Origin: Hypomyces perniciosus | Lineage: Eukaryota; Ascomycota; Sordariomycetes; Hypocreales; Hypocreaceae | Reading direction: 5' to 3' | DNA: 64,000 nucleotides | Assembly: GCA_008477525.1 (NCBI GenBank) | Contig: SPDT01000001.1 | Location: 2,790,001 to 2,854,000, forward strand | Shown here: positions 1-64,000 of the stretch, piece by piece | Numbering within the stretch: position 1 is the first letter of the stretch | Layout of the letters: every line of letters starts with the position of its first letter | The notes under the pieces: model-generated | Databases searched by the model: none | What the model saw: the letters and a program-made list of their open reading frames with translations, nothing else | What the model was told of the DNA's origin: nothing | Program-made: the position numbers and the translations under genes

Positions 1-483
1 TCCGAAGGTTCCCAAGCTACCAGCCGCGTGCTCAAGAAGATCGGCGTTGTGAGTGCGGCTGGCCGTCTCCAGGGTACCATCTCCAAGCACAATCTCAATA
101 TCGGAAACAGTGTTGTTGAAGAGGCCATAGCGGTACATGCTGCTCTCACCAGAGAAGCCGGAATATCCACCACCAACCGTGATGCCCTTGAACTCCATGA
201 CAATCTTGGGCATGATACCGTGCTTCAGAGTGTGCGCTGCCAGGGCATCCATGGGCACCTTTGGCTCGGCTTGGACGGTCATTGTCTCCAGGTTCACGGG
301 GAACAGGCGATCCATGCTGCTCGTGTCTACGATGGCGTCCTGCTTGAACGCCAGAGGACGGGTAGAGCTCGTGGAGCCATGGTAGACGCGGAAGGGCTTC
401 TTGTTGTCGTAGAAGTGCTTGACCTGCTCCTGGATCTTGGCCACAGCGGCGTTGTGCTCCTCGAGGAGCCTTGCTGGATCCAT
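1..483 (-). CDS. Delta(24)-sterol reductase (DHCR24/DIMINUTO)-like FAD-linked oxidoreductase, N-terminal part
   Basis: An open frame runs from the ATG at 483 to the window edge (161 codons) without a stop, so the C-terminal part lies outside. The visible part is the N-terminal half of a PCMH-type FAD-binding domain. It includes a VPMDALAAHTLKHG stretch around residues 84-97, a GITVGGGYSGFSGESS glycine-rich segment at about 107-122, and the YRYGLFNNTVSDIEIVLGDG block that DHCR24-type reductases share (family counterpart: SSSHKYGLF...ELVLADG). Members reduce the C24 double bond of sterol side chains using FAD. Fungal homologues are widespread but their substrate is less certain, so the reductase name is a family inference. 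There is no obvious N-terminal membrane anchor before the FAD domain, and the protein starts directly with MDPARLLEEHNAAVAKIQEQ. The upstream region is 1.15 kb long and faces the tetraspanin gene, which is divergent. Confidence 0.75.
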   Translation of the reverse strand, partial: MDPARLLEEHNAAVAKIQEQVKHFYDNKKPFRVYHGSTSSTRPLAFKQDAIVDTSSMDRLFPVNLETMTVQAEPKVPMDALAAHTLKHGIMPKIVMEFKGITVGGGYSGFSGESSMYRYGLFNNTVSDIEIVLGDGTLETASRTHNADLLEHAAGSLGTFG

Positions 484-1634
484 GGCGAATGCTCAGGGAC
501 CGTGATGAATACAATTGATATGAGAATCACGTACTCGGAGCTTGAAGCTTGAAGCCATTCGAAGGGCTGTGACGTATGTGGCCGGTCGGTTCGGGATATT
601 TATGTCCCTGTAAATTGGAAATTAGGTACATTAGTACTACATAAATTAAGGAGGCTGGGTCGGGATGACGTCCCACTGCTAAGCCTCAGTGCAGGGCGGC
701 TTGGCTGCCAATCATTTTGCACTGTTTGGTGCTTGAGCAGGCTATCACGATTCTGGTGTTAATTATCACGAGAGCCGAGCTGTTGCAAGTTGCAGTAGTA
801 TTATTGCTACTCTGTAATCTTTATTTAATCGAGCCAGCCCAAGATTCAGGCAAAGCTGTCGTGCAAACTGGTATGTTGCATGAATATAAATACGATGCGT
901 ACATACGGAGCAGAGGGCACAGAACTGCACAATTCGCGATAAAAAGAACTCGCCAAGCCGGGTGGTCTGACCAATGGTGAAAACACACGTAAGATGAGAC
1001 CAGTCTGATTGATATGTCGTTTCTCGATTTTCTTTTTCGTTTCGTTGCGACCCGATGAACCCAACGACTCGAGCTTCTCTATTCCGCCAAACGCGCTGGC
1101 ATGGGATGATATTCCAGTGATACTCCGCATAGCCGCAAAGGACGGCCCCTTTACGAATGATATCTGAGAATTGCCATCGGATAGCGTGTGTAGAGGATTA
1201 TACATCTATTATCAATCTCCATAATGAGCACCAAATAACTAGCCATATTACATACAGCACTTGGTTATAACAATAACACATCACCTACCTGCAAGGTTCC
1301 CCCCCCCCCCCCCCCCCCCAACATGCAAGTACTCGTAGGGTTACACTGAGACGGGTCAATTGTAGGCCCCCCCCAAATGCTGGCCAGGGCCATTCCCTCC
1401 GAATCATCAGACCAACAACGCCACTGTCGCTGTTGTTGCATTGTCGAGGCCAATAGGCAGTGAAGAGGACAAACCAATCCGAGACAGATCCCAGGCGGTG
1501 GCTGTCAAGCTGTAGCTACGAGTACGGAGTACGGAGTATAGCTATATCATAGCTGTCCCTCTTTTCTTCTACTTCGTCTGCGTCACACGAGATTTCCACC
1601 TCTTGGCAGTGTTCAGCCTTCATGAGAGCGCAAA
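484..1634. other. Intergenic region between divergent genes (sterol reductase-like and tetraspanin)
   Basis: No gene-like open frame was found. The stretch holds a run of 21 C at 1299-1319, a shorter C7 run near 1369-1375, and a tandem TACGGAG motif around 1521-1537 of a kind seen in several spacers of this window. It should contain the promoters of both flanking genes. Confidence 0.6.
1299..1319. repeat. Homopolymer run, C21
   Basis: Twenty-one consecutive C on the plus strand (G21 on the minus strand), which could form a G-quadruplex or i-motif and is prone to length error in sequencing. Confidence 0.9.
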
Positions 1635-2676
1635 ATGGCCATCAATTTGGGGCTCATATATCTCCTGGTAAGAATTGCTACGTATTGATAGTCTCTGAGA
1701 TATAATTGCTGATTCGTATCACTGTCCAGGCGAGCTGTGTGCTTTTCGCCATCGCAGCGTGAGCTCTCCCACCTCATTCTCCTCCATCTCACAATCCCCT
1801 CAAAGCCCAAAGCTGACCTTGACGATACTATATGCCACAGCGTCGTACACTTTCATAGTTCCCACCTCTCTCTCCCCATCAGCCCAGTCATCACCATCTT
1901 CACGATCCTCCTCCCCCTCGGATCGTTCCTTAATTCCTTCATCTACCCCAGCATCCTCCACGCCGCCCGCTCCTCCTCCTCCCGCCTGCAGCAACTCAAC
2001 CCCATCATCCTACAAACGCTCCAGGCCATCATCACAACTGTCCTAGCAACTTTGCTCTTCGAAGGCATAGTCCCCTCGCAGGGCCTCGAATGCATCCTCG
2101 ACAATGAGTGGATGCGTATGTTCCGCGCCCACGATGCCAAGTCGATCCGGCTTATCCAGGATACCCTGAATTGCTGCGGTCTCAATTCCCTCAAGGACAA
2201 AGCATATCCGTTTCCGCCAAAGGGGGCGAATACGTGTGCAGAGATGTATGGGCGTACACTCGCCTGCAAGGGACCATGGAGGTCTGCGTTGCAATCCAGT
2301 GCTGGGGCGGACTTTGGCGTTGTGCTAGCTGTGGGCTTGATGCAGGTGCGTTTCTGCATACTCACGAGATTCCGCATGCCACTAGTATTGATACTAACAG
2401 AGAGTTGAATGTCAGATCCTTGGCCTGCTCATGATGAGAGAAGGAACCAGCTGGTGGTCTTCATGGCGCACTGTCGGCTGGAGACGCCACCGCCTGAACC
2501 GACATGAAAGCCGCCCTCTATTAACAGGCGTCCCAGATGGAGAAGAAGAAGGCGTCGTTGAGAGGCAGGACGCTAACCCGCGTGGATACCAGAGTCTGCC
2601 CGGGAACGAGGAGACTGGTCCCAGGGTTGAGCCCTCTGTGATGCATCACGAGCGCAATGACTGGGCAGGTAATTAA
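1635..2676 (+). CDS. Fungal tetraspanin (Tsp3-like) membrane protein
   Basis: Four exons are inferred: 1635-1667, 1730-1758, 1841-2345 and 2416-2676, giving 275 aa. The three introns all have GT-AG ends and restore one frame. The product has four hydrophobic segments: residues about 3-22, 32-48, 75-90 and 178-198 (the last spans the third intron). The large extracellular loop between TM3 and TM4 carries the tetraspanin hallmark CCGLNSLKDKAYPFP plus further cysteines in GLECIL, NTCAEMYG and LACKGPW, so the CCG signature and the partner cysteines are present. The cytosolic tail of about 75 residues is charged and contains an acidic GEEEGVV segment. Tetraspanins organise membrane microdomains, and in plant- and insect-associated fungi some are needed for penetration structures. 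Which tetraspanin class this is (Pls1, Tsp2 or Tsp3) is inferred only from length and loop pattern. The start is chosen because MAINLGLIYLL opens TM1. Confidence 0.82.
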
Positions 2677-2957
2677 CTTGAATTGGCACCTCCGACAAAG
2701 GCGTCCTTGACCGTGATGGGGTTTGCTTCCGCTCTAAGAGGAAAGGGCTGTTCGGTGGGAGAGAAACAACTGTTTGCATTGCATAGGACAAAAGTTGATA
2801 GGATCCTTACTCAAACTACAAGTATGACTGCAAATTACAATAGCGAGATTTGCATTGAGAATTCCGAAAATGATTTCTTGGATACAACAAACTCCTGCTA
2901 TTAGAGGCTAAGACAAGTCACTAAGATGACCAGTGCTTCTCACTATTAAACTGTCCA

Positions 2958-5738
2958 TCACCTTTTCCGCGGCCCAAGTGCTTCTTTGCCCAACTTCTCC
3001 AACGCTGCTTCGTACGTCTCCACCCTCTCCTCACTCATCTCCTCTATCCTAACTCGATCCACCTTCTGCGCTCTCCTTACACCCGCGCCCTTTGCAATCT
3101 TGCCCCAGAACCATCCACTCTCCCCATCACCGACCAGAGTCCAAGCGCAACCCGATCTACCCGCTCGGGCTGTACGGCCCACACGGTGAACATAGCCCGC
3201 TACGCTTGGCGGCAAGTCATAGTTGATGACATGACTCAGTTTCGGAATGTCAATACCACGAGCAACGAGATCAGAAGCGACGATGAGACGCAGAGGCGAA
3301 GATGGAGTCGTGAAAGCACGTAGCGTCTTTCGGCGAGTACTTGTTGGAGTGGTGGACGTGAGTGTGCTGATGTGCGTGGCGAGAGACTTGTCGAGGAGTG
3401 TGAGCAGTCGTGATAAGCGGAGGGCGGATTCGTTGGACTTGGTGAATATGAGAGACATGGGTATTTGCGATTTTTGACTTCTAGGAGAGGGAGTTTCGTC
3501 TGCACTTGAGTCCGAGTCCAAATCTGAACTGGTATCGGAATCTGAGCTTGCATCCGAGTCTGAACTCGTGTCTGAACCAGAGTCGGAGCTGGAGTCGGAG
3601 CTGGAGTCGGAGCTAGAGTCTGAATCTGACTCTTCCTTTGCTCCCGAGGAACCTTCCACTCCGAGCTTCTGGCCCTCAGTAGCCATCTGCTGACTTCGTA
3701 AAAGATCAAGGAGATAGAGCGGCTTGAGATTAGCATCATGAACCCTGATGGCAAACTCCTTCAGGGACGCTGGGAGCGCGTGCTCAGCAACCTGAACGTC
3801 CCCATCGCTCTCCAGGACAATCAGTTGAGGCCTCCTCAGAGCCAACTGGTTTAACAGACTTAGGTCCCGCGTCAACGTAGCACTGAGAATCACCTTGCGC
3901 ACCCCCGAGTACGCCATATCGGGGAAGTCTCTGGCGCTGAACTTGTTGACCTTGAATTTCTCCAAGACCACATCTAGCCAGCCCTGGAAGCTCTGGGCAA
4001 GAAGCTTGTCCGCCTCGTCTACAACTAGCCATCGGACGTAGTCAAGACTGAAACCTGCTGTCTGCTCAATATGCTCGACGAGTCGACCAGGTGTGCAGAT
4101 CAAAACATCCACCTTTGAATAAAAGTCGACGACCTGGCCATCCCAGGGGCCGATTCTGGGGTCCTTGTCTTCGGTTCCAGAGCCAGTCAAAATCTTGTCG
4201 AAATCTGCGTCGGTTCCAGTCGCCTGCAATGCTTTTTGTTCCTTCAACTTTCTGTACGTCTCGGGATCATATCTGGATTCGCTTCCAATCAAGGAGTCTT
4301 GCTCAGACACCATAGACTGACTTCCAACGGCAACACCAATCCGTACCCTCTTGCGTTCCTCGCCTTCATATGCCCTAGCACAAATCTCAAACACTTCTTG
4401 AGCCTGCTTGACAAGTTCTCGAGTCGGCAAGACGACAAGCGCTCTCAGCCTGGTGACGACACCATTGCTAAGGTCTCTGACTATAGGTAAGGCATAGGCT
4501 AGTGTTTTACCGGAACCGGTGGCCGCTGAAATGAGGAGGTCTCCTGGCTGCTGCTTGTTCGTCGGGAGCAATAAAGGCAACGCCGCCGTTTGAACCGCGA
4601 AAGCCTCGGCGTACCCCTTCTCTTCAAGTATGCGCGCTGGCTTAGGAGGGATTCCAAGATCCGTAAACGGAGTACGGGTATCCTGGGAAACACGGATTGG
4701 AGCTGATAACCATGACGGAAGGGTGTCATATGTTGGTTTCGCCGTGCTTGGAGCGGCTGGCTCGGGTTGTGGGAGAGGCTCCAAGCCGTGCAGCTCGACA
4801 GGCTCCTCTGGTTCTTCGGTTGCGTCTTGGGCTTTGGCAACTTCGGTAGCAAATCTCAGTGACTTGGCTTTTCGCTCAAGGACCGTCTTGTGTCGCTGGT
4901 CATCCTGGTCCTCTTCTAGGGCCTCCTCCATCGGTGTGTCATCTTGCGGTTTCTTCTTCTTCTCCTTCTTTACCTTCCTTTCTGTCGTTTCCTTTGATTT
5001 CTTGGGTGTTTCGGTGGCACCCTCATTCACTATTGACGCGTCCGCATCCACCATATCGGTATCTTCGTCCTTAGTTGTTGCATCCAACTGTTCGACTTCG
5101 GGCTGTTTCTTCTTTTTCTTCTCCTCTTTCGTGGTCTTTTTGTCCTTCCGGCGCTCTTTTTTTGGTGGACTCTCCTCGATTTCCGCGTCTGCTGTTGAGC
5201 CATTGACCTCTGGTATCTCAGTTGCCACAGCCTCGGGATGGACCTCTTCGTCTACTTCATCTGAAGTTTTGTCCTTGCCCTTGTCCTTCTTTACGTCGCG
5301 ATCGACATCTCCTTCTGCCGCCTCGGGGGCCTCATCCTGGTTCTTATCCTTCTTGCTTTTCTTTGACTTCTTCGTGCTTCCATCCTGCTCTTGCGTCTCA
5401 CCTACCGCATCGATGTCTTGCTTCCCTTTTGCCTTTTTCGATTTCTTGATCCGAGATTCTGACGTTTCCTCCTCCTCATCTCGCTTTCGCTTGGGCTTTG
5501 GAGGACTCGGCTGGTCATCGAAGTATTGTATTGTAGGCGCTTCGGGTTTCTTCTCGGACTTTACTCCAGGGACGTAGCGTGAGTAACTGAATCCATCGCC
5601 AGACACTTTGACAGTTGTCGCAGCTGTCGCAGGCGCAGATGTAAGAGCAGAGACTGGGGCTGGTTTGGGAGCAGAGGCAGTTTCGTAACTTTTGGGAGTC
5701 GTTTGGCCTTCGGCCGGAGGCACATATCTCGCATACAT
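2958..5738 (-). CDS. DBP6: ATP-dependent RNA helicase Dbp6 (DEAD box, 60S ribosome biogenesis)
   Basis: Single-exon gene of 926 aa. The ATG at 5738 opens the MYARYVPP start typical of fungal Dbp6; the upstream extension of the frame to 5783 begins only with TTG. Residues 1 to about 330 are a low-complexity nuclear/nucleolar tail rich in KKSKK, KEKKKK and acidic blocks. The helicase core follows with the Q motif FTDLGIPPKPARILEEKG, motif I AATGSGKT (about 403-411), PTRELVKQ, TPGRL, motif II DEAD (about 572), SAT (about 618), motif V ASDLVARGID and motif VI HRVGRTARAGR (about 850). Between the two RecA domains lies a long Ser/Asp-rich insert (about 705-750). Dbp6 acts in the nucleolus in early pre-60S particle assembly. 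It is transcribed divergently from gpi3. Its 3' end lies 0.28 kb from the convergent tetraspanin gene. Family assignment is firm; the subfamily rests on the N-terminal signature and the long inter-domain insert. Confidence 0.9.
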   Translation of the reverse strand: MYARYVPPAEGQTTPKSYETASAPKPAPVSALTSAPATAATTVKVSGDGFSYSRYVPGVKSEKKPEAPTIQYFDDQPSPPKPKRKRDEEEETSESRIKKSKKAKGKQDIDAVGETQEQDGSTKKSKKSKKDKNQDEAPEAAEGDVDRDVKKDKGKDKTSDEVDEEVHPEAVATEIPEVNGSTADAEIEESPPKKERRKDKKTTKEEKKKKKQPEVEQLDATTKDEDTDMVDADASIVNEGATETPKKSKETTERKVKKEKKKKPQDDTPMEEALEEDQDDQRHKTVLERKAKSLRFATEVAKAQDATEEPEEPVELHGLEPLPQPEPAAPSTAKPTYDTLPSWLSAPIRVSQDTRTPFTDLGIPPKPARILEEKGYAEAFAVQTAALPLLLPTNKQQPGDLLISAATGSGKTLAYALPIVRDLSNGVVTRLRALVVLPTRELVKQAQEVFEICARAYEGEERKRVRIGVAVGSQSMVSEQDSLIGSESRYDPETYRKLKEQKALQATGTDADFDKILTGSGTEDKDPRIGPWDGQVVDFYSKVDVLICTPGRLVEHIEQTAGFSLDYVRWLVVDEADKLLAQSFQGWLDVVLEKFKVNKFSARDFPDMAYSGVRKVILSATLTRDLSLLNQLALRRPQLIVLESDGDVQVAEHALPASLKEFAIRVHDANLKPLYLLDLLRSQQMATEGQKLGVEGSSGAKEESDSDSSSDSSSDSSSDSGSDTSSDSDASSDSDTSSDLDSDSSADETPSPRSQKSQIPMSLIFTKSNESALRLSRLLTLLDKSLATHISTLTSTTPTSTRRKTLRAFTTPSSPLRLIVASDLVARGIDIPKLSHVINYDLPPSVAGYVHRVGRTARAGRSGCAWTLVGDGESGWFWGKIAKGAGVRRAQKVDRVRIEEMSEERVETYEAALEKLGKEALGPRKR
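3490..3632. repeat. Trinucleotide-like repeat encoding the Ser/Asp tract of Dbp6
   Basis: Imperfect 6- to 12-bp repeats of GAGTC/GGAGCT units on the plus strand encode a run of SDSDSSSD-type residues on the minus strand. This is a coding minisatellite inside the helicase linker and is probably length-variable between strains. Confidence 0.7.
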
Positions 5739-6136
5739 GTTTTCAAATCGATTGGCCCTCCAAAAAGCGGAAAAGATCCTCAAAGCATCCGAGGTCTCAA
5801 GCTCTGGAAGTGGGATGCAAATAGATGCGATAGCTCGTCCAAAAATTTGGAGGTTGCGCCGTTATCGGGATTCTGCCGCATCACACCGCTGAGCTTATCA
5901 GTTCCTTTTGGTTGCATCATTGGGGACGTGTTCGAGTTTCCTAAACAGTGGATATATCTCCGTATGCTAATACTACTACCACTCCGAGTTTCACAGAGCC
6001 GCTTTCCCTCATATATTCAGGCGGATCAGATGAGATGAGCCGGGGGGAGGGAACAATGCCAGGGTTCTGGAGGAGGAATAACTGAATAAGCCATGACGGG
6101 ACTTTGTCTGCATTTCTTCTTCTCACCTCCGCCAAG
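5739..6136. promoter_or_regulatory. Shared divergent promoter region of DBP6 and gpi3
   Basis: Only 398 bp separate the two start codons, so both promoters must overlap or abut here. No clear TATA box was identified. A short in-frame extension upstream of the gpi3 ATG exists, but it does not resemble the family. Confidence 0.5.
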
Positions 6137-7717
6137 ATGACACGCCGAACGTATAACATCGCCATGGTCAGCGATTTCTTCTTCCCTCAACCTGGCGGCG
6201 TCGAGTCTCATATCTACCAACTCTCGAGTAAACTCATCGACCGAGGCCACAAGGTCATCGTTATTACACATGCCCACGATGACCGCAAGGGTGTCCGCTA
6301 TCTGAATAACGGGCTCAAGGTTTATCACATTCCCTTCCTCGTCATATATCGCCAGGCGACTTTCCCTACGGTCTTCTCATTCTTCCCCATATTGCGGAAC
6401 ATCTGTATTCGCGAGCAGATCGAGATTGTTCATGGCCATGGAAGTCTCAGCAGTCTCTGCCACGAAGGCATATTGCATGCGAGGACAATGGGGTTAAGGA
6501 CTGTCTTTACGGATCACTCTCTGTTTGGGTTTGCCGATGCGGCCAGTATCTTGACCAACAAACTACTCAAGTTCATTCTGAGCGATGTGGATCATAGTAT
6601 CTGTGTGAGCCATACCTGGTGAGTGAGACTATACACGTACACAGCCTTTCATCCCCATGCTCTTCCATCTCATTCATTGTATGAACATTCATCTAATGAT
6701 CTGTGCAGCAAAGAGAATACCGTGCTTCGTGCATCTCTTGATCCTCTCATGGTCTCTGTCATCCCCAACGCAGTGGTCGGCGAAAACTTCAAGCCGCGCG
6801 ATTACCCAGACTCTCCTGAACATGGTGGCTTCGGGGGCGAACTCGCCCCTCGCCATCTGGGCCCTCACGACATGATCACCATTGTTGTTATATCCCGTCT
6901 GTTTTACAACAAGGGTACTGACCTCCTCACCGCCGCCATCCCCCGTATTCTCGAGAACCACCCCAACACTCGCTTTATCATCGCTGGCTCGGGTCCCAAG
7001 GCTATCGACCTGGAACAAATGATCGAGACCAACGTCCTGCAAGACCGCGTGGAAATGCTCGGCTCTATCCGGCATGAAGATGTCCGGGATGTCATGACCC
7101 GCGGCCATATTTACCTTCACCCCTCTCTGACAGAGGCCTTTGGCACCGTTATCGTCGAGGCTGCCAGCTGTGGCCTCTACGTTGTATGTACCCAAGTCGG
7201 CGGCATTCCCGAAGTCCTGCCCTCGCACATGACCACCTTCGCCAAGCCTGAAGAGGACGATATCGTTCTCGCCACGGGCAAAGCCATCACTGCCATGCGT
7301 GCTGGCAAGATCCGCACCGAAAAGTTCCACGACCAGGTCAAGAAGATGTACTCGTGGTCCAACGTCGCCATGCGCACGGAGCGCGTATACGACGGCATCT
7401 GTGGCACCATCAGCGAGGAGGAATTCTACGGGTTCGACACCAGCGGGTACAACGGGAGTCGGATCCGGGACTTTGCGCTGATTGACCGTTTGAAGCGGTA
7501 CTACGGCTGCGGCATCTGGGCGGGCAAGTTGTTCTGCCTATGTGTCGTGATAGATTACCTGTTCTTCCTGTTCCTGGAATGGTGGTTCCCCCGAGAGAAT
7601 ATCGATATATGTCTGGATTGGCCGAGAAAGACTCCGGCTCAGGATGGGGCTGATGAGAAGAAGCATACCTCTAGTAATCGGTCGAGTTCGTCGCATGGAG
7701 CAACAAAGCTGGAATGA
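6137..7717 (+). CDS. gpi3: GPI-anchor biosynthesis N-acetylglucosaminyltransferase catalytic subunit (PIG-A/Gpi3/Spt14)
   Basis: Two exons (6137-6618 and 6709-7717) give 496 aa, close to the usual 450-490. The 90-nt intron splits a Cys codon, and splicing creates SHTCKENTVLR, the conserved PIG-A motif, whereas the unspliced frame stops at the donor. The protein starts [20 protein letters not shown], a near-invariant opening of the family. It then shows the PIG-A block [13 protein letters not shown] (about 108-120), the GT-B nucleotide-sugar region with [12 protein letters not shown] and the E-x7-E region [19 protein letters not shown]-terminal transmembrane helix lies at about 434-454. It transfers GlcNAc from UDP-GlcNAc to phosphatidylinositol on the cytosolic face of the ER, the first step of GPI-anchor synthesis, as part of the GPI-GnT complex. 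The gene is essential in yeast. It diverges from DBP6. The tail after the TM is Ser/Lys-rich and poorly conserved. Confidence 0.93.
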
Positions 7718-8008
7718 TGAAGGAAGAGGATTAAAGGGATTCAAGGGAGCGAGGGAGTTTAGGGACACAGACTTATAACTTAATTACATCCTGTTCCTCA
7801 CACTACCTATCTAATACACAAACAAAACGAATTGGTAAAGCCGCCAAACCTTTGCCTCCTAGCTGCCTTGCGGTTTGTTTATTGGGTTTTACCCTTGTCC
7901 TCCTTTGGGCCAGGTTTGCCTCCGGGCTCCTCGTCTTCTGGTTCCTCCCCCTCGTCCCACCAGGTTTTCGGTGGCCAACCGCCTTCCAGTCCCTTGTTGC
8001 CTTTCGGT

Positions 8009-8356
8009 TTATCGTCGTCTTTTAGATCGTCGTCTTCTGGTTTCCAGTCTTTTTTTTTTTGGTTTGTTTTGCGGCTTTGTCGGGTTGCCTTTCAGTTCCT
8101 CCTTGTTTTCCGGCTTCTTGTCGCTCCAGCCTTTCGGTTTATTGTTGCCTGGTTTATTGCCGTCTGGTTTAGGCTTGTTATTTGGTGGGCTACCCACTGC
8201 GCTGCTGGCCAAATCTCTTTCGGCAAGAAACCCTCTATTACTCGGCAATGTGTTGCTAGTCCGAGTCTGCATTTCCTCACGCTTGATCGGAGGATAGGCA
8301 GGTACCGCGAGGGCACCGCCCCATATCAGAATAATAGCAGTAGTGCTAAGTTTCAT
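8009..8356 (-). CDS. Secreted Lys/Pro/Asn/Gly-rich protein, apparently frameshifted at an A11 tract
   Basis: The ATG at 8356 opens a clear signal peptide, MKLSTTAIILIWGGALAVPA, followed by a hydrophilic low-complexity mature region with GNKPGNNKPKGWSDKK-type repeats. As sequenced, the frame runs through a tract of 11 A (plus-strand T, 8050-8060) and ends as an arginine-rich tail at 8009 (115 aa). If the tract were 10 A long, the frame would instead continue to the stop at 7879-7881 with a tail of the same character (PEDDDLKDDDKPKGNKG, then GGWPPKTWWDEGEE), for about 158 aa. The longer frame keeps the composition of the upstream part, so I infer that the short form results from a one-base length change in the homopolymer, either real or a sequencing error. 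No domain was recognised. Its function is unknown; a cell-wall or effector-like role is possible but unsupported. Confidence 0.55.
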   Translation of the reverse strand: MKLSTTAIILIWGGALAVPAYPPIKREEMQTRTSNTLPSNRGFLAERDLASSAVGSPPNNKPKPDGNKPGNNKPKGWSDKKPENKEELKGNPTKPQNKPKKKRLETRRRRSKRRR

Positions 8357-8950
8357 GGCTATTTTGTTTTGTGCTTCGTAGAGGCAAGTGAAAGAGAAAC
8401 TGGAATTCGGGAGTAGGGAGCACTTTAGATGATAAGGCGGGAAGATGCTTCTTGATGGAAGAAGATGATAATAACCACCAAGTGATGGAGGTGACCATCT
8501 ATCTTACAGTCTTAGGTATATATTACTTGAACTTGGTATGCCAACTTGTATTGCAACACACCTACTCCTCTGTTACAAGAAATCACCTTAAAGGAACCTG
8601 AGATAATGTGCCATACCTGCCTGTCCTGTACGAGTACATGTATGAGTACAGAGTAGTTGAAACACAATAGTTGACCATGTTTTATAGAGCAGGTAGGGTG
8701 CAAATAGATGTAGTACTCGTGTTATCGGTGACAACAAGGGCAAAAGTGGGGTGAGGTACAATGGGATTATCTCGCGAAATTGGATAATGGATCCGTTACA
8801 AACATGGCCAATAATTAATACACTGACGCGCTACTTTTCAGCTACTCGTCTTCATCCTACGTATTCCATACAAAGTACGTTTCTCTCCTATATCGCACCC
8901 ATTGAAACAAACATCTCCAATTACGGAGTAGACGCAAGTTTGATAGACCT
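8357..8950. other. Intergenic stretch without a recognisable gene
   Basis: No convincing open frame. It serves as the upstream region of the secreted protein gene on the minus strand and of the 2EXR pseudogene on the plus strand. A TACGGAGTA motif occurs near 8924-8932. Confidence 0.55.
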
Positions 8951-9821
8951 ATGGCATCAGAGGAGACTGCCTCTTCCGGCCCTGTCTTCCATCCCTTTCG
9001 GCGTCTCCCTCCAGAACTCCGCCACCAGATATGGCTAGAATCCCTCATCAGCTCACATGTCCTCGACCCTCCCGCTGTCTGGTTCTTCGGCAACCACCGC
9101 GAAGACTCACCAGACTAGGGTCCAATACCTGATGATTTTAATGATGCCTTTCCGCCCTCATACGACGACTACGTCCCGCTTCGGTCATTGCCCCCTCAAC
9201 TGTTTGTGAGCCGTGAGGCACGAGACATCACACTCGGATGGGCTCGCGATGAAGAAAGAGTACACGTTACGCTTCTGCAAGGAGACGCAGAATAATGTGC
9301 TGTGCCGGCTTTTTGACATCGAATTCGATACCCTTAGAGAGGAGCCCCTTGATATGCGTCGTAGACTGGAGCATGCTATGCCAATATATGGAGACTGGCG
9401 GTACTCTGACCTGGTTACTGGAGATCTGACCTCGGGATCTGTTAGGTTTGAAGCTGTCGTTATTACCAGACAATGAGGCGATAGTCCTTTCTGACAACCA
9501 CCCTTGTGTGTATGGGAGCGGTCTGTGTGATTGGCAAGCTGATAGACATCTCACTCCAAGTGTTGCGAGAGCTTCCCCCAGCTATGGTTGATATTGATAC
9601 AATCTGCCGCCGCATTGTCCCCCGACTACAGCTGGTTAATCCGCTACATTTTCGAGAACCCAACGCTACGCTCGCATGACTCGAGCTCGAAATGGGCGGC
9701 TGATCAACTGTACATACCATTCCTCAATCACATTCTACCTCTTCTCCACAGCCCCTCGATATACTACCACTATAAGCATAGCCTGCTTAGGCTTCGCAAG
9801 CTGGCCTCAAGAGTGGTATAG
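8951..9821 (+). pseudogene. Broken 2EXR-domain gene
   Basis: From the ATG at 8951 the frame reads PVFHPFRRLPPELRHQIW, the start of a 2EXR domain very like the intact gene at 14723. It continues through PPAVWFFGN but hits TAG at codon 56 (9116-9118). Reading through that stop, the same frame carries PPQLFVSREARDITLGWARD, the family's second conserved block (compare PAQLFVNREARAATFVWIDR in the intact copy). It then stops again after about 40 codons, while a neighbouring frame resumes with KEYTLRFCKETQNN. The gene therefore has at least one nonsense change and one frameshift. A further open piece (9588-9821) may be the decayed 3' part. An intron could explain one of the breaks, but no good GT-AG pair was seen around the first stop. 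2EXR proteins are fungal proteins of unknown function. Confidence 0.7.
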
Positions 9822-9903
9822 CTTTCAAGAGCCGGAGTTAGGTGGTATAGCTTCCAAGAGCCGGAGTTAGGTGGTATAGCTTCCAAGAGCCGGAGTCAGG
9901 TGG
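9813..9903. repeat. 29-bp tandem repeat, about 3.1 copies
   Basis: Copies at 9813-9841, 9842-9870 and 9871-9899 (unit begins GTGGTATAGCTT) differ by only one or two bases, and a four-base fourth start follows. It lies at the 3' border of the 2EXR pseudogene. Confidence 0.9.
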
Positions 9904-10655
9904 CCTTGGGGAGTGGCCGCACCATCGTGCTCCTGGCCTAGTGGCAGTAGCGCATTGAGCTCATTAATGCGGGGATATGGGATGACGAGGACGGCTGCAG
10001 CCGGCTGATCGGCTGGTCCGGCTGGTCGGGCGGTATTAGTGGCAAGTCTCCGGTTGATGGTCGTCCCATCGCCGAAATTACTTCGACTTATACGAGGTTG
10101 CAGGCCCTGGATAAAGGCCTAGCAAGGGTGCCTTTGTAATACTACCTCGATGAGCGTTTAAAACGGATTTTACCCAGTGCACTGGCCGATTGACAACTCC
10201 GTTCAGATCTCGGGCCCCGGACCTCGTACCTACCTAGGCTACGTCAATAGCCAGTCACAGCCTAATCACATATCCAGATAATCATTTCAATCCAAAGGGC
10301 CAACCTTGACTCATTCCCCCTCTCAATCGAGAAACCCCGTTCATTATGCTCACCCCTCTTGTAAGCAGCAGAACAAAGAGCAATGCCGACAAAGGCAAGC
10401 CGAGTAACGTTGTTGTTATAGTAGTAAAGATGCGGGTAGGGCGCAAGGCGAGAAACGTTTCTTAGAAGAGAGTTCGCTTGTATTAATATCGTATACAATC
10501 AGCAGGAACAATCCCCTACACATCAGGAATGTGTCTAATATATGCGGGTTCGTATTTGCAGGAACTAATCCACAGACCTAGCTAGCATACAGAATTTCTA
10601 CCAGGAAATACAATTGCATCTCCATCCACCTTCAACCAAGATATTCCTACTACCC
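9904..10655. other. Intergenic or decayed sequence
   Basis: There are short open pieces only (for example in 9940-10135) with no recognisable family. The stretch may be degraded gene or element sequence, but I see nothing I can name. Confidence 0.45.
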
Positions 10656-10919
10656 TTAGCGGCAAACGCCCTTATCAATAATCTTAGCAGGGCGGTGAAG
10701 GCAATCACTGCATACCTGCTTCCAGGAACCGTCATGGACCTGGGCAGCGCTGGCATAGCAAGTTCGGCGTTCCAGCTGGTGGTCCTCGGCCGCGTCCGGA
10801 ATGGCCTAATACAGATGTTAGGATATATGGTATTCAACATAAAAAAAAGAACTTACAAGGCCCATGACGCCGCTGAAAGTGGCAAGAGCAATGGCGATGG
10901 TAGTCAGAGAAAACTGCAT
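10656..10919 (-). CDS. Small secreted cysteine-containing peptide precursor
   Basis: Two exons (10857-10919 and 10656-10805) give 70 aa. Exon 1 is almost exactly a signal peptide, MQFSLTTIAIALATFSGVMG. A 51-nt intron with a GTAAGT donor and ATTAG acceptor follows. The remainder starts AIPDAAEDHQLERR, and the ERR is a possible Kex2-type dibasic site. It would release a peptide of about 35 residues beginning TCYASAAQVHDGSWKQ with four cysteines (C..C..C..C, one as CSDC). The pro-region plus dibasic site plus Cys-rich core resembles fungal secreted antimicrobial or effector-like peptides, but no family is recognised. A further stop-free 45-nt segment inside exon 2 starts GTATGC and ends ATAAG. 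If it were spliced out, the peptide would lose two cysteines. The gene sits in the repeat-rich accessory stretch. Confidence 0.6.
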
Positions 10920-11204
10920 TTTGGCTAAGTTGTTGGTGGATGAGATTTTGTGATGTTGGAATGATTGTAGACTTGTTGTTGGAGTGCTATTGCCCTTTTA
11001 TACATAATCAAAAGGCTCCGTAAGACGCATGCCTACGGCTAGCTTGTACGTAATTAGCTCTGGAATAATATCCGTCTGCTAACCTTGACCCTTGAGTCAT
11101 TTGCCTGTCTGTTTATACTACATTCAGGACTCAATGACTCGCAAGTGATTTCCCTATTGGTGCTTTCCCACTGCAATAGTCCAATTCTGTCGCGATCTAT
11201 TAGC

Positions 11205-11267
11205 CACTATTACATATGAAAGAGACACTATTACGTATGAAAGAGACACTATTACGTATGAAAGAGA
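11205..11267. repeat. 21-bp tandem repeat, three copies
   Basis: Units CACTATTACRTATGAAAGAG plus a final A occur at 11205-11225, 11226-11246 and 11247-11267. They are identical except for one base in the first copy. Confidence 0.92.
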
Positions 11268-11370
11268 ATGTACTATGTACTTAGAGTAAGGCTTATACTT
11301 TTACAGTGTCAGAAACTGTGGATACATAGAAGAGAGTGAGAGAGTCTGGGAGGTGGCCTAGCTGTAGTAT

Positions 11371-11560
11371 AGCTGTTGGATAACGTGGATTGATGGAAAA
11401 AGTCCGATGGAGATGACACGATTTGGAATACGAAGAGGATCTAAGAGGGTAGAGAAGAAGAACGCGTCGCGTTCTTCTAGCACTATAAATTGGCTGGCTG
11501 GGAAACTATTAGGGAGGAAGGGGACAGTTCTACAGATATTAAAAGCAGAGATAAATAAAG
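11371..11560. mobile_element. Possible solo LTR of a Ty1/copia-like element
   Basis: The segment begins TGTTGGATAACGTGG, a start like those I recall for some fungal copia LTRs. It contains an inverted GCG-rich core (11456-11478) followed by CACTATAAATTGG, which resembles an LTR promoter TATA region. I could not define the 3' end (expected to end in CA) or a target-site duplication, and no internal retroelement genes are nearby. This is a weak call. Confidence 0.25.
11456..11478. repeat. Perfect inverted repeat with 11-bp arms and 1-nt spacer
   Basis: AGAAGAACGCG and CGCGTTCTTCT flank a single T. The short spacer favours a palindromic protein-binding site or cruciform over a transcription terminator. 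Confidence 0.85.
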
Positions 11561-11625
11561 CTGGAGTTTAGGTGCCTTTTAACCTATATAGTAAAATGAA
11601 TATATTAACTATATAATCCTCTTTA

Positions 11626-12171
11626 TGCAATATAGCAAAGCTATTCGACGCTTCTATAAGCGACGAGTCCCTGTTTCCTCCTCGCTGTTGCGGTCAGCCT
11701 ATCACCCTCGGCTTGAATCGGATATTTCTCCCCCAAATTCTGGTTGGGAAATACCGGGCAAAGAAACTCGAGCGTGAAACATCAAACAGAACGTACTGTT
11801 ATAGGTCCACGTGCTCTACATTCGTCCCACCGCAATTCATCCAAGGAGATACAGCCACATGTGTTCGATGTCAGAGTAAAACCTGCGTCATTTGCAAATG
11901 TGCGTCTCATGAGGATGATTGTCCTCAAGATGTGGCAACGCAGGAACTCTATGTGCATACATGTACATACAAGTACCGCCTCCTTCTAATAGATCGACCG
12001 GGAAAGGCAAAATCTAGTCAACAACCACCAATGTGCGCATGAATCGTGGAGATCCCGCGCCGGTGACTTTCGATGTGAAAAAGTGCCATCGGCTCTTACC
12101 TGACCTCATTTATGAGTGCGGTACCTGTCGGATTCTGGCATGTCGCCAATGCCGATTTAACCGTTTATAAC
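11626..12171 (+). pseudogene. Relic of an RBR (RING-IBR-RING) E3 ubiquitin ligase
   Basis: An open frame from about 11626 to 12042 reads CNIAKLFDASISDESLFPPRCC, then GQPITL, NRTYCYRSTCSTFVPPQFI, and finally an IBR-like Cys pattern with TCVRCQSKTCVICKCASHEDDC. This matches the junction of RING1 and IBR in fungal RBR ligases, where phrases such as DESLFPPRCC and CK-ASH-DCP are highly conserved. The first RING cysteines upstream are missing and the preceding sequence is AT-rich. Downstream, after a stop at 12040-12042, a shifted frame carries KKCHRLLPDLIYECGTCR and ACRQCRF, possibly the second half, joined by an unrecognised intron or a frameshift. There is no plausible ATG for a complete protein. 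I call it a 5'-truncated, broken gene. An active short gene with unseen introns cannot be excluded. Confidence 0.6.
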
Positions 12172-12783
12172 TCCGCAGCTGGTGGCTCAATTAGGGGTTT
12201 TACAAAGCGTTGTAACAACATCTCTTGCTCATGGTCGCAGAATCTGCCGCCGTGAGTGGTCTACATTGCCCGCGCTGAATAGGTAATAAATGTTACCGCG
12301 ACTGCCAGGAGTAAGTAACCCGCGCTCACAGTGAGTTGCATTTCGTCGTGTTAGGAATAGTCACGTATAATTTAATAATTTAATTTAATTGATGACAGTG
12401 GCAATTCGGGACAATGGCAAGGGAAAATAAGAACAAAGGGCAGGTAATAAACCCTTCTTGGAACACTAAAGCAATATTTAAATTGTTTATTGGTATCGCG
12501 GGACATTTGCTGTGACTATACATCGTCATTAATATGGCGATATAGCCATAAATGATGATCCATCATCTAACAATTCAGCAATAATAATTCCCTATGCTCC
12601 GCCTGAATCACATCATACAAATCCATTTGCCGCAGCTAGAAGTCAATTAGTAACTGTATAGTATTACTTGTGGAGCCAACCAGGCTCGTGTGGGTTATTA
12701 GGAACCAGAGTACGAACAATTCGGTGTGTCTTCCTTGCGTCTGTTTATATCTATGACCCAATATGTCTTTGGGAAGTTCATCG
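12172..12783. other. AT-rich intergenic region
   Basis: No gene-like frame and no structured repeat was recognised. The stretch is rich in TTAATAATT-like sequence around 12370-12395. Confidence 0.5.
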
Positions 12784-13857
12784 CTAATACAAATCATTCC
12801 TACGGGGCCTTGGCCACTTATAGTCATCTACATTAATGTAGTCATCCACAACAATTGGCGTACCATCATCAATCTCTGTCCATCCGCGGTATGTTCTCTT
12901 TGTATCATTCCAGCTCATCCCTTGGAACCAATCACGCAGGTCGCCTTCGGTAAAGGCAAGACTTTGCTTTGTCTCGTAATCAGCACCTCTGCCGCGCTTT
13001 ACAACCACCAACATTTCCTTGAGACGTTCACCCCAAGCGCGGAGTTTGCGGGACTCCACCTCGAGGTAATCGTCTTCGCTCTGGCCGGCAGATAGTGTTT
13101 GCGTGAACTCAGGCCAGGATGTCAAGTTTGTTATCGACATCTGCCGGTGCGGATTCTCATCAGGGGATCGGTAGATGGTAACCGAAGCGCCCGAGTCAGA
13201 ACCATCACGGCTCTCTAGATTTCTTTGCCAGCCAGCAGGCTGCGTGACTCGTCCCAACGACCTGTGCCATAGATCATCCGGATCACACCAGAAGCCGACC
13301 AAATATGAGGTGGGGGACAAAAAGTATAGCTCCTTCCACCCGTCACCAGACTTAACCATAGACTCGAGAAGATCGTAGCGGTACAAGTTCTCTCCACTGC
13401 TGATGACGATCAATCTGTCAAGCTTTAGTCCTGGAAGAAAGCTCAGAACTTGATTGATCTTGAGGGGAAAGCCTCTAAAATGCGGCCCTTCCAGCACCAT
13501 TTCATCACTGACAACGCGAACGTGGCGGATCAGTGAGCGTTTTGCGAGAGGGATGTTGGCGAATTTGTCGAGTATGGCTTCCAGGCTTTCGAAGCAAAAC
13601 ATGACTTGGCTTATCCAGCTTTGGTCAATTTCCAAGTAGGCCTGCCGGCAACTGTATAACATTGCGAGTCCATGAGGAGCTGAGGTTGCACGCTTGATGT
13701 GAGAGTAATCCTCGATGTATCCCTTACCAGAGATAAAACGGGTTGAGCGAAAGAGATGAGAATAAATATTATTGCGTACCTCTTGTGGAATTCGCATGAG
13801 CGGGCTTGCTCCTTGGGGACTTGCCGGTCCAATTTCGACCATTTTTTCGTTTGCCAT
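12784..13857 (-). CDS. F-box-like hypothetical protein
   Basis: Single-exon frame, 357 aa from the ATG at 13857 (MANEKMVEIGP). The frame remains open upstream to 13998, but the extra residues come from sequence that looks like 5' untranslated DNA. Near the N terminus is SPLMRIPQEVRNNIYSHLF, an F-box-like helix pattern (LxxIPxEVRNxIYxxLF) common in large families of fungal proteins of unknown function. It is followed by a segment with LYSCRQAYLEI, the usual second conserved block in which a Cys-Arg-Gln/Glu motif precedes an aliphatic helix. The rest is unremarkable and ends in a charged DDYKWPRPRRNDLY tail. If the F-box is functional, it would recruit an SCF ubiquitin-ligase substrate, but this is inference. 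The gene diverges from the intact 2EXR gene. Confidence 0.65.
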   Translation of the reverse strand: MANEKMVEIGPASPQGASPLMRIPQEVRNNIYSHLFRSTRFISGKGYIEDYSHIKRATSAPHGLAMLYSCRQAYLEIDQSWISQVMFCFESLEAILDKFANIPLAKRSLIRHVRVVSDEMVLEGPHFRGFPLKINQVLSFLPGLKLDRLIVISSGENLYRYDLLESMVKSGDGWKELYFLSPTSYLVGFWCDPDDLWHRSLGRVTQPAGWQRNLESRDGSDSGASVTIYRSPDENPHRQMSITNLTSWPEFTQTLSAGQSEDDYLEVESRKLRAWGERLKEMLVVVKRGRGADYETKQSLAFTEGDLRDWFQGMSWNDTKRTYRGWTEIDDGTPIVVDDYINVDDYKWPRPRRNDLY

Positions 13858-14722
13858 TGCTAAACGATTGGTGATCTTGGATGGATTAATTTTGTAGAAA
13901 CCGAGGTCTATATAGATACCACTGGGAGAAGATAAGTGACTAGATGGCTGCCTGGGGCTGTTGTTCAAATATATTGCCAAGATAAATTTTCCGCCCAATC
14001 AACTCAATACGTCTTTTCAATCATCCCTATCGGCCAGCGCTATAATACGCCAGAAGTGGGCCAAGGTCTTTATCACATCCATGGCTGAGATATGGGGCCA
14101 CCTCCACGATTGTAGTCTGTTTCAAGCATCTTTCGGCGGCGTCTTGTTATTCCGTCCCCTTTTGCTCAGCCCTTGTCGCACCGCCCAGCCCATGCCTACT
14201 TATAATAGCCGCCCCAGCGTTTTTAGTGAGGTACAAATAGATACATCGACAAACTATTATTTTAGAAGCAACGCATGTGGTAATAAAGTGTCCATTGTGT
14301 TCTCACAAGGCTGAAAGTGGGGAAGGGGGGGGGTCCCAAAGCGGGGTTGGGGAGTTTGTGGGGAGTGCCGAGGACTTCTTTAGCTACCTTAGCCAGGCGG
14401 CTTATAAGTGAGAAAGAAGAGGAACCAAGTCAACAGGTATAAAATGTGAAATACTACCTCTAATATTTATAAACAAGCCTGTGCTACCAATTAAATCGAT
14501 TCTATTTTCCTACTACTATCTCGTAACGACGAATTATATGGCGACATGTATGAAGCACATAAAGATATCATTTCTCAATACTCCGTATTAAAGCGGGGAC
14601 ACTGGGTACCGAGGAGAGCTGCATCTGCCCACCATCTCTACCTAATCCCTGCTCCCAACGTTTCATATAACATGGATGTCCCTCTCCTCCAAAATCACAT
14701 CGATTAAAGCCTCTGCAATGAA
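13858..14722. promoter_or_regulatory. Divergent intergenic region between the F-box-like and 2EXR genes
   Basis: 865 bp without a convincing gene. It has a GGGGGGGGG run around 14325-14333 and a TACTCCGTA motif near 14580. Both flanking promoters should lie here. Confidence 0.45.
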
Positions 14723-15748
14723 ATGCAAACTTCCGAGATGGCACCAACAGACTCACCTCCAGAGGTGGCCTCGCCTATAGAGGAGTCCTCGCCCTCATCT
14801 ACAGAAGAGATATCACCCTCACCTACAGAAGAGATCTCACCTTCACCTGCAGAAGATATCTCATCTCCAGAAGAGACTTCACTTACAGAGGAGACCCCCT
14901 CCAGTGTCGTCTTCTATCCCTTCAAACACCTCCCGCCTGAGCTCCGCCGCCTAATCTGGATCGCCTCTCTGCCCGAGGACGATCCCCAAGCCGTCTACTT
15001 CTTCGGCCTCCGAGACAAACCCATTACCTACGAAGGAAACCCCGAAGACTACGACGAAAGCTCCTTTGGCTACAACGTCCCCTTCGAGCTCTTCGTCCCC
15101 TTCCAATCCTCAGACCCCCCCGCCCAGCTCTTCGTAAACCGCGAGGCTCGCGCCGCAACCTTTGTCTGGATCGACCGTATGGGCCTTGAGCTGCGCTACC
15201 GTGAACAGACCAACAGCCACGTCCTCACCCGCAACTTCAACCCGCGCGCCGACATTCTGTACATCCCGACCTCCAAGTGGGAGGAATGGCTCACCGATCC
15301 GGGTCTCGTCTCATGGCGGCCCTCGGATAATCACTACATCGTCGCCCATCAGGTCGTTTGGCACATCGCCGTCTCGGCTGATCTGCTGTACACCCAGCCC
15401 GGCCCTTTCATAAACAGCCTGGTATACGACATTTCCTTGCGGACTGTCTACGTTGTGTTTGACGCGCCTCCCGATCTTGAGCCCCAAGAGGCATGGATGA
15501 CCCCGCCACACAGGTGGGAGATTAAGGTCCCGGAGGATAAAGAGCACGATTGGTCGCATTACTTCTGGGATGAGAAGGAGGAGGAATACTACTCTGAGGA
15601 GGGCGATGCTAGGTTTCCAGCTAGTGTTTGGATGGAGAGAGCCATGCTGGGCCTGGGGTTCAGGAGCGAGGAACTAGAGCTGACAGATGACATGACGCTG
15701 CTGCTGGAAGATATTGAGATCAAGCCCGCTATAGCTGTGAGGAAGTAA
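14723..15748 (+). CDS. 2EXR-domain protein
   Basis: Single exon, 341 aa. The N terminus is a Ser/Pro/Glu-rich low-complexity segment made of SPTEEISPSP-like repeats (residues about 15-58). It is followed by the 2EXR signature FYPFKHLPPELRRLIWIASL (about 64-83) and the second conserved block AQLFVNREARAATFVWIDRM (about 131-150). The family name refers to a conserved ExR-type motif occurring twice, here PPELRR and VNREAR. These proteins are numerous in Sordariomycetes and Leotiomycetes and have no known function. A broken paralogue lies 5.8 kb upstream (8951), so the family appears to be expanding and decaying locally. A second in-frame ATG at 14738 (MAPTDSPP) is an equally reasonable start. 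Confidence 0.78.
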   Translation: MQTSEMAPTDSPPEVASPIEESSPSSTEEISPSPTEEISPSPAEDISSPEETSLTEETPSSVVFYPFKHLPPELRRLIWIASLPEDDPQAVYFFGLRDKPITYEGNPEDYDESSFGYNVPFELFVPFQSSDPPAQLFVNREARAATFVWIDRMGLELRYREQTNSHVLTRNFNPRADILYIPTSKWEEWLTDPGLVSWRPSDNHYIVAHQVVWHIAVSADLLYTQPGPFINSLVYDISLRTVYVVFDAPPDLEPQEAWMTPPHRWEIKVPEDKEHDWSHYFWDEKEEEYYSEEGDARFPASVWMERAMLGLGFRSEELELTDDMTLLLEDIEIKPAIAVRK

Positions 15749-15972
15749 GACCAATGAAGGACATATACGCATAATACATAATGCAAACAACACAGTACTC
15801 ACAACAAGTTGAACTAATGTAATTATTCAGTGACACAGTAGTAGCTGCCCTGAAACGCTATACACAACTTAAAACACAAAAAGTCAAGTCAATCCCAACT
15901 GACTCTTTTTTAAAACCCATTTCAACCAGCCCTGCCCACACGTCGACCCTCCCGCAAAATCGTAGGACATTT

Positions 15973-18900
15973 CTAACCCCTCGTACTAATGCGTCGTCTC
16001 TTGACCGTTCCCGAAACAGAGGCCGAATCGCCATCGCCAGCAAGCTCATCCTCATCCTCGGCAGAGTCATCCACCGGGGTCTGGCGCGTCGTAGATATAG
16101 GCGGAATGCCCCGCTCTTTCTCTGCGGCGCGGAGATCTCCAAGCAACTTCTCGACCTCGAGAAACATGCTTTGCGTGTTCTTCACAATGCCGTTTTCGTC
16201 CAGGCGGTAGCCCACCACTTCCTCCATGTCGCTCTGAGACCGCTTCAAAAACGCAGGGCCTGGTCCACGATTTGGGTCGGGGTTGTACATGATGGCGTTG
16301 CAAAACATGTGAACCAGCTCACGCTCGAGGTGAGCGCTGTTGATGATTCCCTTGGGTGGGACTAGGTCGTCAGATATTGGGAGCCAGACGCTTGCTGTGC
16401 CAGGATCGCCGCCAGGTAGACTGGCTGCGGCTTGCAGAGCGGCCTTGTTACCGGCTTTGATACCAGCACGGATAGACGTTATATCTTGCGGCTGCAACAC
16501 AATTTGCCGATAATTTGGCGCGTCCTTTTCTCGCAATGCAGTGGCAAACATGTTGGCATCGCGATGACTTGAGATCTGATCCAGGGCAGATGAGGACACC
16601 TTGGTGAATCCACGTGTCCACAATACATGAGTTGGGGGCCCTTGTAGTTCAGCGGGAATCTCCTGTCTTTTCCGCTTGGCTACGCGTGATATACTGCCTG
16701 GAGTTACCAGCGCCCGTCCGATAACACTTTCATCAGCAGTAGTATCCCCAGTCTCCTCACGTAACCGTGGAGTGACCACCTCTTTCTTCACTTTGGTGGT
16801 TGTTATGGTGTGATCCAACGACAATTCATCCGTCTGTGATGCCACTGATTGGCTCCTCCTCGTCCCTGTAAAAGAAGGCGTCGCACTTGCTCCCCTGCCC
16901 CTTTGAATAGTTCGTGTCGGTCGATTACGGGGGGTTTTAATAGCAGGAGTTGCATCAAGCTTCGATGCTGATTTGGGTACTGCTTGCAGCGTAGGAACAG
17001 GCTTTGTTTTAGGCTCTTTTGAAACAGTGGGCCGCTGAGGAGGGCTGACAGGCTCATATGCTGGGCTCTGAGGTTCAGAATTCATTGGACCAGGAGTGGA
17101 TGGGGTTGAGAGAGAAGCCCATTTCGTTCCAAACCCACGTTTCAGAGACAGTGGAGTAGATGGGCCTGGGGTCCGCGGTAGAGAAGACGCCGGGCTAAGA
17201 CGTCTCGCAGGACCGGGTGTAGCAGCTTGTCGAATCATGTGCTCAGGAATAGCTGGCCGTGGTGCTTGGGTACCATATGGAGAGGCATACGCCTTGTCTT
17301 TTAGGGCAGATAGAGCAGCCGATGAGGTGGCGGATGAGCCATGTTGCCCTTGTTGTGGAGCAAGGTTTGGTTGCCATCTCTGCGGCGGAACAGGCCCAGC
17401 AGCTCCCTTGGTAGGTGTTGGAGATGCAGCAACAGGCCCAGGAGTCCCCTTTGCGGGTGTAGTAGATGCAGAAGCAATTGGCCGAGGCGTTTGCGTCTTT
17501 GGAACCTGCTGGAACTTCTGAGCTAGCTGAGTCTGTGGGAGCTGAGGTCTCTGAATGTGCTGAACTTGAGGCGGTTGCTGGCTCTGCAATGGTTGAGCTT
17601 GCTGGACCTGTTGCAGTTGTTGAGGCTGCTGGTGTTGATGAGGTTGGATGGGACGGCCTGGCGTTGTTGGGGGCGGACGAGCTTGCTGTGGTACACCTGT
17701 GCTGATAGGTCGAGGGGGACCTGACTGCAAAGGAGGGACCAGTTGGCCAGCAGCTTGAGGAGGAACAAGCACGGGCTTCGTAGTAGGAGGCCGAGCCTGA
17801 GGTTGCTGAGTGTGTGCAGGTTGGCCGTGTGGTTGTGAAGGATATTGCATCTGTTGTTGCTGTGGTAATTGCTGCTGTAACTGATGCTGCGGATGTGGTT
17901 GCTGAGTCGGCTGCTGCCATTGCTGCTGTTGCTGGATCTTCTGTTGAATAGGAGTGGTTGGTGCGATAGTAGGCGGAAACTGTCCAGTTGGGGGCGTCTG
18001 CGTCGGTTGCGTCGGTTGATAAGGCTTCTCCCATTTCAGAGTTCCAGCAGCAGGTGGCGCTACTTGAGGGGTTCCAGCAACAGTTTGAGGACTAGGGACA
18101 GCGCCTTCTGGTCGTGGTGAGATCGCTTGCTTAGGAGGTTGTGTCGGCGGCTGTAAGACCCGTGGTCCAGGCTGTGTTGGCGGTGTTGGTGCACCAGCAG
18201 GAGCTTGAAGCACTGAAGCCGCCCCATTGGGAGGTTTGGGCGAGGCTGACGGCCGAGGTGGCTGCGTTCCAGGAGGGAGGTGACTCGGCGGTACTGGTTT
18301 CGGCGCTGGTTTCGGTGCCGCGATGGTTGGTGTAGGAAGTTTCGGAGGCAGGATAGGTGTATTCGGAGTCGGTCCTCTTCTGACTGTAGCAGGTGTCGCT
18401 TGAATTGGTCCTGGCGAGGGAGCTGGCTTGTTCGGTGTTGCTGGAACCTTTGGATCTCGTGGAGCCAGGACTGGCGGGCCGTTCTGGTTCTGGTTCTGGC
18501 TCTGGCTCTGAATCTGGCTCGCTGCCAGTTTGGCGAGCCTCTCTCTCTCGCTTCGTTCGAGAAGTTGAATTTCCCTCTGCACAGTAGCAAACTTGCGTTC
18601 ATCCTCCCGAATCAGCGTCACCATATGATCCCGATACCGCGCATAAAGTCGATCCACCAAAATCGGCACCTTATCCACATTCTCATACACATCCTTCCAC
18701 GTCGGCAGCGGCGGGCTCCCCAGCTTTCTCTTACGCGACCCCGGAGACCCTGACCCATCGCCGCTGCCACCGCCCTCGGCGCGCTCAGCCTCGCTCCTCA
18801 ACTCATCGCGCCACAGCAGCAAGAAGAGCTGCTGCAGCGCATCCGGACTCAGACGCGAAGGGTCGTATGTCTCGCCGCCTTTGATAAGCGCATTGCTCCG

Positions 18901-19008
18901 CAGAAGCTCTGATATGCGGACAAAGGCCCCGTTGTCGACTCCGTGGGTAAGCAGCGACTGGAACAGGAACAGCGACTCGAGGGGCGTGTATGCGGCCGGT
19001 TGATTCAT
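15973..19008 (-). CDS. Brd8/Bdc1-like bromodomain subunit of the NuA4 histone acetyltransferase complex
   Basis: Single exon, 1011 aa from the ATG at 19008 (MNQPAAYTPLESLFLFQSLL). The frame is open further upstream but has no ATG there. The N terminus has the helical TPLESLFLFQSLLTHGVDNG region typical of Brd8/Bdc1 proteins. Residues about 180-650 are extremely Gln/Pro-rich (QQQQQWQQPTQQPHPQHQ and similar), encoded by CAG/CAA tracts. A C-terminal bromodomain (about 845-985) reads TKVSSSALDQISSHRDANMF, then EKDAPNYRQIVLQPQDITSI and LVHMFCNAIMYNPD. The DAPNY and Asn-Ala-x-Met-Tyr-Asn positions match the family ZA loop and the acetyl-lysine-binding Asn region. The protein would read acetylated histones within NuA4 in the nucleus. 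The bromodomain is clear. The Brd8/Bdc1 orthology is inferred from architecture, since other bromodomain subfamilies lack this N terminus. Confidence 0.75.
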   Translation of the reverse strand: MNQPAAYTPLESLFLFQSLLTHGVDNGAFVRISELLRSNALIKGGETYDPSRLSPDALQQLFLLLWRDELRSEAERAEGGGSGDGSGSPGSRKRKLGSPPLPTWKDVYENVDKVPILVDRLYARYRDHMVTLIREDERKFATVQREIQLLERSERERLAKLAASQIQSQSQNQNQNGPPVLAPRDPKVPATPNKPAPSPGPIQATPATVRRGPTPNTPILPPKLPTPTIAAPKPAPKPVPPSHLPPGTQPPRPSASPKPPNGAASVLQAPAGAPTPPTQPGPRVLQPPTQPPKQAISPRPEGAVPSPQTVAGTPQVAPPAAGTLKWEKPYQPTQPTQTPPTGQFPPTIAPTTPIQQKIQQQQQWQQPTQQPHPQHQLQQQLPQQQQMQYPSQPHGQPAHTQQPQARPPTTKPVLVPPQAAGQLVPPLQSGPPRPISTGVPQQARPPPTTPGRPIQPHQHQQPQQLQQVQQAQPLQSQQPPQVQHIQRPQLPQTQLAQKFQQVPKTQTPRPIASASTTPAKGTPGPVAASPTPTKGAAGPVPPQRWQPNLAPQQGQHGSSATSSAALSALKDKAYASPYGTQAPRPAIPEHMIRQAATPGPARRLSPASSLPRTPGPSTPLSLKRGFGTKWASLSTPSTPGPMNSEPQSPAYEPVSPPQRPTVSKEPKTKPVPTLQAVPKSASKLDATPAIKTPRNRPTRTIQRGRGASATPSFTGTRRSQSVASQTDELSLDHTITTTKVKKEVVTPRLREETGDTTADESVIGRALVTPGSISRVAKRKRQEIPAELQGPPTHVLWTRGFTKVSSSALDQISSHRDANMFATALREKDAPNYRQIVLQPQDITSIRAGIKAGNKAALQAAASLPGGDPGTASVWLPISDDLVPPKGIINSAHLERELVHMFCNAIMYNPDPNRGPGPAFLKRSQSDMEEVVGYRLDENGIVKNTQSMFLEVEKLLGDLRAAEKERGIPPISTTRQTPVDDSAEDEDELAGDGDSASVSGTVKRRRISTRG

Positions 19009-19905
19009 GCCCCAGGGTCCACCTCGCCAGCGATCGAGGGGGCCTTCGCGCGTCGTCACAAGATGAATGGGCGCCACGGTCTGCTTGTTGGGGGGCTCAC
19101 GGTTAGATTAGGGACATGTTCGTCTACGTCACTACGGGACAGGCGAGAGAGGGAGGGGACCTGCAGATACGTACTGGCAGCCTTGATCAGCCTCCAGTCC
19201 CTTCAAGCGGTGCTTTCAGCTTCGTGTCATCTGGCCAGGCGTCGCTATTGATGGCCGCTTCCTCGATATGTCGTCGCTTTGTGTTGCCGACTCGTGGTGT
19301 TTTTTCCGTTCGCGACCGGGCTGTCTAAAAGTCACGTGATTGGCAAATGCTGGCAAGGCTGCGTTTGGGGGGAATTTTGGAGGTGGAAAGAAAACGAGAT
19401 TGCGACTGGGCCGAGAAACGCAGCCAACAATGCCTCAACCTTCGCCATATCACGTGATGCCCCTGGTCTGGCACTTACACGGAGACGGCATGGAAACAAA
19501 GAGGCTTGCTTACAAGATGACAGTCCCGGTTAATGCATACAGAGATGCAAGGTGGTGAGTTTCTTCAAATTACAACATTCACATTAATGATACTTTTCAA
19601 GGTAGCTTTCAATGTAATGGCCTCCCAAGAGTCATGCATTAACTTCCATGGGGAAGCGACCAAAGATAAGATGGACGTCCCTAAGCAACCATAAACGCCA
19701 GTCCCAGTGGTATCATATCAAAATATAGCTGTAGCCTTTGTTTGAAGCACACTCCTCCTTCCCTCGGGCTTGTTTCTAAGCCGCTTCGCCCATTTTAATA
19801 ATGAAATCCTAAACGCCGCCTGTGGCTAGTCCGATCTCTCTGCTGGACAGCCGTACCCGTTGAATAAATATTTGCTTGATGATAACACATGAGATGAATA
19901 AGATG
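19009..19905. other. Intergenic region upstream of the bromodomain gene
   Basis: No convincing gene. Several CACGTGA/TCACGTG sites (for example near 19333 and 19452) could be bHLH (E-box) sites. The distal part is the 3' flank of the WD40 gene. Confidence 0.5.
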
Positions 19906-22900
19906 TCATGTTGATGACGAACTTGATGAGCCGTCGGCACTGCCACGGCAATCTTCGCTTGAACCCTCCGTCTCTCGTTCAATCGGCTGACTTGTCAGGC
20001 GCAACTTCTCATCCAGGAGCGTAACAAGTCTCTCAGAGTATTGATCCAACAATCCACTCAAAACCGTTTCATTCATCGCCCTGCTCCTGATTGCTCGGTC
20101 GCCCAATGCTGCTGCTGTGAACCGTAGCTCCTGATCCAGTTCACCCAGAGCTTCCGCCGTGATAGGCTCTGTAGATGACAGCTTCTTCCTGTATGCTCTT
20201 AGCGTACGGCAAGCCTGCTCTGTGGCTGTGTTCAAGGTCCCGTATGCACGAAGATTTGACGCTGAAGTTTTTTTGCGGGCCGTGAGTCCCAGTGCCGGCA
20301 GCGATGGCCTCCGAGCAACTCGACCTCTCGGACTAGGTGGAGGGCTGTTTGCCTGGGGGATCTCTAATGGCCGTCGCCGCGATGGAGTATCCTCCATGAT
20401 TGTGATGTTTCCAGGGCTTGTTTGGGATGGCCCTGTGGGTGTCCTCACGCTTGACACATTTGAGGAAAGATTAAGTCGAGATGTGCGTCGGCCCAATGTT
20501 CGAGGTGGTGACCGTCGGCTTGTCGATGATTCTCGTGGCCGCTGAAACTCAGCCAATTCTGCTCTCGAAAGAACCCTTCGAAGAGGTGGTCGAATGGAAA
20601 CACTATCCTTCGCGGGCGATGGGTCTCGACTCGCCAACAGCGATGAAGGATCATTCATATCAAGTGACCATATCATAATCGTCCCATCAGATGCAACGCT
20701 CACAACCTTCCGCCCGCCATCATTGTCTTGAACTAAAGAAACGCCATTGATAGCCTCTGTGTGGCCCCATTCCCGATCCAAAAATGTTCCAGAATTAGAC
20801 TCGTAAAGCCTGATGGATTTATCCGTATTCGAAGCAGACAGCAGAAAATCAAGGTCTCTTGCCGGCCACTGCTCAATAGATAGAAAGTCAAGCACGGCGG
20901 ATTCAATGCCCCCTTCATCCATACATTTGAAGTAATTAATCTGCCGACCCGTAATAAGATCATACTGGCAGACTGACCGGTCCAGCATGGAGACGAATGC
21001 TGTCCTGTTGTCCGGGCTAATAGCCATAGAAGTTGGTGAAGCTTTTAAAGAAATTACCTTGGAAGGAATGGCTGCAATTATGTCTGGATCACCCTCCTTC
21101 GTAACCACGTCATGAATTTGCATTGTCCGATCCCACGAACAAGTGACGATCTTGTCGTCTGACGGGACAAGCACCTGCACAACTCGAGCAGCAAACTCAA
21201 TCGTTTGAAAATGCTCGATCTTACCGCTTGAGTCGCGGTGAAATAATTGTGCTGTGCGATCTCTGCCACAACAGGCCATGAGAAACTTTGTTTCGTCTTC
21301 GTATAGACTGACACACGTGCAGTCAGCCGAGTGGGCTTTGGTGTCTAGAAGGCACTTCTTGGTCGCAATATCTGTGACCTTGAGAACCCCCAGGCGGTCC
21401 GCCGTGACCAAGTATGTTCCATTTCGGGAAGTCTTGGCACAAGTAAGCTGATTCAATGGCTCCAGATCCGCCTCTGGCTCATCCAAACCTTCAAGAGGCA
21501 CATTGATGGCCGACTTGATTTGACCCTCCAAGTCCCAGAAGATGACGTTGCCGGAATTTGACCACGTAAGAAATGCTGCTTGCATGCGATTTGGCCTATC
21601 GATGGGGTAGATCCCAGTGACGGGTTCCCCATGACCTGGAATCTGTAGGTGAAAAGCTGCCTTTGCCTTCTGTCCAGGGATGTAGTCCGAGTTCCAAACA
21701 TCGATTGACGCTCTCGAATCAACGGTTACAAGCCTATCCGTCAAAAACGCCAACGCCGACAGCCCTGTTGAGCTTTGCGTTGTCTGAAGCACGCTGTCCT
21801 TTCGCGCATTCATCACACTCTTCACATCCAGCGACGCAAAATTGCCGTCTTTGCCTCCGACATAAGCAACATCGCCCCGAATAGTAATCGTGGATACAGG
21901 GAAATTCAAGCTCAAAACCTTGAGGATTTTCATCTGCTTGTCTTCCTCAGAAAGAATGCACACATCTCCGTTTTCCGTGCAGATGATCAGCCTATTGGCG
22001 TCAACAGCGGCGCAGCTAAAAGTAGCATCTAATAGGGCCCCAAGGAGAATGTTTCGTCCCGGCAAGGCCTTCTGAGTGGGTGGAGGAGGAGGGGGCGGCT
22101 CAGCCAAGAACTTGGTCTTCGTCGGAGAGGTGGAGGGGTTTTCGTCAATCCTCCAAATCTTTACATGGCGCACCCCCAGGGTAATGAGGGAATTCCCCAG
22201 CCACACCATGTCCCTGACATAAGACGTGCATCTGTTTTGCTGAAACAGCTTCGTCTGGCCAGTTCGAGAGTCGACTTTCCACACGTAGAGAAAACCATCG
22301 TTGGCAGCACCAAGTGACGCGAGATATTTGGAGTCGGCGGACCAAGCAACAGCGTTGACACCAAAGGCATGCTCGCTAATAGAGACCAAGGGCGTATCGG
22401 AAGATGCATCCTGGAGATTGAAAATCAAGACCCGAGGGGCATAGCCAGTCTCACCAACAGCCAGGTGCTTGCCGTCGCGGCTCAGGGCCAAGCAAGTAGC
22501 GGCCTTGATGCGCTCGCGGCTCGTCCATGTCTTGGAGACAGAGGATTCGGACCAATCCAGAGGGCTGTAGGAATCTCGGTAGGCTGCAGCAACTCGGTTT
22601 CGGCTGTCATTGGCCTTGGGCGTAGTCGTTGGTGTGGAAGGGCTGCTTTGGGAAATAGATACGGAGTAGAGGGGTACTGCAGTGGGCCGCGCTCTGTAGA
22701 AGCGCTGTGTAAATTGTTCTCCGTCAACGTCCACCACCACGACGGCGCCACCAGCGGTGTAGGCAAAGGACGAATTGACGGTATCAAAGGCGGTTGGAGA
22801 CCGACAGGTGGTTCCGACGACTCTTTTCAAAGAAAGACGCGATTCGGGCACGCTTCGACCGCGCAGCGGAGACTTGGATCGGCGAGGGAGGAAAGGCGAG

Positions 22901-22947
22901 TTAGAGGGGGTAAGCTTCAGCCGGTTATTAGACAGAGTCGCAGTCAT
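19906..22947 (-). CDS. WD40-repeat scaffold protein of the MABP1/WDR62 type
   Basis: Single exon, 1013 aa. A basic N-terminal segment with PRRSKSPLRGRSVPESRLSL is followed by two stacked WD40 propellers covering roughly residues 40-735. Repeats recognisable by their ends include FGVNAVAWSADSKYLASLG, GVRHVKIWRIDE, KIVTCSWDRTMQIHD, LSASNTDKSIRLYE and KVVSVASDGTIMIWS. The GVRHVKIW phrase and the double-propeller length resemble the MAPKBP1/WDR62 family of JNK scaffolds. The C-terminal 250 residues are Ser/Arg-rich and end in a helical segment (LDQELRFTAAALGDRAIRSR, about 948-967), possibly an oligomerisation region. Fungal members are poorly studied, so the function is inferred from homology of architecture only. 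A 4-codon upstream ORF overlaps the start codon. Confidence 0.75.
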   Translation of the reverse strand: MTATLSNNRLKLTPSNSPFLPRRSKSPLRGRSVPESRLSLKRVVGTTCRSPTAFDTVNSSFAYTAGGAVVVVDVDGEQFTQRFYRARPTAVPLYSVSISQSSPSTPTTTPKANDSRNRVAAAYRDSYSPLDWSESSVSKTWTSRERIKAATCLALSRDGKHLAVGETGYAPRVLIFNLQDASSDTPLVSISEHAFGVNAVAWSADSKYLASLGAANDGFLYVWKVDSRTGQTKLFQQNRCTSYVRDMVWLGNSLITLGVRHVKIWRIDENPSTSPTKTKFLAEPPPPPPPTQKALPGRNILLGALLDATFSCAAVDANRLIICTENGDVCILSEEDKQMKILKVLSLNFPVSTITIRGDVAYVGGKDGNFASLDVKSVMNARKDSVLQTTQSSTGLSALAFLTDRLVTVDSRASIDVWNSDYIPGQKAKAAFHLQIPGHGEPVTGIYPIDRPNRMQAAFLTWSNSGNVIFWDLEGQIKSAINVPLEGLDEPEADLEPLNQLTCAKTSRNGTYLVTADRLGVLKVTDIATKKCLLDTKAHSADCTCVSLYEDETKFLMACCGRDRTAQLFHRDSSGKIEHFQTIEFAARVVQVLVPSDDKIVTCSWDRTMQIHDVVTKEGDPDIIAAIPSKVISLKASPTSMAISPDNRTAFVSMLDRSVCQYDLITGRQINYFKCMDEGGIESAVLDFLSIEQWPARDLDFLLSASNTDKSIRLYESNSGTFLDREWGHTEAINGVSLVQDNDGGRKVVSVASDGTIMIWSLDMNDPSSLLASRDPSPAKDSVSIRPPLRRVLSRAELAEFQRPRESSTSRRSPPRTLGRRTSRLNLSSNVSSVRTPTGPSQTSPGNITIMEDTPSRRRPLEIPQANSPPPSPRGRVARRPSLPALGLTARKKTSASNLRAYGTLNTATEQACRTLRAYRKKLSSTEPITAEALGELDQELRFTAAALGDRAIRSRAMNETVLSGLLDQYSERLVTLLDEKLRLTSQPIERETEGSSEDCRGSADGSSSSSST

Positions 22948-22958
22948 CTCGTCGCCAT
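22944..22958 (-). promoter_or_regulatory. Minimal upstream ORF overlapping the WD40 gene start (ATGA overlap)
   Basis: An ATG at 22958 encodes Met-Ala-Thr-Arg followed by TGA, and that TGA shares two bases with the main ATG at 22947. If translated, it would place terminating ribosomes exactly at the main start, a layout suited to reinitiation control. Whether it lies in the transcript is not known. Confidence 0.45.
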
Positions 22959-23251
22959 TGACTCGAGCAGAGTCGCTGAGTCGGAACGAAGGCTGTCTAT
23001 AACAAGACTTCAGGTGTCATCGAGGTAGGATATCGGCAAACAAAACGGGAAAAGAGAGCTGTGGCGGCGGTGGTGGTTGTTGCTGTAGTGGCGGACAGGC
23101 TGTCGTCGTAGGACAAAGAGAATGAATGACGTTGGCAGCTCAAAGTCTGCCTGGTGGTCAGTGGAGGTGTTCAATACGGTAAAAGCTGTGCATTGGCGTC
23201 AGTGCAAGGGCGGCGGGGCAGCACGCAGATGGCTCAAGCTCACAGTGACAT

Positions 23252-23281
23252 TAGAAGTAGAAGTAGAAGTAGAAGTAGAAA
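23252..23281. repeat. Hexanucleotide microsatellite (GAAGTA)n
   Basis: About five uninterrupted units in intergenic DNA. Confidence 0.9.
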
Positions 23282-24103
23282 GGAAGCATCGCAAGCGTGG
23301 ATGTTCGTGGTGGTGCGGTTGTTAGCGGTGGAACGTGTGAAGCTACACACCGTATCGAGGAAGCCCAGGGCCGCTCGACTTTTGTTTTGGCGGTGCGAAA
23401 GGTGCCAACGGTTCCAGGTTCCCAGCAACGCCAATGCAATGCAAGGCCGCTGGCTGGCTGGTTGTGCAGCGACAGAGAGAAGAGAACCCGCGAGGCTGCA
23501 GTGAGCTGTGAAGACTCTGGGAGGTCTAGCGGGTGGTGTCTGGGGCTAGCGGTTCGGCTTACAGGCTTGCAAGGTTCAGAGGCCTGCTAGCGCTGAAGCT
23601 CTGGCCAGCGTTGGTGGGGTTGGCCACTGAAACCCCTGTTGCTAGGGCACCGAAAAGGAGATGGGTTCTCAGTGTCTAGAAACGAGCCGTCTGTCAAGTG
23701 TTTCCAAGCAGTGAATTGGCTCTGGAGTCTGGTCAGGATCACCCGGACAATGCGGCATTGCGAGCAATCATACCTAGGCATGCAGGTTGCATTGGCATCT
23801 TGACATAATCGTGACGACAACTGACAGATGATACTTTGCGCCGATATAGGAGGCGGATGTCAAGTGACCTGTAACTTACAAATCTGAAGGCTTCCCATGC
23901 CATCTCCCATCATCGCCAGGGACCAACACCAGAGAATAATTTCGCTGGTGCTTATCACAACGCGCTTCACCGGACTCTCATCACGGGTCAAGGTCCTTAG
24001 GTCCGTTCAACCATCCATTCACAGTCGGCTTGCCAGGATCATTCCCAACACCATCCAGACCAGACCAGGGGTAGCAGTAGTAGTACGAAATACGCCAAAT
24101 GCA

Positions 24104-24128
24104 GCAAAGCAAAGCAAAGCAAAGCAAA
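24104..24128. repeat. Pentanucleotide microsatellite (GCAAA)n
   Basis: About five GCAAA units in a row within intergenic DNA. Confidence 0.9.
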
Positions 24129-25083
24129 TTCGGCATCCGAAGTGGAAACGCGTCATTGGATTTTCGCGTTGATGATACCCGGTCCCTCAATACTGACAAG
24201 CGGTCGCTGCAGATAACTGTTATTATTCTCCTTGGTTTCTTGACGCTATCTCGTAATATAACGACAAACGGTCTTGATGTTATAAAATTTATCAAAGTAA
24301 AGCAATTGAGCCAAGGTGATGATCACTGCTACTATGTTTTTTTCTGACTATTTTTGCGAGTTTTGAGAACTAGTTTTGCAGGCATATGCCTCTTGCGGCT
24401 CGCGTTTTATTGTCACCTGATTGCTTGACTATCTATCCCGAGTCTTGTATGTCTGCTTTTTGGTGTTGATACAATTCAACGTCAGTCCACCCAACCAGCC
24501 TCCTTCGCCCCTTTTTTGTGGCTTGACTTGCATGGTTTAACAAACAAGCCTTGTCTCGCTTCTTTCAGTGACATGACCTAATTTCTTCACATCTTCTCCC
24601 TAATACCGACATACGAGTGCATTTCTTTGTGTTCCTAGCATTGCTCTGTGGACGATGTCTTCTAGCCTCATACTAATGCACATGTTTCATGCGTCTATTT
24701 GCTGGTGTGACATGCAGTGGGCACGGCCTAGCCAGTTCTCTGCAGCTACCCGTGTGACGCCGTATTTCATACTACCTACCATGACCCATGCAACACCCGA
24801 TTACACGATTTCGGATCCATTGCTTCGACAGATCAGCTGGGGCACCTTATCTACCATAGAAGGTACTACCAGTAGCACATGATACCAATCTAACTCCAGA
24901 TCGGGGTCAATTGGCACCGGGTATCTGTCACTCTTTCGCGCCTTGTGATTCAGAATTGGCAATATCACATATGAGTACCCCGTGATTTCATCCTGTGCTC
25001 CAGAAAAACAGCTTGCCTGCCAGCATCCCATTATAGTGACCCATGATGTATGTATATGACCAATCCCTCTATAAATCGCTTCG

Positions 25084-27598
25084 TTATATCGCCAGCCCTT
25101 CCTCAGACGCCTCGTCCCGTTCCAGACGCTCCAATCCAGTCCCAACTGCTCCGTACACGCGCAGAGGCACTGGTACTTCAAAGCTCTCACATGCCAAATT
25201 CTCCACCGCAACAAGAACCAACCCACCCTTCTCATCGCGTGAAATCTGCTCTAGCAATGGAAATGGCCGCTGTTCTCCTGTGTGCTCACTTCCCTGAGAT
25301 GGTACTACAAATTCCACCCGGATTTTCCATTCAAACCCGATGCCGCTAGTGACAAACTCGGGTGTAGCAGAGATCGGGATCGTGGGAGTGAAAACGACCC
25401 GTCGAGTGTACAGCGTAGCCTCAGATGATGAAACGTACACTTTCCGAGTAACTCTATGAATACTAGATTCGGACCGTATAGCCAGAGACGAATCTACTTT
25501 TTCAGACGTCTCGAGAGTTGCATGAACTGCATAGCAAGGAATATCGGCGTCGGTGAAGTCGATAACCATGGTCACAACTTCGCCCAATCGATATGCGGGT
25601 CTTGTAAGCATGACAACTCCAACCCGCTGTCCATTCCGTGCTATTTCGAATCGGTTCGGACTTTGTTGTCCTTCGCCTGCCAAGTTACTTCTCATAATGG
25701 CAAGGTGTATTGCTTCCTTGGCAGAAGTTGTCTCATCAAAATTGATTGAGGGGCGTCTCGAGTTGGTGGCCGCGGTTGGAGACAGCAAACCGCCACCAAC
25801 TTCATCCTTGGATCGGACTATTAGCTCGTCGACGTAGTTAAGAAAATCGTCCATAGCTGCGGGTGATCTGGATGGTGCTCGCTCCCTTTGCCCCTTCATT
25901 CCGAGGGCCTTCACCTGCGCCTCATCCCGCAGCAAAATGTAGGGATTCATCAAATCATGCCCAAGAATCTCGCCATAGCTATTGACGCTTCCCAATACTC
26001 GAAATGGAATCTCAACAGTGCGGATCTGTTGTTCCTTTGCGCCACCCGCTCTCTGGGTGCCGATAACCAGACTATATGATATTTTGACGGCTTTTCCCTT
26101 GTGCGTGGGAGGGAGGCCTTTAGGCAACCTGAACGAGTATTCAAATTCCCGACTCTCCCCTGGAGCTAATTGCAAGTCGACGAATAAAATCGACTGAGGG
26201 GTGGTCAGTAGAGGGACGGCCTTGGAATTCACCACACCGCGCATCTCCTTGATCGTGCTCAGCTCTCCGCCGCCGAGGAAATCGCCCAAGGAGTTGCTAA
26301 TGCTGCCCCAACCAAAACTCCGTAGAAGGCCACTCTCACGCCTGCCAGACTCCAATCCAACTACCCCTCCGCCCCGTCCCCCGACGACGGCTTTCTTCTT
26401 GACCTGCTCAAAGGGTGCAAGGCTTACCAAGGAGCCGTCCAGGGAGAAAGAACCCTGTATTTGAGCGTAGCCCATCATCAAGGATTCGGGGGTCTTTATT
26501 TGATGTACGGACATTCCTGAACTTCGGCGAAGATGTGATGGTCTGGCATGCCCCCTCACGAGGGGCTGCGTTACATACTCCGAAGCCAAGGTCTCTGACG
26601 AGTGATTGCTGACAGAGTAGAACTCGCCACTGCTTCGTGGGGTTCCCCCAGCCATACTCGTACTGGCAAGTATACGGGCTGTGAGAGCAGGCCTATCATT
26701 CACAGGCGAAGCTTGTTCTTTTGCACGAATAGGAATGTTGGAGTCGTTTGGCCCTGGTCGTGGGCTAAGAAGGCCATTATTCGAAGCTCGTTGTGGACTT
26801 TGAGGTATCTCGGAGTCTGGAGGCGGCGCGGCGGGAAACCGAAACTCCGGCATCGTGTTGGGTGACATCCTCGGAGATCTGCGCTGTGCTGCTATGTTTG
26901 ACGGGTGAGGCGCATTTGGTGGGCCGGTCATTCGACCAAAGCGATCGGGAGGATATGATCCATTGAACAGGGGAGAATTTGCTTGTCTTTGTGAGTAAGA
27001 AGCTTGGAGCTTGTTAGTCAATGGCTAGAAGGAGATGCGATGAGAGCTAGAGGCAACCCATACCTGTCTGTGTTGCTGGTGCCGGAGGCAGTCCCCGCGA
27101 CACAATCTGCAGGCTGCTGGCCCGATTATGGCCATGACGTGGTCGGTGCGGTCTCGGTGAATGGTCACCTCGCTGCAAGTGGTCGTCGACGGTGCTCGTA
27201 GATCCAATGGATATAATTGACACGGACCGCTTGTGAGCATGGCCAGGTCGGCCATCACCGGTGGCAATGGGTTGAGGCCACTGCATCGATCCAGGACGAC
27301 TGTGCGAGCTCGAGTGCGAAACACTCAACGACTGAGCTGCTCGTCGATGCCCTCTACCCAAGGCAGCGGACAACGGCGGGGTGAGACCAGAGCTGGGCTT
27401 ATTCCGGACCGCCAAAGGCGAGGCAAACCTTTGCCTTTCTGATTGAGGCTGTGGGCCATGGTTCTGGTTGCCCTGCTGCTGATTCGTTCCTGCGGCAACG
27501 TTTCGGAAGGTAATGGTGCATCTGACTTGCTCGCCCGCGAAGACAGTCTGGTCGCTCCAGTTGATGAAGACACGGATGTTGCTCGAGCCGTCCGACAT
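25084..27598 (-). CDS. RGP1: Rgp1-family subunit of the Ric1-Rgp1 Golgi guanine-nucleotide exchange complex
   Basis: Two exons (27064-27598 and 25084-27002) joined by a 61-nt intron (GTATGG donor, GACTAAC branch, CCAAG acceptor) give 817 aa. The start MSDGSSNIRVFINWSDQTVFAGEQV matches the conserved arrestin-like opening of Rgp1 proteins (IRVFV-x-W-x-x-Q-x-VFAGE). A long Ser/Pro/Arg-rich disordered insert follows (about 45-320). Beta-rich conserved blocks then read SILFVDLQLAPGESREFEYS, KISYSLVIGTQR and EIPFRVLGSVN, and the C-terminal part has FEIARNGQRVGVVMLTRPAY and FEWKIRVEFVVP. Rgp1 with Ric1 activates the Rab6/Ypt6 GTPase on Golgi membranes for retrograde transport. The spliced exon junction is chosen because it is the only nearby acceptor that keeps the frame. 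The long insert makes the protein larger than yeast Rgp1 but normal for filamentous fungi. Confidence 0.82.
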
Positions 27599-28050
27599 GA
27601 TGACGATGGAACGGGTTGTGCTGGCCCTCAGCGCGAGGCGGGTGCGTGGCAGCTACTACCAGGATAGGGCAGAGCCGACATCTCCGTCCCCGAGCCTTTG
27701 CCGGTGCCGGGCTTCCGATAGCAGAGGATGACGGTGTTAAAGTCGAGCGCGACCACAATGGGGTGTCAACGTCATGGTGTTGAGAGACCGATCTGGACGA
27801 AGAGTCAGGGCCAGGCTGGCGGATGATCCAATACTAGTGTGGGCCTGGCTAGCGCTTTATCGGCGGCTACCAATCACTAATAAGCCACAGCTCCCCGCAG
27901 ATCTGCAGGTCCCAGTAGTAGTAGTAGTAGTACTTCGTAGGCATACTTTGTAGGTACGACATACTATCTCGAAGTAATATTGAAGCAGTCAAGCTTAGAA
28001 CTTACAACCAGAAGCAAAATTGCTGGTTTCCTCTCTTTAACAGGTCATTT
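27599..28050. other. Intergenic region upstream of RGP1
   Basis: No gene seen. A GTA trinucleotide repeat runs at about 27914-27931, next to a TACTTCGTA motif. Confidence 0.5.
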
Positions 28051-28977
28051 TTAGCCGTTAAGCCCTATATTTATGGCTGCTGCCTCGATGTTTGCATATA
28101 GTCTTCTCTCCATTCGTACAAGTCGATCTTTGGTCGACTCGTACCAAATGCGAGAAACATCGCAATCCTGACATTCTATCCAGAAGTCAATCCACCTACC
28201 AACCATCACTTCTTCCTCCATCTCCCGCCATTCGTAGTGTTCCTCCCAATCTTGAAGCAAGTCTACATCCTGTAGCCACCATTCACCCAAGGTTATGTCT
28301 ATCTTGTCTTTAACACGGTGTTGTTCGTGAGGTGTGCTTACAAAAGTGAAGAGCTCATGGTATAGCTGATGGGCAATCCAGCTCGAAGGTGCCCTTGCGC
28401 CAAAATACTGGACAAAAAATAAAAATCCCATCTCCACATCCCCGGAGTAGAATTTATCTGGAAAATATTCGTTTGCCATTGCTTCACGCAGTTTAAGAAC
28501 CTGTGGAAGCACTCCGGTGTCCGAGTCAATGTGCCTCTCCAAAGTAAGCCCACGATCCATCAGAGTCCGGACGGAAACAATCTGGTCCACGTATTTCTCC
28601 GGAATAGCCCATTCAAAAAGGAACTCGTGTGCAAGTAAAAAAGGCTTCGGATGCTGGCATGTTTCTGCTAATTCCTTCGCTGAATGGATAATCGTTTCAT
28701 CGACGCGATCGCCGGGGATTCTGATGAAGACTATCCAAATCTGTTCCGGAGACTCGCGGCCTTCGTAGTGCTTGTTGAAAGCACGCTGCAAGGTATCAAC
28801 GATTCGATCACTCACAGATACCAAGGCAGTTGGAACTCTGTTTCCGAGAAATCGGTGGCGATTGAAGTTAGATAGAAGTTCATCAGGTGTAAGTCGGGGC
28901 CCGGTGGGACGTCGGCCAGAACAAAGGCCGCCTGCGCTTCTGCTTGAGTAGGCGCGGGTAAAGATGCGATCACTCAT
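28051..28977 (-). CDS. Hypothetical protein, 308 aa, fungal family not identified
   Basis: Single uninterrupted exon starting MSDRIFTRAYSSRSAGG. The sequence has a protein-like, mixed hydrophobic/charged composition throughout, with no signal peptide, no membrane segment and no low-complexity region. Notable stretches are EQIWIVFIRIPGDRVDETII (residues about 83-102), HPKPFLLAHEFLFEWAIPEKYV (about 113-134, quoted here as separate pieces HPKPFLLAHEF and LFEWAIPEKYV) and a tryptophan-rich acidic segment LGEWWLQDVDLLQDWEEHYE (about 229-248). The opening RAYSSRSAGG is reminiscent of the start of some fungal DUF7587-type proteins, but the resemblance is too weak to name a family. It is flanked by spacers on both sides with no operon-like partner. 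It is a real gene judging by length and composition, with unknown function. Confidence 0.6.
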   Translation of the reverse strand: MSDRIFTRAYSSRSAGGLCSGRRPTGPRLTPDELLSNFNRHRFLGNRVPTALVSVSDRIVDTLQRAFNKHYEGRESPEQIWIVFIRIPGDRVDETIIHSAKELAETCQHPKPFLLAHEFLFEWAIPEKYVDQIVSVRTLMDRGLTLERHIDSDTGVLPQVLKLREAMANEYFPDKFYSGDVEMGFLFFVQYFGARAPSSWIAHQLYHELFTFVSTPHEQHRVKDKIDITLGEWWLQDVDLLQDWEEHYEWREMEEEVMVGRWIDFWIECQDCDVSRIWYESTKDRLVRMERRLYANIEAAAINIGLNG

Positions 28978-29847
28978 CTTGTTCTGGTGATCCTAAAATT
29001 CCAACATCGATATGTTTAATGCAGACAAAGTCAGGTCGTAAACACGGTTTGCATTGCTCCGTTTCACAGACTAATCAGTTTTGCATGTCGTCCAACAACC
29101 TCTGCCGTCTACAATCATGTCGTCATTCACTGGTATTAATGTGTCAGTCAAATTGGTCTTCACCATTTGACGTATATTATCTGGTAGTTTTCTTAGCGAC
29201 TTAGTCTTTGTGGCATCCCTAACAAGAGTTGCCGTCTCTTCACGTTCTGCTGCTGCCGGGTTCAAGGTCTCATTTGATTGGAAGCACATATCATAAAGCC
29301 ATTTATTTCAGGAATGTATTGAGAAAAAGGAAGATAAACGAAAAGAGGCTATATCTCTCAACACGGTCTGTCAGTGTGGCCTCAAGAGATCGGGGCCGTA
29401 ACAGTCACATTGTATTCAGTCATCCTGATATCTCAGATTCTTGACTAGCAGAATGACAAGTACTGCAAGACATACACCGTAATTCCTACTTGCTTGGTTT
29501 ACTCGGCTCAAGACTTTACGACAGTCCTGTAGGGCAACGCTTAGCATTACTATAGGAACTGGCGGCAACTGGCAAGAGCTTGCAGCAATCCGAGCTGTTC
29601 CTCCTGAGCTGGCCACATTCACCTCGCACACGAGGGTATGAAGCAAAGCACCCAATCGATGCCTAAGGTGCTAGGCCACCTCCGATTTAGTGTTAAGTGA
29701 GGTTCATTTCTACAGATGCGCTCATTCAAGCGGCAACTTGCACTTCATCACCACCTAACACTCTCCAGTGTCTTCGCAAGGCTGTAAGCCCACACATATC
29801 AGACTTCAGAAAACTCATCACACGAACTCGCTATCGATCCCATAATA
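28978..29847. other. Intergenic region between divergent genes
   Basis: Short open pieces only, none with recognisable family content. The promoters of the 308-aa protein and the DUF7918 gene are expected here. Confidence 0.5.
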
Positions 29848-30973
29848 ATGGCCATCATCCCCTCTGTTCGTGGGCTATCCGTCAGCGTCAAGGTTGACGG
29901 GCAGATAGCAACGGAGTATGCAGCCCCTGAGGGTGAAGCAGCAGCCAACGACAAAATTCCTACACACTACTGCTATATTGAGTCTACCTCTGGTTCTTTC
30001 TTCTCCATTGAATCCACCGTTGGTCAAGAATTTGAGATCCCATCTGATTGCAATTGTGCTTCTACGAATCTCTTCCTCGATGTCGTCTGGGCCAGGGGGA
30101 AATTTATCTACAGGAATGATATACCCTGGGAGGGATCAACCACCTGCACCATCGATGCCACCATTGTGGCGTCAAACGAAAGCGGGGAGTCGGTTGAAAA
30201 AAAATTCATGTTCAGACCTGTCTCAAGAGGTATGATGATTGGCTCTCTTGCTCTTCATAAGTAAAATTGCGGCTAACATATGGTCTTCCATCCTGAAAGT
30301 TGATAGTGAAAACGAAGAGCAACTTGCTCAAGACCTCAAACTTGCCGAGTCTTTAGGGAGAATCGAGGTCATAATCACCGCCAGTCTAGCTGGTAGTGGT
30401 TACAAACTCTTTACACCCGCGAACCTCGAGAGGAAAGAGGAATTCCGACTGTCAGAGAGATCAATGAAAGGAAAAGAAGTTTCTCATAGAGCCAGGTAAA
30501 TGCCAGATATTCCTCATCATTTCCTGAGTTCCCAGGTTTCGAGGTGCTAAGCCAGGACGGAAGTCTTTCGTCAGGAAAGGCCACTCAGGCGCCAAGAATT
30601 AGACGCTTAAGCAATCGTCAAGAAATCTGTCGATTTGTCTTTATATATCGTTCTCTTGGTAAGTTTTTTTTTCCTTTCTATGTTGAGCAATTTGTTAGAC
30701 TAAACATGACATAGAGGCCTTGAAAAAGGAGATGATAATTCCTCGTTCTCCATCGCCCGTGACACCCGTTGATGAGATAGAAGATCTCTCTACCGATGAG
30801 ATTCGTGAGCTCGCCAGAGAAATGCTCCTCCTCAAACGGGTAAGTTATTTATTGCCTTGCATGCCGATCACCTCTCCCCACGCGTTCTACTACTTCCACT
30901 CTCCAACCACTACAAGCGTGACATCATCAACCCAGTGTGGTTCTCTGGCTATTATCAACATTTTTGTCTCACT

Positions 30974-31017
<44 letters not shown>

Positions 31018-31196
31018 TCTCTTTCCGGAACATTAGGTCTGCAGCTAACCATCCAAAGAGAAAAATAAAACGTGAGAATGAAATCGTCAAACGCGAGCGC
31101 GAAGAGAGTGTCGGCCCGTCGAACCCTGAATCCCGGCCGTTGAAGATGATCAAGCTTAGAGATGGCAAAGATGCGATTGACCTCACGGATGAATAG
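29848..31196 (+). CDS. DUF7918-type nuclear protein with C-terminal SUMO-interaction-like motif
   Basis: Proposed exons are 29848-30229, 30300-30495, 30552-30658, 30715-30839 and 31059-31196 (315 aa). The first junction is clear: GTATGA donor, GCTAAC branch, and splicing gives FRPVSRVDSENEEQLAQDL. The third restores YRSLEALKKEMIIPRSPSP, the hallmark C-terminal block of DUF7918 proteins. The second (acceptor CTAAG at 30551) and the fourth (acceptor CCAAAG at 31058, branch GCTAAC) are my best frame-keeping choices and less certain. The protein begins MAIIPSVRGLSVSVKVDGQ, the family opening. The tail is basic (RKIKRENEIVKRERE), a likely nuclear signal, and ends DAIDLTDE, which fits a SUMO-interacting motif (hydrophobic core then acidic). 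The last intron contains T11 followed by G31. The family is fungal and uncharacterised. Confidence 0.7.
30973..31014. repeat. T11-G31 homopolymer block inside an intron
   Basis: Eleven T (30973-30983) run directly into 31 G (30984-31014) within the proposed last intron of the DUF7918 gene, on the coding strand. The pre-mRNA would carry a 31-G run that could fold into stacked G-quadruplexes 45 nt upstream of the splice acceptor. Confidence 0.9.
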
Positions 31197-31513
31197 CCAG
31201 TCTCCAGAGTACGAGTTATGAGCCCGTCGAATTTACAAAGCTGCTTTTTTGCCCTTGAATACTTTTTGAGAATTTTACGGCCGAGAGACCATAAATGGGT
31301 ATGGTATAGAGATATAGTGAAAAAGGATTTCAAGAGCATTGTTCTTCTGTGCTGTTAGCCAACCACTATAGTCCAAAAAAACAATATAGACAAAACCATA
31401 ACATATGTGCTTCAAAGCAAGAAGTGATGGAAAGGCCATATAGTAAACTCTAGTGGGTTGAATCAAAACCGACATTAAAAAGAAGATGCAAAAGAAATTG
31501 CAAAAAGAAATAG
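31197..31513. other. Spacer between the DUF7918 gene and the tRNA terminator
   Basis: 317 bp with no gene-like content. It contains the 3' flank of the DUF7918 gene and is AT-rich from about 31310 onward. Confidence 0.5.
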
Positions 31514-31521
31514 AAAAAAAA
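31514..31521 (-). terminator. RNA polymerase III terminator of the tRNA gene
   Basis: Eight T on the minus strand begin four bases after the discriminator base of the tRNA. A run of four or more T is the Pol III stop signal, so the transcript boundary is well defined and includes the distal 3' half of the split tRNA. Confidence 0.85.
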
Positions 31522-31536
31522 GAGTAGCAATTGCAC

Positions 31537-31545
31537 GTTTCGATC
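31537..31545 (-). promoter_or_regulatory. Pol III B box of the initiator tRNA
   Basis: GATCGAAAC in the T arm is the usual initiator form of the B box (GWTCRANNC). The insert contains a second match, GTTCGAAAC, about 30 nt upstream on the same strand. Confidence 0.7.
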
Positions 31546-31551
31546 GTGCGA

Positions 31552-31605
31552 CTGTGTGATTGTTAGTTTGAGTCGTTTCGAACGAATGACCTGAGAGGTG
31601 CTTAC
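31552..31605 (-). other. Spliceosomal-type intron candidate inside the initiator tRNA gene
   Basis: 54 nt on the minus strand, starting GTAAGC and ending ATCACACAG, with CAAACTAAC carrying a consensus CTAAC branch site about 11 nt before the acceptor AG. This is the same layout as the protein-gene introns here; the Zn2Cys6 gene has a 54-nt intron that also starts GTAAGC and has a CTAAC site. The insert also contains AGGTC followed by a T-arm-like ATTCG-TTCGAAA-CGACT, a possible second B box. Confidence 0.7.
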
Positions 31606-31632
31606 CCTCCGGGTTATGAGCCCGGCGCGCTT

Positions 31633-31643
31633 CCACTGCGCCA
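31633..31643 (-). promoter_or_regulatory. Pol III A box of the initiator tRNA
   Basis: TGGCGCAGTGG fits the A-box consensus TRGYNNARNNG and overlaps the D arm. Confidence 0.8.
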
Positions 31644-31650
31644 AATTGCT

Positions 31651-32416
31651 TTGTTTTCAGTTGGTTGATACTGAGGGCGGATATTCTCCTCAATATGCCT
31701 TCCATCCTGAACCCCCACATCTTCCAAGTGCACACATACTGTTTGCCTACCTTGAACAGGATCTGGTATTACATCTTCCCCCATATCTGAGCTCTTCCGC
31801 TGAGTTATTTTACTGATGATTGCTGTTTCTTATCGATATCTGCACATAAGGAGTCTGGTCCTTTCGTTTGGCTGTTTGTGTGTGTGACTCACACAGCACG
31901 GCAAAGTGCGGGCCTACCTAGCTGGCGGGACCCGTATCAAACATTTTGAGTCGGTGCTCCCTTGTGGGTACAATATCGTGCGGATCCTGGTGATGACGTC
32001 AAAGGAGCAGGCAGGCCGAGTTGCTTATCAAGAGTTGACGAGGAGATAAAGAGGGAAGAGATTGAAGCTTTTATTCTTGGGGGCTTTCTATGAGATTTAA
32101 GGCACGCACTTGGCAGCACTATTGGAGGCGGGGTATGCGTCTCTACCAATCCGAAGAGACCCCGGAACTCCTCTCCTCTGTCCAAGTCACAATAACATGC
32201 AAAGCGCTATGTGGGCATACGTCATAATCTCTTGGTTGAAACATCATAGGAGTCGTGAAGGCCAGCATGGTATCTCTATAATGTACATTTAAACGCCATC
32301 CGCATAAGGTACAGAAGCAAGTAAAGTCGTCAGATGAAAGGGGGAAAAAAAACACAAAATAGGGGTTGCCCTCTAGCTCTCTTGCCGCTGCTGTCGCCTT
32401 CTCATCTATTTTTTTT
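31651..32416. other. Intergenic region upstream of the tRNA
   Basis: No gene-like frame was seen. It provides the 5' flank of the tRNA gene and the 3' flank of the Zn2Cys6 gene. Confidence 0.5.
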
Positions 32417-34882
32417 TCAGCCCAACTCCCACGATTCGCCCCAGAGCTCGTTCAGGTTGAGACCCAAGAGCTCCAGGCTCGGGTCGAGGTTGAAAGGCTG
32501 GGTTTGGTCTCCTGCCCCTATAACCCATGGCTGTGTTGATGGGTCAACGGACACTGACGGGATTGATGGTGCGAATGTGAATGGTGTCACGGACTGAAAA
32601 CACTTGTTAGATACACTCGAGTAGTTGGTTATACACTTCCTGCTTACCTTTGGTCTCTCAATATCCAGGCCAGGTGCGGGTCCAACACCTGGCCCCGGAA
32701 GAGTAGGGCCAGAAGCGGCACCGATAGGAGTTCCCGGCATCGGCACCGTTGCTACTGGGGGCTCTTGATTCGCCAGGAGCTTATAGTGGAGATTGACGAA
32801 TCTCTCCGCCGACGTGGACTTGGCCACCTCGGCGGTCTTTGTGCCCAGGTGTGCCTCAAGGAGACCCAGAGCGGCGCACATGATAGAGTAGCCCCAGGGC
32901 TCGTTGTTGCCACACCGGAGTAGTCGATCCTCCTTCATCGCGATGCACTTCTCGATGAGCTTCAACGTGTGGTGGGAGTTGATCATGATCATATTGGTCG
33001 ACCCACGAGGCTGAAGCATCGTGACGCTGCATAGATTGATGGCCGTGGTGAGGGCGTCCTCGCGGAGGAAGTTCAGTGCGCGGATGCCTTGCTCGTAGAG
33101 TTTGTCGTGGAGAAGGACAATGTCTCGAGCGGCGTTGTAGTAAATGATTTCCGAGTATTGATACTTGGAGTTCTGCTTGCGCAGTTTGAGGTAGGGTTGA
33201 TGAAGGGGGATGATGTATTGCCTCAGCTGGACGTGGAGCAAAGTGTAAGCAATGAGCGGATTCTTTTTGGTGTTGTTGTTGTTTTCGGGATTCATATCCC
33301 AGGATGGTAGAGCATCGATCTCGTGTGTTAGATCATTCGTATATCGAATGACCTGATCATAGTCTATTTCAGACAGTGGCCCGGTCAGAAGCCGGCTTAG
33401 CTCAAGGCGCAAGGGCAAACTCTGCCGTGCCAGATTCTGGAACGATGAAAAAGTATACTCCTTGGCTGGCTTGGACGATGGCAACACCGTCGTGTTCTCG
33501 TCAAAGTCTTCATCGTCCAAATTTCGAGGTGGGTTGGTGTCATAATGGAGTTGGCTTACCAACGTTGGTAGCCCATGATCAAACGAAGCTTGCATGTCAA
33601 ACTCCTGCACCGTTGCCCAGATCCTCCGCCGCATCTCCTGGTTGTAGACCGTAATCTTCCCTCCCATGTGGCTCGGCTCGCGGTGTAGTCCTACAGCGAT
33701 GCCATCCTGGATCAGTGCGCCAGAGCTGGTCCAGAATCGCTTCTTCTTAATGGTGTTGACGCGCTTGCCGAGATAAAGCAAGCAAGCTACCTGGTAATGG
33801 ATGAGTCGCCGATGCTTCTGACTCTGCTTTGCCGACCAGGCATCGCATGCCCATATCCACTTCTCTGCCCAATACCGAGCATTTGACATCATGCCGATAA
33901 ACTTCAGCGACTCATGGGTATGAACACAACTAGCCACGGCCATCATAGATAGAACCAGCGCCGTAAAGGCGGCATATCGCTGCTTACTCCCGGGCTTCCA
34001 GTACTCTGCATACTCCTTCCGGAACGTCGGGATGTGTACAATACGGTGGACTTGCTCAAACTGATCCAAGTAGATTGATATCAAGGCATCGGTCTCCTCC
34101 CTCGTCGGGAGCAGTGCCTCAAGCTCGGGATCCGCCAGGTCAAACATGGACTCGCGATCCTCTTGACGGCGCTTGCGATCCTTGCGGTCGTGTAGTATCA
34201 CAGGGCGCAGCCATTCATCCGCCGTCTCTCTCATAAAAGGGCAGAGGCCCGTCAATTCGACAAATGCCATGCTAGCATTATGGGGTCCGAAATAACGGGT
34301 GCGGAAGCCCTTGCCGCGGAAGAAGCGCAGCTCGCCATTTTCTCCCGCCATGCCGCTCTTCTCGATGATCTCTTGCTCCTCAGGCCGAGGTCTCGCCTCA
34401 CCGTCTACCAGCGTCTCATCCTTTTGCGTCGACGGTGAGTTGGTGCCGGCTATGGTGCTCCCATCAAGCGACGACGACGTCGCCCCGGGTCGCGTAAGTA
34501 AGTTCTTCAGCTGAGCTATCTCCAGCTCCAGCTTGCGGATGCGGTCATGGTCCTGGCGGACGACGTCAGAGTCTCTAGGTGAGAAGCCCGAGACGGCATC
34601 AACAATACCGAATCGTCGTGAATCGAGCTGCGCAAACGCTGGCGGAATGCCGGAAGAGGCATTGACTACTTCACCGTTGCGCGACTCATAGCTGCAGCGA
34701 TCAGGGGTGCCGCTCTTGATGCAACGCTCGCAGGGGAAGCCTCGGTCACACGACAGCTTGCGGCGGCGGCACTCAAGACAACTGAGCCTCACGCGTTGTC
34801 TCTTGCGCGCGGGCGGTTGCTCAGAGTCATTTCGAGATCCCGAACCCGAGTCGGATTCCGGGCTTTCGCTGCGGTCTGGCAT
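32417..34882 (-). CDS. Zn2Cys6 fungal-specific transcription factor
   Basis: Two exons (32648-34882 and 32417-32593) give 803 aa. The intron is 54 nt, has GTAAGC, CTAAC and TTTCAG signals, and is stop-free and a multiple of three, so an unspliced read stays open. The ATG at 34882 (MPDRSESPESDSGSGS) precedes the Zn cluster with Cys at 35, 38, 45, 51, 54 and 63 (C-x2-C-x6-C-x5-C-x2-C-x8-C) and a basic ARKRQRVRLS flank. A leucine-spaced coiled coil follows (RKLELEIAQLKNLL). The central region is a typical fungal-specific TF domain, with EQVHRIVHIPTFRKEY, GIAVGLHREPSH and RRRIWATVQEFDMQAS. The C terminus is Pro/Gly-rich and ends ELLGLNLNELWGESWELG, an acidic-hydrophobic region that could activate transcription. 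It is a nuclear regulator; no target can be inferred, as no biosynthetic cluster is adjacent. Confidence 0.88.
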   Translation of the reverse strand: MPDRSESPESDSGSGSRNDSEQPPARKRQRVRLSCLECRRRKLSCDRGFPCERCIKSGTPDRCSYESRNGEVVNASSGIPPAFAQLDSRRFGIVDAVSGFSPRDSDVVRQDHDRIRKLELEIAQLKNLLTRPGATSSSLDGSTIAGTNSPSTQKDETLVDGEARPRPEEQEIIEKSGMAGENGELRFFRGKGFRTRYFGPHNASMAFVELTGLCPFMRETADEWLRPVILHDRKDRKRRQEDRESMFDLADPELEALLPTREETDALISIYLDQFEQVHRIVHIPTFRKEYAEYWKPGSKQRYAAFTALVLSMMAVASCVHTHESLKFIGMMSNARYWAEKWIWACDAWSAKQSQKHRRLIHYQVACLLYLGKRVNTIKKKRFWTSSGALIQDGIAVGLHREPSHMGGKITVYNQEMRRRIWATVQEFDMQASFDHGLPTLVSQLHYDTNPPRNLDDEDFDENTTVLPSSKPAKEYTFSSFQNLARQSLPLRLELSRLLTGPLSEIDYDQVIRYTNDLTHEIDALPSWDMNPENNNNTKKNPLIAYTLLHVQLRQYIIPLHQPYLKLRKQNSKYQYSEIIYYNAARDIVLLHDKLYEQGIRALNFLREDALTTAINLCSVTMLQPRGSTNMIMINSHHTLKLIEKCIAMKEDRLLRCGNNEPWGYSIMCAALGLLEAHLGTKTAEVAKSTSAERFVNLHYKLLANQEPPVATVPMPGTPIGAASGPTLPGPGVGPAPGLDIERPKVSRKCITNYSSVSNKCFQSVTPFTFAPSIPSVSVDPSTQPWVIGAGDQTQPFNLDPSLELLGLNLNELWGESWELG

Positions 34883-37600
34883 TTGCGAAAATGGATCGGA
34901 GTTACGATAACGGGCGCAAATCGAAAAGGAAATGCGAGGCGCAATGAGCTGCGTGAGGGGTCCTTTGGAGGCGCAAATATGAATCTTTATCAATCTGATC
35001 TGATAAGCGAAGGCGAAAGATTTGTGGAAAGTGTGTGGAAAATTTGAAATCCGATCGGAACGCCGAGGTACCACCCCTACCACACCTAAACAGGAAGGCG
35101 TCGGCGGCTTATTCAGCGGATCTTGCCCATTTCCCGGTCCCACCTGTCCAAGCCCTCGGAATGCCGAGGGTTAGAAAAACGCGAAGCGCGAGCAGGACAC
35201 CAAACCTGATGTGCCTCCGGCATGAACTTGATCGACGGTTTCTTCGATGTTCGGCCTTTTCGTCTGCTTTGGACGTAATGGAAACGAAGATGGCTGAACG
35301 ACTACCACCTTTTTTTCAGCTGGCGAGTGACTCACTTCTTATTCACAGGATCGCGATTCCAGGACACGTCGATGATGACGACACTGTCGCAACTTACTCA
35401 AGATGCAGTGTTGATGCAGTAATACCACGCTCATGATATCCTCAAACACGGCTTTTGCCGTGATTATATTCATCCCGACCCCGGACAACTATTTGCCAAG
35501 CTGGGCAGCTGAAGAATAACGTAAATGGTCCGCAGCCGTCGCTTCCAAAAGCACCCAGCCAATTTTACCTCATTAAAGGCGCAAGGTTGCAGGCAGGTCA
35601 AACCCACTTCAGTTACACACCATCCGGAATCAAGCGCAACTTGCTGTTCAATTGCTCGATGGCACGACTATCATGTTTGCCTATATATCGCAAAACATAG
35701 TTTCGGAAGTGCCGGAGAAAGGTGTCTGCTAACAGCCATTTTCACACAAGCGAGTGAAACCATCAGCGAGATTCACACACCTCGTTACAGCTGGATGTGT
35801 GATGCTAGAGACGACTATCCCTGAATTCGCTCATCTGAGCCACGGCGGGTCAATTTTGTGCCAAGTACGGAGTACGGAGCACGGAGTATCGAGTATGAAA
35901 ATCCGGTACAGGCCGGAGCCTTATTTCAACAACTCGACCCCATTGATTATTCCCACTACATACTATCAGCTTATCCTGGTAGTATCAAAACGAGCACCCT
36001 TTTGAGTCACTGGCCGGGGAATCTGCAGGGACCCAAAGTCCGGGTGGCCGATGCCGGTCGATCAATACTACTCCGTACTCGAATCCAGACCAACGATTTT
36101 GCCTAGTAAGAGGAGACGACAAACAAAATCTGGAAGAAATAGTATCGGCTTCCACAAATAAAGGACCCGGATTCCTCACCGTGGATATGTCCACTCGGTA
36201 TGTCGCCGACGTCGCACCGGGACTAGGTTGGTTGCGCTCATCTGAATTGGGCTCACGGCCTGATGCGAATCTTGAAACTACCTATCTTCTAGGGTTGAGG
36301 TATATTAAACAGACTTCTTACACTTTGGGTGCTAGAGGGCTGGCTCTGAAGTTGGCTTATTCCCCCCCTTTATTCGTCTCTCTATCCTTGAGAATTATGA
36401 GTGCAAGAAATGGCAAGGCGGAACTTGGTGTCTTCATCAAGCTTTTGTCATATCCTGCCAAGCTAATTTGACAAGGCTGTGTATTATGAGGCCCATCGGG
36501 CCCGTTAATATGGCTTCGTACTCGGTTTCCATGTGCTTAACGTTCCCATTTTGCTCAGAACGGCTCAAAACTCCGATGCGCAATGCACTTGCTGGGCATA
36601 TGTGGATGGCATACCTGCCTTCCATGGCCAATTTGAGGTATTTCGGTGTGGGTATAACAGCGACTAAAATCGATGTCTGCAGGTCGTATAGCCGTATCTA
36701 CGTGATGGGGACATATATTTACTCTGTACTGTTCGCTTTGACATTATGGTGCGACGGTTTTCGCATGCTAGGCTCTCTCGCCCATACTATTATGAGACAA
36801 AAATGGGATTGTCGGCTCGATGTAGATATTTGAGTGTGGTGGTCTTGTGTGCATGAGCTCAAATCTGTATTCTTTTTTGTCTTTGCATTGTATGTCAACA
36901 CGAAGATTTTGCCGTATTAGCTGATTGAACCAGGGCATGGTTAGGTAAATATTTACTCACACATACAAACGTTAATTAAACAACGGTCGTGTTTCACTTT
37001 AACCTCTTATAACACCAGATTCTAGGACCCTCGATGATACTTGATTATGGATTTTACTTGCTGTTGGCTTATCTTGACAACTATGGGTTTTGAACCGCTC
37101 GTGTATAGGTTAGGTAGGTCAAGATGCATCATAGAACTTTAACTCCGATAGACAAGGGTATTAAATGGTAGTAAAGAGTGACTATTATCTTCCCGAGATG
37201 ACTGTAAATGGTTAACAAAACCATTTGAGGTCAGTAGGGATTTACGCTTTTATCTTTTATACTCTTTTTCGATGCTTGATCGTGGATGGTTGCTAATGTC
37301 GGATAGAGCCGCAAGTCTGAAGGATCAATAAAGTTTTTTCAACCTCCAGAAGATGTATGAAGGAAGCTCCGTCAATAGCAATTGGAGACATGAGCTCGAA
37401 TGAAGCGAAATTACAACCTGATGTTGATGTGTGGCGGAGCGCGGCACAGCTATGTGGAGCATAGAGAGAGAGTGAATGAAGCTTGATTCTATGAAAGAGA
37501 ATATGCCGTAGTGGCATCGCTATATGAGAATTGCTATTTGCACAGGTCCAAATGTCTATTTGCATAGGAAATACACTTTTTAGACCTACTTCCCCACTGC
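34883..37600. other. Gene-poor region upstream of the Zn2Cys6 gene
   Basis: 2.7 kb without a recognisable gene. Short open frames on both strands lack family content. TACGGAG tandem motifs occur at about 35865-35888, with related TACTCCGTA at about 36068-36076. The sequence is AT-rich from about 36300 onward. Confidence 0.5.
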
Positions 37601-38221
37601 CATACCCCGCCACTAAATTTTCATAGCGTTGCATAGAATAACACAAGGCAGCCCAAATTTTTTTTTTTAACAATCTACTTAAATTACAGCATAAAAACTC
37701 TCTATTTATCAAAACCTCAAATTGCTCAAATAACGCATTTCTATAGTTATAAGCATACTACGGCTTCTAATTAATCCGTGCTGAGCCCAGCTCAATTGCC
37801 TCTGCCCTAGTGGCGATGGCCGCTGCAGGCCTTTATCGCAAATAAGGGAAATGAATGTTGGCTGGCTAATGCTATCGATTACTCGCTTCTTAGAAGTTAA
37901 CTGCCTGATAAAGGCAGCACCATTATTAATATGGAAGTCGCGGAGGAAATTCTCGACATCTGCATACATATCGAACTGTTGCGATAGCGGCAAAGGCGGA
38001 ATTGGCTGACCAATATAATCATCATTAAAAAAGGCATTATAAAAACTAGCAGGCTTACTTGACTAGGTAGGTGCAATAGGCTTAGAGCCTTTAAGCGCGT
38101 TGAGAATAAAATTTAAGTCTATTTTAAGTTATTGTGTTAATAATAGCTTTATAAGACGCAGCGTTATTAATAAGGAATTTTTTTTAGTTATAGCCTTAGT
38201 TAGCCTAGGCTCTTCTAGCGG

Positions 38222-38248
38222 TATGCAGGCGCTTACAGCGCCTGCATA
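38222..38248. repeat. Perfect inverted repeat with 12-bp arms
   Basis: TATGCAGGCGCT and AGCGCCTGCATA flank a 3-nt spacer. Confidence 0.9.
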
Positions 38249-38280
38249 GTCTGACATATCGTTTACGTGATGTATATGTC

Positions 38281-38313
38281 AGCTCATATCTGCTATATAA
38301 GCAGATAAGAGCT
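38281..38313. repeat. Near-perfect inverted repeat with 14-bp arms
   Basis: AGCTCATATCTGCT and AGCAGATAAGAGCT pair with one mismatch around a 5-nt ATATA loop, 32 bp after the previous inverted repeat. Confidence 0.85.
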
Positions 38314-38614
38314 CCCTAGCGCTTACAGGCGGTAAGACCCCGGCCTGCTCAACCCAACATGATGTTAATCACCTAATGAGCCTTTGTTGAAAATAACGTC
38401 AAGTGATCAATGGTTAATAATGACAAAATTGTTGGTAGTATGAAGTACTTCGTACAAGGTAGCATTCCATGATCTGTGCATCTCGAGTAGGGTTAGACTC
38501 CACCTCTTGGTCTCGTGTCCTCAACCTTTCACTCACTCACTCGCTCTTTAAATTTGAGCTCTCAATCTGTAACATAACTCCAGTGAATTTCTGGCCGCGC
38601 ACAAGACCATCATC

Positions 38615-39301
38615 ATGGCCACCTCTGCTACTGGCCCCTCCGATGAGGAGCGTAAAAACGTCATCATCTCATACATGAACCAAAACCACGCGCGCGCACT
38701 CGGCAACTATCTCCGCCACTATACTGGCCTTTCCACCCGCGCCGCAACATCCTCCCCTTCTCTCAGAGATCTAACTCTCAAGGGTATGCTCATCCGCGCC
38801 AACGGCATCGACTACGACGTCCCCTTCTCGCCTCCGCTCACCTCCTGGGCGGATGTCAAGGCGCGCGTCATCGCCATGGACACCACCGCGCGAGAGGCCC
38901 TCGGCGTCAGTGACATTTACATCACGTCGTATGCGGCGCCACGGGGATCCGACTATGTTTTGTTTGGGGCGGTGTCGTTCTACTTTGCTTGTCTGGCGAG
39001 TCTGCCCTGGGTTGAACCAGGCAGTATGCTTTGGGATGCGGTGACGGCGGTGTTTCCGGGGGGCCCGACGCGGTTCACGTGGATTGTTAAGGCCATCTCC
39101 GTGCCGGTGGTGGCAGTTCATCTGGCGGAGGCGGTGATGTTTGATAAAAGGCGGATGCAGAGACATGGAGTCCCGAGGTGGTCTTCAGTATGGTGGCAGT
39201 GGGAGGCGAGTGTTTTCATTGAGGGCGTGGGGGCGTGGTGGAGGATTGATGGCATTATTGCTGAGAAGAAGAAGAGTCAGAAGGCGGCTAAGAAGCACTG
39301 A
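38615..39301 (+). CDS. DUF2470-domain integral membrane protein
   Basis: Single exon, 228 aa. Residues about 8-105 form a DUF2470 domain, the haem-utilisation-like C-terminal domain found in HugZ/Dri1-type proteins: DEERKNVIISYMNQNHARAL and YLRHYTGLS at the start, then MLIRANGIDYDVPFSPPL. After it come hydrophobic segments at about 118-133 (LFGAVSFYFACLASLP) and 156-172 (TWIVKAISVPVVAVHLA). The tail KKKSQKAAKKH is strongly basic. In fungi this combination is common but uncharacterised; an ER-like location is plausible because the C-terminal lysines resemble a dilysine signal, but the pattern (KKH at the end) is not a strict KKxx. The ATG at 38615 lies in a good context (ATCATGGCC). The gene is convergent with the RecQ gene downstream. 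Confidence 0.75.
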   Translation: MATSATGPSDEERKNVIISYMNQNHARALGNYLRHYTGLSTRAATSSPSLRDLTLKGMLIRANGIDYDVPFSPPLTSWADVKARVIAMDTTAREALGVSDIYITSYAAPRGSDYVLFGAVSFYFACLASLPWVEPGSMLWDAVTAVFPGGPTRFTWIVKAISVPVVAVHLAEAVMFDKRRMQRHGVPRWSSVWWQWEASVFIEGVGAWWRIDGIIAEKKKSQKAAKKH

Positions 39302-39775
39302 TCTGTCTGATTGGCGTTCTTTTAGAATCGCGAGGGTAGAAAAGCTGCTTCACTCTTGTTGATGGACACGAACATAACTCGGCTGTGATCTGAGATTCAA
39401 GTCCACGGGTAATGTACATTCTCTGAAACACGTAGATATTATTCTGTAGGATGTACGCTCTATGTGGGTTAATGAAGAAGCCGTTGGATCAGTTACTCCC
39501 TGAAGGCTTGCTTTTCAACACCGTCAACATGATCATCTCGGTTGCGAACCTGTTGAGGAATAAGGAAGCTTATACACACGAATATATTCTCGTCTCTCAG
39601 AATGCCGGTACTACTATCGTTATATACATTTCGAATCAGAATATGCGATGTTACTACTTGACCTAGTGACATTCGATGGCCTGAACATTGCACTGTCCAT
39701 TAAAGGAACTGTATAGGCAGAGATAATTTCTTGGAAGTATCTCTATTAAGATGCGGTGCCTCTGGATTCCCCCCT
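39302..39775. other. Convergent intergenic region
   Basis: Contains only the 3' flanks of the DUF2470 and RecQ genes. No further gene was seen. Confidence 0.5.
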
Positions 39776-41445
39776 TTAATAATCGTCCATATAACCATCA
39801 TATGTCCCCTGCATAGCCTGTGTGCTCACCCACTCCTCGCTCGCCAACCCTCTCATAAATCTCATCTCTAAATCTTCGGCATCCTTGTGCCAATCACATG
39901 CAAAGTCACACTCAGGCGTCGTCGCCTCGCCAAAGTATTTGCAGATGGCAGCATGTCGACAGGAGCCAACGTTCTCACAGTAAAGCGCTAGCGCCTGGAG
40001 ACTGCGCATTCGCGCATCGTAGCTCGACTCCTCTCTCGAGTCGCCCTTGACCATTCTCGATACCCGTTCTAGGTCCTCACGGCTGTAGTAGAGAAAGCAG
40101 TAGCTGGCGTTACCATCTCGTCCTGCTCGTCCGGCTTCCTGGTAATAGCCCTCAAATGACTTTGGGAGCCGCCAGTGGACGACGAACCGGACGTTGTTCT
40201 TGTCTATTCCCATTCCAAACGCGGTTGTGGCTACGATTATATCGTATCCAGGTTCGTTGTTTATCCACCGAGCCAAGGTATCCTCCTTGAGGTCCTTGGA
40301 CAGCTTGGCATGAAATGGCCGAGCACCAATGCCTTCGTCTCGAAGAGCAGCTGATAGAGACTCACATTCATCGCGAGATATCGTGTAGATGATGCCTGAA
40401 ACGTTTTCGGCTCTCTCACCATGTTGCAGCAGCTCGGACTTTCGCGGCTCAGTGCGTCTACGGCCATAAACTCCACGAATCCATCGCAGAAAGTCGGAAA
40501 GACGGTTGTCATCCTCATCCTTCGTGTACCTGATTTCCAAATGGAGGTTGCTCCGTTGTGGGCTCATAAGAAACGTCTTTATTCTATCCGGTGTAGCATC
40601 CAGGCGCAAGACCCTGAGTATGTCTTGTCGGACTTGGGGGTTTGCAGTTGCCGTAAGGCACATAATTGGTACGTCAGGGAAGGTTTCCCTGAACCACGAC
40701 AGTCGCTGGAAGTCCTTGCGGAAATCATGGCCCCACTCCGATATACAATGGGCTTCATCAATGGCGATCCGTGCCAACTCTTTCTGTTTGTGCACGACCT
40801 GCAGACGCTCTCGGAATCGAGATCCGGAGCACAACTCAGGGGTGACGTAGAGGAGCCTGGTCCTCGGGTGCCCTGTTTCAAGGTCACGCTGGATGCGATC
40901 CCGCTCATTGTATGGCGTGTTGCTGTTTAGAGAACTGGCGTCGATTCCCGATGCCCTCAAGGCTTCTACCTGATTGATCTGCGGCGTATCAGCACCATTG
41001 AAGGGACCAAAAGCAGGAAATGGCTACCATCAAGCTTAGCAATGGCGAAACGACAATTGTGACTGAAAGAAAAGAGCCCATTAGTCGTCTACCCTGTGGA
41101 GCAAGGTTCAGTGGCCCAACTCACTGCCTTGATCGATCACGGCGGGAAGCTGAAAGCACAGGCTCTTGCCAAAGGACGTGGCTGCCTGAACGTAGACATC
41201 ATGGCCACGTAATGCTGCCTCTATAATCTCACGTTGATGGGGCCTTGTGATGATTACGAGTGTGTTAGTCAAATGTGCACAAGGCTGACTGATATAAGGG
41301 TTGTTGCGTCAGGGGCCTCGGGAAGAAAAGCAACGATTGGCAGAAAAAGAAACGGCACTTACCGGAAATCGTCTTTATGGAATTGCCTCCGCAGAGTAAA
41401 CCCGATATCTGTGCATGAGTTTGTCCGCTGCAGGGGGTTCGGCAT
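39776..41445 (-). CDS. Short RecQ-family DNA helicase
   Basis: Four exons (41363-41445, 41125-41243, 41028-41062 and 39776-40978) give 479 aa. The three introns are 119, 62 and 49 nt with GTAAGT, GTGAGT and GTAGCC donors. The spliced start reads FRPHQREIIEAALRGHDVYV, the RecQ motif 0. Motif I is ATSFGKS (49-55), motif II is DEAH (153-156) with the RecQ aromatic-rich loop following (CISEWGHDFRKDFQRL), then TATAN, DIIVATTAFGMGIDK and YYQEAGRAGRDG. The C terminus has the RecQ zinc-binding cysteines (LYCENVGSCRHAAICKYFGE and CDFACDWH). No winged-helix or HRDC domain is present, so it is far smaller than the Sgs1/QDE-3 class and resembles RecQ-core-only helicases. It would unwind DNA 3' to 5' during recombination or replication-fork repair. 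Motif I has Phe where most RecQ proteins have Gly or Ala. Confidence 0.85.
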
Positions 41446-43051
41446 GGCGAAGGGAGATGCTGTGCCAAAGTTGTGTTTCTGGTCTAATGAATGAATGAAT
41501 GAATGAATGAATGAATGAATGAATGAAGGGGAGAGAGGCTGAGAAGCGGAATGAACGGGTGGCAGTAGCGGCCTCAGCAGGGCGGTATGATATTATTGGA
41601 ACATATGAGTACGAACTTGGACCTATAATCATTTTCGAAGACGCGTACGGAGTACGGAGTACTGGTACTGGTGTTGTCTCTTCTCTCATGAAATTGAAGT
41701 GGTGACAGGACGGATACTAGTACTAGGGTCTCATCCACTCTGAGGCTATTCAATTGCTTTCCCCACATATGGTAGCGCCATTCTATTGCCGCGGCTGATG
41801 ACTGTGAGGCGCCAAAATGCCTGGATGACAGGCATTGACACAACGCCAAAAGTGTATAGTACTACATGATGAAATCAGGTGTTTTAGTGCGAGCTTTCAT
41901 CGCGTCTAATATTAATCGCCCCGCCTTTGATGCGAGATCCATGGATCCGGTTCTTCGGAAGCGACGGTGATGGTGCATTGGTAATAAATTGTACGGAGGT
42001 GCTGTTCCGTAGTTACGAACCAGGCCTTTGGGGGCTCTCTGTTGACCAGCTCACGGTAAGGTACGAGTAATAATAGGGGCCGGTACCTTATTAATCCTAC
42101 AACTAATCTAATCTGGTAGTGCTGGGTATTAATAGTTCTCCTGGACATTCGAGATCCATGCCATGCATTTGATGAAATGGCACTCTCGTATGCATGTAAT
42201 ATAGTGACATATTCTCGTATTATGTATGTATGTATGTGCTCGTACGATTTATTACATAAATACATGTACTCGTACTTCGTACATCCATCCGTCTGCATGA
42301 GCATTCAAAAGAACAATGTTCGTACTATTTTACGGAGTGCATACTTCGTATGCTGGACCCTTTTGAAAGGAAGACATGGACATCTTAGATGCAAGTGGAC
42401 AATTTGTTTCACCCAGAGAAACGCAACTGAACTGATGAGCCAGTCAGTTCAGTGGCAGAGCACGGAAGGCGTTCTCGTATGACCCATTGCAAGCCACATT
42501 TTCAACCGCACTGTGTGACGCTTCTGATCCCGGGCCTTCAGTGGCCAACGGCGCTTGCTGAGAGAGCTGTTGACCAGCCACAACTTGATCCTCGCACTGT
42601 ATTCACCCACCGCTGGGGGCGTCCCGCTAGTGTTTCAGGGGCTCGAAACTCCAGGCCAGGGGACTGCTGCTCCAACCCCCCAAAGAAAACCTCCATCCAC
42701 GAGCCTCAAGTTAACAACGTCGAACGGCCTCTGGCGCCAGCTTCTCTGAATCCGTTTCCCCTCCCAAGCCAAATGCTCCAATCCTCCTAAAAGCCCCGGC
42801 GACGCTCCGATCACGATGACCTCACGTGCCTCGCTTACCAATCTGTCGCAGCCCCTGTCCGCCTAAACAGTTCCCCGGGTTTTCTGGCGCGAGACTCCCA
42901 GGGCCCTTGCCCAAGGGTACGAGGGGGTCTCTGAAACATTTTCCACCTCGACCTGACTCCGATTTCCCGATTCATCTTTTGACCTTGCTCGTCCTCCATC
43001 ACGCTCGCGTGTCAAGAAGAGAGTCGATACGACTCGCCCCTCTCCATCGCC
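41446..43051. promoter_or_regulatory. 1.6 kb divergent region between the RecQ and SOG2 genes
   Basis: No gene-like frame. It holds the GAAT microsatellite at 41486-41527, a TACGGAGTACGGAGTA motif at 41646-41661, a TATG repeat near 42220-42237 and further TACTTCGTA motifs. The 5' leader of SOG2 is CT-rich. Confidence 0.5.
41486..41527. repeat. Tetranucleotide microsatellite (GAAT)n
   Basis: About ten uninterrupted units, 40 bp upstream of the RecQ start codon and so probably inside its 5' leader or core promoter. Confidence 0.92.
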
Positions 43052-46000
43052 ATGGAGCGACCAGACCGAACGCCTGCTGCTGCTGGCATCGGCGCAGGTC
43101 TTGGTGGTGCTGCTGGTGCAGGTTCCCTAGCCGTCGCTGCTCAGTCTGCTCAAAACGCCCTCAGGGGTTTGCCTGAGAACCCAGCCCAAGGACGTCGTCC
43201 TCTTCTCAACTCTGCAGCCACGGTCAACGGTCCCTCACCACCACCACCGATGCCACTACCACCGATTCCCAATGTCCGGAATGGCACGCCCGGCGGAAGC
43301 CTGTCAGCCTCGAGCGTACTGACGGCAGCCCAAGTCATCAGCCTCGCCCGCGACTCGATGCTAAATGCCCTTGAGAGCGAAAGCCAGGCCGTTGAGGTTG
43401 GGCCTGGCCTGAAGGCCGGCGTGACCATTGATTTGAGTCGCAAGGGCATACAGAAACTACCAGAAGAGGTGGTCGACATATTTAAGACGGAATTGGAACG
43501 GTGAGTTACAGGAGTTGATTGATGGATGAAAGCCTGATCTTGTTGCTGACACAGCATGATCAACAATAGTCTTGCCTTATCACACAACCAGCTTTCCTCC
43601 TTGCCAGCCCGCTTCGCCGAATGTGCCTCGCTGCGATACCTCAATATCCGGGGCAACCAGATCAAGGAATTTCCAATGCCTGTGCGGTCATATCCTATGC
43701 TTTATCACGTTGAGCGCGTTGCATCTAACAAATTGACAGCTTTGCGAGCTGAAATCTCTAGAGATTCTTGACCTCGGCCGGAATCAGCTTCGCGTATTGC
43801 CGCCCGATATCGTTAGGCTTTCATCTTTGAAGGTTTTGTCAATACCCAAGAATCAGATTCGAGAGCTCCCCCTTTGCCTGGCCGACATGGTTTCCCTTCA
43901 GGTTCTCAAATTTGAAGGAAACCCCATAAGCTTCCCACCGAGAGACGCTTTGCAGGTCCAAACATCAAGTCCTCCGAACGAAGGCATCTCGAGGGAGAGC
44001 GAAGTCAACGAAATGACGATCACCGCCCATATCAAGAAGTTTTTGAAGCAACACGCCATCAATGGACGGGAAGCTGAGGGTACCGGCGACGAATCAAGCG
44101 AAGGTGCCGACACACCCCGGTTTCCGCTGAAACGTGCGGCCAGCGGCCGATTCCCCATTAAGGTCAATGGCTCTGATGTACCCGACATACGATCCCCTAG
44201 CCTTGGATCACGCCCTCCTCCAATTCCGACAAGGTCACATTATCGGGGTCTATCTCAGCAGAACACAGCCACCCGCCGTCCAGGAGTTTTGCCTTTGACC
44301 ATAGGAAATGTCAGTGAACGTGGTCGCAGCAATTCCGAGACCCTGCTACGTTCCGACAGGCCAGATAGCCGTCAGCGCCGCATGGGCATGCTAGCAAAGA
44401 AGACCACATCCGACCTAGGCACTTTGGATGAGATTGAGGCGAATAACCGTTTCAGCCACTACCGGGGATTGAGTCACGGTTCTGCCATGCAAGGCACCCC
44501 GGTCACTGCCAAGAGTCCTGCGACGCCCACTACTGAATCCTCATTACAACGACCGGTCTACGTGCGGCGACTCTCAGTCCTCCCCGAGCGCCGGCGGGAG
44601 TCGAAGTTTTTTGACCCCGTGATTGAAGCTGCCAAAGGCATTCTCTACTCTGTGTTTCAGATTCACCCTATGATTCAAATGCTTATGACGCTGACGAACG
44701 ACGGAGCCGCGAAAAGATCCAGTCTTGAAATCGTGTTCTACAACACTAACTCACATGTCGAAGAACTAGAACAAGAAATCCAAAAGCATGACATGGCACT
44801 GGCTGAGGGCAGCGAGCAGCCGTCTAGAGACAACGCGAATGTTCATCGGGCTTGCCAAACACTGGTAGGCGCGTACGGACACGTCTGCACTCTCTTGGCC
44901 GACAACATCGATACGTTTGTTAACAATGGGGACGCCCGATATATTCGGACTCTCCTGATGTTGATTTACAACAGTATCATGGAGCTTCGTGTTACCCTTT
45001 CATCTGTTTCCTCCGAAAACAAGAAGCCTCGACCCATTAACCATGACGCGTCGGATAATAATGACACTATCAAGCCATACTTCCGAGAAGCGTCAAGTGT
45101 AGCCTCCGCAGGTCACAAACCTGTCAGCTCACAAAGTCGCAACGGTGCCATTTTGCATAACCCAAGCAACTTGAGGGTGGCAACTGACATAGCTGTTCCT
45201 TACCCGAATGGCTCTGGTCGTACTGCCAGACTCACATCACTGCCTCGCACCAATGAGTCGCTTCCACAGCCCGTCAACCGTGATATCAACTCCGATTTCT
45301 CTGATGAAGATGTCCAGTTTGACAGGATATACTTGTCTCTGCAAAAGTCAACAGATGTTGTCTGGCGCATTTTGCCCAACTTCAGCGCTCAACTAACGGG
45401 CGGGATGAAAAACGCGACGCAGCAGCGTGCCCCAGTTGCTCTGCTACGGGACTGGAGAGGTCTCATTGCCTTGTGCAACGATACCATCCAGCAGACAGAG
45501 GTCTTGAAGAACCGCTTATCTCTTATCAAGTTGAAGGACCCTGGTATCAGATCCCAGACACCCTTTTGGAATCTTTGTAGCAATTTCATTGCTTCTTGGA
45601 CCAGACTAGCTCATAAGATCAAGGCTGAGATCAACACAATTCCGCTGCCTCCAGACACTAGGGTTCGATTGAGGCCGATTCATCAAAGTATGAAGGAGAC
45701 ACACAATACGATCTTGCAGTCTCCATGGCACCACCTATTCCGACCATCCGGGTCAGGGGGGGCCTCGCCGGGCTCTTATGGACAAAATGTTCTCTCGCCG
45801 ACCCAGGTGCCAATAACGCCACAGAGTGCAGCTCTAGGACCTGCGATGCAGGCTACAGTTGCCACGCCGCAGACTGGGTCTTTTGCGGCGGTATTCCACG
45901 GCAATGTTTTTGATCGTGCGGAGACGCTCATGGCGAATCCAGGTATTTCCATGTCTCGCGCTGGAACCATGACCAGAGGTCATTCTGGGTTTAACTCTTT

Positions 46001-46118
46001 ATCCTCTATTTCATCCATGTCTTCAGACGGCGTTGCAACGCCGTCTTCGACTTTTAGTCCTAGCGTTCAGCTAGGTCCTGCACCATTTCGCCTCAATGGC
46101 GGGAAAGTAGCTCTTTAA
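43052..46118 (+). CDS. SOG2: Sog2-like leucine-rich-repeat protein of the RAM/NDR signalling network
   Basis: Three exons (43052-43500, 43570-43681 and 43740-46118) give 979 aa. The junctions were chosen so that the leucine-rich repeats run on: TELER joins LALSHNQLSSLPARF, and IKEFPMP joins LCELKSLEILDLGRNQLRVL. Both introns (69 and 58 nt) have CTGAC/CTAAC branch sites. Residues about 120-285 hold an amphipathic start (TIDLSRKGIQKLPEEVV) and five to six LRRs ending FEGNPISFPP. The C-terminal 690 residues are the Sog2 domain, with the helical KFFDPVIEAAKGILYSVFQI block and long Ser/Pro/Thr-rich linkers. The N terminus is Ala/Gly/Pro-rich. Sog2 works with the NDR kinase Cbk1 (COT-1 in filamentous fungi), Mob2, Hym1 and Tao3 in polarised growth and septation. 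LRR plus Sog2 tail make the call firm. Confidence 0.9.
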
Positions 46119-46943
46119 TGCGCTCTCCGCCTATGAGGTGTTCATTTTTCACTTGGATTTCGCCAAAGAAGTGTAAGCCGGCGAATGGCTTCTTGCATAG
46201 CATGTACTCGAATGGATTTCACGGATGCTCGCTGTTTTTGAACAAAATGTTGGGTGTGCCATGGACACTGTCTCGTTCGTTCCGTTTTCTCGCATAGCCT
46301 TGGAGTTATGGTCTTTGTTATTATTGCAGCCACGACGGCATTGAAGGGAAATATTCCAGGGAAGGAAAGAAAAAGATGTGTTGTGCTCAAGCACAGATCG
46401 ACAAGAGACTCACCATCTGTTCTGGTTGTTGGCGCAGGGATTTTATGTTTGATTATACGTGATGAGGGACATGATGTTTGTCCTGAGATGGCGGCGGAGG
46501 AGAGGATCGCTTCACTACGGGTTTGGCATCATGGACAGCAAAACAGTAGATGTATACTAGCGTTGCAGGGCGATGTAATGGTATATGAATGACTGGCAAG
46601 TAGAAACCGATAGGGCTTAGAATATGAACATATATATTATCGGAGAATGCAGTGTGGGCTTTGCTCTATCTACTACTACTACTACTTCGTACTCTAACTA
46701 TATAACAGACTAGCAGATCAGCGAGTGATAGGTCGTCTGCTCACCTGCAGCCATATGCACCCCACACCACCACTTGGGAGATGCATGTCAAGCCATGAGG
46801 CCAACCACAGCAGCCATACACTCTTTTCCCTTTCAACACTCGAAGCAGCCAAGAATCACATTCCTATTTCATCGTTGCACTATCACAATTGACGATTGAG
46901 CCCTTAGAAAGAAAAAAGAGAATACATGTAAGCTGCAATCGTC
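46119..46943. other. Intergenic region between SOG2 and BLOC1S1-like gene
   Basis: Holds the 3' flank of SOG2 and the promoter of the downstream gene. A CTA trinucleotide run followed by TACTTCGTACT lies at about 46669-46693. No other gene was recognised. Confidence 0.5.
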
Positions 46944-47708
46944 ATGTCTGCCGCAACATCGTCCTCCACAGGTCCTCGAAGGAAACCAACAACAACCACT
47001 ACTTCTACCACCACTACCGGCTCCTCAACATCCCCTCGACGCCTCACCCACGCCACTTCTCCTCCTACAACATCCCTCTCCACGCCCGCTGCTGCTGCCT
47101 CCTCCACGGGCGCTCTCCAGTCCACGCTCCCTTCTCCCGAGACGCAGCGCCACATCGCCGAAGCGCGCGCCGCAGTGGTCGCCTCGATCGGCAACATGCT
47201 CGACTCGGAGCTGCAGACGCGCGCATCGATCCTGCACGGCAACGCCGCGGCGCTGGAGAAGCAGGAGAGGGACGTGGTGCGCGCGACGGAGGGGCTGCGG
47301 AGGGAGAGGGAGAGGCTGGCCAAGGAGGCGGATCGGGCGGCGCGCAAGGTCAAGGAGCTGGGCAATGTGCAGAATTGGGCTGAGGTTTTGGAGAGGGGGT
47401 TTTTGGTGCTGGAGGAGACGGTGAGGTTGGCGAATGGCGGGTCGGATGAGGAGAATGAGGGGGGGACGTGTAGTTGTAGTTGTAGTGAGTGTGAGTATAG
47501 GGGTGATGAGGAGGAGGAGGTGGAGGGGATGGGAGAGGAAGGGGGTGAGGCTGATGGGAGCAAGGATGGAGAGGGTAAAGGAAAGGGGAGGGAGGTGGTG
47601 GATGTGGATATGATGCTGGATGGTGATGCCGTCCCAAGTACGTGGTCAGATGCGAGTCGGAGCTTGACGGACGCAAAGGGCTCAGAGACGGCATCGACGG
47701 CCTCTTGA
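46944..47708 (+). CDS. BLOC-1 subunit 1-like protein (BLOS1/GCN5L1)
   Basis: Single exon, 254 aa. After a Ser/Thr-rich N-terminal tail (residues 1-60) comes a continuous helical coiled coil (about 64-165): SPETQRHIAEARAAVVASIG, then LRRERERLAKEADRAARKVK and NVQNWAEVLERGFLVLEETV. The last phrase matches the conserved GCN5L1/BLOS1 signature (DVENWARSIE...). The C-terminal third is very acidic and Gly/Glu-rich (DEEEEVEGMGEEGGEADG) and contains a Cys cluster CSCSCSEC, which is not a feature of the family. BLOC-1 subunit 1 acts in endosome-lysosome transport. In fungi the BLOC-1-like complex regulates endosomal Rab5/Vps21. The coding sequence is G-rich toward the 3' end. It is convergent with the Tsc13 gene, 0.23 kb downstream. 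Confidence 0.72.
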   Translation: MSAATSSSTGPRRKPTTTTTSTTTTGSSTSPRRLTHATSPPTTSLSTPAAAASSTGALQSTLPSPETQRHIAEARAAVVASIGNMLDSELQTRASILHGNAAALEKQERDVVRATEGLRRERERLAKEADRAARKVKELGNVQNWAEVLERGFLVLEETVRLANGGSDEENEGGTCSCSCSECEYRGDEEEEVEGMGEEGGEADGSKDGEGKGKGREVVDVDMMLDGDAVPSTWSDASRSLTDAKGSETASTAS

Positions 47709-47942
47709 ACTTGAAACAACAAAAGGTATGGGTTACGGCTGACGATTCATGAACTTGCAACGACGATACGGAAGATGGATAGTTCACGGCGTACGGATGG
47801 GGATAGGTTGTCTGATGTTTGGATTATTTGTTTGTTTAGGTACATGGTCTAAGCCATCCTCCTCCCAAGACGTGTGTATTCCTCTGATGAAATGCCCGCC
47901 CACCCCTTTTTGGTTTGCCGAGAAGATGTCACGGCCTGGTGT

Positions 47943-48985
47943 TTACAGCAGTCCAGGAAGCATGACAAAGCGCTTCTTCTTGTACTTGTCGCCGAACTCC
48001 TGGCGGTACGCACGCTCCTTGCCCTTGGCCCAGACATACATCTGACCAACACCCAGAGTAATGAACAACACCACTGACCAGTCACGGCTAGCAGTGATGA
48101 TGCCAACCCACGATAGCACCTCGAACATGTAGTTGGGGCACGTAACAAGAGAGAAGCCGTAACCCTGAGGGATCTTGCGCTCGGTACCACCATTCGACCG
48201 CAGGCTCGAGAGATACAAGTGCACCAAAGCATTGCTAATCTCTCCAAACAGGTACAGCGCAGTGCCGACCGCATCAACAAGGGGCTGATCCGCGCGGGCA
48301 GCCAACGACCAGGGGCTGTAGATCGAGTACGCACACAGCAGCCCGGAGAAGGCCCAGTAGAAGGAGCAGTTCTTGAAGATATTCCTGGCGGGCATGGTAT
48401 TGGCGGAGAACTTGTGTACGAAGAGCGTCTCGAGCTCGCGCTTGACGAAGTGTGCCACGATCATGCCGAAGCTGAGCCATTGGGAGGGGGACATGGGCGC
48501 GTCGCCGCCTTTGTAGAGGTATGGGCGGGCGGCGATGGCGGCGCCATGGATGAGGATGGGGCCGAAGTATTCGACGAGGAAGACGGTTCTCCAGGCGATT
48601 TGCAGGCCTGATGGTGGTTAGTTAGCGAATGCCAGGAGGACCAGAGAGGGGGTTTGAAACGTACCGAGGTCCTTGACGAGGACTTCGCCGGCTTCGACAA
48701 CGGCTGTTTCGTCGATGATTAGAGCATGACGGTTCTTGAGCGTCTTCTTGGTAGCTGGGTTGAAGAGACCGATTCTGTTAAAGTCGCTGATGCCGGATTG
48801 CTTCGCAACGAGCTTCTTGACATCCTCAATGGTAGCATCGCCAGGCAGGTCGATGGAGGGGGGAAGCTTCTTGATGGGCTGCTTCGGGGCTGTAAAAGCG
48901 GCACGTTAGTTATGGATATAGCATCGCGAAGCTCCAGTGGGTACATACAGCGGTTTGTCAGCTTGAGCGTCGTTTGGGGAGCCAT
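47943..48985 (-). CDS. TSC13: Very-long-chain enoyl-CoA reductase Tsc13/TECR
   Basis: Three exons (48949-48985, 48665-48889 and 47943-48607) with introns of 59 and 57 nt give 308 aa, matching yeast Tsc13 in length. The N-terminal 95 residues form the ubiquitin-like domain of the family (IEDVKKLVAKQSGISDFNRI, KNRHALIID). Several membrane segments follow. The C-terminal steroid-5-alpha-reductase-like domain carries KRELETLFVHKFSANTMP, IPQGYGFSLVTCPNYMFEVL and YRQEFGDKYKKKRFVMLPGLL (quoted as YRQEFGDKYKKK and RFVMLPGLL). The last blocks contain the catalytic Tyr and conserved CPNY...E region. The enzyme catalyses the last reduction of the very-long-chain fatty-acid elongation cycle at the ER, needed for sphingolipids. 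The terminal KKK-R-x-LPGLL region is typical. All junctions keep frame with consensus donors (GTATGT, GTACGT). Confidence 0.92.
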
Positions 48986-49590
48986 TTTGGACGCTGAATG
49001 CTGCGATTTGGGCGCAGAATGCGGGAGAGAGGTGATGATGGATAACTAATATCGCGGAGACGTGTTGGGAAAATGAATTGCCAACAGGGGAACCCCAAAG
49101 GTGGGGTACGTGGGAGGTACTTGAGGCCCGGCAGAGTTGGCACCAAATTAGAAGTAACGTTTAATATCGAAGAGGTACCTTGTTCTAATCCCCAATTCAA
49201 CATGTGAGCCAGGCCATTAACACCATGTGCTTTAAAAAAAAACCCGTCAATAGCTGGCTTTTAATTCTCCAGTCGTTTCAAGCGACCTTGTGATTTGAAT
49301 TAATCGCTATTCCAACTGCTTGTGCGAGAAACTTCCTCCTTCAAACCCATTCCTGTGTATGCCTCCTATTCTAGTACTATCAACTAGGCGATGTTCGTCT
49401 GATGCTTCGTCTAGTCTGACCTCTTGCAATTACTACTAGGCCTTCGTGGATAGTCACTTACCGCTTTTAGCAATGTATTTGGTTCACATGCTTATTAACT
49501 CTTGGGCTTGACTAACCACCACACTTCATTTCCAATATACCTAAGCAACAAACAGTGGGCTATATCTGACATGATATCGGCGATTGCTAT
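48986..49590. other. Intergenic region upstream of TSC13
   Basis: TSC13 promoter plus the 3' flank of the AAA ATPase gene. No additional gene recognised. Confidence 0.5.
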
Positions 49591-52559
49591 CTAGTTACTG
49601 CCCTTCTTCCTATTGGACTTCTTTTTCGCAGACGGCGGTGGCGTTATTCGTGCTGCCTCCTCCGATTCACTCTCACTGCCGCTTGTTGCAGACTTCTCGT
49701 CATCCTCTGTCCCTTCCTCGGAGCTCTCATCCGACGGCTCGGGAGACGGGCTCTTGGGTCGGTGCTTGGATTTCGACTTTGACTTGGAGGAGCTCGCCTT
49801 GCTGGATTTCTTTTTGGCCAAGTCCCGGCTCCGAATATCGTCCCGCCGGACCTCGTTCGTTTTAGCACGGAACTGGTCGGTGCCTCGGACCTCCATGAGG
49901 TACTCATCAAAGTGAGAGCTGGCTTGGGCGACAATCTTGAAGTGTGCCTTTCTGAGTAAGGGCCCCTCCGGATACAGGTTGCCTCCTGTATTTTGGAAGT
50001 GGTCCCAGTCGGCCAGTGCAGTTGCAGTTTGAAAGGCGTTCTTGATCTGCCGGCCATTCCACCGGGTTCCTTCTTTGCTGGATTCCCAATGCCTCTCAGC
50101 AAATTCTTCAATTTCCTCACGGTCGAACCGAATACGCAGCGCAGGGTCTGGACCCTTGTTGCGTTCATCTAGTATATTCAAGTTCATCTTCCATATCTTG
50201 AGGCTCTGGTTCCGATCCAGCGGTGGATAGTATAAGGCGCAGTGGACACGAGACTTGATTGCTTCGTCAAAGGATCCGACTCGGTTGGTGGTTAGGATAA
50301 GGATACCCGAATAGTATTCGAGAACTCGGAGGAAGACTGCACGGCTGGTTAGAACATTGAACAGGCAGAAAAATAAGCCAATCTAACGTCATAGAGGTCA
50401 TGGCTAGTGGTCGCGACTTACCAGACACGAGGCTAATCTGTCGAATATCACCCCTATCACGCGCACTCAGAAACACGTCCGCTTCGTCCAAGAGCAGCAC
50501 ACAACCCCATTTCCTCGCGAGATCGAAGAAGTTCTCGAGATTCTGTTCCACCTCCTTGGCATTGACACCACCTAGGTCACCACAAGTGATGGGGAGAAGC
50601 GGTCGCCCGGCGTTGGCGGCCACGCACTCAGCGGTAGAAGTCTTTCCTACACCCGGCGTCCCGTGAAGCAGGATTATGAGGCCTCTCCCCTTGCCCTTGA
50701 CGAGATCGAAATTTCGCCTAACATTTCCAGTCTTGAGATTGTCGACAAGTGTGATCTGACGGCTATGTGCACTGACTAAGGCGCGAACAATATCCTTGTG
50801 GCCATCGGGCAACACAAGTTTCTGGAATCCATCGTTTTCGCCAGGCTTAATTTCAGGTACCTTTTTGATCAGATCTATATCGAGCGGCACTGAGATGGAC
50901 CAGTAAGAAAGTCATTCTTCCTCGATAAAGAGAAGATTTGGCTATACATACACCACTTCCGGTTAAGGAGCACGTATCCGTATACCCGATAGGGAAGAAG
51001 TATGTAGCTTTCTTGTGTCAGGGTGCCTGGCTGCTGATTCCGAAGCAGGTCGGTGTTTTGCGAGAATTTGTGCCACCTTGACCTTAACAACTCGGGGTCG
51101 TCGAACGCCCAGTTCGACTCCCACCTTTCTTCTTCGTCTTCTACAGTTGGGTGCTGGATGACACCGCTACCAAATATGGGAGCTGATATCTTTGCCTCGG
51201 CATTTTGAAACGCCAGCTGGAAGTCGACTATGACGTCGCTATCAATCTATGGGGTATCATTTTAGCACATCCCTTCATCAACAAAGTAAGGCAATCCGTG
51301 AAGCGGGAGATTGTGTAAGAGAACAAACAAACCTCTTCAAACACATAAAATCTATCCCCTTCTTTGAGACTGAGGCCTTTGTACCTTTGGTGGCTTGCCG
51401 TCACGAATTCCTTGAATCTGTGGCCCCTCTCAATGAGCAATTCTTTCAAACCTTCCTCGGCAAATTTCAGTGGATAGATCGGAAGATTTGTGATGGACAC
51501 AAAATCATCATACGGCTGAATGCGAAAGACGTGAGGCTTTGCTCCGAACTCTTTGCCGTTGAAATCGAGAGAAAAACAGTCCACAGTCAGATCCGAGACG
51601 GTTCGGCACAAGCGACCGTTGTCAGACCTCCTCGGAACAAGTGACCTCCTCCCACCTGTGGCCTGCAGTACGCGGTAAACCCGTGGCTTGGGATACAGGC
51701 TCACAATCTCTTGGCCAGGGTTAAATAAGTACCAGAGATACGAGAAAGGCAGCCTCGGCGTGTCGTTGTCCAAACGGCCAAGGTTTAAGCGTTTGACAGC
51801 CGCAATAAGGTCCTCAAGGTCCGTGTCAAAAACCTGCATCAAGGCTCGCAAACCGTCTAGCAAAATCCTTGCTTCGTCCACATTGTCAATTGTGCCATTG
51901 TTTTTAGAGGGTCTGGCGTTGTTGCCGTCAAGATATGCATAACGATCCGGTAGGTGCGGTTTCACGCGTACCACCGCGCGATGCGTAGGACAGTTGCGGC
52001 TCGTTTCTGCAAACTCCAACTCTTGCAGCTGATGGCGTTGTCGTAATTCTTGCTCGAAAAGCACAAGCGTTCGAAAGGGTGCTACATGGTCGGGATCGCA
52101 ATTCATACCAGTTATGCCGCTTAAAGCAGCTAAGGCGAGTTTGTTCACGATCCGGATCCGACTGGGCAGCTGTGACTGGTTTAGGCGTTGCACTCCCTCC
52201 GTTGAGCCCTCCGCCTTCCGAATAGCCTCAGTAGCTGATAGACCGACATAGACGTGACATTCTGTGACATCGCGTGCCAAATCCTTGTACTTGTCATCTT
52301 GTACATATATAATGCCATCCTTCCTGATGAAGTGCCTCTCGGCTTCTTCAATTTTGGAGCCATCTGAATCAGTAGAATCCTCGGATCTAAGGGAGTCGTC
52401 AGGCTCTTTGTTGTCATCATTTTTTAGGACGTTAAAATCTTCTCCGAGAACGTCTGGCGCCTCCTTGACAGATGGTTCCACAGCAAACGGAGGGACAACC
52501 TCTGGTTTCGAAATCACTTTATTGTCCACTGGCACTGTAATGGAGGGTTCAGCATACAT
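49591..52559 (-). CDS. AAA-type ATPase with N-terminal DUF7025 domain
   Basis: Four exons (51333-52559, 50952-51246, 50422-50889 and 49591-50336) give 911 aa. The introns of 86, 62 and 85 nt have donors GTTTGT, GTATGT and GTAAGT. Residues 1-75 are acidic and disordered (DSDGSKIEEAERH). Residues about 215-420 hold the DUF7025 region with LPFSYLWYLFNPGQEIVSLY (about 267-286). The AAA core follows, with Walker A GTPGVGKT (584-591), Walker B LLLDEAD (639-645), a sensor-like LILTTNRVGSFDEAI and an arginine-finger-like SRVHCALYY. The C-terminal 80 residues are Ser/Lys/Glu-rich (SKSKSKSKHRPKSPSPEPSD) and end in a basic tail. Such proteins are abundant and expanded in Pezizomycotina, possibly related to Bcs1-like or NLR-like folds, and have no established role. 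A STAND-like gene lies 1 kb away. Confidence 0.82.
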
Positions 52560-53618
52560 TGTCTCGTTTGATAAAGTTCGAGGCAGAGCCTACTGATTTG
52601 ACCCTTAACAGGATCCAGGACATCTCCCCCCATATCGGTTCCATGGAATAATTCAGAATACTCTTGTATAAATACTGGCATGGCGGTTATTCACTTCCGC
52701 GCAGAGGCTCAAAATAATGGGGTAAAGTCTCTTGACTCCTTGGACACGAATAGATGAGGGAGCTGCCTCGAAGAAGATGGGATAGAGTGTTAATGGCGGC
52801 AGATTTTGAGAGAAGAGCGATGTTGCTCCAAGTTGCTCTAATGCTGTGACGGCCTTTTTATAGGACAAATTTAGTGAGTGATTTTTTTATCCCTTTTAAT
52901 GAGACGGAACCCTACAGACGTATCTTCGCTGCCCCTAGAATACGATTCAAAAGGCGAAGCGATGCGTCTAGACTCAGCAGTTTCTAGCTGTGTGCTGGCA
53001 GCTGACAATCAACGATGTAGATAAACGACGTAGATCATGCAAGTATTTGTGAATAGGAGTTGGGAAATGTAGTCAACTATGCCCAAGAATTTTATTCCAT
53101 GTGTGCGACTCCAATCGATGATGCGTTTTGATCAGGCATTGACGCAGATGCGGACTTTGGACACCCCGCATGTGGCCATCTGATCAGTCATCATATTGCA
53201 TCTGTACTATAATATAATTTATAGAGCAATAGGGAGATGCCACGGACTCATGGAATTCGGCTGCAGGTAGAGGTGTCTCATGAATGGCTCATATCAAATG
53301 TGTATATATGCAGCCAAGTCCAATTCTGCATGTAACTTGACTCGCATGTCATCGTGGCACGGCTACAACCAAAGCTGCCACCCCCCTCTTCATACAATAC
53401 CCCAAAGATCAGGTCAAGGCCGGGAAAAAATGACAATATTCGGATTTTCCGCAAAAGGATGGGGCAGGGAAATGGTCGGACAGCTTTTGAGACCCCCCGA
53501 GCGGGTGAAAAGCTGTATGTTGCCTATGCCCAGATCTTAGGAAGCATCCTTTTTCAAGATGGTTTTCCATTTGAATTAGCAGATTTCACCTCAGATAAAA
53601 AATGTGTTGTAAGTGACG
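52560..53618. promoter_or_regulatory. Divergent region between AAA ATPase and STAND-like genes
   Basis: 1.06 kb without a gene I can identify. A short frame at 53354-53656 overlaps the start of the next gene in another phase and has no family content. Confidence 0.45.
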
Positions 53619-55936
53619 ATGTCACTCTATCAGGACTCCGGCAGTGGCATCGGTGATATGTTGCAGGAGGGCGTCCTCTTCAAGCAGTATATCAACGTCG
53701 TTACCAATACCTACGCAGCCAGTCCCGACGGTCCCATTGACCATTTCATCCACCCTTCATTACGACCAGAAGGCCCTAGCCTTGTTTCCGACCTGGCTCA
53801 TAACGAAGCTTCTTCATCTACTGCCCCGTAGGTCGCCTACCCTGATGGAGTGGATTTGTGTGAATTCACATTTTATTTTGCCTGTGCACCTATCAGGCGG
53901 TACACTAACTAGTAATAAAGAGTCCCAGCCAACGAGGAAGTTAAGGCCGAAGAAGATGCCTTCAAAGAGGCCATGAGGAAGTACGAGAGCACCGCGAAGG
54001 ACAAATACAAGACAGGAATCGATCCTGACGGCGAGCATACTGTAAGGCAGCTCGAGTTGCTGGTGGAAGAATCCATCAAAAACTGTAAACAGAAGGACTC
54101 GAAAGGCTTCTGGAGCAAAATCGGCCTCGCTTACAGAAAGCTCGGCCAGAGAGAAGATGATGTCAATGACTGGCTGGGCATGCTGCCTAGCGAGTGTCAG
54201 TACCTCTCCGTGGTTTGTGGTGGTTTGAAGCTCATTCTCAAGGTATTGTACAAAATACCCGTCACCCAACTTTTCGTCACATTCTTCATCTGTTTACTGA
54301 CGACGTAAAGGCCGCGGCTAGATTAAAATATGTCCATGAAACAGCTTTAGACGCTTTGGAGAGGATTCCCACCATTATCAATGGTGCCCAGCGTGTCCTG
54401 ACGGTCTTCGGAGAGTCCGAAAGACTAAAATCTCTGAGTAGGACCTTTTATTTGTCTGTCCTAACTGCTCTGGGGCACATCTTGAAGTACTTGAATGACA
54501 AAGTGCAGCCTTTGAATCTGAAGAAGGTTGCTCTTATATTCCAGCCTACAACCTTTGAGAGGGATCTTGTTGAGAAAATCATTGAGGTCACAAAATGGAG
54601 AACTGCATTCAATGAAGAGGCGGACATCTGTCACAAGGAACTAAATCTCAGGATGCATCACAATAACAATGAGACTATGGACGGGATACAGGAGATAAGA
54701 CAGGAGTTTTTGTTCGCGTCGCGGGAACAGAGCCGGGTTAATGGACTCACGACTGAGAAGTTGGAAGCGATCCAACGGAAACAGAGCGAACTTTGCAGAA
54801 ATGTGGCGAATTTACATTCAATCGTTATGGAGCTTCTTCTAAGTGGCGACAGCATGCAAAAGTTTCCTGCATTGATGCGTCAGTTTCGATCCCATAAATG
54901 TCCTCCCTCCGCTTAATGACCTCGGACTGACATGAGAACACTAGACAAAACGCTGGACAGTCTAGAGGATGACTACGATCGAGAGACGCGCCTAGTTATA
55001 GCAACCTCCAGGGGGAAAGGCACGGGTAAGGAATACCCATCAAGGGGGGGAAACTATTAGCATAACGCAGCACAAGCTGAACCATTCACAGCCATAACCC
55101 CCAAAAACCACCGTCGACAATTACTCTCCCAACTGGACTACGACCGAAACGCCATTAGAGTAGATCTCACGTCAACCTTCAGCCTGGGACCAACTCTCTC
55201 ACGGGACAATCAAGAACGAAGCGTGTATCTCATCAAATCCCACAAGCTAGAGGCCTGGCTAAAAGCTGAGAGGTCGACAACACTCTTCGTGAACGGCAAT
55301 GTCTCCAACGTGCAGCGACGATCGGGACTGACATTTGTCTGCTCCCGACTGGTTTTTGCCTTGGAGAGTATCCGCTCGCCCGTCGAACCGATGCGTGTCG
55401 AAAGACCGGATATTGTACCGCTGTACTTCTTCTGTGGCGAGCATGCCTCGTATGATCACAGTTGGGAGACACCAAGCGGAGTTGTCAACAGCCTCTTGGT
55501 ACAGCTCCTCACACATTGCAAGAGTCTGGATGTCACCAAGGCTGTCGGCCTCGGTACATTTCGCAACGACAGCGTGAAGGCAGTCTTCAAACGCTTTGCG
55601 CGCGTGTTGGCACAAGTGGTAAAAGACACGACGGTATTTTGTATCATTGATGGCCTTCCCTTCTACCTGGATAAGCGTGAGAGGTCTGGCGACGCCGAGG
55701 AGCTCATTCGCCAGCTGCTCAACTTGGCCCGAGAGAAGAAGTCACGAAAGCGTCCTTATGTCTTTAAATTGCTGCTCACGGCGTTGCATCAATTTCACAC
55801 ACCCGAGATGGAGAAGCTCGATGACGATAGTGTGTTGACTCTGCCGCAGACGCTTCCATATACGGGAGGGTTTACTGCGATGAAGTGGCATTATTGCATT
55901 GGCCAAGAGCTGGAGAGTCTAGCAGAAGCAGAGTAG
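53619..55936 (+). CDS. STAND-like fungal protein with DUF7708 helical domain and degenerate P-loop region
   Basis: Proposed exons are 53619-53827, 53921-54242, 54311-54899, 54945-55025 and 55092-55936 (681 aa). Introns 1, 2 and 4 have good signals; intron 3 (45 nt, donor GTCCTC, branch CTGAC) is weaker but bridges two frames that the family joins. The N-terminal half contains GFWSKIGLAYRKLGQREDDV and WLGMLPSECQYLSVVCGGLK, diagnostic of DUF7708. A helical region (about 180-370) leads to an NTPase-like domain starting LEAWLKAERSTTLFVNGN. There the expected GxxxxGK(T/S) loop is replaced by NGNVSNVQRRSGLTF, whereas a Walker B-like strand VFCIIDGLPFYLD is kept. Related fungal proteins are thought to be NLR-type (STAND) receptors, some in heterokaryon incompatibility. 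A short C-terminal end (LPYTGGFTAMKWHYC) is shared with family relatives. No repeat domain follows. Confidence 0.72.
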
Positions 55937-56679
55937 AGGTATAGATTGTTGGTGTTGACGCTGACAATCCAGGCTGGATATTTTACGCCATAAGATTGTC
56001 CTTCCAATTGTATGTTTGTACCTTGCCTGTAAAGATGACAAAATACACGAACTGTAATAGCAACTGTACCTACTTCTCATCATGACAGTAATAAAGTTGA
56101 ATCCCCACAGAATCATGTAGGGCCAAGAGATAAGCTTACCTCGTGCCATCATGCCCTTAGGAGCAAGAGACTCGAGATATGTGACGGGGACTTGTCCAAA
56201 ACCGGTAACTCCTATGTCAAAGTTAAGACCTCATCTAGAACTTGTGCAATCCTGCTCATCAAGGCTCACAGGCCAACGCAAACGAGTGTCTCATCAAACA
56301 AACACGTCAATGGAACCTTTGAGAAGAGGAATCCTCTGCTTGGCCGACGTTGCAACCAGCCATTGGCGGAACAATAGGCAGAAGCTGATAACTCGTAAAA
56401 AGTAGTCTTGGCAAAACGCTCCCCAGCTGAGAAACCTACTACATATGAGTACATAGAGCCTCTTGTTGATAGAGCCTCGTTGATATCTGCTACCTGCATG
56501 TGATATGTGCACTGCATATAGCCTGCCCTTGAACCGCCAATCGCTTGGTGACACCGCCAGTCTCGGTGAGCGCTGAGGACAATGTGTGCCCATGTAATTC
56601 GCTGCAACAAATGCATAATCGCCTACCTGCTTTTGCCAATACCTTGGCATATTTGGTGCCCAATCCGCCAAGTCTCTAT
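55937..56679. other. Convergent intergenic region
   Basis: Flanked by the 3' ends of the STAND-like and Rieske genes. Several short frames on both strands have no family content. No other gene was recognised. Confidence 0.5.
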
Positions 56680-57324
56680 CTAACCTATCCTTTGCCTTCT
56701 CCTCACCCACACCTCTTTATCCGGACTCTCCGAAGCATTATCAGTCTTGTCAGTCGATATGGGAGGCACTGTGCTCTTAATCTCACGCAGCTGAACCTCC
56801 CACACTGGAAGTTGGTAGTTCCCACGATCTGACCTCCCAGAAAACAGGTCAAAGGACCAGCCGTGCTTCGGACATGTCAGTCCAGCGCTGAGAACGACCC
56901 CAAAGTCCTCAATGTCAAAAGGAGTGCCTTGCGACAGAGGGTACGACGAATGGGGACATTTCTGACAAAGCGATTAATCATCAGCTCTATTGGAGCACAG
57001 CTTTTGTGATAGGTACACCTGACTCACATGATCAATCGCATGAAACTTGCCCCTATGCTGGAATACGAGAACCTGGTCCTTCAAGTCCCCTGCGTCCTCA
57101 GAAGACTCCAGACCATCTGCTGTAACCAGCACCTCAGCCCCCTGAGAGGTATCGTTTCTAGGAACGTGGAAGACTTTGCATCCTGGCTTGGGACCTGCGC
57201 TGCAGACCCGAGATTGTGCTAGGTTGTCATCGTCCGACCCGAGATCGGGAAACGAAGAGGTGAGGCCGACGGAAAACCATTCTGCTTCTGCCCGAGATGG
57301 TGCCCTGAATGGATTTAACCACAT
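56680..57324 (-). CDS. Rieske [2Fe-2S] domain protein
   Basis: Two exons (57028-57324 and 56680-56961), 66-nt intron with GTGAGT donor and GTCAG acceptor, 192 aa. The ATG at 57324 (MWLNPFRAPSRAEAEWF) lies in the only in-frame position consistent with the family; upstream the frame starts with TTG. The Rieske iron-ligand pattern is formed across the splice junction: CPH (Cys101, His103) in AIDHKCPHSSYPLSQG and CPKH (Cys129, His132) in TCPKHGWSFDLFSG, i.e. C-x-H-x25-C-x2-H. Spacing and the GxPF/IEDFGVVL phrases match small fungal Rieske proteins related to the Rieske-like ferredoxin family. The preceding part is a beta domain with GCKVFHVPRNDTSQGAEVLV. The C-terminal tail ends in basic residues (WVRRRQRIG). 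It is probably an electron-transfer partner; the oxygenase or reductase it serves is unknown. Confidence 0.83.
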
Positions 57325-58437
57325 ACGGGTTATGATATTAGGGCAGGAAGTCCACCCCGACAACTCTTCGGACCCGTAAGCAAAGGCGAGATAGTTTCCA
57401 GTGCTTCATGGCGCAATCGCATTGAAGGTGAGCGCTGTCAGCGATTTCGGACTCATGTGACTCGTCACGTGCTCTCCTATATATGATCGAGACCTTGAAT
57501 TCATGATTATAAGGAGAGATGTCAGGGATGCATTCGCGCCAAAAATTGTAAAGCCGTTGGCCGCTCCTTATGGTCTTAGCATGATAGAGTTGTAGTATAC
57601 TAGTAGGTCGGTAAAGGTGGTGAGTTGGAGCAGATACTTGTCGTCCGGACGACTATCACCAAAAACACTTCTCGACAGGCCTCCTGTGACGAGTAAACTC
57701 TGGAACCCAAGAGTACAGGTGATAGCGATCTGGACTTTTTGGGACAATGGAAAGAACCTTGAAAGGAACTTTCGTAAGGAATATCTCGCTCATTCGTTGG
57801 CATCTTTGACTCAGATGGTGTTGCATGCAACCCCTAGAAATCGACGCTCTTGATGCTATCCAACTTCATAGTTAATGCAATATTAAATATTCGCAAAATA
57901 ACCGTAATAGGTCTCTTCAAGTGACCTGAGAAATTGGGTTCATCGATAATCCTCACTGTCAAGGTGAATCAAGGGGGCAAAATAAGTCTGTCAGGTCTGC
58001 CAGCTGACAGACGGGGTTGTCGTTCATAAAAAAACCAGATTCGTGAATGCCATTGTTGCCAAAGCAGCTGTTCGGGCGTACCCTAAGTGACTCTCTTGTT
58101 GTTTAATTTAAACTTGCTCCCAGATTTTCGGGCACTCCCTTTCTCCTACATCTCTTTTTCACTGCAGTGCTTGCTGTGCTTTTCACCATCACCAACCTAC
58201 TGGCCTTGCCTACCACCCACCTCACTCACTCCTTGGGCCTCTCCTTCACAGATTCAGGGGTTCTAATTTATTTCTTTTCATTGGGGTATTCCTGGTTCCT
58301 GAGGCCTCGTTGAAAAGTCACCGGGAGGAAGTGCTTACTTAACTGTTGCCAGTGCCGCTCACTCTCTTGAACTGCATGATTAACTCTTGGCTTGTGATGC
58401 CCGGCTTTGGCACAGACGGTATGACATTCTGCTGAAA
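57325..58437. other. Divergent intergenic region
   Basis: 1.1 kb with no recognisable gene. It contains TCACGTGC near 57470 and CT-rich leader sequence of the next gene from about 58110. Confidence 0.5.
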
Positions 58438-60714
58438 ATGACCGACGGATTATCTGATCACCTAGATCTCGATTCATCACCTGATAAGCCATCGGGATTT
58501 CAGCCTGTTGGCCCGACATACGTCCCTCCTCTTTGGCTCTTCCAACACCACAACTTCTTCCCACAACCACCACCTCACAGCCTAGGCCTGTCGGTGACAA
58601 CCTTTCCTTCGCTCAACACCAAATGGACAAAGGAGCTCGATTCCACTATGATGAATCCGCGTGCAGCTACTTTCACCCCGTTCCCAAGTCCCGAACCCAG
58701 TTTCGCCACGCCATCAATGCCGACGCCTCGGCACGAGAAGGAAACCCATAGCACACTGCTTGCAGCAAGAAAACAGGCCTTGGAGATGGGACACAAAGTC
58801 GAGAAAGAAAGTGAGCAGCAGCAGCTTCGAAAGCATGTTTCTTCTCATGGCTCCGGTCCAGCGATGGTGCAAACTGGGTGTGATGTTCCACAAGACCACG
58901 CGACATCCCCGTGTTCAGATGATCAACCTCTTCGTCCTACTACTTCCATCTCCAACAAGGCTGGTGATGAGACTCCCGTCTTTCGGCTCAAGATCGATTC
59001 TGCATCGCCTGCCTCTCGGAATGGCGGCGTATCCCTGAGAAGCAGCACGGTTGACAGTAAGCATCATCGCCAGGGTCAGCAGGACTCGGATTCAGACTCA
59101 GACAGCGTGAAAGACTCCGGTTATCTCAAGCCTGTTGTTTATCATCCACGTCCTAAGCACAGCAAGAATGAGTCTGGCGCGAATGATGGCGTTGCTCCCA
59201 AGACGACCCATGCCCAGCCTCAGCCGCCCAAAACACCTCAGCCGCTCAGGAACTCAACGCCAGTGATGCCAGTTCCGGTCCATCAAAGCAACACAAACCC
59301 CTTCTTCGGTATGGGATTTCCCCCACAGCATCATGGGAATATGATGTTTCCACCAGTTGACCCGGCAATGCCTTTCTTTCCCCTCCCACCAATGATGCCG
59401 TACCCCCCACCAGCACCATACTTCCATTCGCCTTATATGGCCCCATATCACGGCATCCAAGTGCCAATGTATCCTGGAATTCAAGGATACCACGGGCAAC
59501 AGATGCCTAACCACCTAGCACCCCGTCCGCCCTCGAGGAAGGCCAGTCGACCCAACATATCATCTCGTGAATATGAAAGGCCCCATTCAGGTGAGGGACT
59601 CACTACCAGGCAACACCAGTTGCAGAGTCAGCCACCTGTGGCGCCGAGAGGTCAGTTCACACCACCCATTCCACACGTTGAGGGGGTAGCTTCTCCATCT
59701 CCCATGCCGTACATAAGACCTTATGTTGAAGCCACTCAACCAATGCTAGTGAGCCCAACAGCAAATGAAAACGGCGAACGCGGTACACCCGCCGAGAAAC
59801 TTCGCGAGAGCAAACCTAAAGGTGGCCTCGGTTCATACACTTTCGACCAATATTATTGTACTGATGAGAACGCAGAGCAACTCTCAGAGCAGGACGGTGG
59901 TGAAACAGGTGCGAGAACTGAGCATCGACGGCCAAGGCGAGGCCGCAAGGGACGGACAATTCCGAACCCAAATCTGAGTATATCCGCCTTTTGGGACGAG
60001 CGGGGTGAACTCGGATATTCTAACCACTATTATTGCACAGAGAGTGATGGCGGAAATGAGGATTCTGCCTCGCAGCTGCAGAGCCCACCCCTCAATGCAC
60101 CGACAGGACCGGCAACGCACCGACGAGTTCCCAACATTCCCAAGACTTCGAATAGAGTAGTTGTCCCCTCTAATTCATCCGAGCCCGCAGCATGGTCCCA
60201 GTCCAAGAGATGGATGAGTCTCGAGACTAAAGAGCGGATGGCGTTTCAGAAGATGATGCTCAACCTACACTTCATGGGAGCGGACAAGTCGCCTTTTGTG
60301 CCGCAAAGTCCAGCAGAGCTGACAGCTTTCAGAGCCGAGGTAGCTGAGGTCAAAAGACAACAGCTTGTCCGCGAAGTGAGCGTGCTGTTGGAGAAGACTA
60401 AGCGAAAGGAGAAGGCGAAAAAACAAGAAGCCGAGAAGCATCAAATACTCGCCACACTGTTTCGCGGGAAGGAATTGAAAGACAAGTGTTCTCCTGTCTT
60501 TGCTGCACATAATTGCTTCAATCTGGAAGAGTTAGAAGACGACGAAGAGCGTCACGTCGAGTGGCCATCCCTAGCGGAACTGAAGGAGGAGGGAGATAAG
60601 CGTGCCGCCAAGTATGGTCGCTATCTCCCCCTTCCACGAATGAACATTGTCGCCACCAGAATTTTGGAAAGGGAGCGTGAGAAGGCATACAATCCCGACG
60701 GATCGATCTTTTAG
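58438..60714 (+). CDS. Proline-rich low-complexity protein of unknown function with an in-frame extension after the stop
   Basis: Single exon, 758 aa from the ATG at 58438 (MTDGLSDHLDLDSSPDKP); upstream codons in frame lack an ATG. Residues about 65-480 are Pro/His/Met/Gln-rich (GFPPQHHGNMMFPPVDP, YPPPAPYFHSPYMAPYHG). Two short similar elements follow: TFDQYYCTDENAEQ (about 480-493) and YSNHYYCTESDGGN (about 540-553), each with a Tyr-Tyr-Cys-Thr core followed by acidic residues. The C-terminal 160 residues are helical and charged (KRQQLVREVSVLLEKTKRKE, EKAYNPDGSIF). No domain family was recognised. The TAG at 60712-60714 is followed in the same frame by 62 more codons that look like protein. 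The composition (PPQ/PPM, poly-Met) suggests a scaffold or an RNA- or condensate-associated protein, but that is inference only. Confidence 0.65.
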   Translation: MTDGLSDHLDLDSSPDKPSGFQPVGPTYVPPLWLFQHHNFFPQPPPHSLGLSVTTFPSLNTKWTKELDSTMMNPRAATFTPFPSPEPSFATPSMPTPRHEKETHSTLLAARKQALEMGHKVEKESEQQQLRKHVSSHGSGPAMVQTGCDVPQDHATSPCSDDQPLRPTTSISNKAGDETPVFRLKIDSASPASRNGGVSLRSSTVDSKHHRQGQQDSDSDSDSVKDSGYLKPVVYHPRPKHSKNESGANDGVAPKTTHAQPQPPKTPQPLRNSTPVMPVPVHQSNTNPFFGMGFPPQHHGNMMFPPVDPAMPFFPLPPMMPYPPPAPYFHSPYMAPYHGIQVPMYPGIQGYHGQQMPNHLAPRPPSRKASRPNISSREYERPHSGEGLTTRQHQLQSQPPVAPRGQFTPPIPHVEGVASPSPMPYIRPYVEATQPMLVSPTANENGERGTPAEKLRESKPKGGLGSYTFDQYYCTDENAEQLSEQDGGETGARTEHRRPRRGRKGRTIPNPNLSISAFWDERGELGYSNHYYCTESDGGNEDSASQLQSPPLNAPTGPATHRRVPNIPKTSNRVVVPSNSSEPAAWSQSKRWMSLETKERMAFQKMMLNLHFMGADKSPFVPQSPAELTAFRAEVAEVKRQQLVREVSVLLEKTKRKEKAKKQEAEKHQILATLFRGKELKDKCSPVFAAHNCFNLEELEDDEERHVEWPSLAELKEEGDKRAAKYGRYLPLPRMNIVATRILEREREKAYNPDGSIF

Positions 60715-60903
60715 GAAAAGAAGGCCGTAAAGCTTGGATCTCGCGATATCATACCCGTTTCGCCGCCGACCATTGAGCTTCACGTCTGTTTGTCTCCCGA
60801 ATTGGATCTTGAAGAGCTTCCAACGATTTTGCAAGAACTGATAAGAGAGATTGAGGAGACTTCCTCCGAGGGGGTCATTCTTGAACAGGGGAAGAAGAAC
60901 TGA
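60715..60903 (+). other. In-frame coding-like extension downstream of the TAG stop
   Basis: After TAG the same frame continues for 62 codons (EKKAVKLGSRDIIPVSPPTI, then HVCLSPELDLEELPTILQEL and a charged end QGKKN) to a TGA at 60901-60903. It may be a readthrough extension, the result of a nonsense change, or part of an alternatively spliced form. Confidence 0.45.
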
Positions 60904-61518
60904 GCTGGATCAACCTGGACACACGATCGAAGAACGAGCTGGGGAGCAGAACACTGCGAGTCATCGCGAAATGTATGGATAATAGGGTCGCGGTACGGTT
61001 CTTTGCATTTAAGTTAGTCACCAGAGTGCAGGGCTCTTGAGGTGATTCAAGAAGCCTCCTAATTTGCTCAAGTCATCACAGCCGTTGAGGGCAAGGTAAT
61101 GGAGGATGAAGGGGAAGAAACAGGAGGAGTGTCGGATTGGACAAGCAACACTAATTGACATTGTATAAGTAATATTCGAGTTCCCAGAATAAAACTTCAA
61201 GACGATCAAAATTCACAAGATCGAACTCCTCTGAGTGACACGACAAACCGATATGGATATGTATAGATACACCTATTAGATAATGACTGGGGTTACTGAG
61301 CTTGGTGGAGCTCAAGTACTCGAATCATCACGTGCCATGGTTCCGCCCGGAAGAACGCTGCTTCCGAAGAAACCCTGAGAAAGGTACGTACCGCGGGCTA
61401 GCGTAGCCCACAACCACAATTTTCGACCCAATTCAGCCCTCCACCTTCAACTCGTCAAAAAGTTCACTCCTCCCACATCCGTCAAATCGATTGCCCTGGT
61501 GAGCGCCATTATCATCAG
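60904..61518. promoter_or_regulatory. Intergenic region and promoter of the eS8 gene
   Basis: No other gene. It provides the promoter and first untranslated exon of the ribosomal protein gene; the exact transcription start is not visible. Confidence 0.5.
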
Positions 61519-61708
61519 GTAAGTACAGAAAGAAAAGAGGACGATACTCTACAGACGAAGGACACGATCGAGTCGATCTCGTTTCCGAATGAATCAAGTT
61601 CATCTCGCTGTCGATATCTGGCACTCTCTCCCCTCCAGATCTTCTCCCGATCTTTCTCTCAGATTTCGACTTTTTGGATTGCTAACCACAACTTCTTTTC
61701 TTCTCCAG
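61519..61708 (+). promoter_or_regulatory. 5' UTR intron of the eS8 gene
   Basis: Donor GTAAGTACAG at 61519 and acceptor TTCTCCAG ending at 61708, 11 bases before the ATG, with a GCTAAC branch site at 61680-61686. Leader introns are usual in fungal ribosomal protein genes and may affect expression. The 190-nt length is longer than the coding introns here. Confidence 0.7.
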
Positions 61709-61719
61709 AACTCGCAATC

Positions 61720-62406
61720 ATGGGTATCTCTCGTGACTCCCGCCACAAGCGCTCCGCCTCCGGTGCCAAGCGCGCCTACTACCGTGCGTAACATATCGAA
61801 AGCCCGTATGATCCTTTTTGAGGACATACGTTCTGACCTCCGTCAACAGGGAAGAAGCGCGCTTTCGAGGCCGGCCGCCAGGGTGCCAACACCAAGATCG
61901 GCCCCAAGCGAATCCACACCGTCCGCACCCGCGGCGGCAACCACAAGTACCGTGCCCTGCGCCTCGACTCCGGTAACTTCGCCTGGGCCTCCGAGGGCTG
62001 CACCCGCAAGACCCGTGTCATCGCCGTCGCTTACCACCCTTCCAACAACGAGCTGGTCCGCACCAACACCCTGACCCGCAGCGCCGTTGTCCAGATCGAC
62101 GCCGCTCCCTTCCGACAGTGGTACGAGGCCCACTACGGCCAGAGCATCGGCCGAAGACGCCAGAAGGCCCAGGCCGTCAAGGAGGGCAAGGAGGTTGAGG
62201 AGACCAAGAAGAGCAAGTCCGTTGAGAAGAAGCAGGCTGCCCGATTCGCCGCCACTGGCAAGGTCGAGTCCGCTGTTGAGAAGCAGTTCGAGGCTGGTCG
62301 TCTGTACGCCGTTGTCTCCAGCCGACCTGGCCAGTCCGGTCGCTGCGACGGATACATCTTGGAGGGTGAGGAGCTGGCTTTCTACCAGAAGAAGCTGCAC
62401 AAGTAA
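61720..62406 (+). CDS. RPS8: Ribosomal protein eS8 (40S subunit)
   Basis: Two coding exons (61720-61783 and 61850-62406) and a 66-nt intron (GTGCGT donor, CAACAG acceptor) give 206 aa, the usual size. The opening MGISRDSRHKRSASGAKRAY and the continuing YYRKKRAFEAGRQGANTKIG with VRTRGGNHKYRALRLDSGNF are near-invariant in eukaryotic eS8. The C-terminal half has QWYEAHYGQSIGRRRQKAQA and a Lys-rich insert, then FEAGRLYAVVSSRPGQSGRC and GYILEGEELAFYQKKLHK. eS8 is a 40S subunit component that binds 18S rRNA and is needed for small-subunit assembly. Codon use is strongly biased to C-ending codons (AAG, GTC, CGC), as expected for a highly expressed gene. A leader intron lies upstream. Confidence 0.97.
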
Positions 62407-63102
62407 ACGGTGGTTGTGGGGAAGTATGTGCTGGTGGTTGTGACCCCTTGGTATGGTGTTCAAGGATTTCTCGTTGTCTTGGGCATTTTCAGGGCATGAA
62501 GAGCTTTTCATATAAAGCATCGGAACGGGTCCATAGGGAAATGAAAAACTTTCGTGCAATGATATAAATTCATGTTGCTTTCACTTAGTATGATAATGAG
62601 ACATGAAAACCAAACGTGACCCATCTTCAGCGGATCACCACCATCTTCGGCGACACCCTTTATGCTACGTAGGAATAGGCCTTCACACAAAACAGGTCCA
62701 AGACCAAAGAAAGAAAAACGCCTCAAGGTGCTCATGTTGACTGTTCCATCACGTCCTCTTGCTTGATTCGACAAAAGACAGCCTTTTCTTTCACCCTATT
62801 ATCAGGTTCTTTTTTTTTTCTCTGAGGAATATCGGAACATGCATGCCATAATGCTGTCAGAGTTTCTTTCCCAAGTCCTCCATTTCATCACCGGCCAGCC
62901 GACCGGGAGTTGCTGCGCCAAATCACTTCAAAAAGAAAAAAACTCCCGACTTTTCGATAGAAGGAAAAAAGAAAACAGAAAGAGATGATCCCCATAAGAA
63001 TATCTTCGAGTGTTCCATGAATAATAGTCGTGATGCAAACAGAATGAAGAACAAACAAGTATCAATACAGAAGCCACGGCGGGCATGGTTGATGGAACAG
63101 GC
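62407..63102. other. Convergent intergenic region
   Basis: Holds the 3' flanks of the eS8 gene and the RabGAP gene. A T12 run occurs near 62809-62820. No further gene was seen. Confidence 0.5.
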
Positions 63103-64000
63103 CTAGGCAAACTGGCGCTTCAAATCTGTCCACTTGCGGCTGAGGGCCTCGTGCTGAGCATGGACCTAGAGATGATGGTTAGAGCTGGCGAACTTGACAG
63201 CCGATATCAAGGATAACTTACCTCGGCGTAGCGCAGCTTGGTCTGGACCAGCTCCTCTTCCAGCTCGGCTAGCTCCTTTTCTACCTTTTCATTTTCCAAG
63301 TGCACCTTTTCATTGCGCTTCATCAAGTCGTCACGTTCTAATTTCCAAGTTTCTTCGATTTCCAGAGGCTGCTTCTCAATCACCACTTTCAGTTCCTGAA
63401 CCTGAGCTTTGAGGGCCTCGTTCTCATCCTTAAGCTCATCGTTGTCGACCTTGGTATGGACAAGCTCGGTTGCCAGCGCAGCCTGCTCGCGATCGCTGAC
63501 CTCAACTCTCTCCTCGAGCTTCCGTAATTGAATGGCAAGGCTTTGGTTTGATGATCTGAGCTCTTGCAACTCGGCCTCGCGTTCTTTCTCCGCCTTTGTC
63601 TTTTCTTCCCATTCTGTGGTATAAGCCTTGAGCATTTCCGGCGAAATCTTTACCTCGCAAGCATCTCTGACCAGCTGGTCTGCCCTGTAAATTTCCTTGT
63701 CAATGCTGGAGCTGGAGCTACCAAAAAATCCGTTCTCTAGCAGACTTCCTTGACTTGGGTCTTTGTCGATATACACATCGAAGAGCTTATCTTTCAGATA
63801 GGTCGTAAGCTGTTGCATGTCAGAGATGCACAGCAGCGTCGTGGCATTCTTCTGCATCAACACAATTCCAAACCGTAGTATGGCGGACAGGCCCTCTGAA
63901 AAAATCAAGTCGTAGATCCTGAGCACAAGTTGAAGGGGAAAGCGGTAGGCAAAGAGTGTCAAGAACCACTGAGTGGCGTAGAGGTGAGGGGAGATGCCCC
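63103..64000 (-). CDS. Gyp5-like TBC-domain RabGAP, C-terminal part
   Basis: The gene enters from the right edge, so its start is outside the window. Two exons are visible (63222-64000 and 63103-63165, 56-nt intron with GTAAGT donor and CTCTAG acceptor), giving 279 residues plus a partial codon. The first residues HLYATQWFLTLFAYRFPLQL and VLRIYDLIFSEG are the end of the TBC domain (the ATQWF-x-TLF-x-Y phrase is conserved). A long coiled coil follows (LQELRSSNQSLAIQLRKLEE, ELKDENEALKAQVQELKVVI, ELAELEEELVQTKLRYAE). The end is HEALSRKWTDLKRQFA. Gyp5 accelerates GTP hydrolysis on Ypt1/Rab1 in ER-to-Golgi traffic and at sites of polarised growth. The catalytic Arg/Gln fingers lie outside the window, so activity cannot be judged. 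The C-terminal coiled coil supports the Gyp5/EVI5-like subfamily. Confidence 0.8.

Follow-up and report, generated by a model that had tools for sequence, protein, structure and literature searches.

Every initiator tRNA-Met gene that we found in this fungal genome is interrupted, and the inserts, together with those in six serine tRNA genes, have the anatomy of mRNA introns. From the sequence we consider it very probable that they are spliceosomal (mRNA-type) introns lying in tRNA genes transcribed by Pol III. The window, by which we mean the whole 64,000-nt stretch of DNA analyzed, contains the gene with which the analysis is chiefly concerned. Its features, and those of an intron used for comparison, are as follows.

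31525..31650, minus strand: interrupted initiator tRNA-Met gene, one of five initiator genes found in the genome
31606..31650, minus strand: exon 1, 45 nt (nucleotides 1-46: acceptor 5' strand, D arm, anticodon arm with CAT, variable-loop AGG)
31552..31605, minus strand: predicted mRNA-type intron, 54 nt, GTAAGC...CTAAC...CAG
31562..31566, minus strand: CTAAC resembling a branch point, with the second A 11 nt ahead of the insert's 3' end; unchanged in all five copies
31525..31551, minus strand: exon 2, 27 nt (variable-loop TC, T arm with ATCGAAA loop, acceptor 3' strand, A73 at 31525)
31633..31643, minus strand: Pol III A box TGGCGCAGTGG, at gene position 8
31537..31545, minus strand: native B box GATCGAAAC, at gene position 106
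31575..31583, minus strand: putative second B-box-like element GTTCGAAAC within the insert, 60 nt from the A box
31514..31521, minus strand: run of eight T, Pol III terminator-like, three bases beyond exon 2
32594..32647, minus strand: comparison intron in the neighboring Zn2Cys6 protein gene, 54 nt, GTAAGC...CTAAC...CAG

We observed that the coordinates and the two-piece arrangement on the minus strand described in the first-pass annotation hold (45 nt, a 54-nt insert and 27 nt). The insert, read from 31605 to 31552, runs GTAAGC...ACTAACAATCACACAG. In the usual tRNA numbering it lies at 46/47 as first cut, or at 45/46 with the one ambiguous G slid. When the insert was computationally removed and the gene was run through ARAGORN in default mode, a tRNA-Met(cat) was returned with acceptor 7/7, D 4/4, anticodon 5/5 and T 5/5, which confirmed the full pairing claimed earlier for the joined molecule (for the joined tRNA, the lowest-energy RNAfold prediction falls short of the full cloverleaf that ARAGORN finds). 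The initiator marks can be read directly: A1:U72, three G:C pairs at 29-31:39-41, the CAU anticodon and the T loop AUCGAAA. The gene also agrees with four initiator tRNA sequences in an alignment. With its A box, B box and T-run terminator it appears to be a Pol III type 2 gene.

We searched the genome (44.0 Mb in 23 contigs) with two patterns rather than with a full model. The D-arm pattern gave exactly five exact places. The anticodon-arm pattern gave nine, five of which are the same initiator genes (letters checked). Since the anticodon-arm pattern alone, at up to one mismatch, was no commoner than its reversed control (96 versus 96), both arms were required together. The 96 anticodon-arm places and the 53 D-arm places (up to two mismatches) form pairs within 250 nt at the five initiator loci only. 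Two D-arm look-alikes (L155 and L156, with one and two mismatches) were rejected as tRNA genes by eye. The initiator genes are at C3:2821k (the window), C3:236k, C4:5188k, C5:140k and C23:3649k. As for the host, the neighboring Zn2Cys6 protein is 87% identical to a Trichoderma cornu-damae protein and 82% to a Cladobotryum one (over about 90% of the query), from which we infer a filamentous ascomycete (Hypocreales) probably close to Trichoderma.

All five initiator genes carry the variable-loop insert (54, 54, 54, 55 and 55 nt). Two of them, at C3:236k and on C5, carry a second insert of 55 nt after G26 (intron 1; GTATGT...GCTAACTTGCTCCAG), which leaves exons of 25, 20 and 26 nt. The letters of exon 1 are identical in all five copies, contiguous in three and split by the further insert in two; the first 45 nt of the window gene accordingly occur at three places in the genome. 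The first-pass annotation had proposed a search for intact CAU initiator copies. Run by pattern, this search returned the five genes, none of them intact, in an assembly not proven to be gapless. An assembly or sequencing artefact joining unrelated halves has next to no probability. We found nothing in its support, the same structure lies at five loci on four contigs with different flanks, and inserts of the same kind are present in serine tRNAs and in both of the U6 genes described below.

The five copies differ greatly in what has been conserved. The exons are identical at 71/71 positions, while 20 of the 55 aligned columns of the variable-loop insert are variable (Fisher 6e-9). Within the insert, the splice-signal columns (the first six, GTAAGC; CTAAC; and the final AG) show no variation (0/13; hypergeometric P 0.001). 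The 100-nt flanks of the loci are only 0.25-0.56 identical. Conserved exons and signals with diverged inserts and flanks are, as read from these alignments, the pattern of working exons around an intron and not of a disabled gene. The identity of the five copies and their complete pairing are also not what a tRNA pseudogene would present.

It may still be supposed that the five are disabled copies with retained insertions, and that a working initiator gene lies outside the assembly or is too diverged to find, as a pair of patterns and an assembly not proven gapless would allow. We regard this as highly improbable: the exons have stayed identical over 71 nt while inserts and flanks diverged, the splice signals are kept, and the two patterns, which target strongly conserved initiator features, agree on these five genes only. 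The tRNA-Met copies on C8 and C17 are of mitochondrial type and are not cytosolic initiators. The earlier note had left a choice between a spliceosome-dependent tRNA and a retained insertion; five initiator genes with no intact one found appear to favor the former.

For intron 2 (the variable-loop insert), the C5 copy pairs with C23 (98%) and that of C3:236k with C4 (85%), and this kinship cuts across the possession of intron 1 (C5 and C3:236k). It follows that loss or replacement of intron 1 occurred more than once, or that gene conversion moved it. We found no mobile family for intron 1, as a pattern allowing up to three mismatches matched the two initiator genes and two non-tRNA places (judged by eye). 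The window copy of intron 2 holds AGGTC...TTCGAAA, like the exon, and an origin by partial tRNA duplication was considered.

We further evaluated the class to which the inserts belong. All 13 (those of the initiator genes and the six serine ones) are 53-57 nt long, start with GT and end with AG. A branch-point-like motif is present in each, CTAAC in 12 and CTAAT in one, with its A 10-14 nt from the 3' end. In their GT/AG ends, branch point distance and kept signals they agree with U2-type introns. They lie after 26, after 46, at 35/36 and in the D stem, and not at the canonical 37/38. Only 2 of 400,000 random inserts of like composition satisfied a comparable signal rule, which was written after the inserts had been seen. 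As a control, we took the canonical-type tRNA introns that ARAGORN called in the survey loci, 34 distinct ones, with ends as called and with seven mitochondrial-type and six interrupted serine loci left out. These were 11-37 nt long, and none (0/34) was GT-AG.

The inserts also resemble a protein-gene intron of the same genome, one orthologue-supported intron having been tested. This is the Zn2Cys6 intron listed above, whose 18 codons are absent from three of the five aligned orthologues (P0001, P0002 and P0016); the other two, which are annotated proteins, have a stretch at that site. Over the whole window the strict intron pattern was not enriched (12 observed; shuffles had a mean of 7.8 and a range of 3-15). 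Combined intron and B-box patterns were likewise not enriched genome-wide over the reversed control (4 versus 6, and 7 versus 5). What supports the case is position together with conservation, and not how densely the motifs occur.

A different machinery might be proposed: the inserts would be ectopic tRNA introns, and the tRNA-splicing endonuclease and ligase would take them out, as is reported for Cyanidioschyzon merolae and archaea. Non-canonical tRNA introns do exist in archaea, nucleomorphs and C. merolae, and the archaeal positions named in PMC4090602 include 25/26 and 45/46, which the two initiator insert sites match if each is slid by one base. The many canonical-type introns suggest that the endonuclease is present, and 3 of the 13 inserts have three of the four central pairs of a bulge-helix-bulge (BHB). 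Yet a complete 4-bp central helix (the only part of the BHB scored) was found at 0/13 junction pairs. Conserved GT, CTAAC and AG are not needed by the endonuclease, and the 53-57 nt GT-AG inserts separate cleanly from the 34 canonical-type introns. We therefore rate endonuclease removal as quite improbable and retain spliceosomal introns as the best explanation.

To look beyond the initiator, a common B box, GGTTCGANTCC, was located at 164 places in the genome, against 87 for its reversed control. Of these, 90 were examined by script; 16 Rfam-matched tRNAs were skipped, and the other 58 were outside the survey. Interrupted serine tRNA genes were seen at 6 of the 90 places, a count that would miss genes with the 5' acceptor far upstream. 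They comprise four Ser(GCU), one Ser(AGA) and one Ser(UGA), and in five of the six the insert is inside the anticodon.

Six Ser(GCU) genes (L078-L081, L133 and L142) have a canonical 37/38 intron. Four of them add an mRNA-type insert at 35/36, two nucleotides upstream and inside the anticodon, and two are without it. With the insert removed, all six are identical over the first 39 nt and over the last 43 nt, and the sole difference lies in the 12-13 nt canonical intron. The inserts (53-56 nt; GTATGT, GTAAGT or GTACGT...CACTAAC...YAG) are 50-86% alike, with CACTAAC kept. In the pair L080 and L133 the 94 nt outside the inserts are identical, canonical intron included, while the inserts are 57% alike and keep GT, TCACTAAC and AG.

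One Ser(AGA) gene is cut at 35/36 (55 nt, GTGAGT...CTAAT...CAG) and three are uninterrupted. Without its insert the interrupted gene has the family length of 80 nt, and it shows 5 and 7 differences from the uninterrupted copies compared. Since uninterrupted copies exist, the interrupted Ser(GCU) and Ser(AGA) copies may not be in use. In the Ser(UGA) gene the insert (57 nt, GTTAGT...CACTAAC...CAG) interrupts the D stem, and no uninterrupted Ser(UGA) copy was seen among the survey places.

We also scanned the genome for CTAAC...AG followed by GGTTCRANYCC. At a distance of 10-40 nt there were four places, all Ser(GCU) (reversed control, six). At 41-71 nt there were seven (reversed control, five), namely Ser(UGA), three Leu(CAA), one repeat, and C16:2091053 and C16:3124042. 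The three Leu(CAA) matches were rejected as interrupted genes, the match being a chance one in the D loop as judged by eye. The two C16 places, with CTAAC...AG 41-71 nt upstream of a B box, could be further D-arm introns. Under a strict CTAAC and a GGTTCRANYCC B box, the phenomenon looks confined to initiator and serine tRNAs.

Several repeated elements were also noted. A dispersed family (L110, L115, L117, L128, L137, L139, L140 and L143) has a B box and a T run near one end; it is roughly AACAGGTTATRAGTCCCTGCCGCTTC...GGTTCGAATCC and is perhaps a SINE or a retroelement end. Another dispersed, tRNA-like sequence (L090, L122 and L129), beginning GGGGCTGTRTRGCGCAGTRGTCAAGCTCACAGG, has a 7-bp acceptor and a doubtful anticodon arm, and is perhaps a tRNA-derived repeat. 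Five Rfam tRNA matches on C2 (2701, 5606, 8512, 11416 and 14320) are about 2905 bp apart, forming a tandem array with one tRNA-like unit per repeat. Besides the tRNA-Met copies mentioned above, mitochondrial-type tRNA clusters occur more than once in C17 and again in the first 17 kb of C8, and could be copies of mitochondrial contigs or a misjoined end.

The first-pass annotation had predicted that standard tRNA detectors may miss such a gene, and this was borne out. ARAGORN detected no tRNA anywhere in the window, and none in the local piece as long as the insert was present, whether run without introns or with anticodon-loop introns allowed. In default mode it found none of the five initiator genes. 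With long introns allowed, it gave wrong identities (Ser, Val and Arg) at three of the five. The Rfam tRNA model had no match above its cut-off in the window; its best local score at the window gene was 27.8 bits against a cut-off of 29, and this alignment was reached only by taking part of the insert as the T arm. Given these misses, genomes with such genes may look devoid of initiator tRNA. As described in PMC8450103, tRNAscan-SE 2.0 handles noncanonical introns in archaeal mode.

As the first-pass annotation had cited the U6 intron as the nearest precedent, the U6 genes bear on the question. Two U6 snRNA genes were found (L063 at C3:1700161+ and L064 at C4:5851670+), and the precedent is present in both: each has an mRNA-type intron (60 and 58 nt) directly before ACAGAGA, with CTGAC or CTAAC and YAG. 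The same anatomy is therefore found in a second Pol III RNA of this genome. Each U6 intron contains a Pol III B box, GTTCGAACC.

We then considered the promoters of the tRNA genes. Without inserts, the B box of the initiator tRNA would fall at position 52, at a distance of 44 nt from the A box. The native B box of the window gene is 98 nt from the A box because the insert lies between them; across the family the distance is 98-99 nt with one insert and 153-154 nt with two. Both copies of intron 1 contain GTTCGAATC, and in each gene it starts at position 52, just where the native B box would stand. A match to the B-box pattern is also present in the variable-loop insert of two of the five copies, the window's (60 nt from the A box) and C5's (115 nt). 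The expectation for GTTCRANNC is about 0.016 per intron-length, which is an overestimate, the background loci being tRNA-rich. None of the six serine inserts matches, the Ser(AGA) insert having a near match, GTTCAACAG. In L080 the distance from the A box to the start of the native B box is 121 nt, and the insert offers no B box of its own; Pol III may therefore cope with such distances. We infer that intron-borne B boxes may help the transcription of the two-intron initiator genes.

These observations suggest the following route, whose Pol III transcription, spliceosomal excision and order of steps are inferred from the gene structures. Pol III, using the internal A box together with either the native or an intron-borne B box, would transcribe the gene in full as far as the T run. 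The GT-AG intron of 53-57 nt, or both introns in the case of the two initiator genes that have a pair, would then be excised by the spliceosome to give a normal cloverleaf, and end trimming, CCA addition and modification would follow. Where a serine tRNA has the insert at 35/36, spliceosomal removal would come first and restore the anticodon loop; in Ser(GCU) the tRNA endonuclease could next cut the ordinary 37/38 intron. RNA from an insert-bearing Ser(GCU) gene would need both splicing systems. As no uninterrupted initiator gene was found, the spliceosomal step would be obligatory for initiator tRNA. Against the spliceosomal reading we count the exons of the two-intron genes, which are unusually short for the spliceosome.

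Taken together, it seems likely to us, with less assurance than for the class of the introns, that the spliceosome is obligatory for translation initiation in this lineage, every cytosolic initiator tRNA being spliced like an mRNA. As parts of the same proposal, Pol III genes (initiator and serine tRNAs and U6) would have repeatedly gained spliceosomal introns. Some introns would have taken over promoter function with the B box that TFIIIC needs, at native spacing in initiator intron 1, and some serine tRNAs would need two unrelated splicing systems cutting two nucleotides apart.

Textbooks hold tRNA splicing, by a protein endonuclease and a ligase, separate from mRNA splicing by the spliceosome. 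If the inserts are spliced as their anatomy says, this separation does not hold throughout; the spliceosome would have an essential tRNA among its clients, and translation initiation would be tied to splicing capacity. The genes would offer a natural system for studying spliceosome action on an uncapped Pol III transcript with exons of 20-45 nt. They would also serve for asking how introns arise in genes intolerant of mistakes, and whether introns donate promoter elements.

We looked for similar cases elsewhere. Pattern scans of viral contigs for interrupted initiator or serine genes gave no match, and neither did one pattern scan of a genome contig collection. Five viral contigs matching the uninterrupted anticodon region were set aside as having no bearing on fungi, all being 62-68% GC; three have bacterial- or phage-type tRNA clusters (8, 24 and 18 genes) and two a single tRNA-Met. 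Titles and abstract beginnings in open-access PMC, with subscription journals and preprints outside the scope, gave no mention of a spliceosomal intron in tRNA.

Among known systems, the fungal U6 introns (Schizosaccharomyces pombe and others) are close: they are spliceosomal, measure about 50-60 nt and interrupt a Pol III RNA that is short and structured, and the S. pombe intron also holds a B box. However, U6 is itself a component of the spliceosome, whereas here the host is a tRNA, with all five initiator genes found affected and up to two introns per gene. The canonical eukaryotic nuclear tRNA intron at 37/38 also interrupts tRNA genes, and even occurs together with the inserts in the same Ser(GCU) genes, but it differs from them in position, size (11-37 nt here) and ends. 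The ectopic introns of C. merolae, nucleomorphs and archaea share with the inserts a location away from 37/38, with some positions the same; in PMC4090602 they are described as of the endonuclease type, with a BHB in C. merolae and archaea, while the inserts here lack a complete BHB and carry GT, a branch point and AG. The fungal U3 snoRNA introns (PMC5832005) are normal spliceosomal introns and, like the inserts, lie in a small structured RNA gene, but their host is not a tRNA. According to that 2017 paper, no small structured RNAs other than U3 and U6 were known to have introns often. The mRNA-type introns in Pol III RNAs were known before, but in tRNA they are apparently new.
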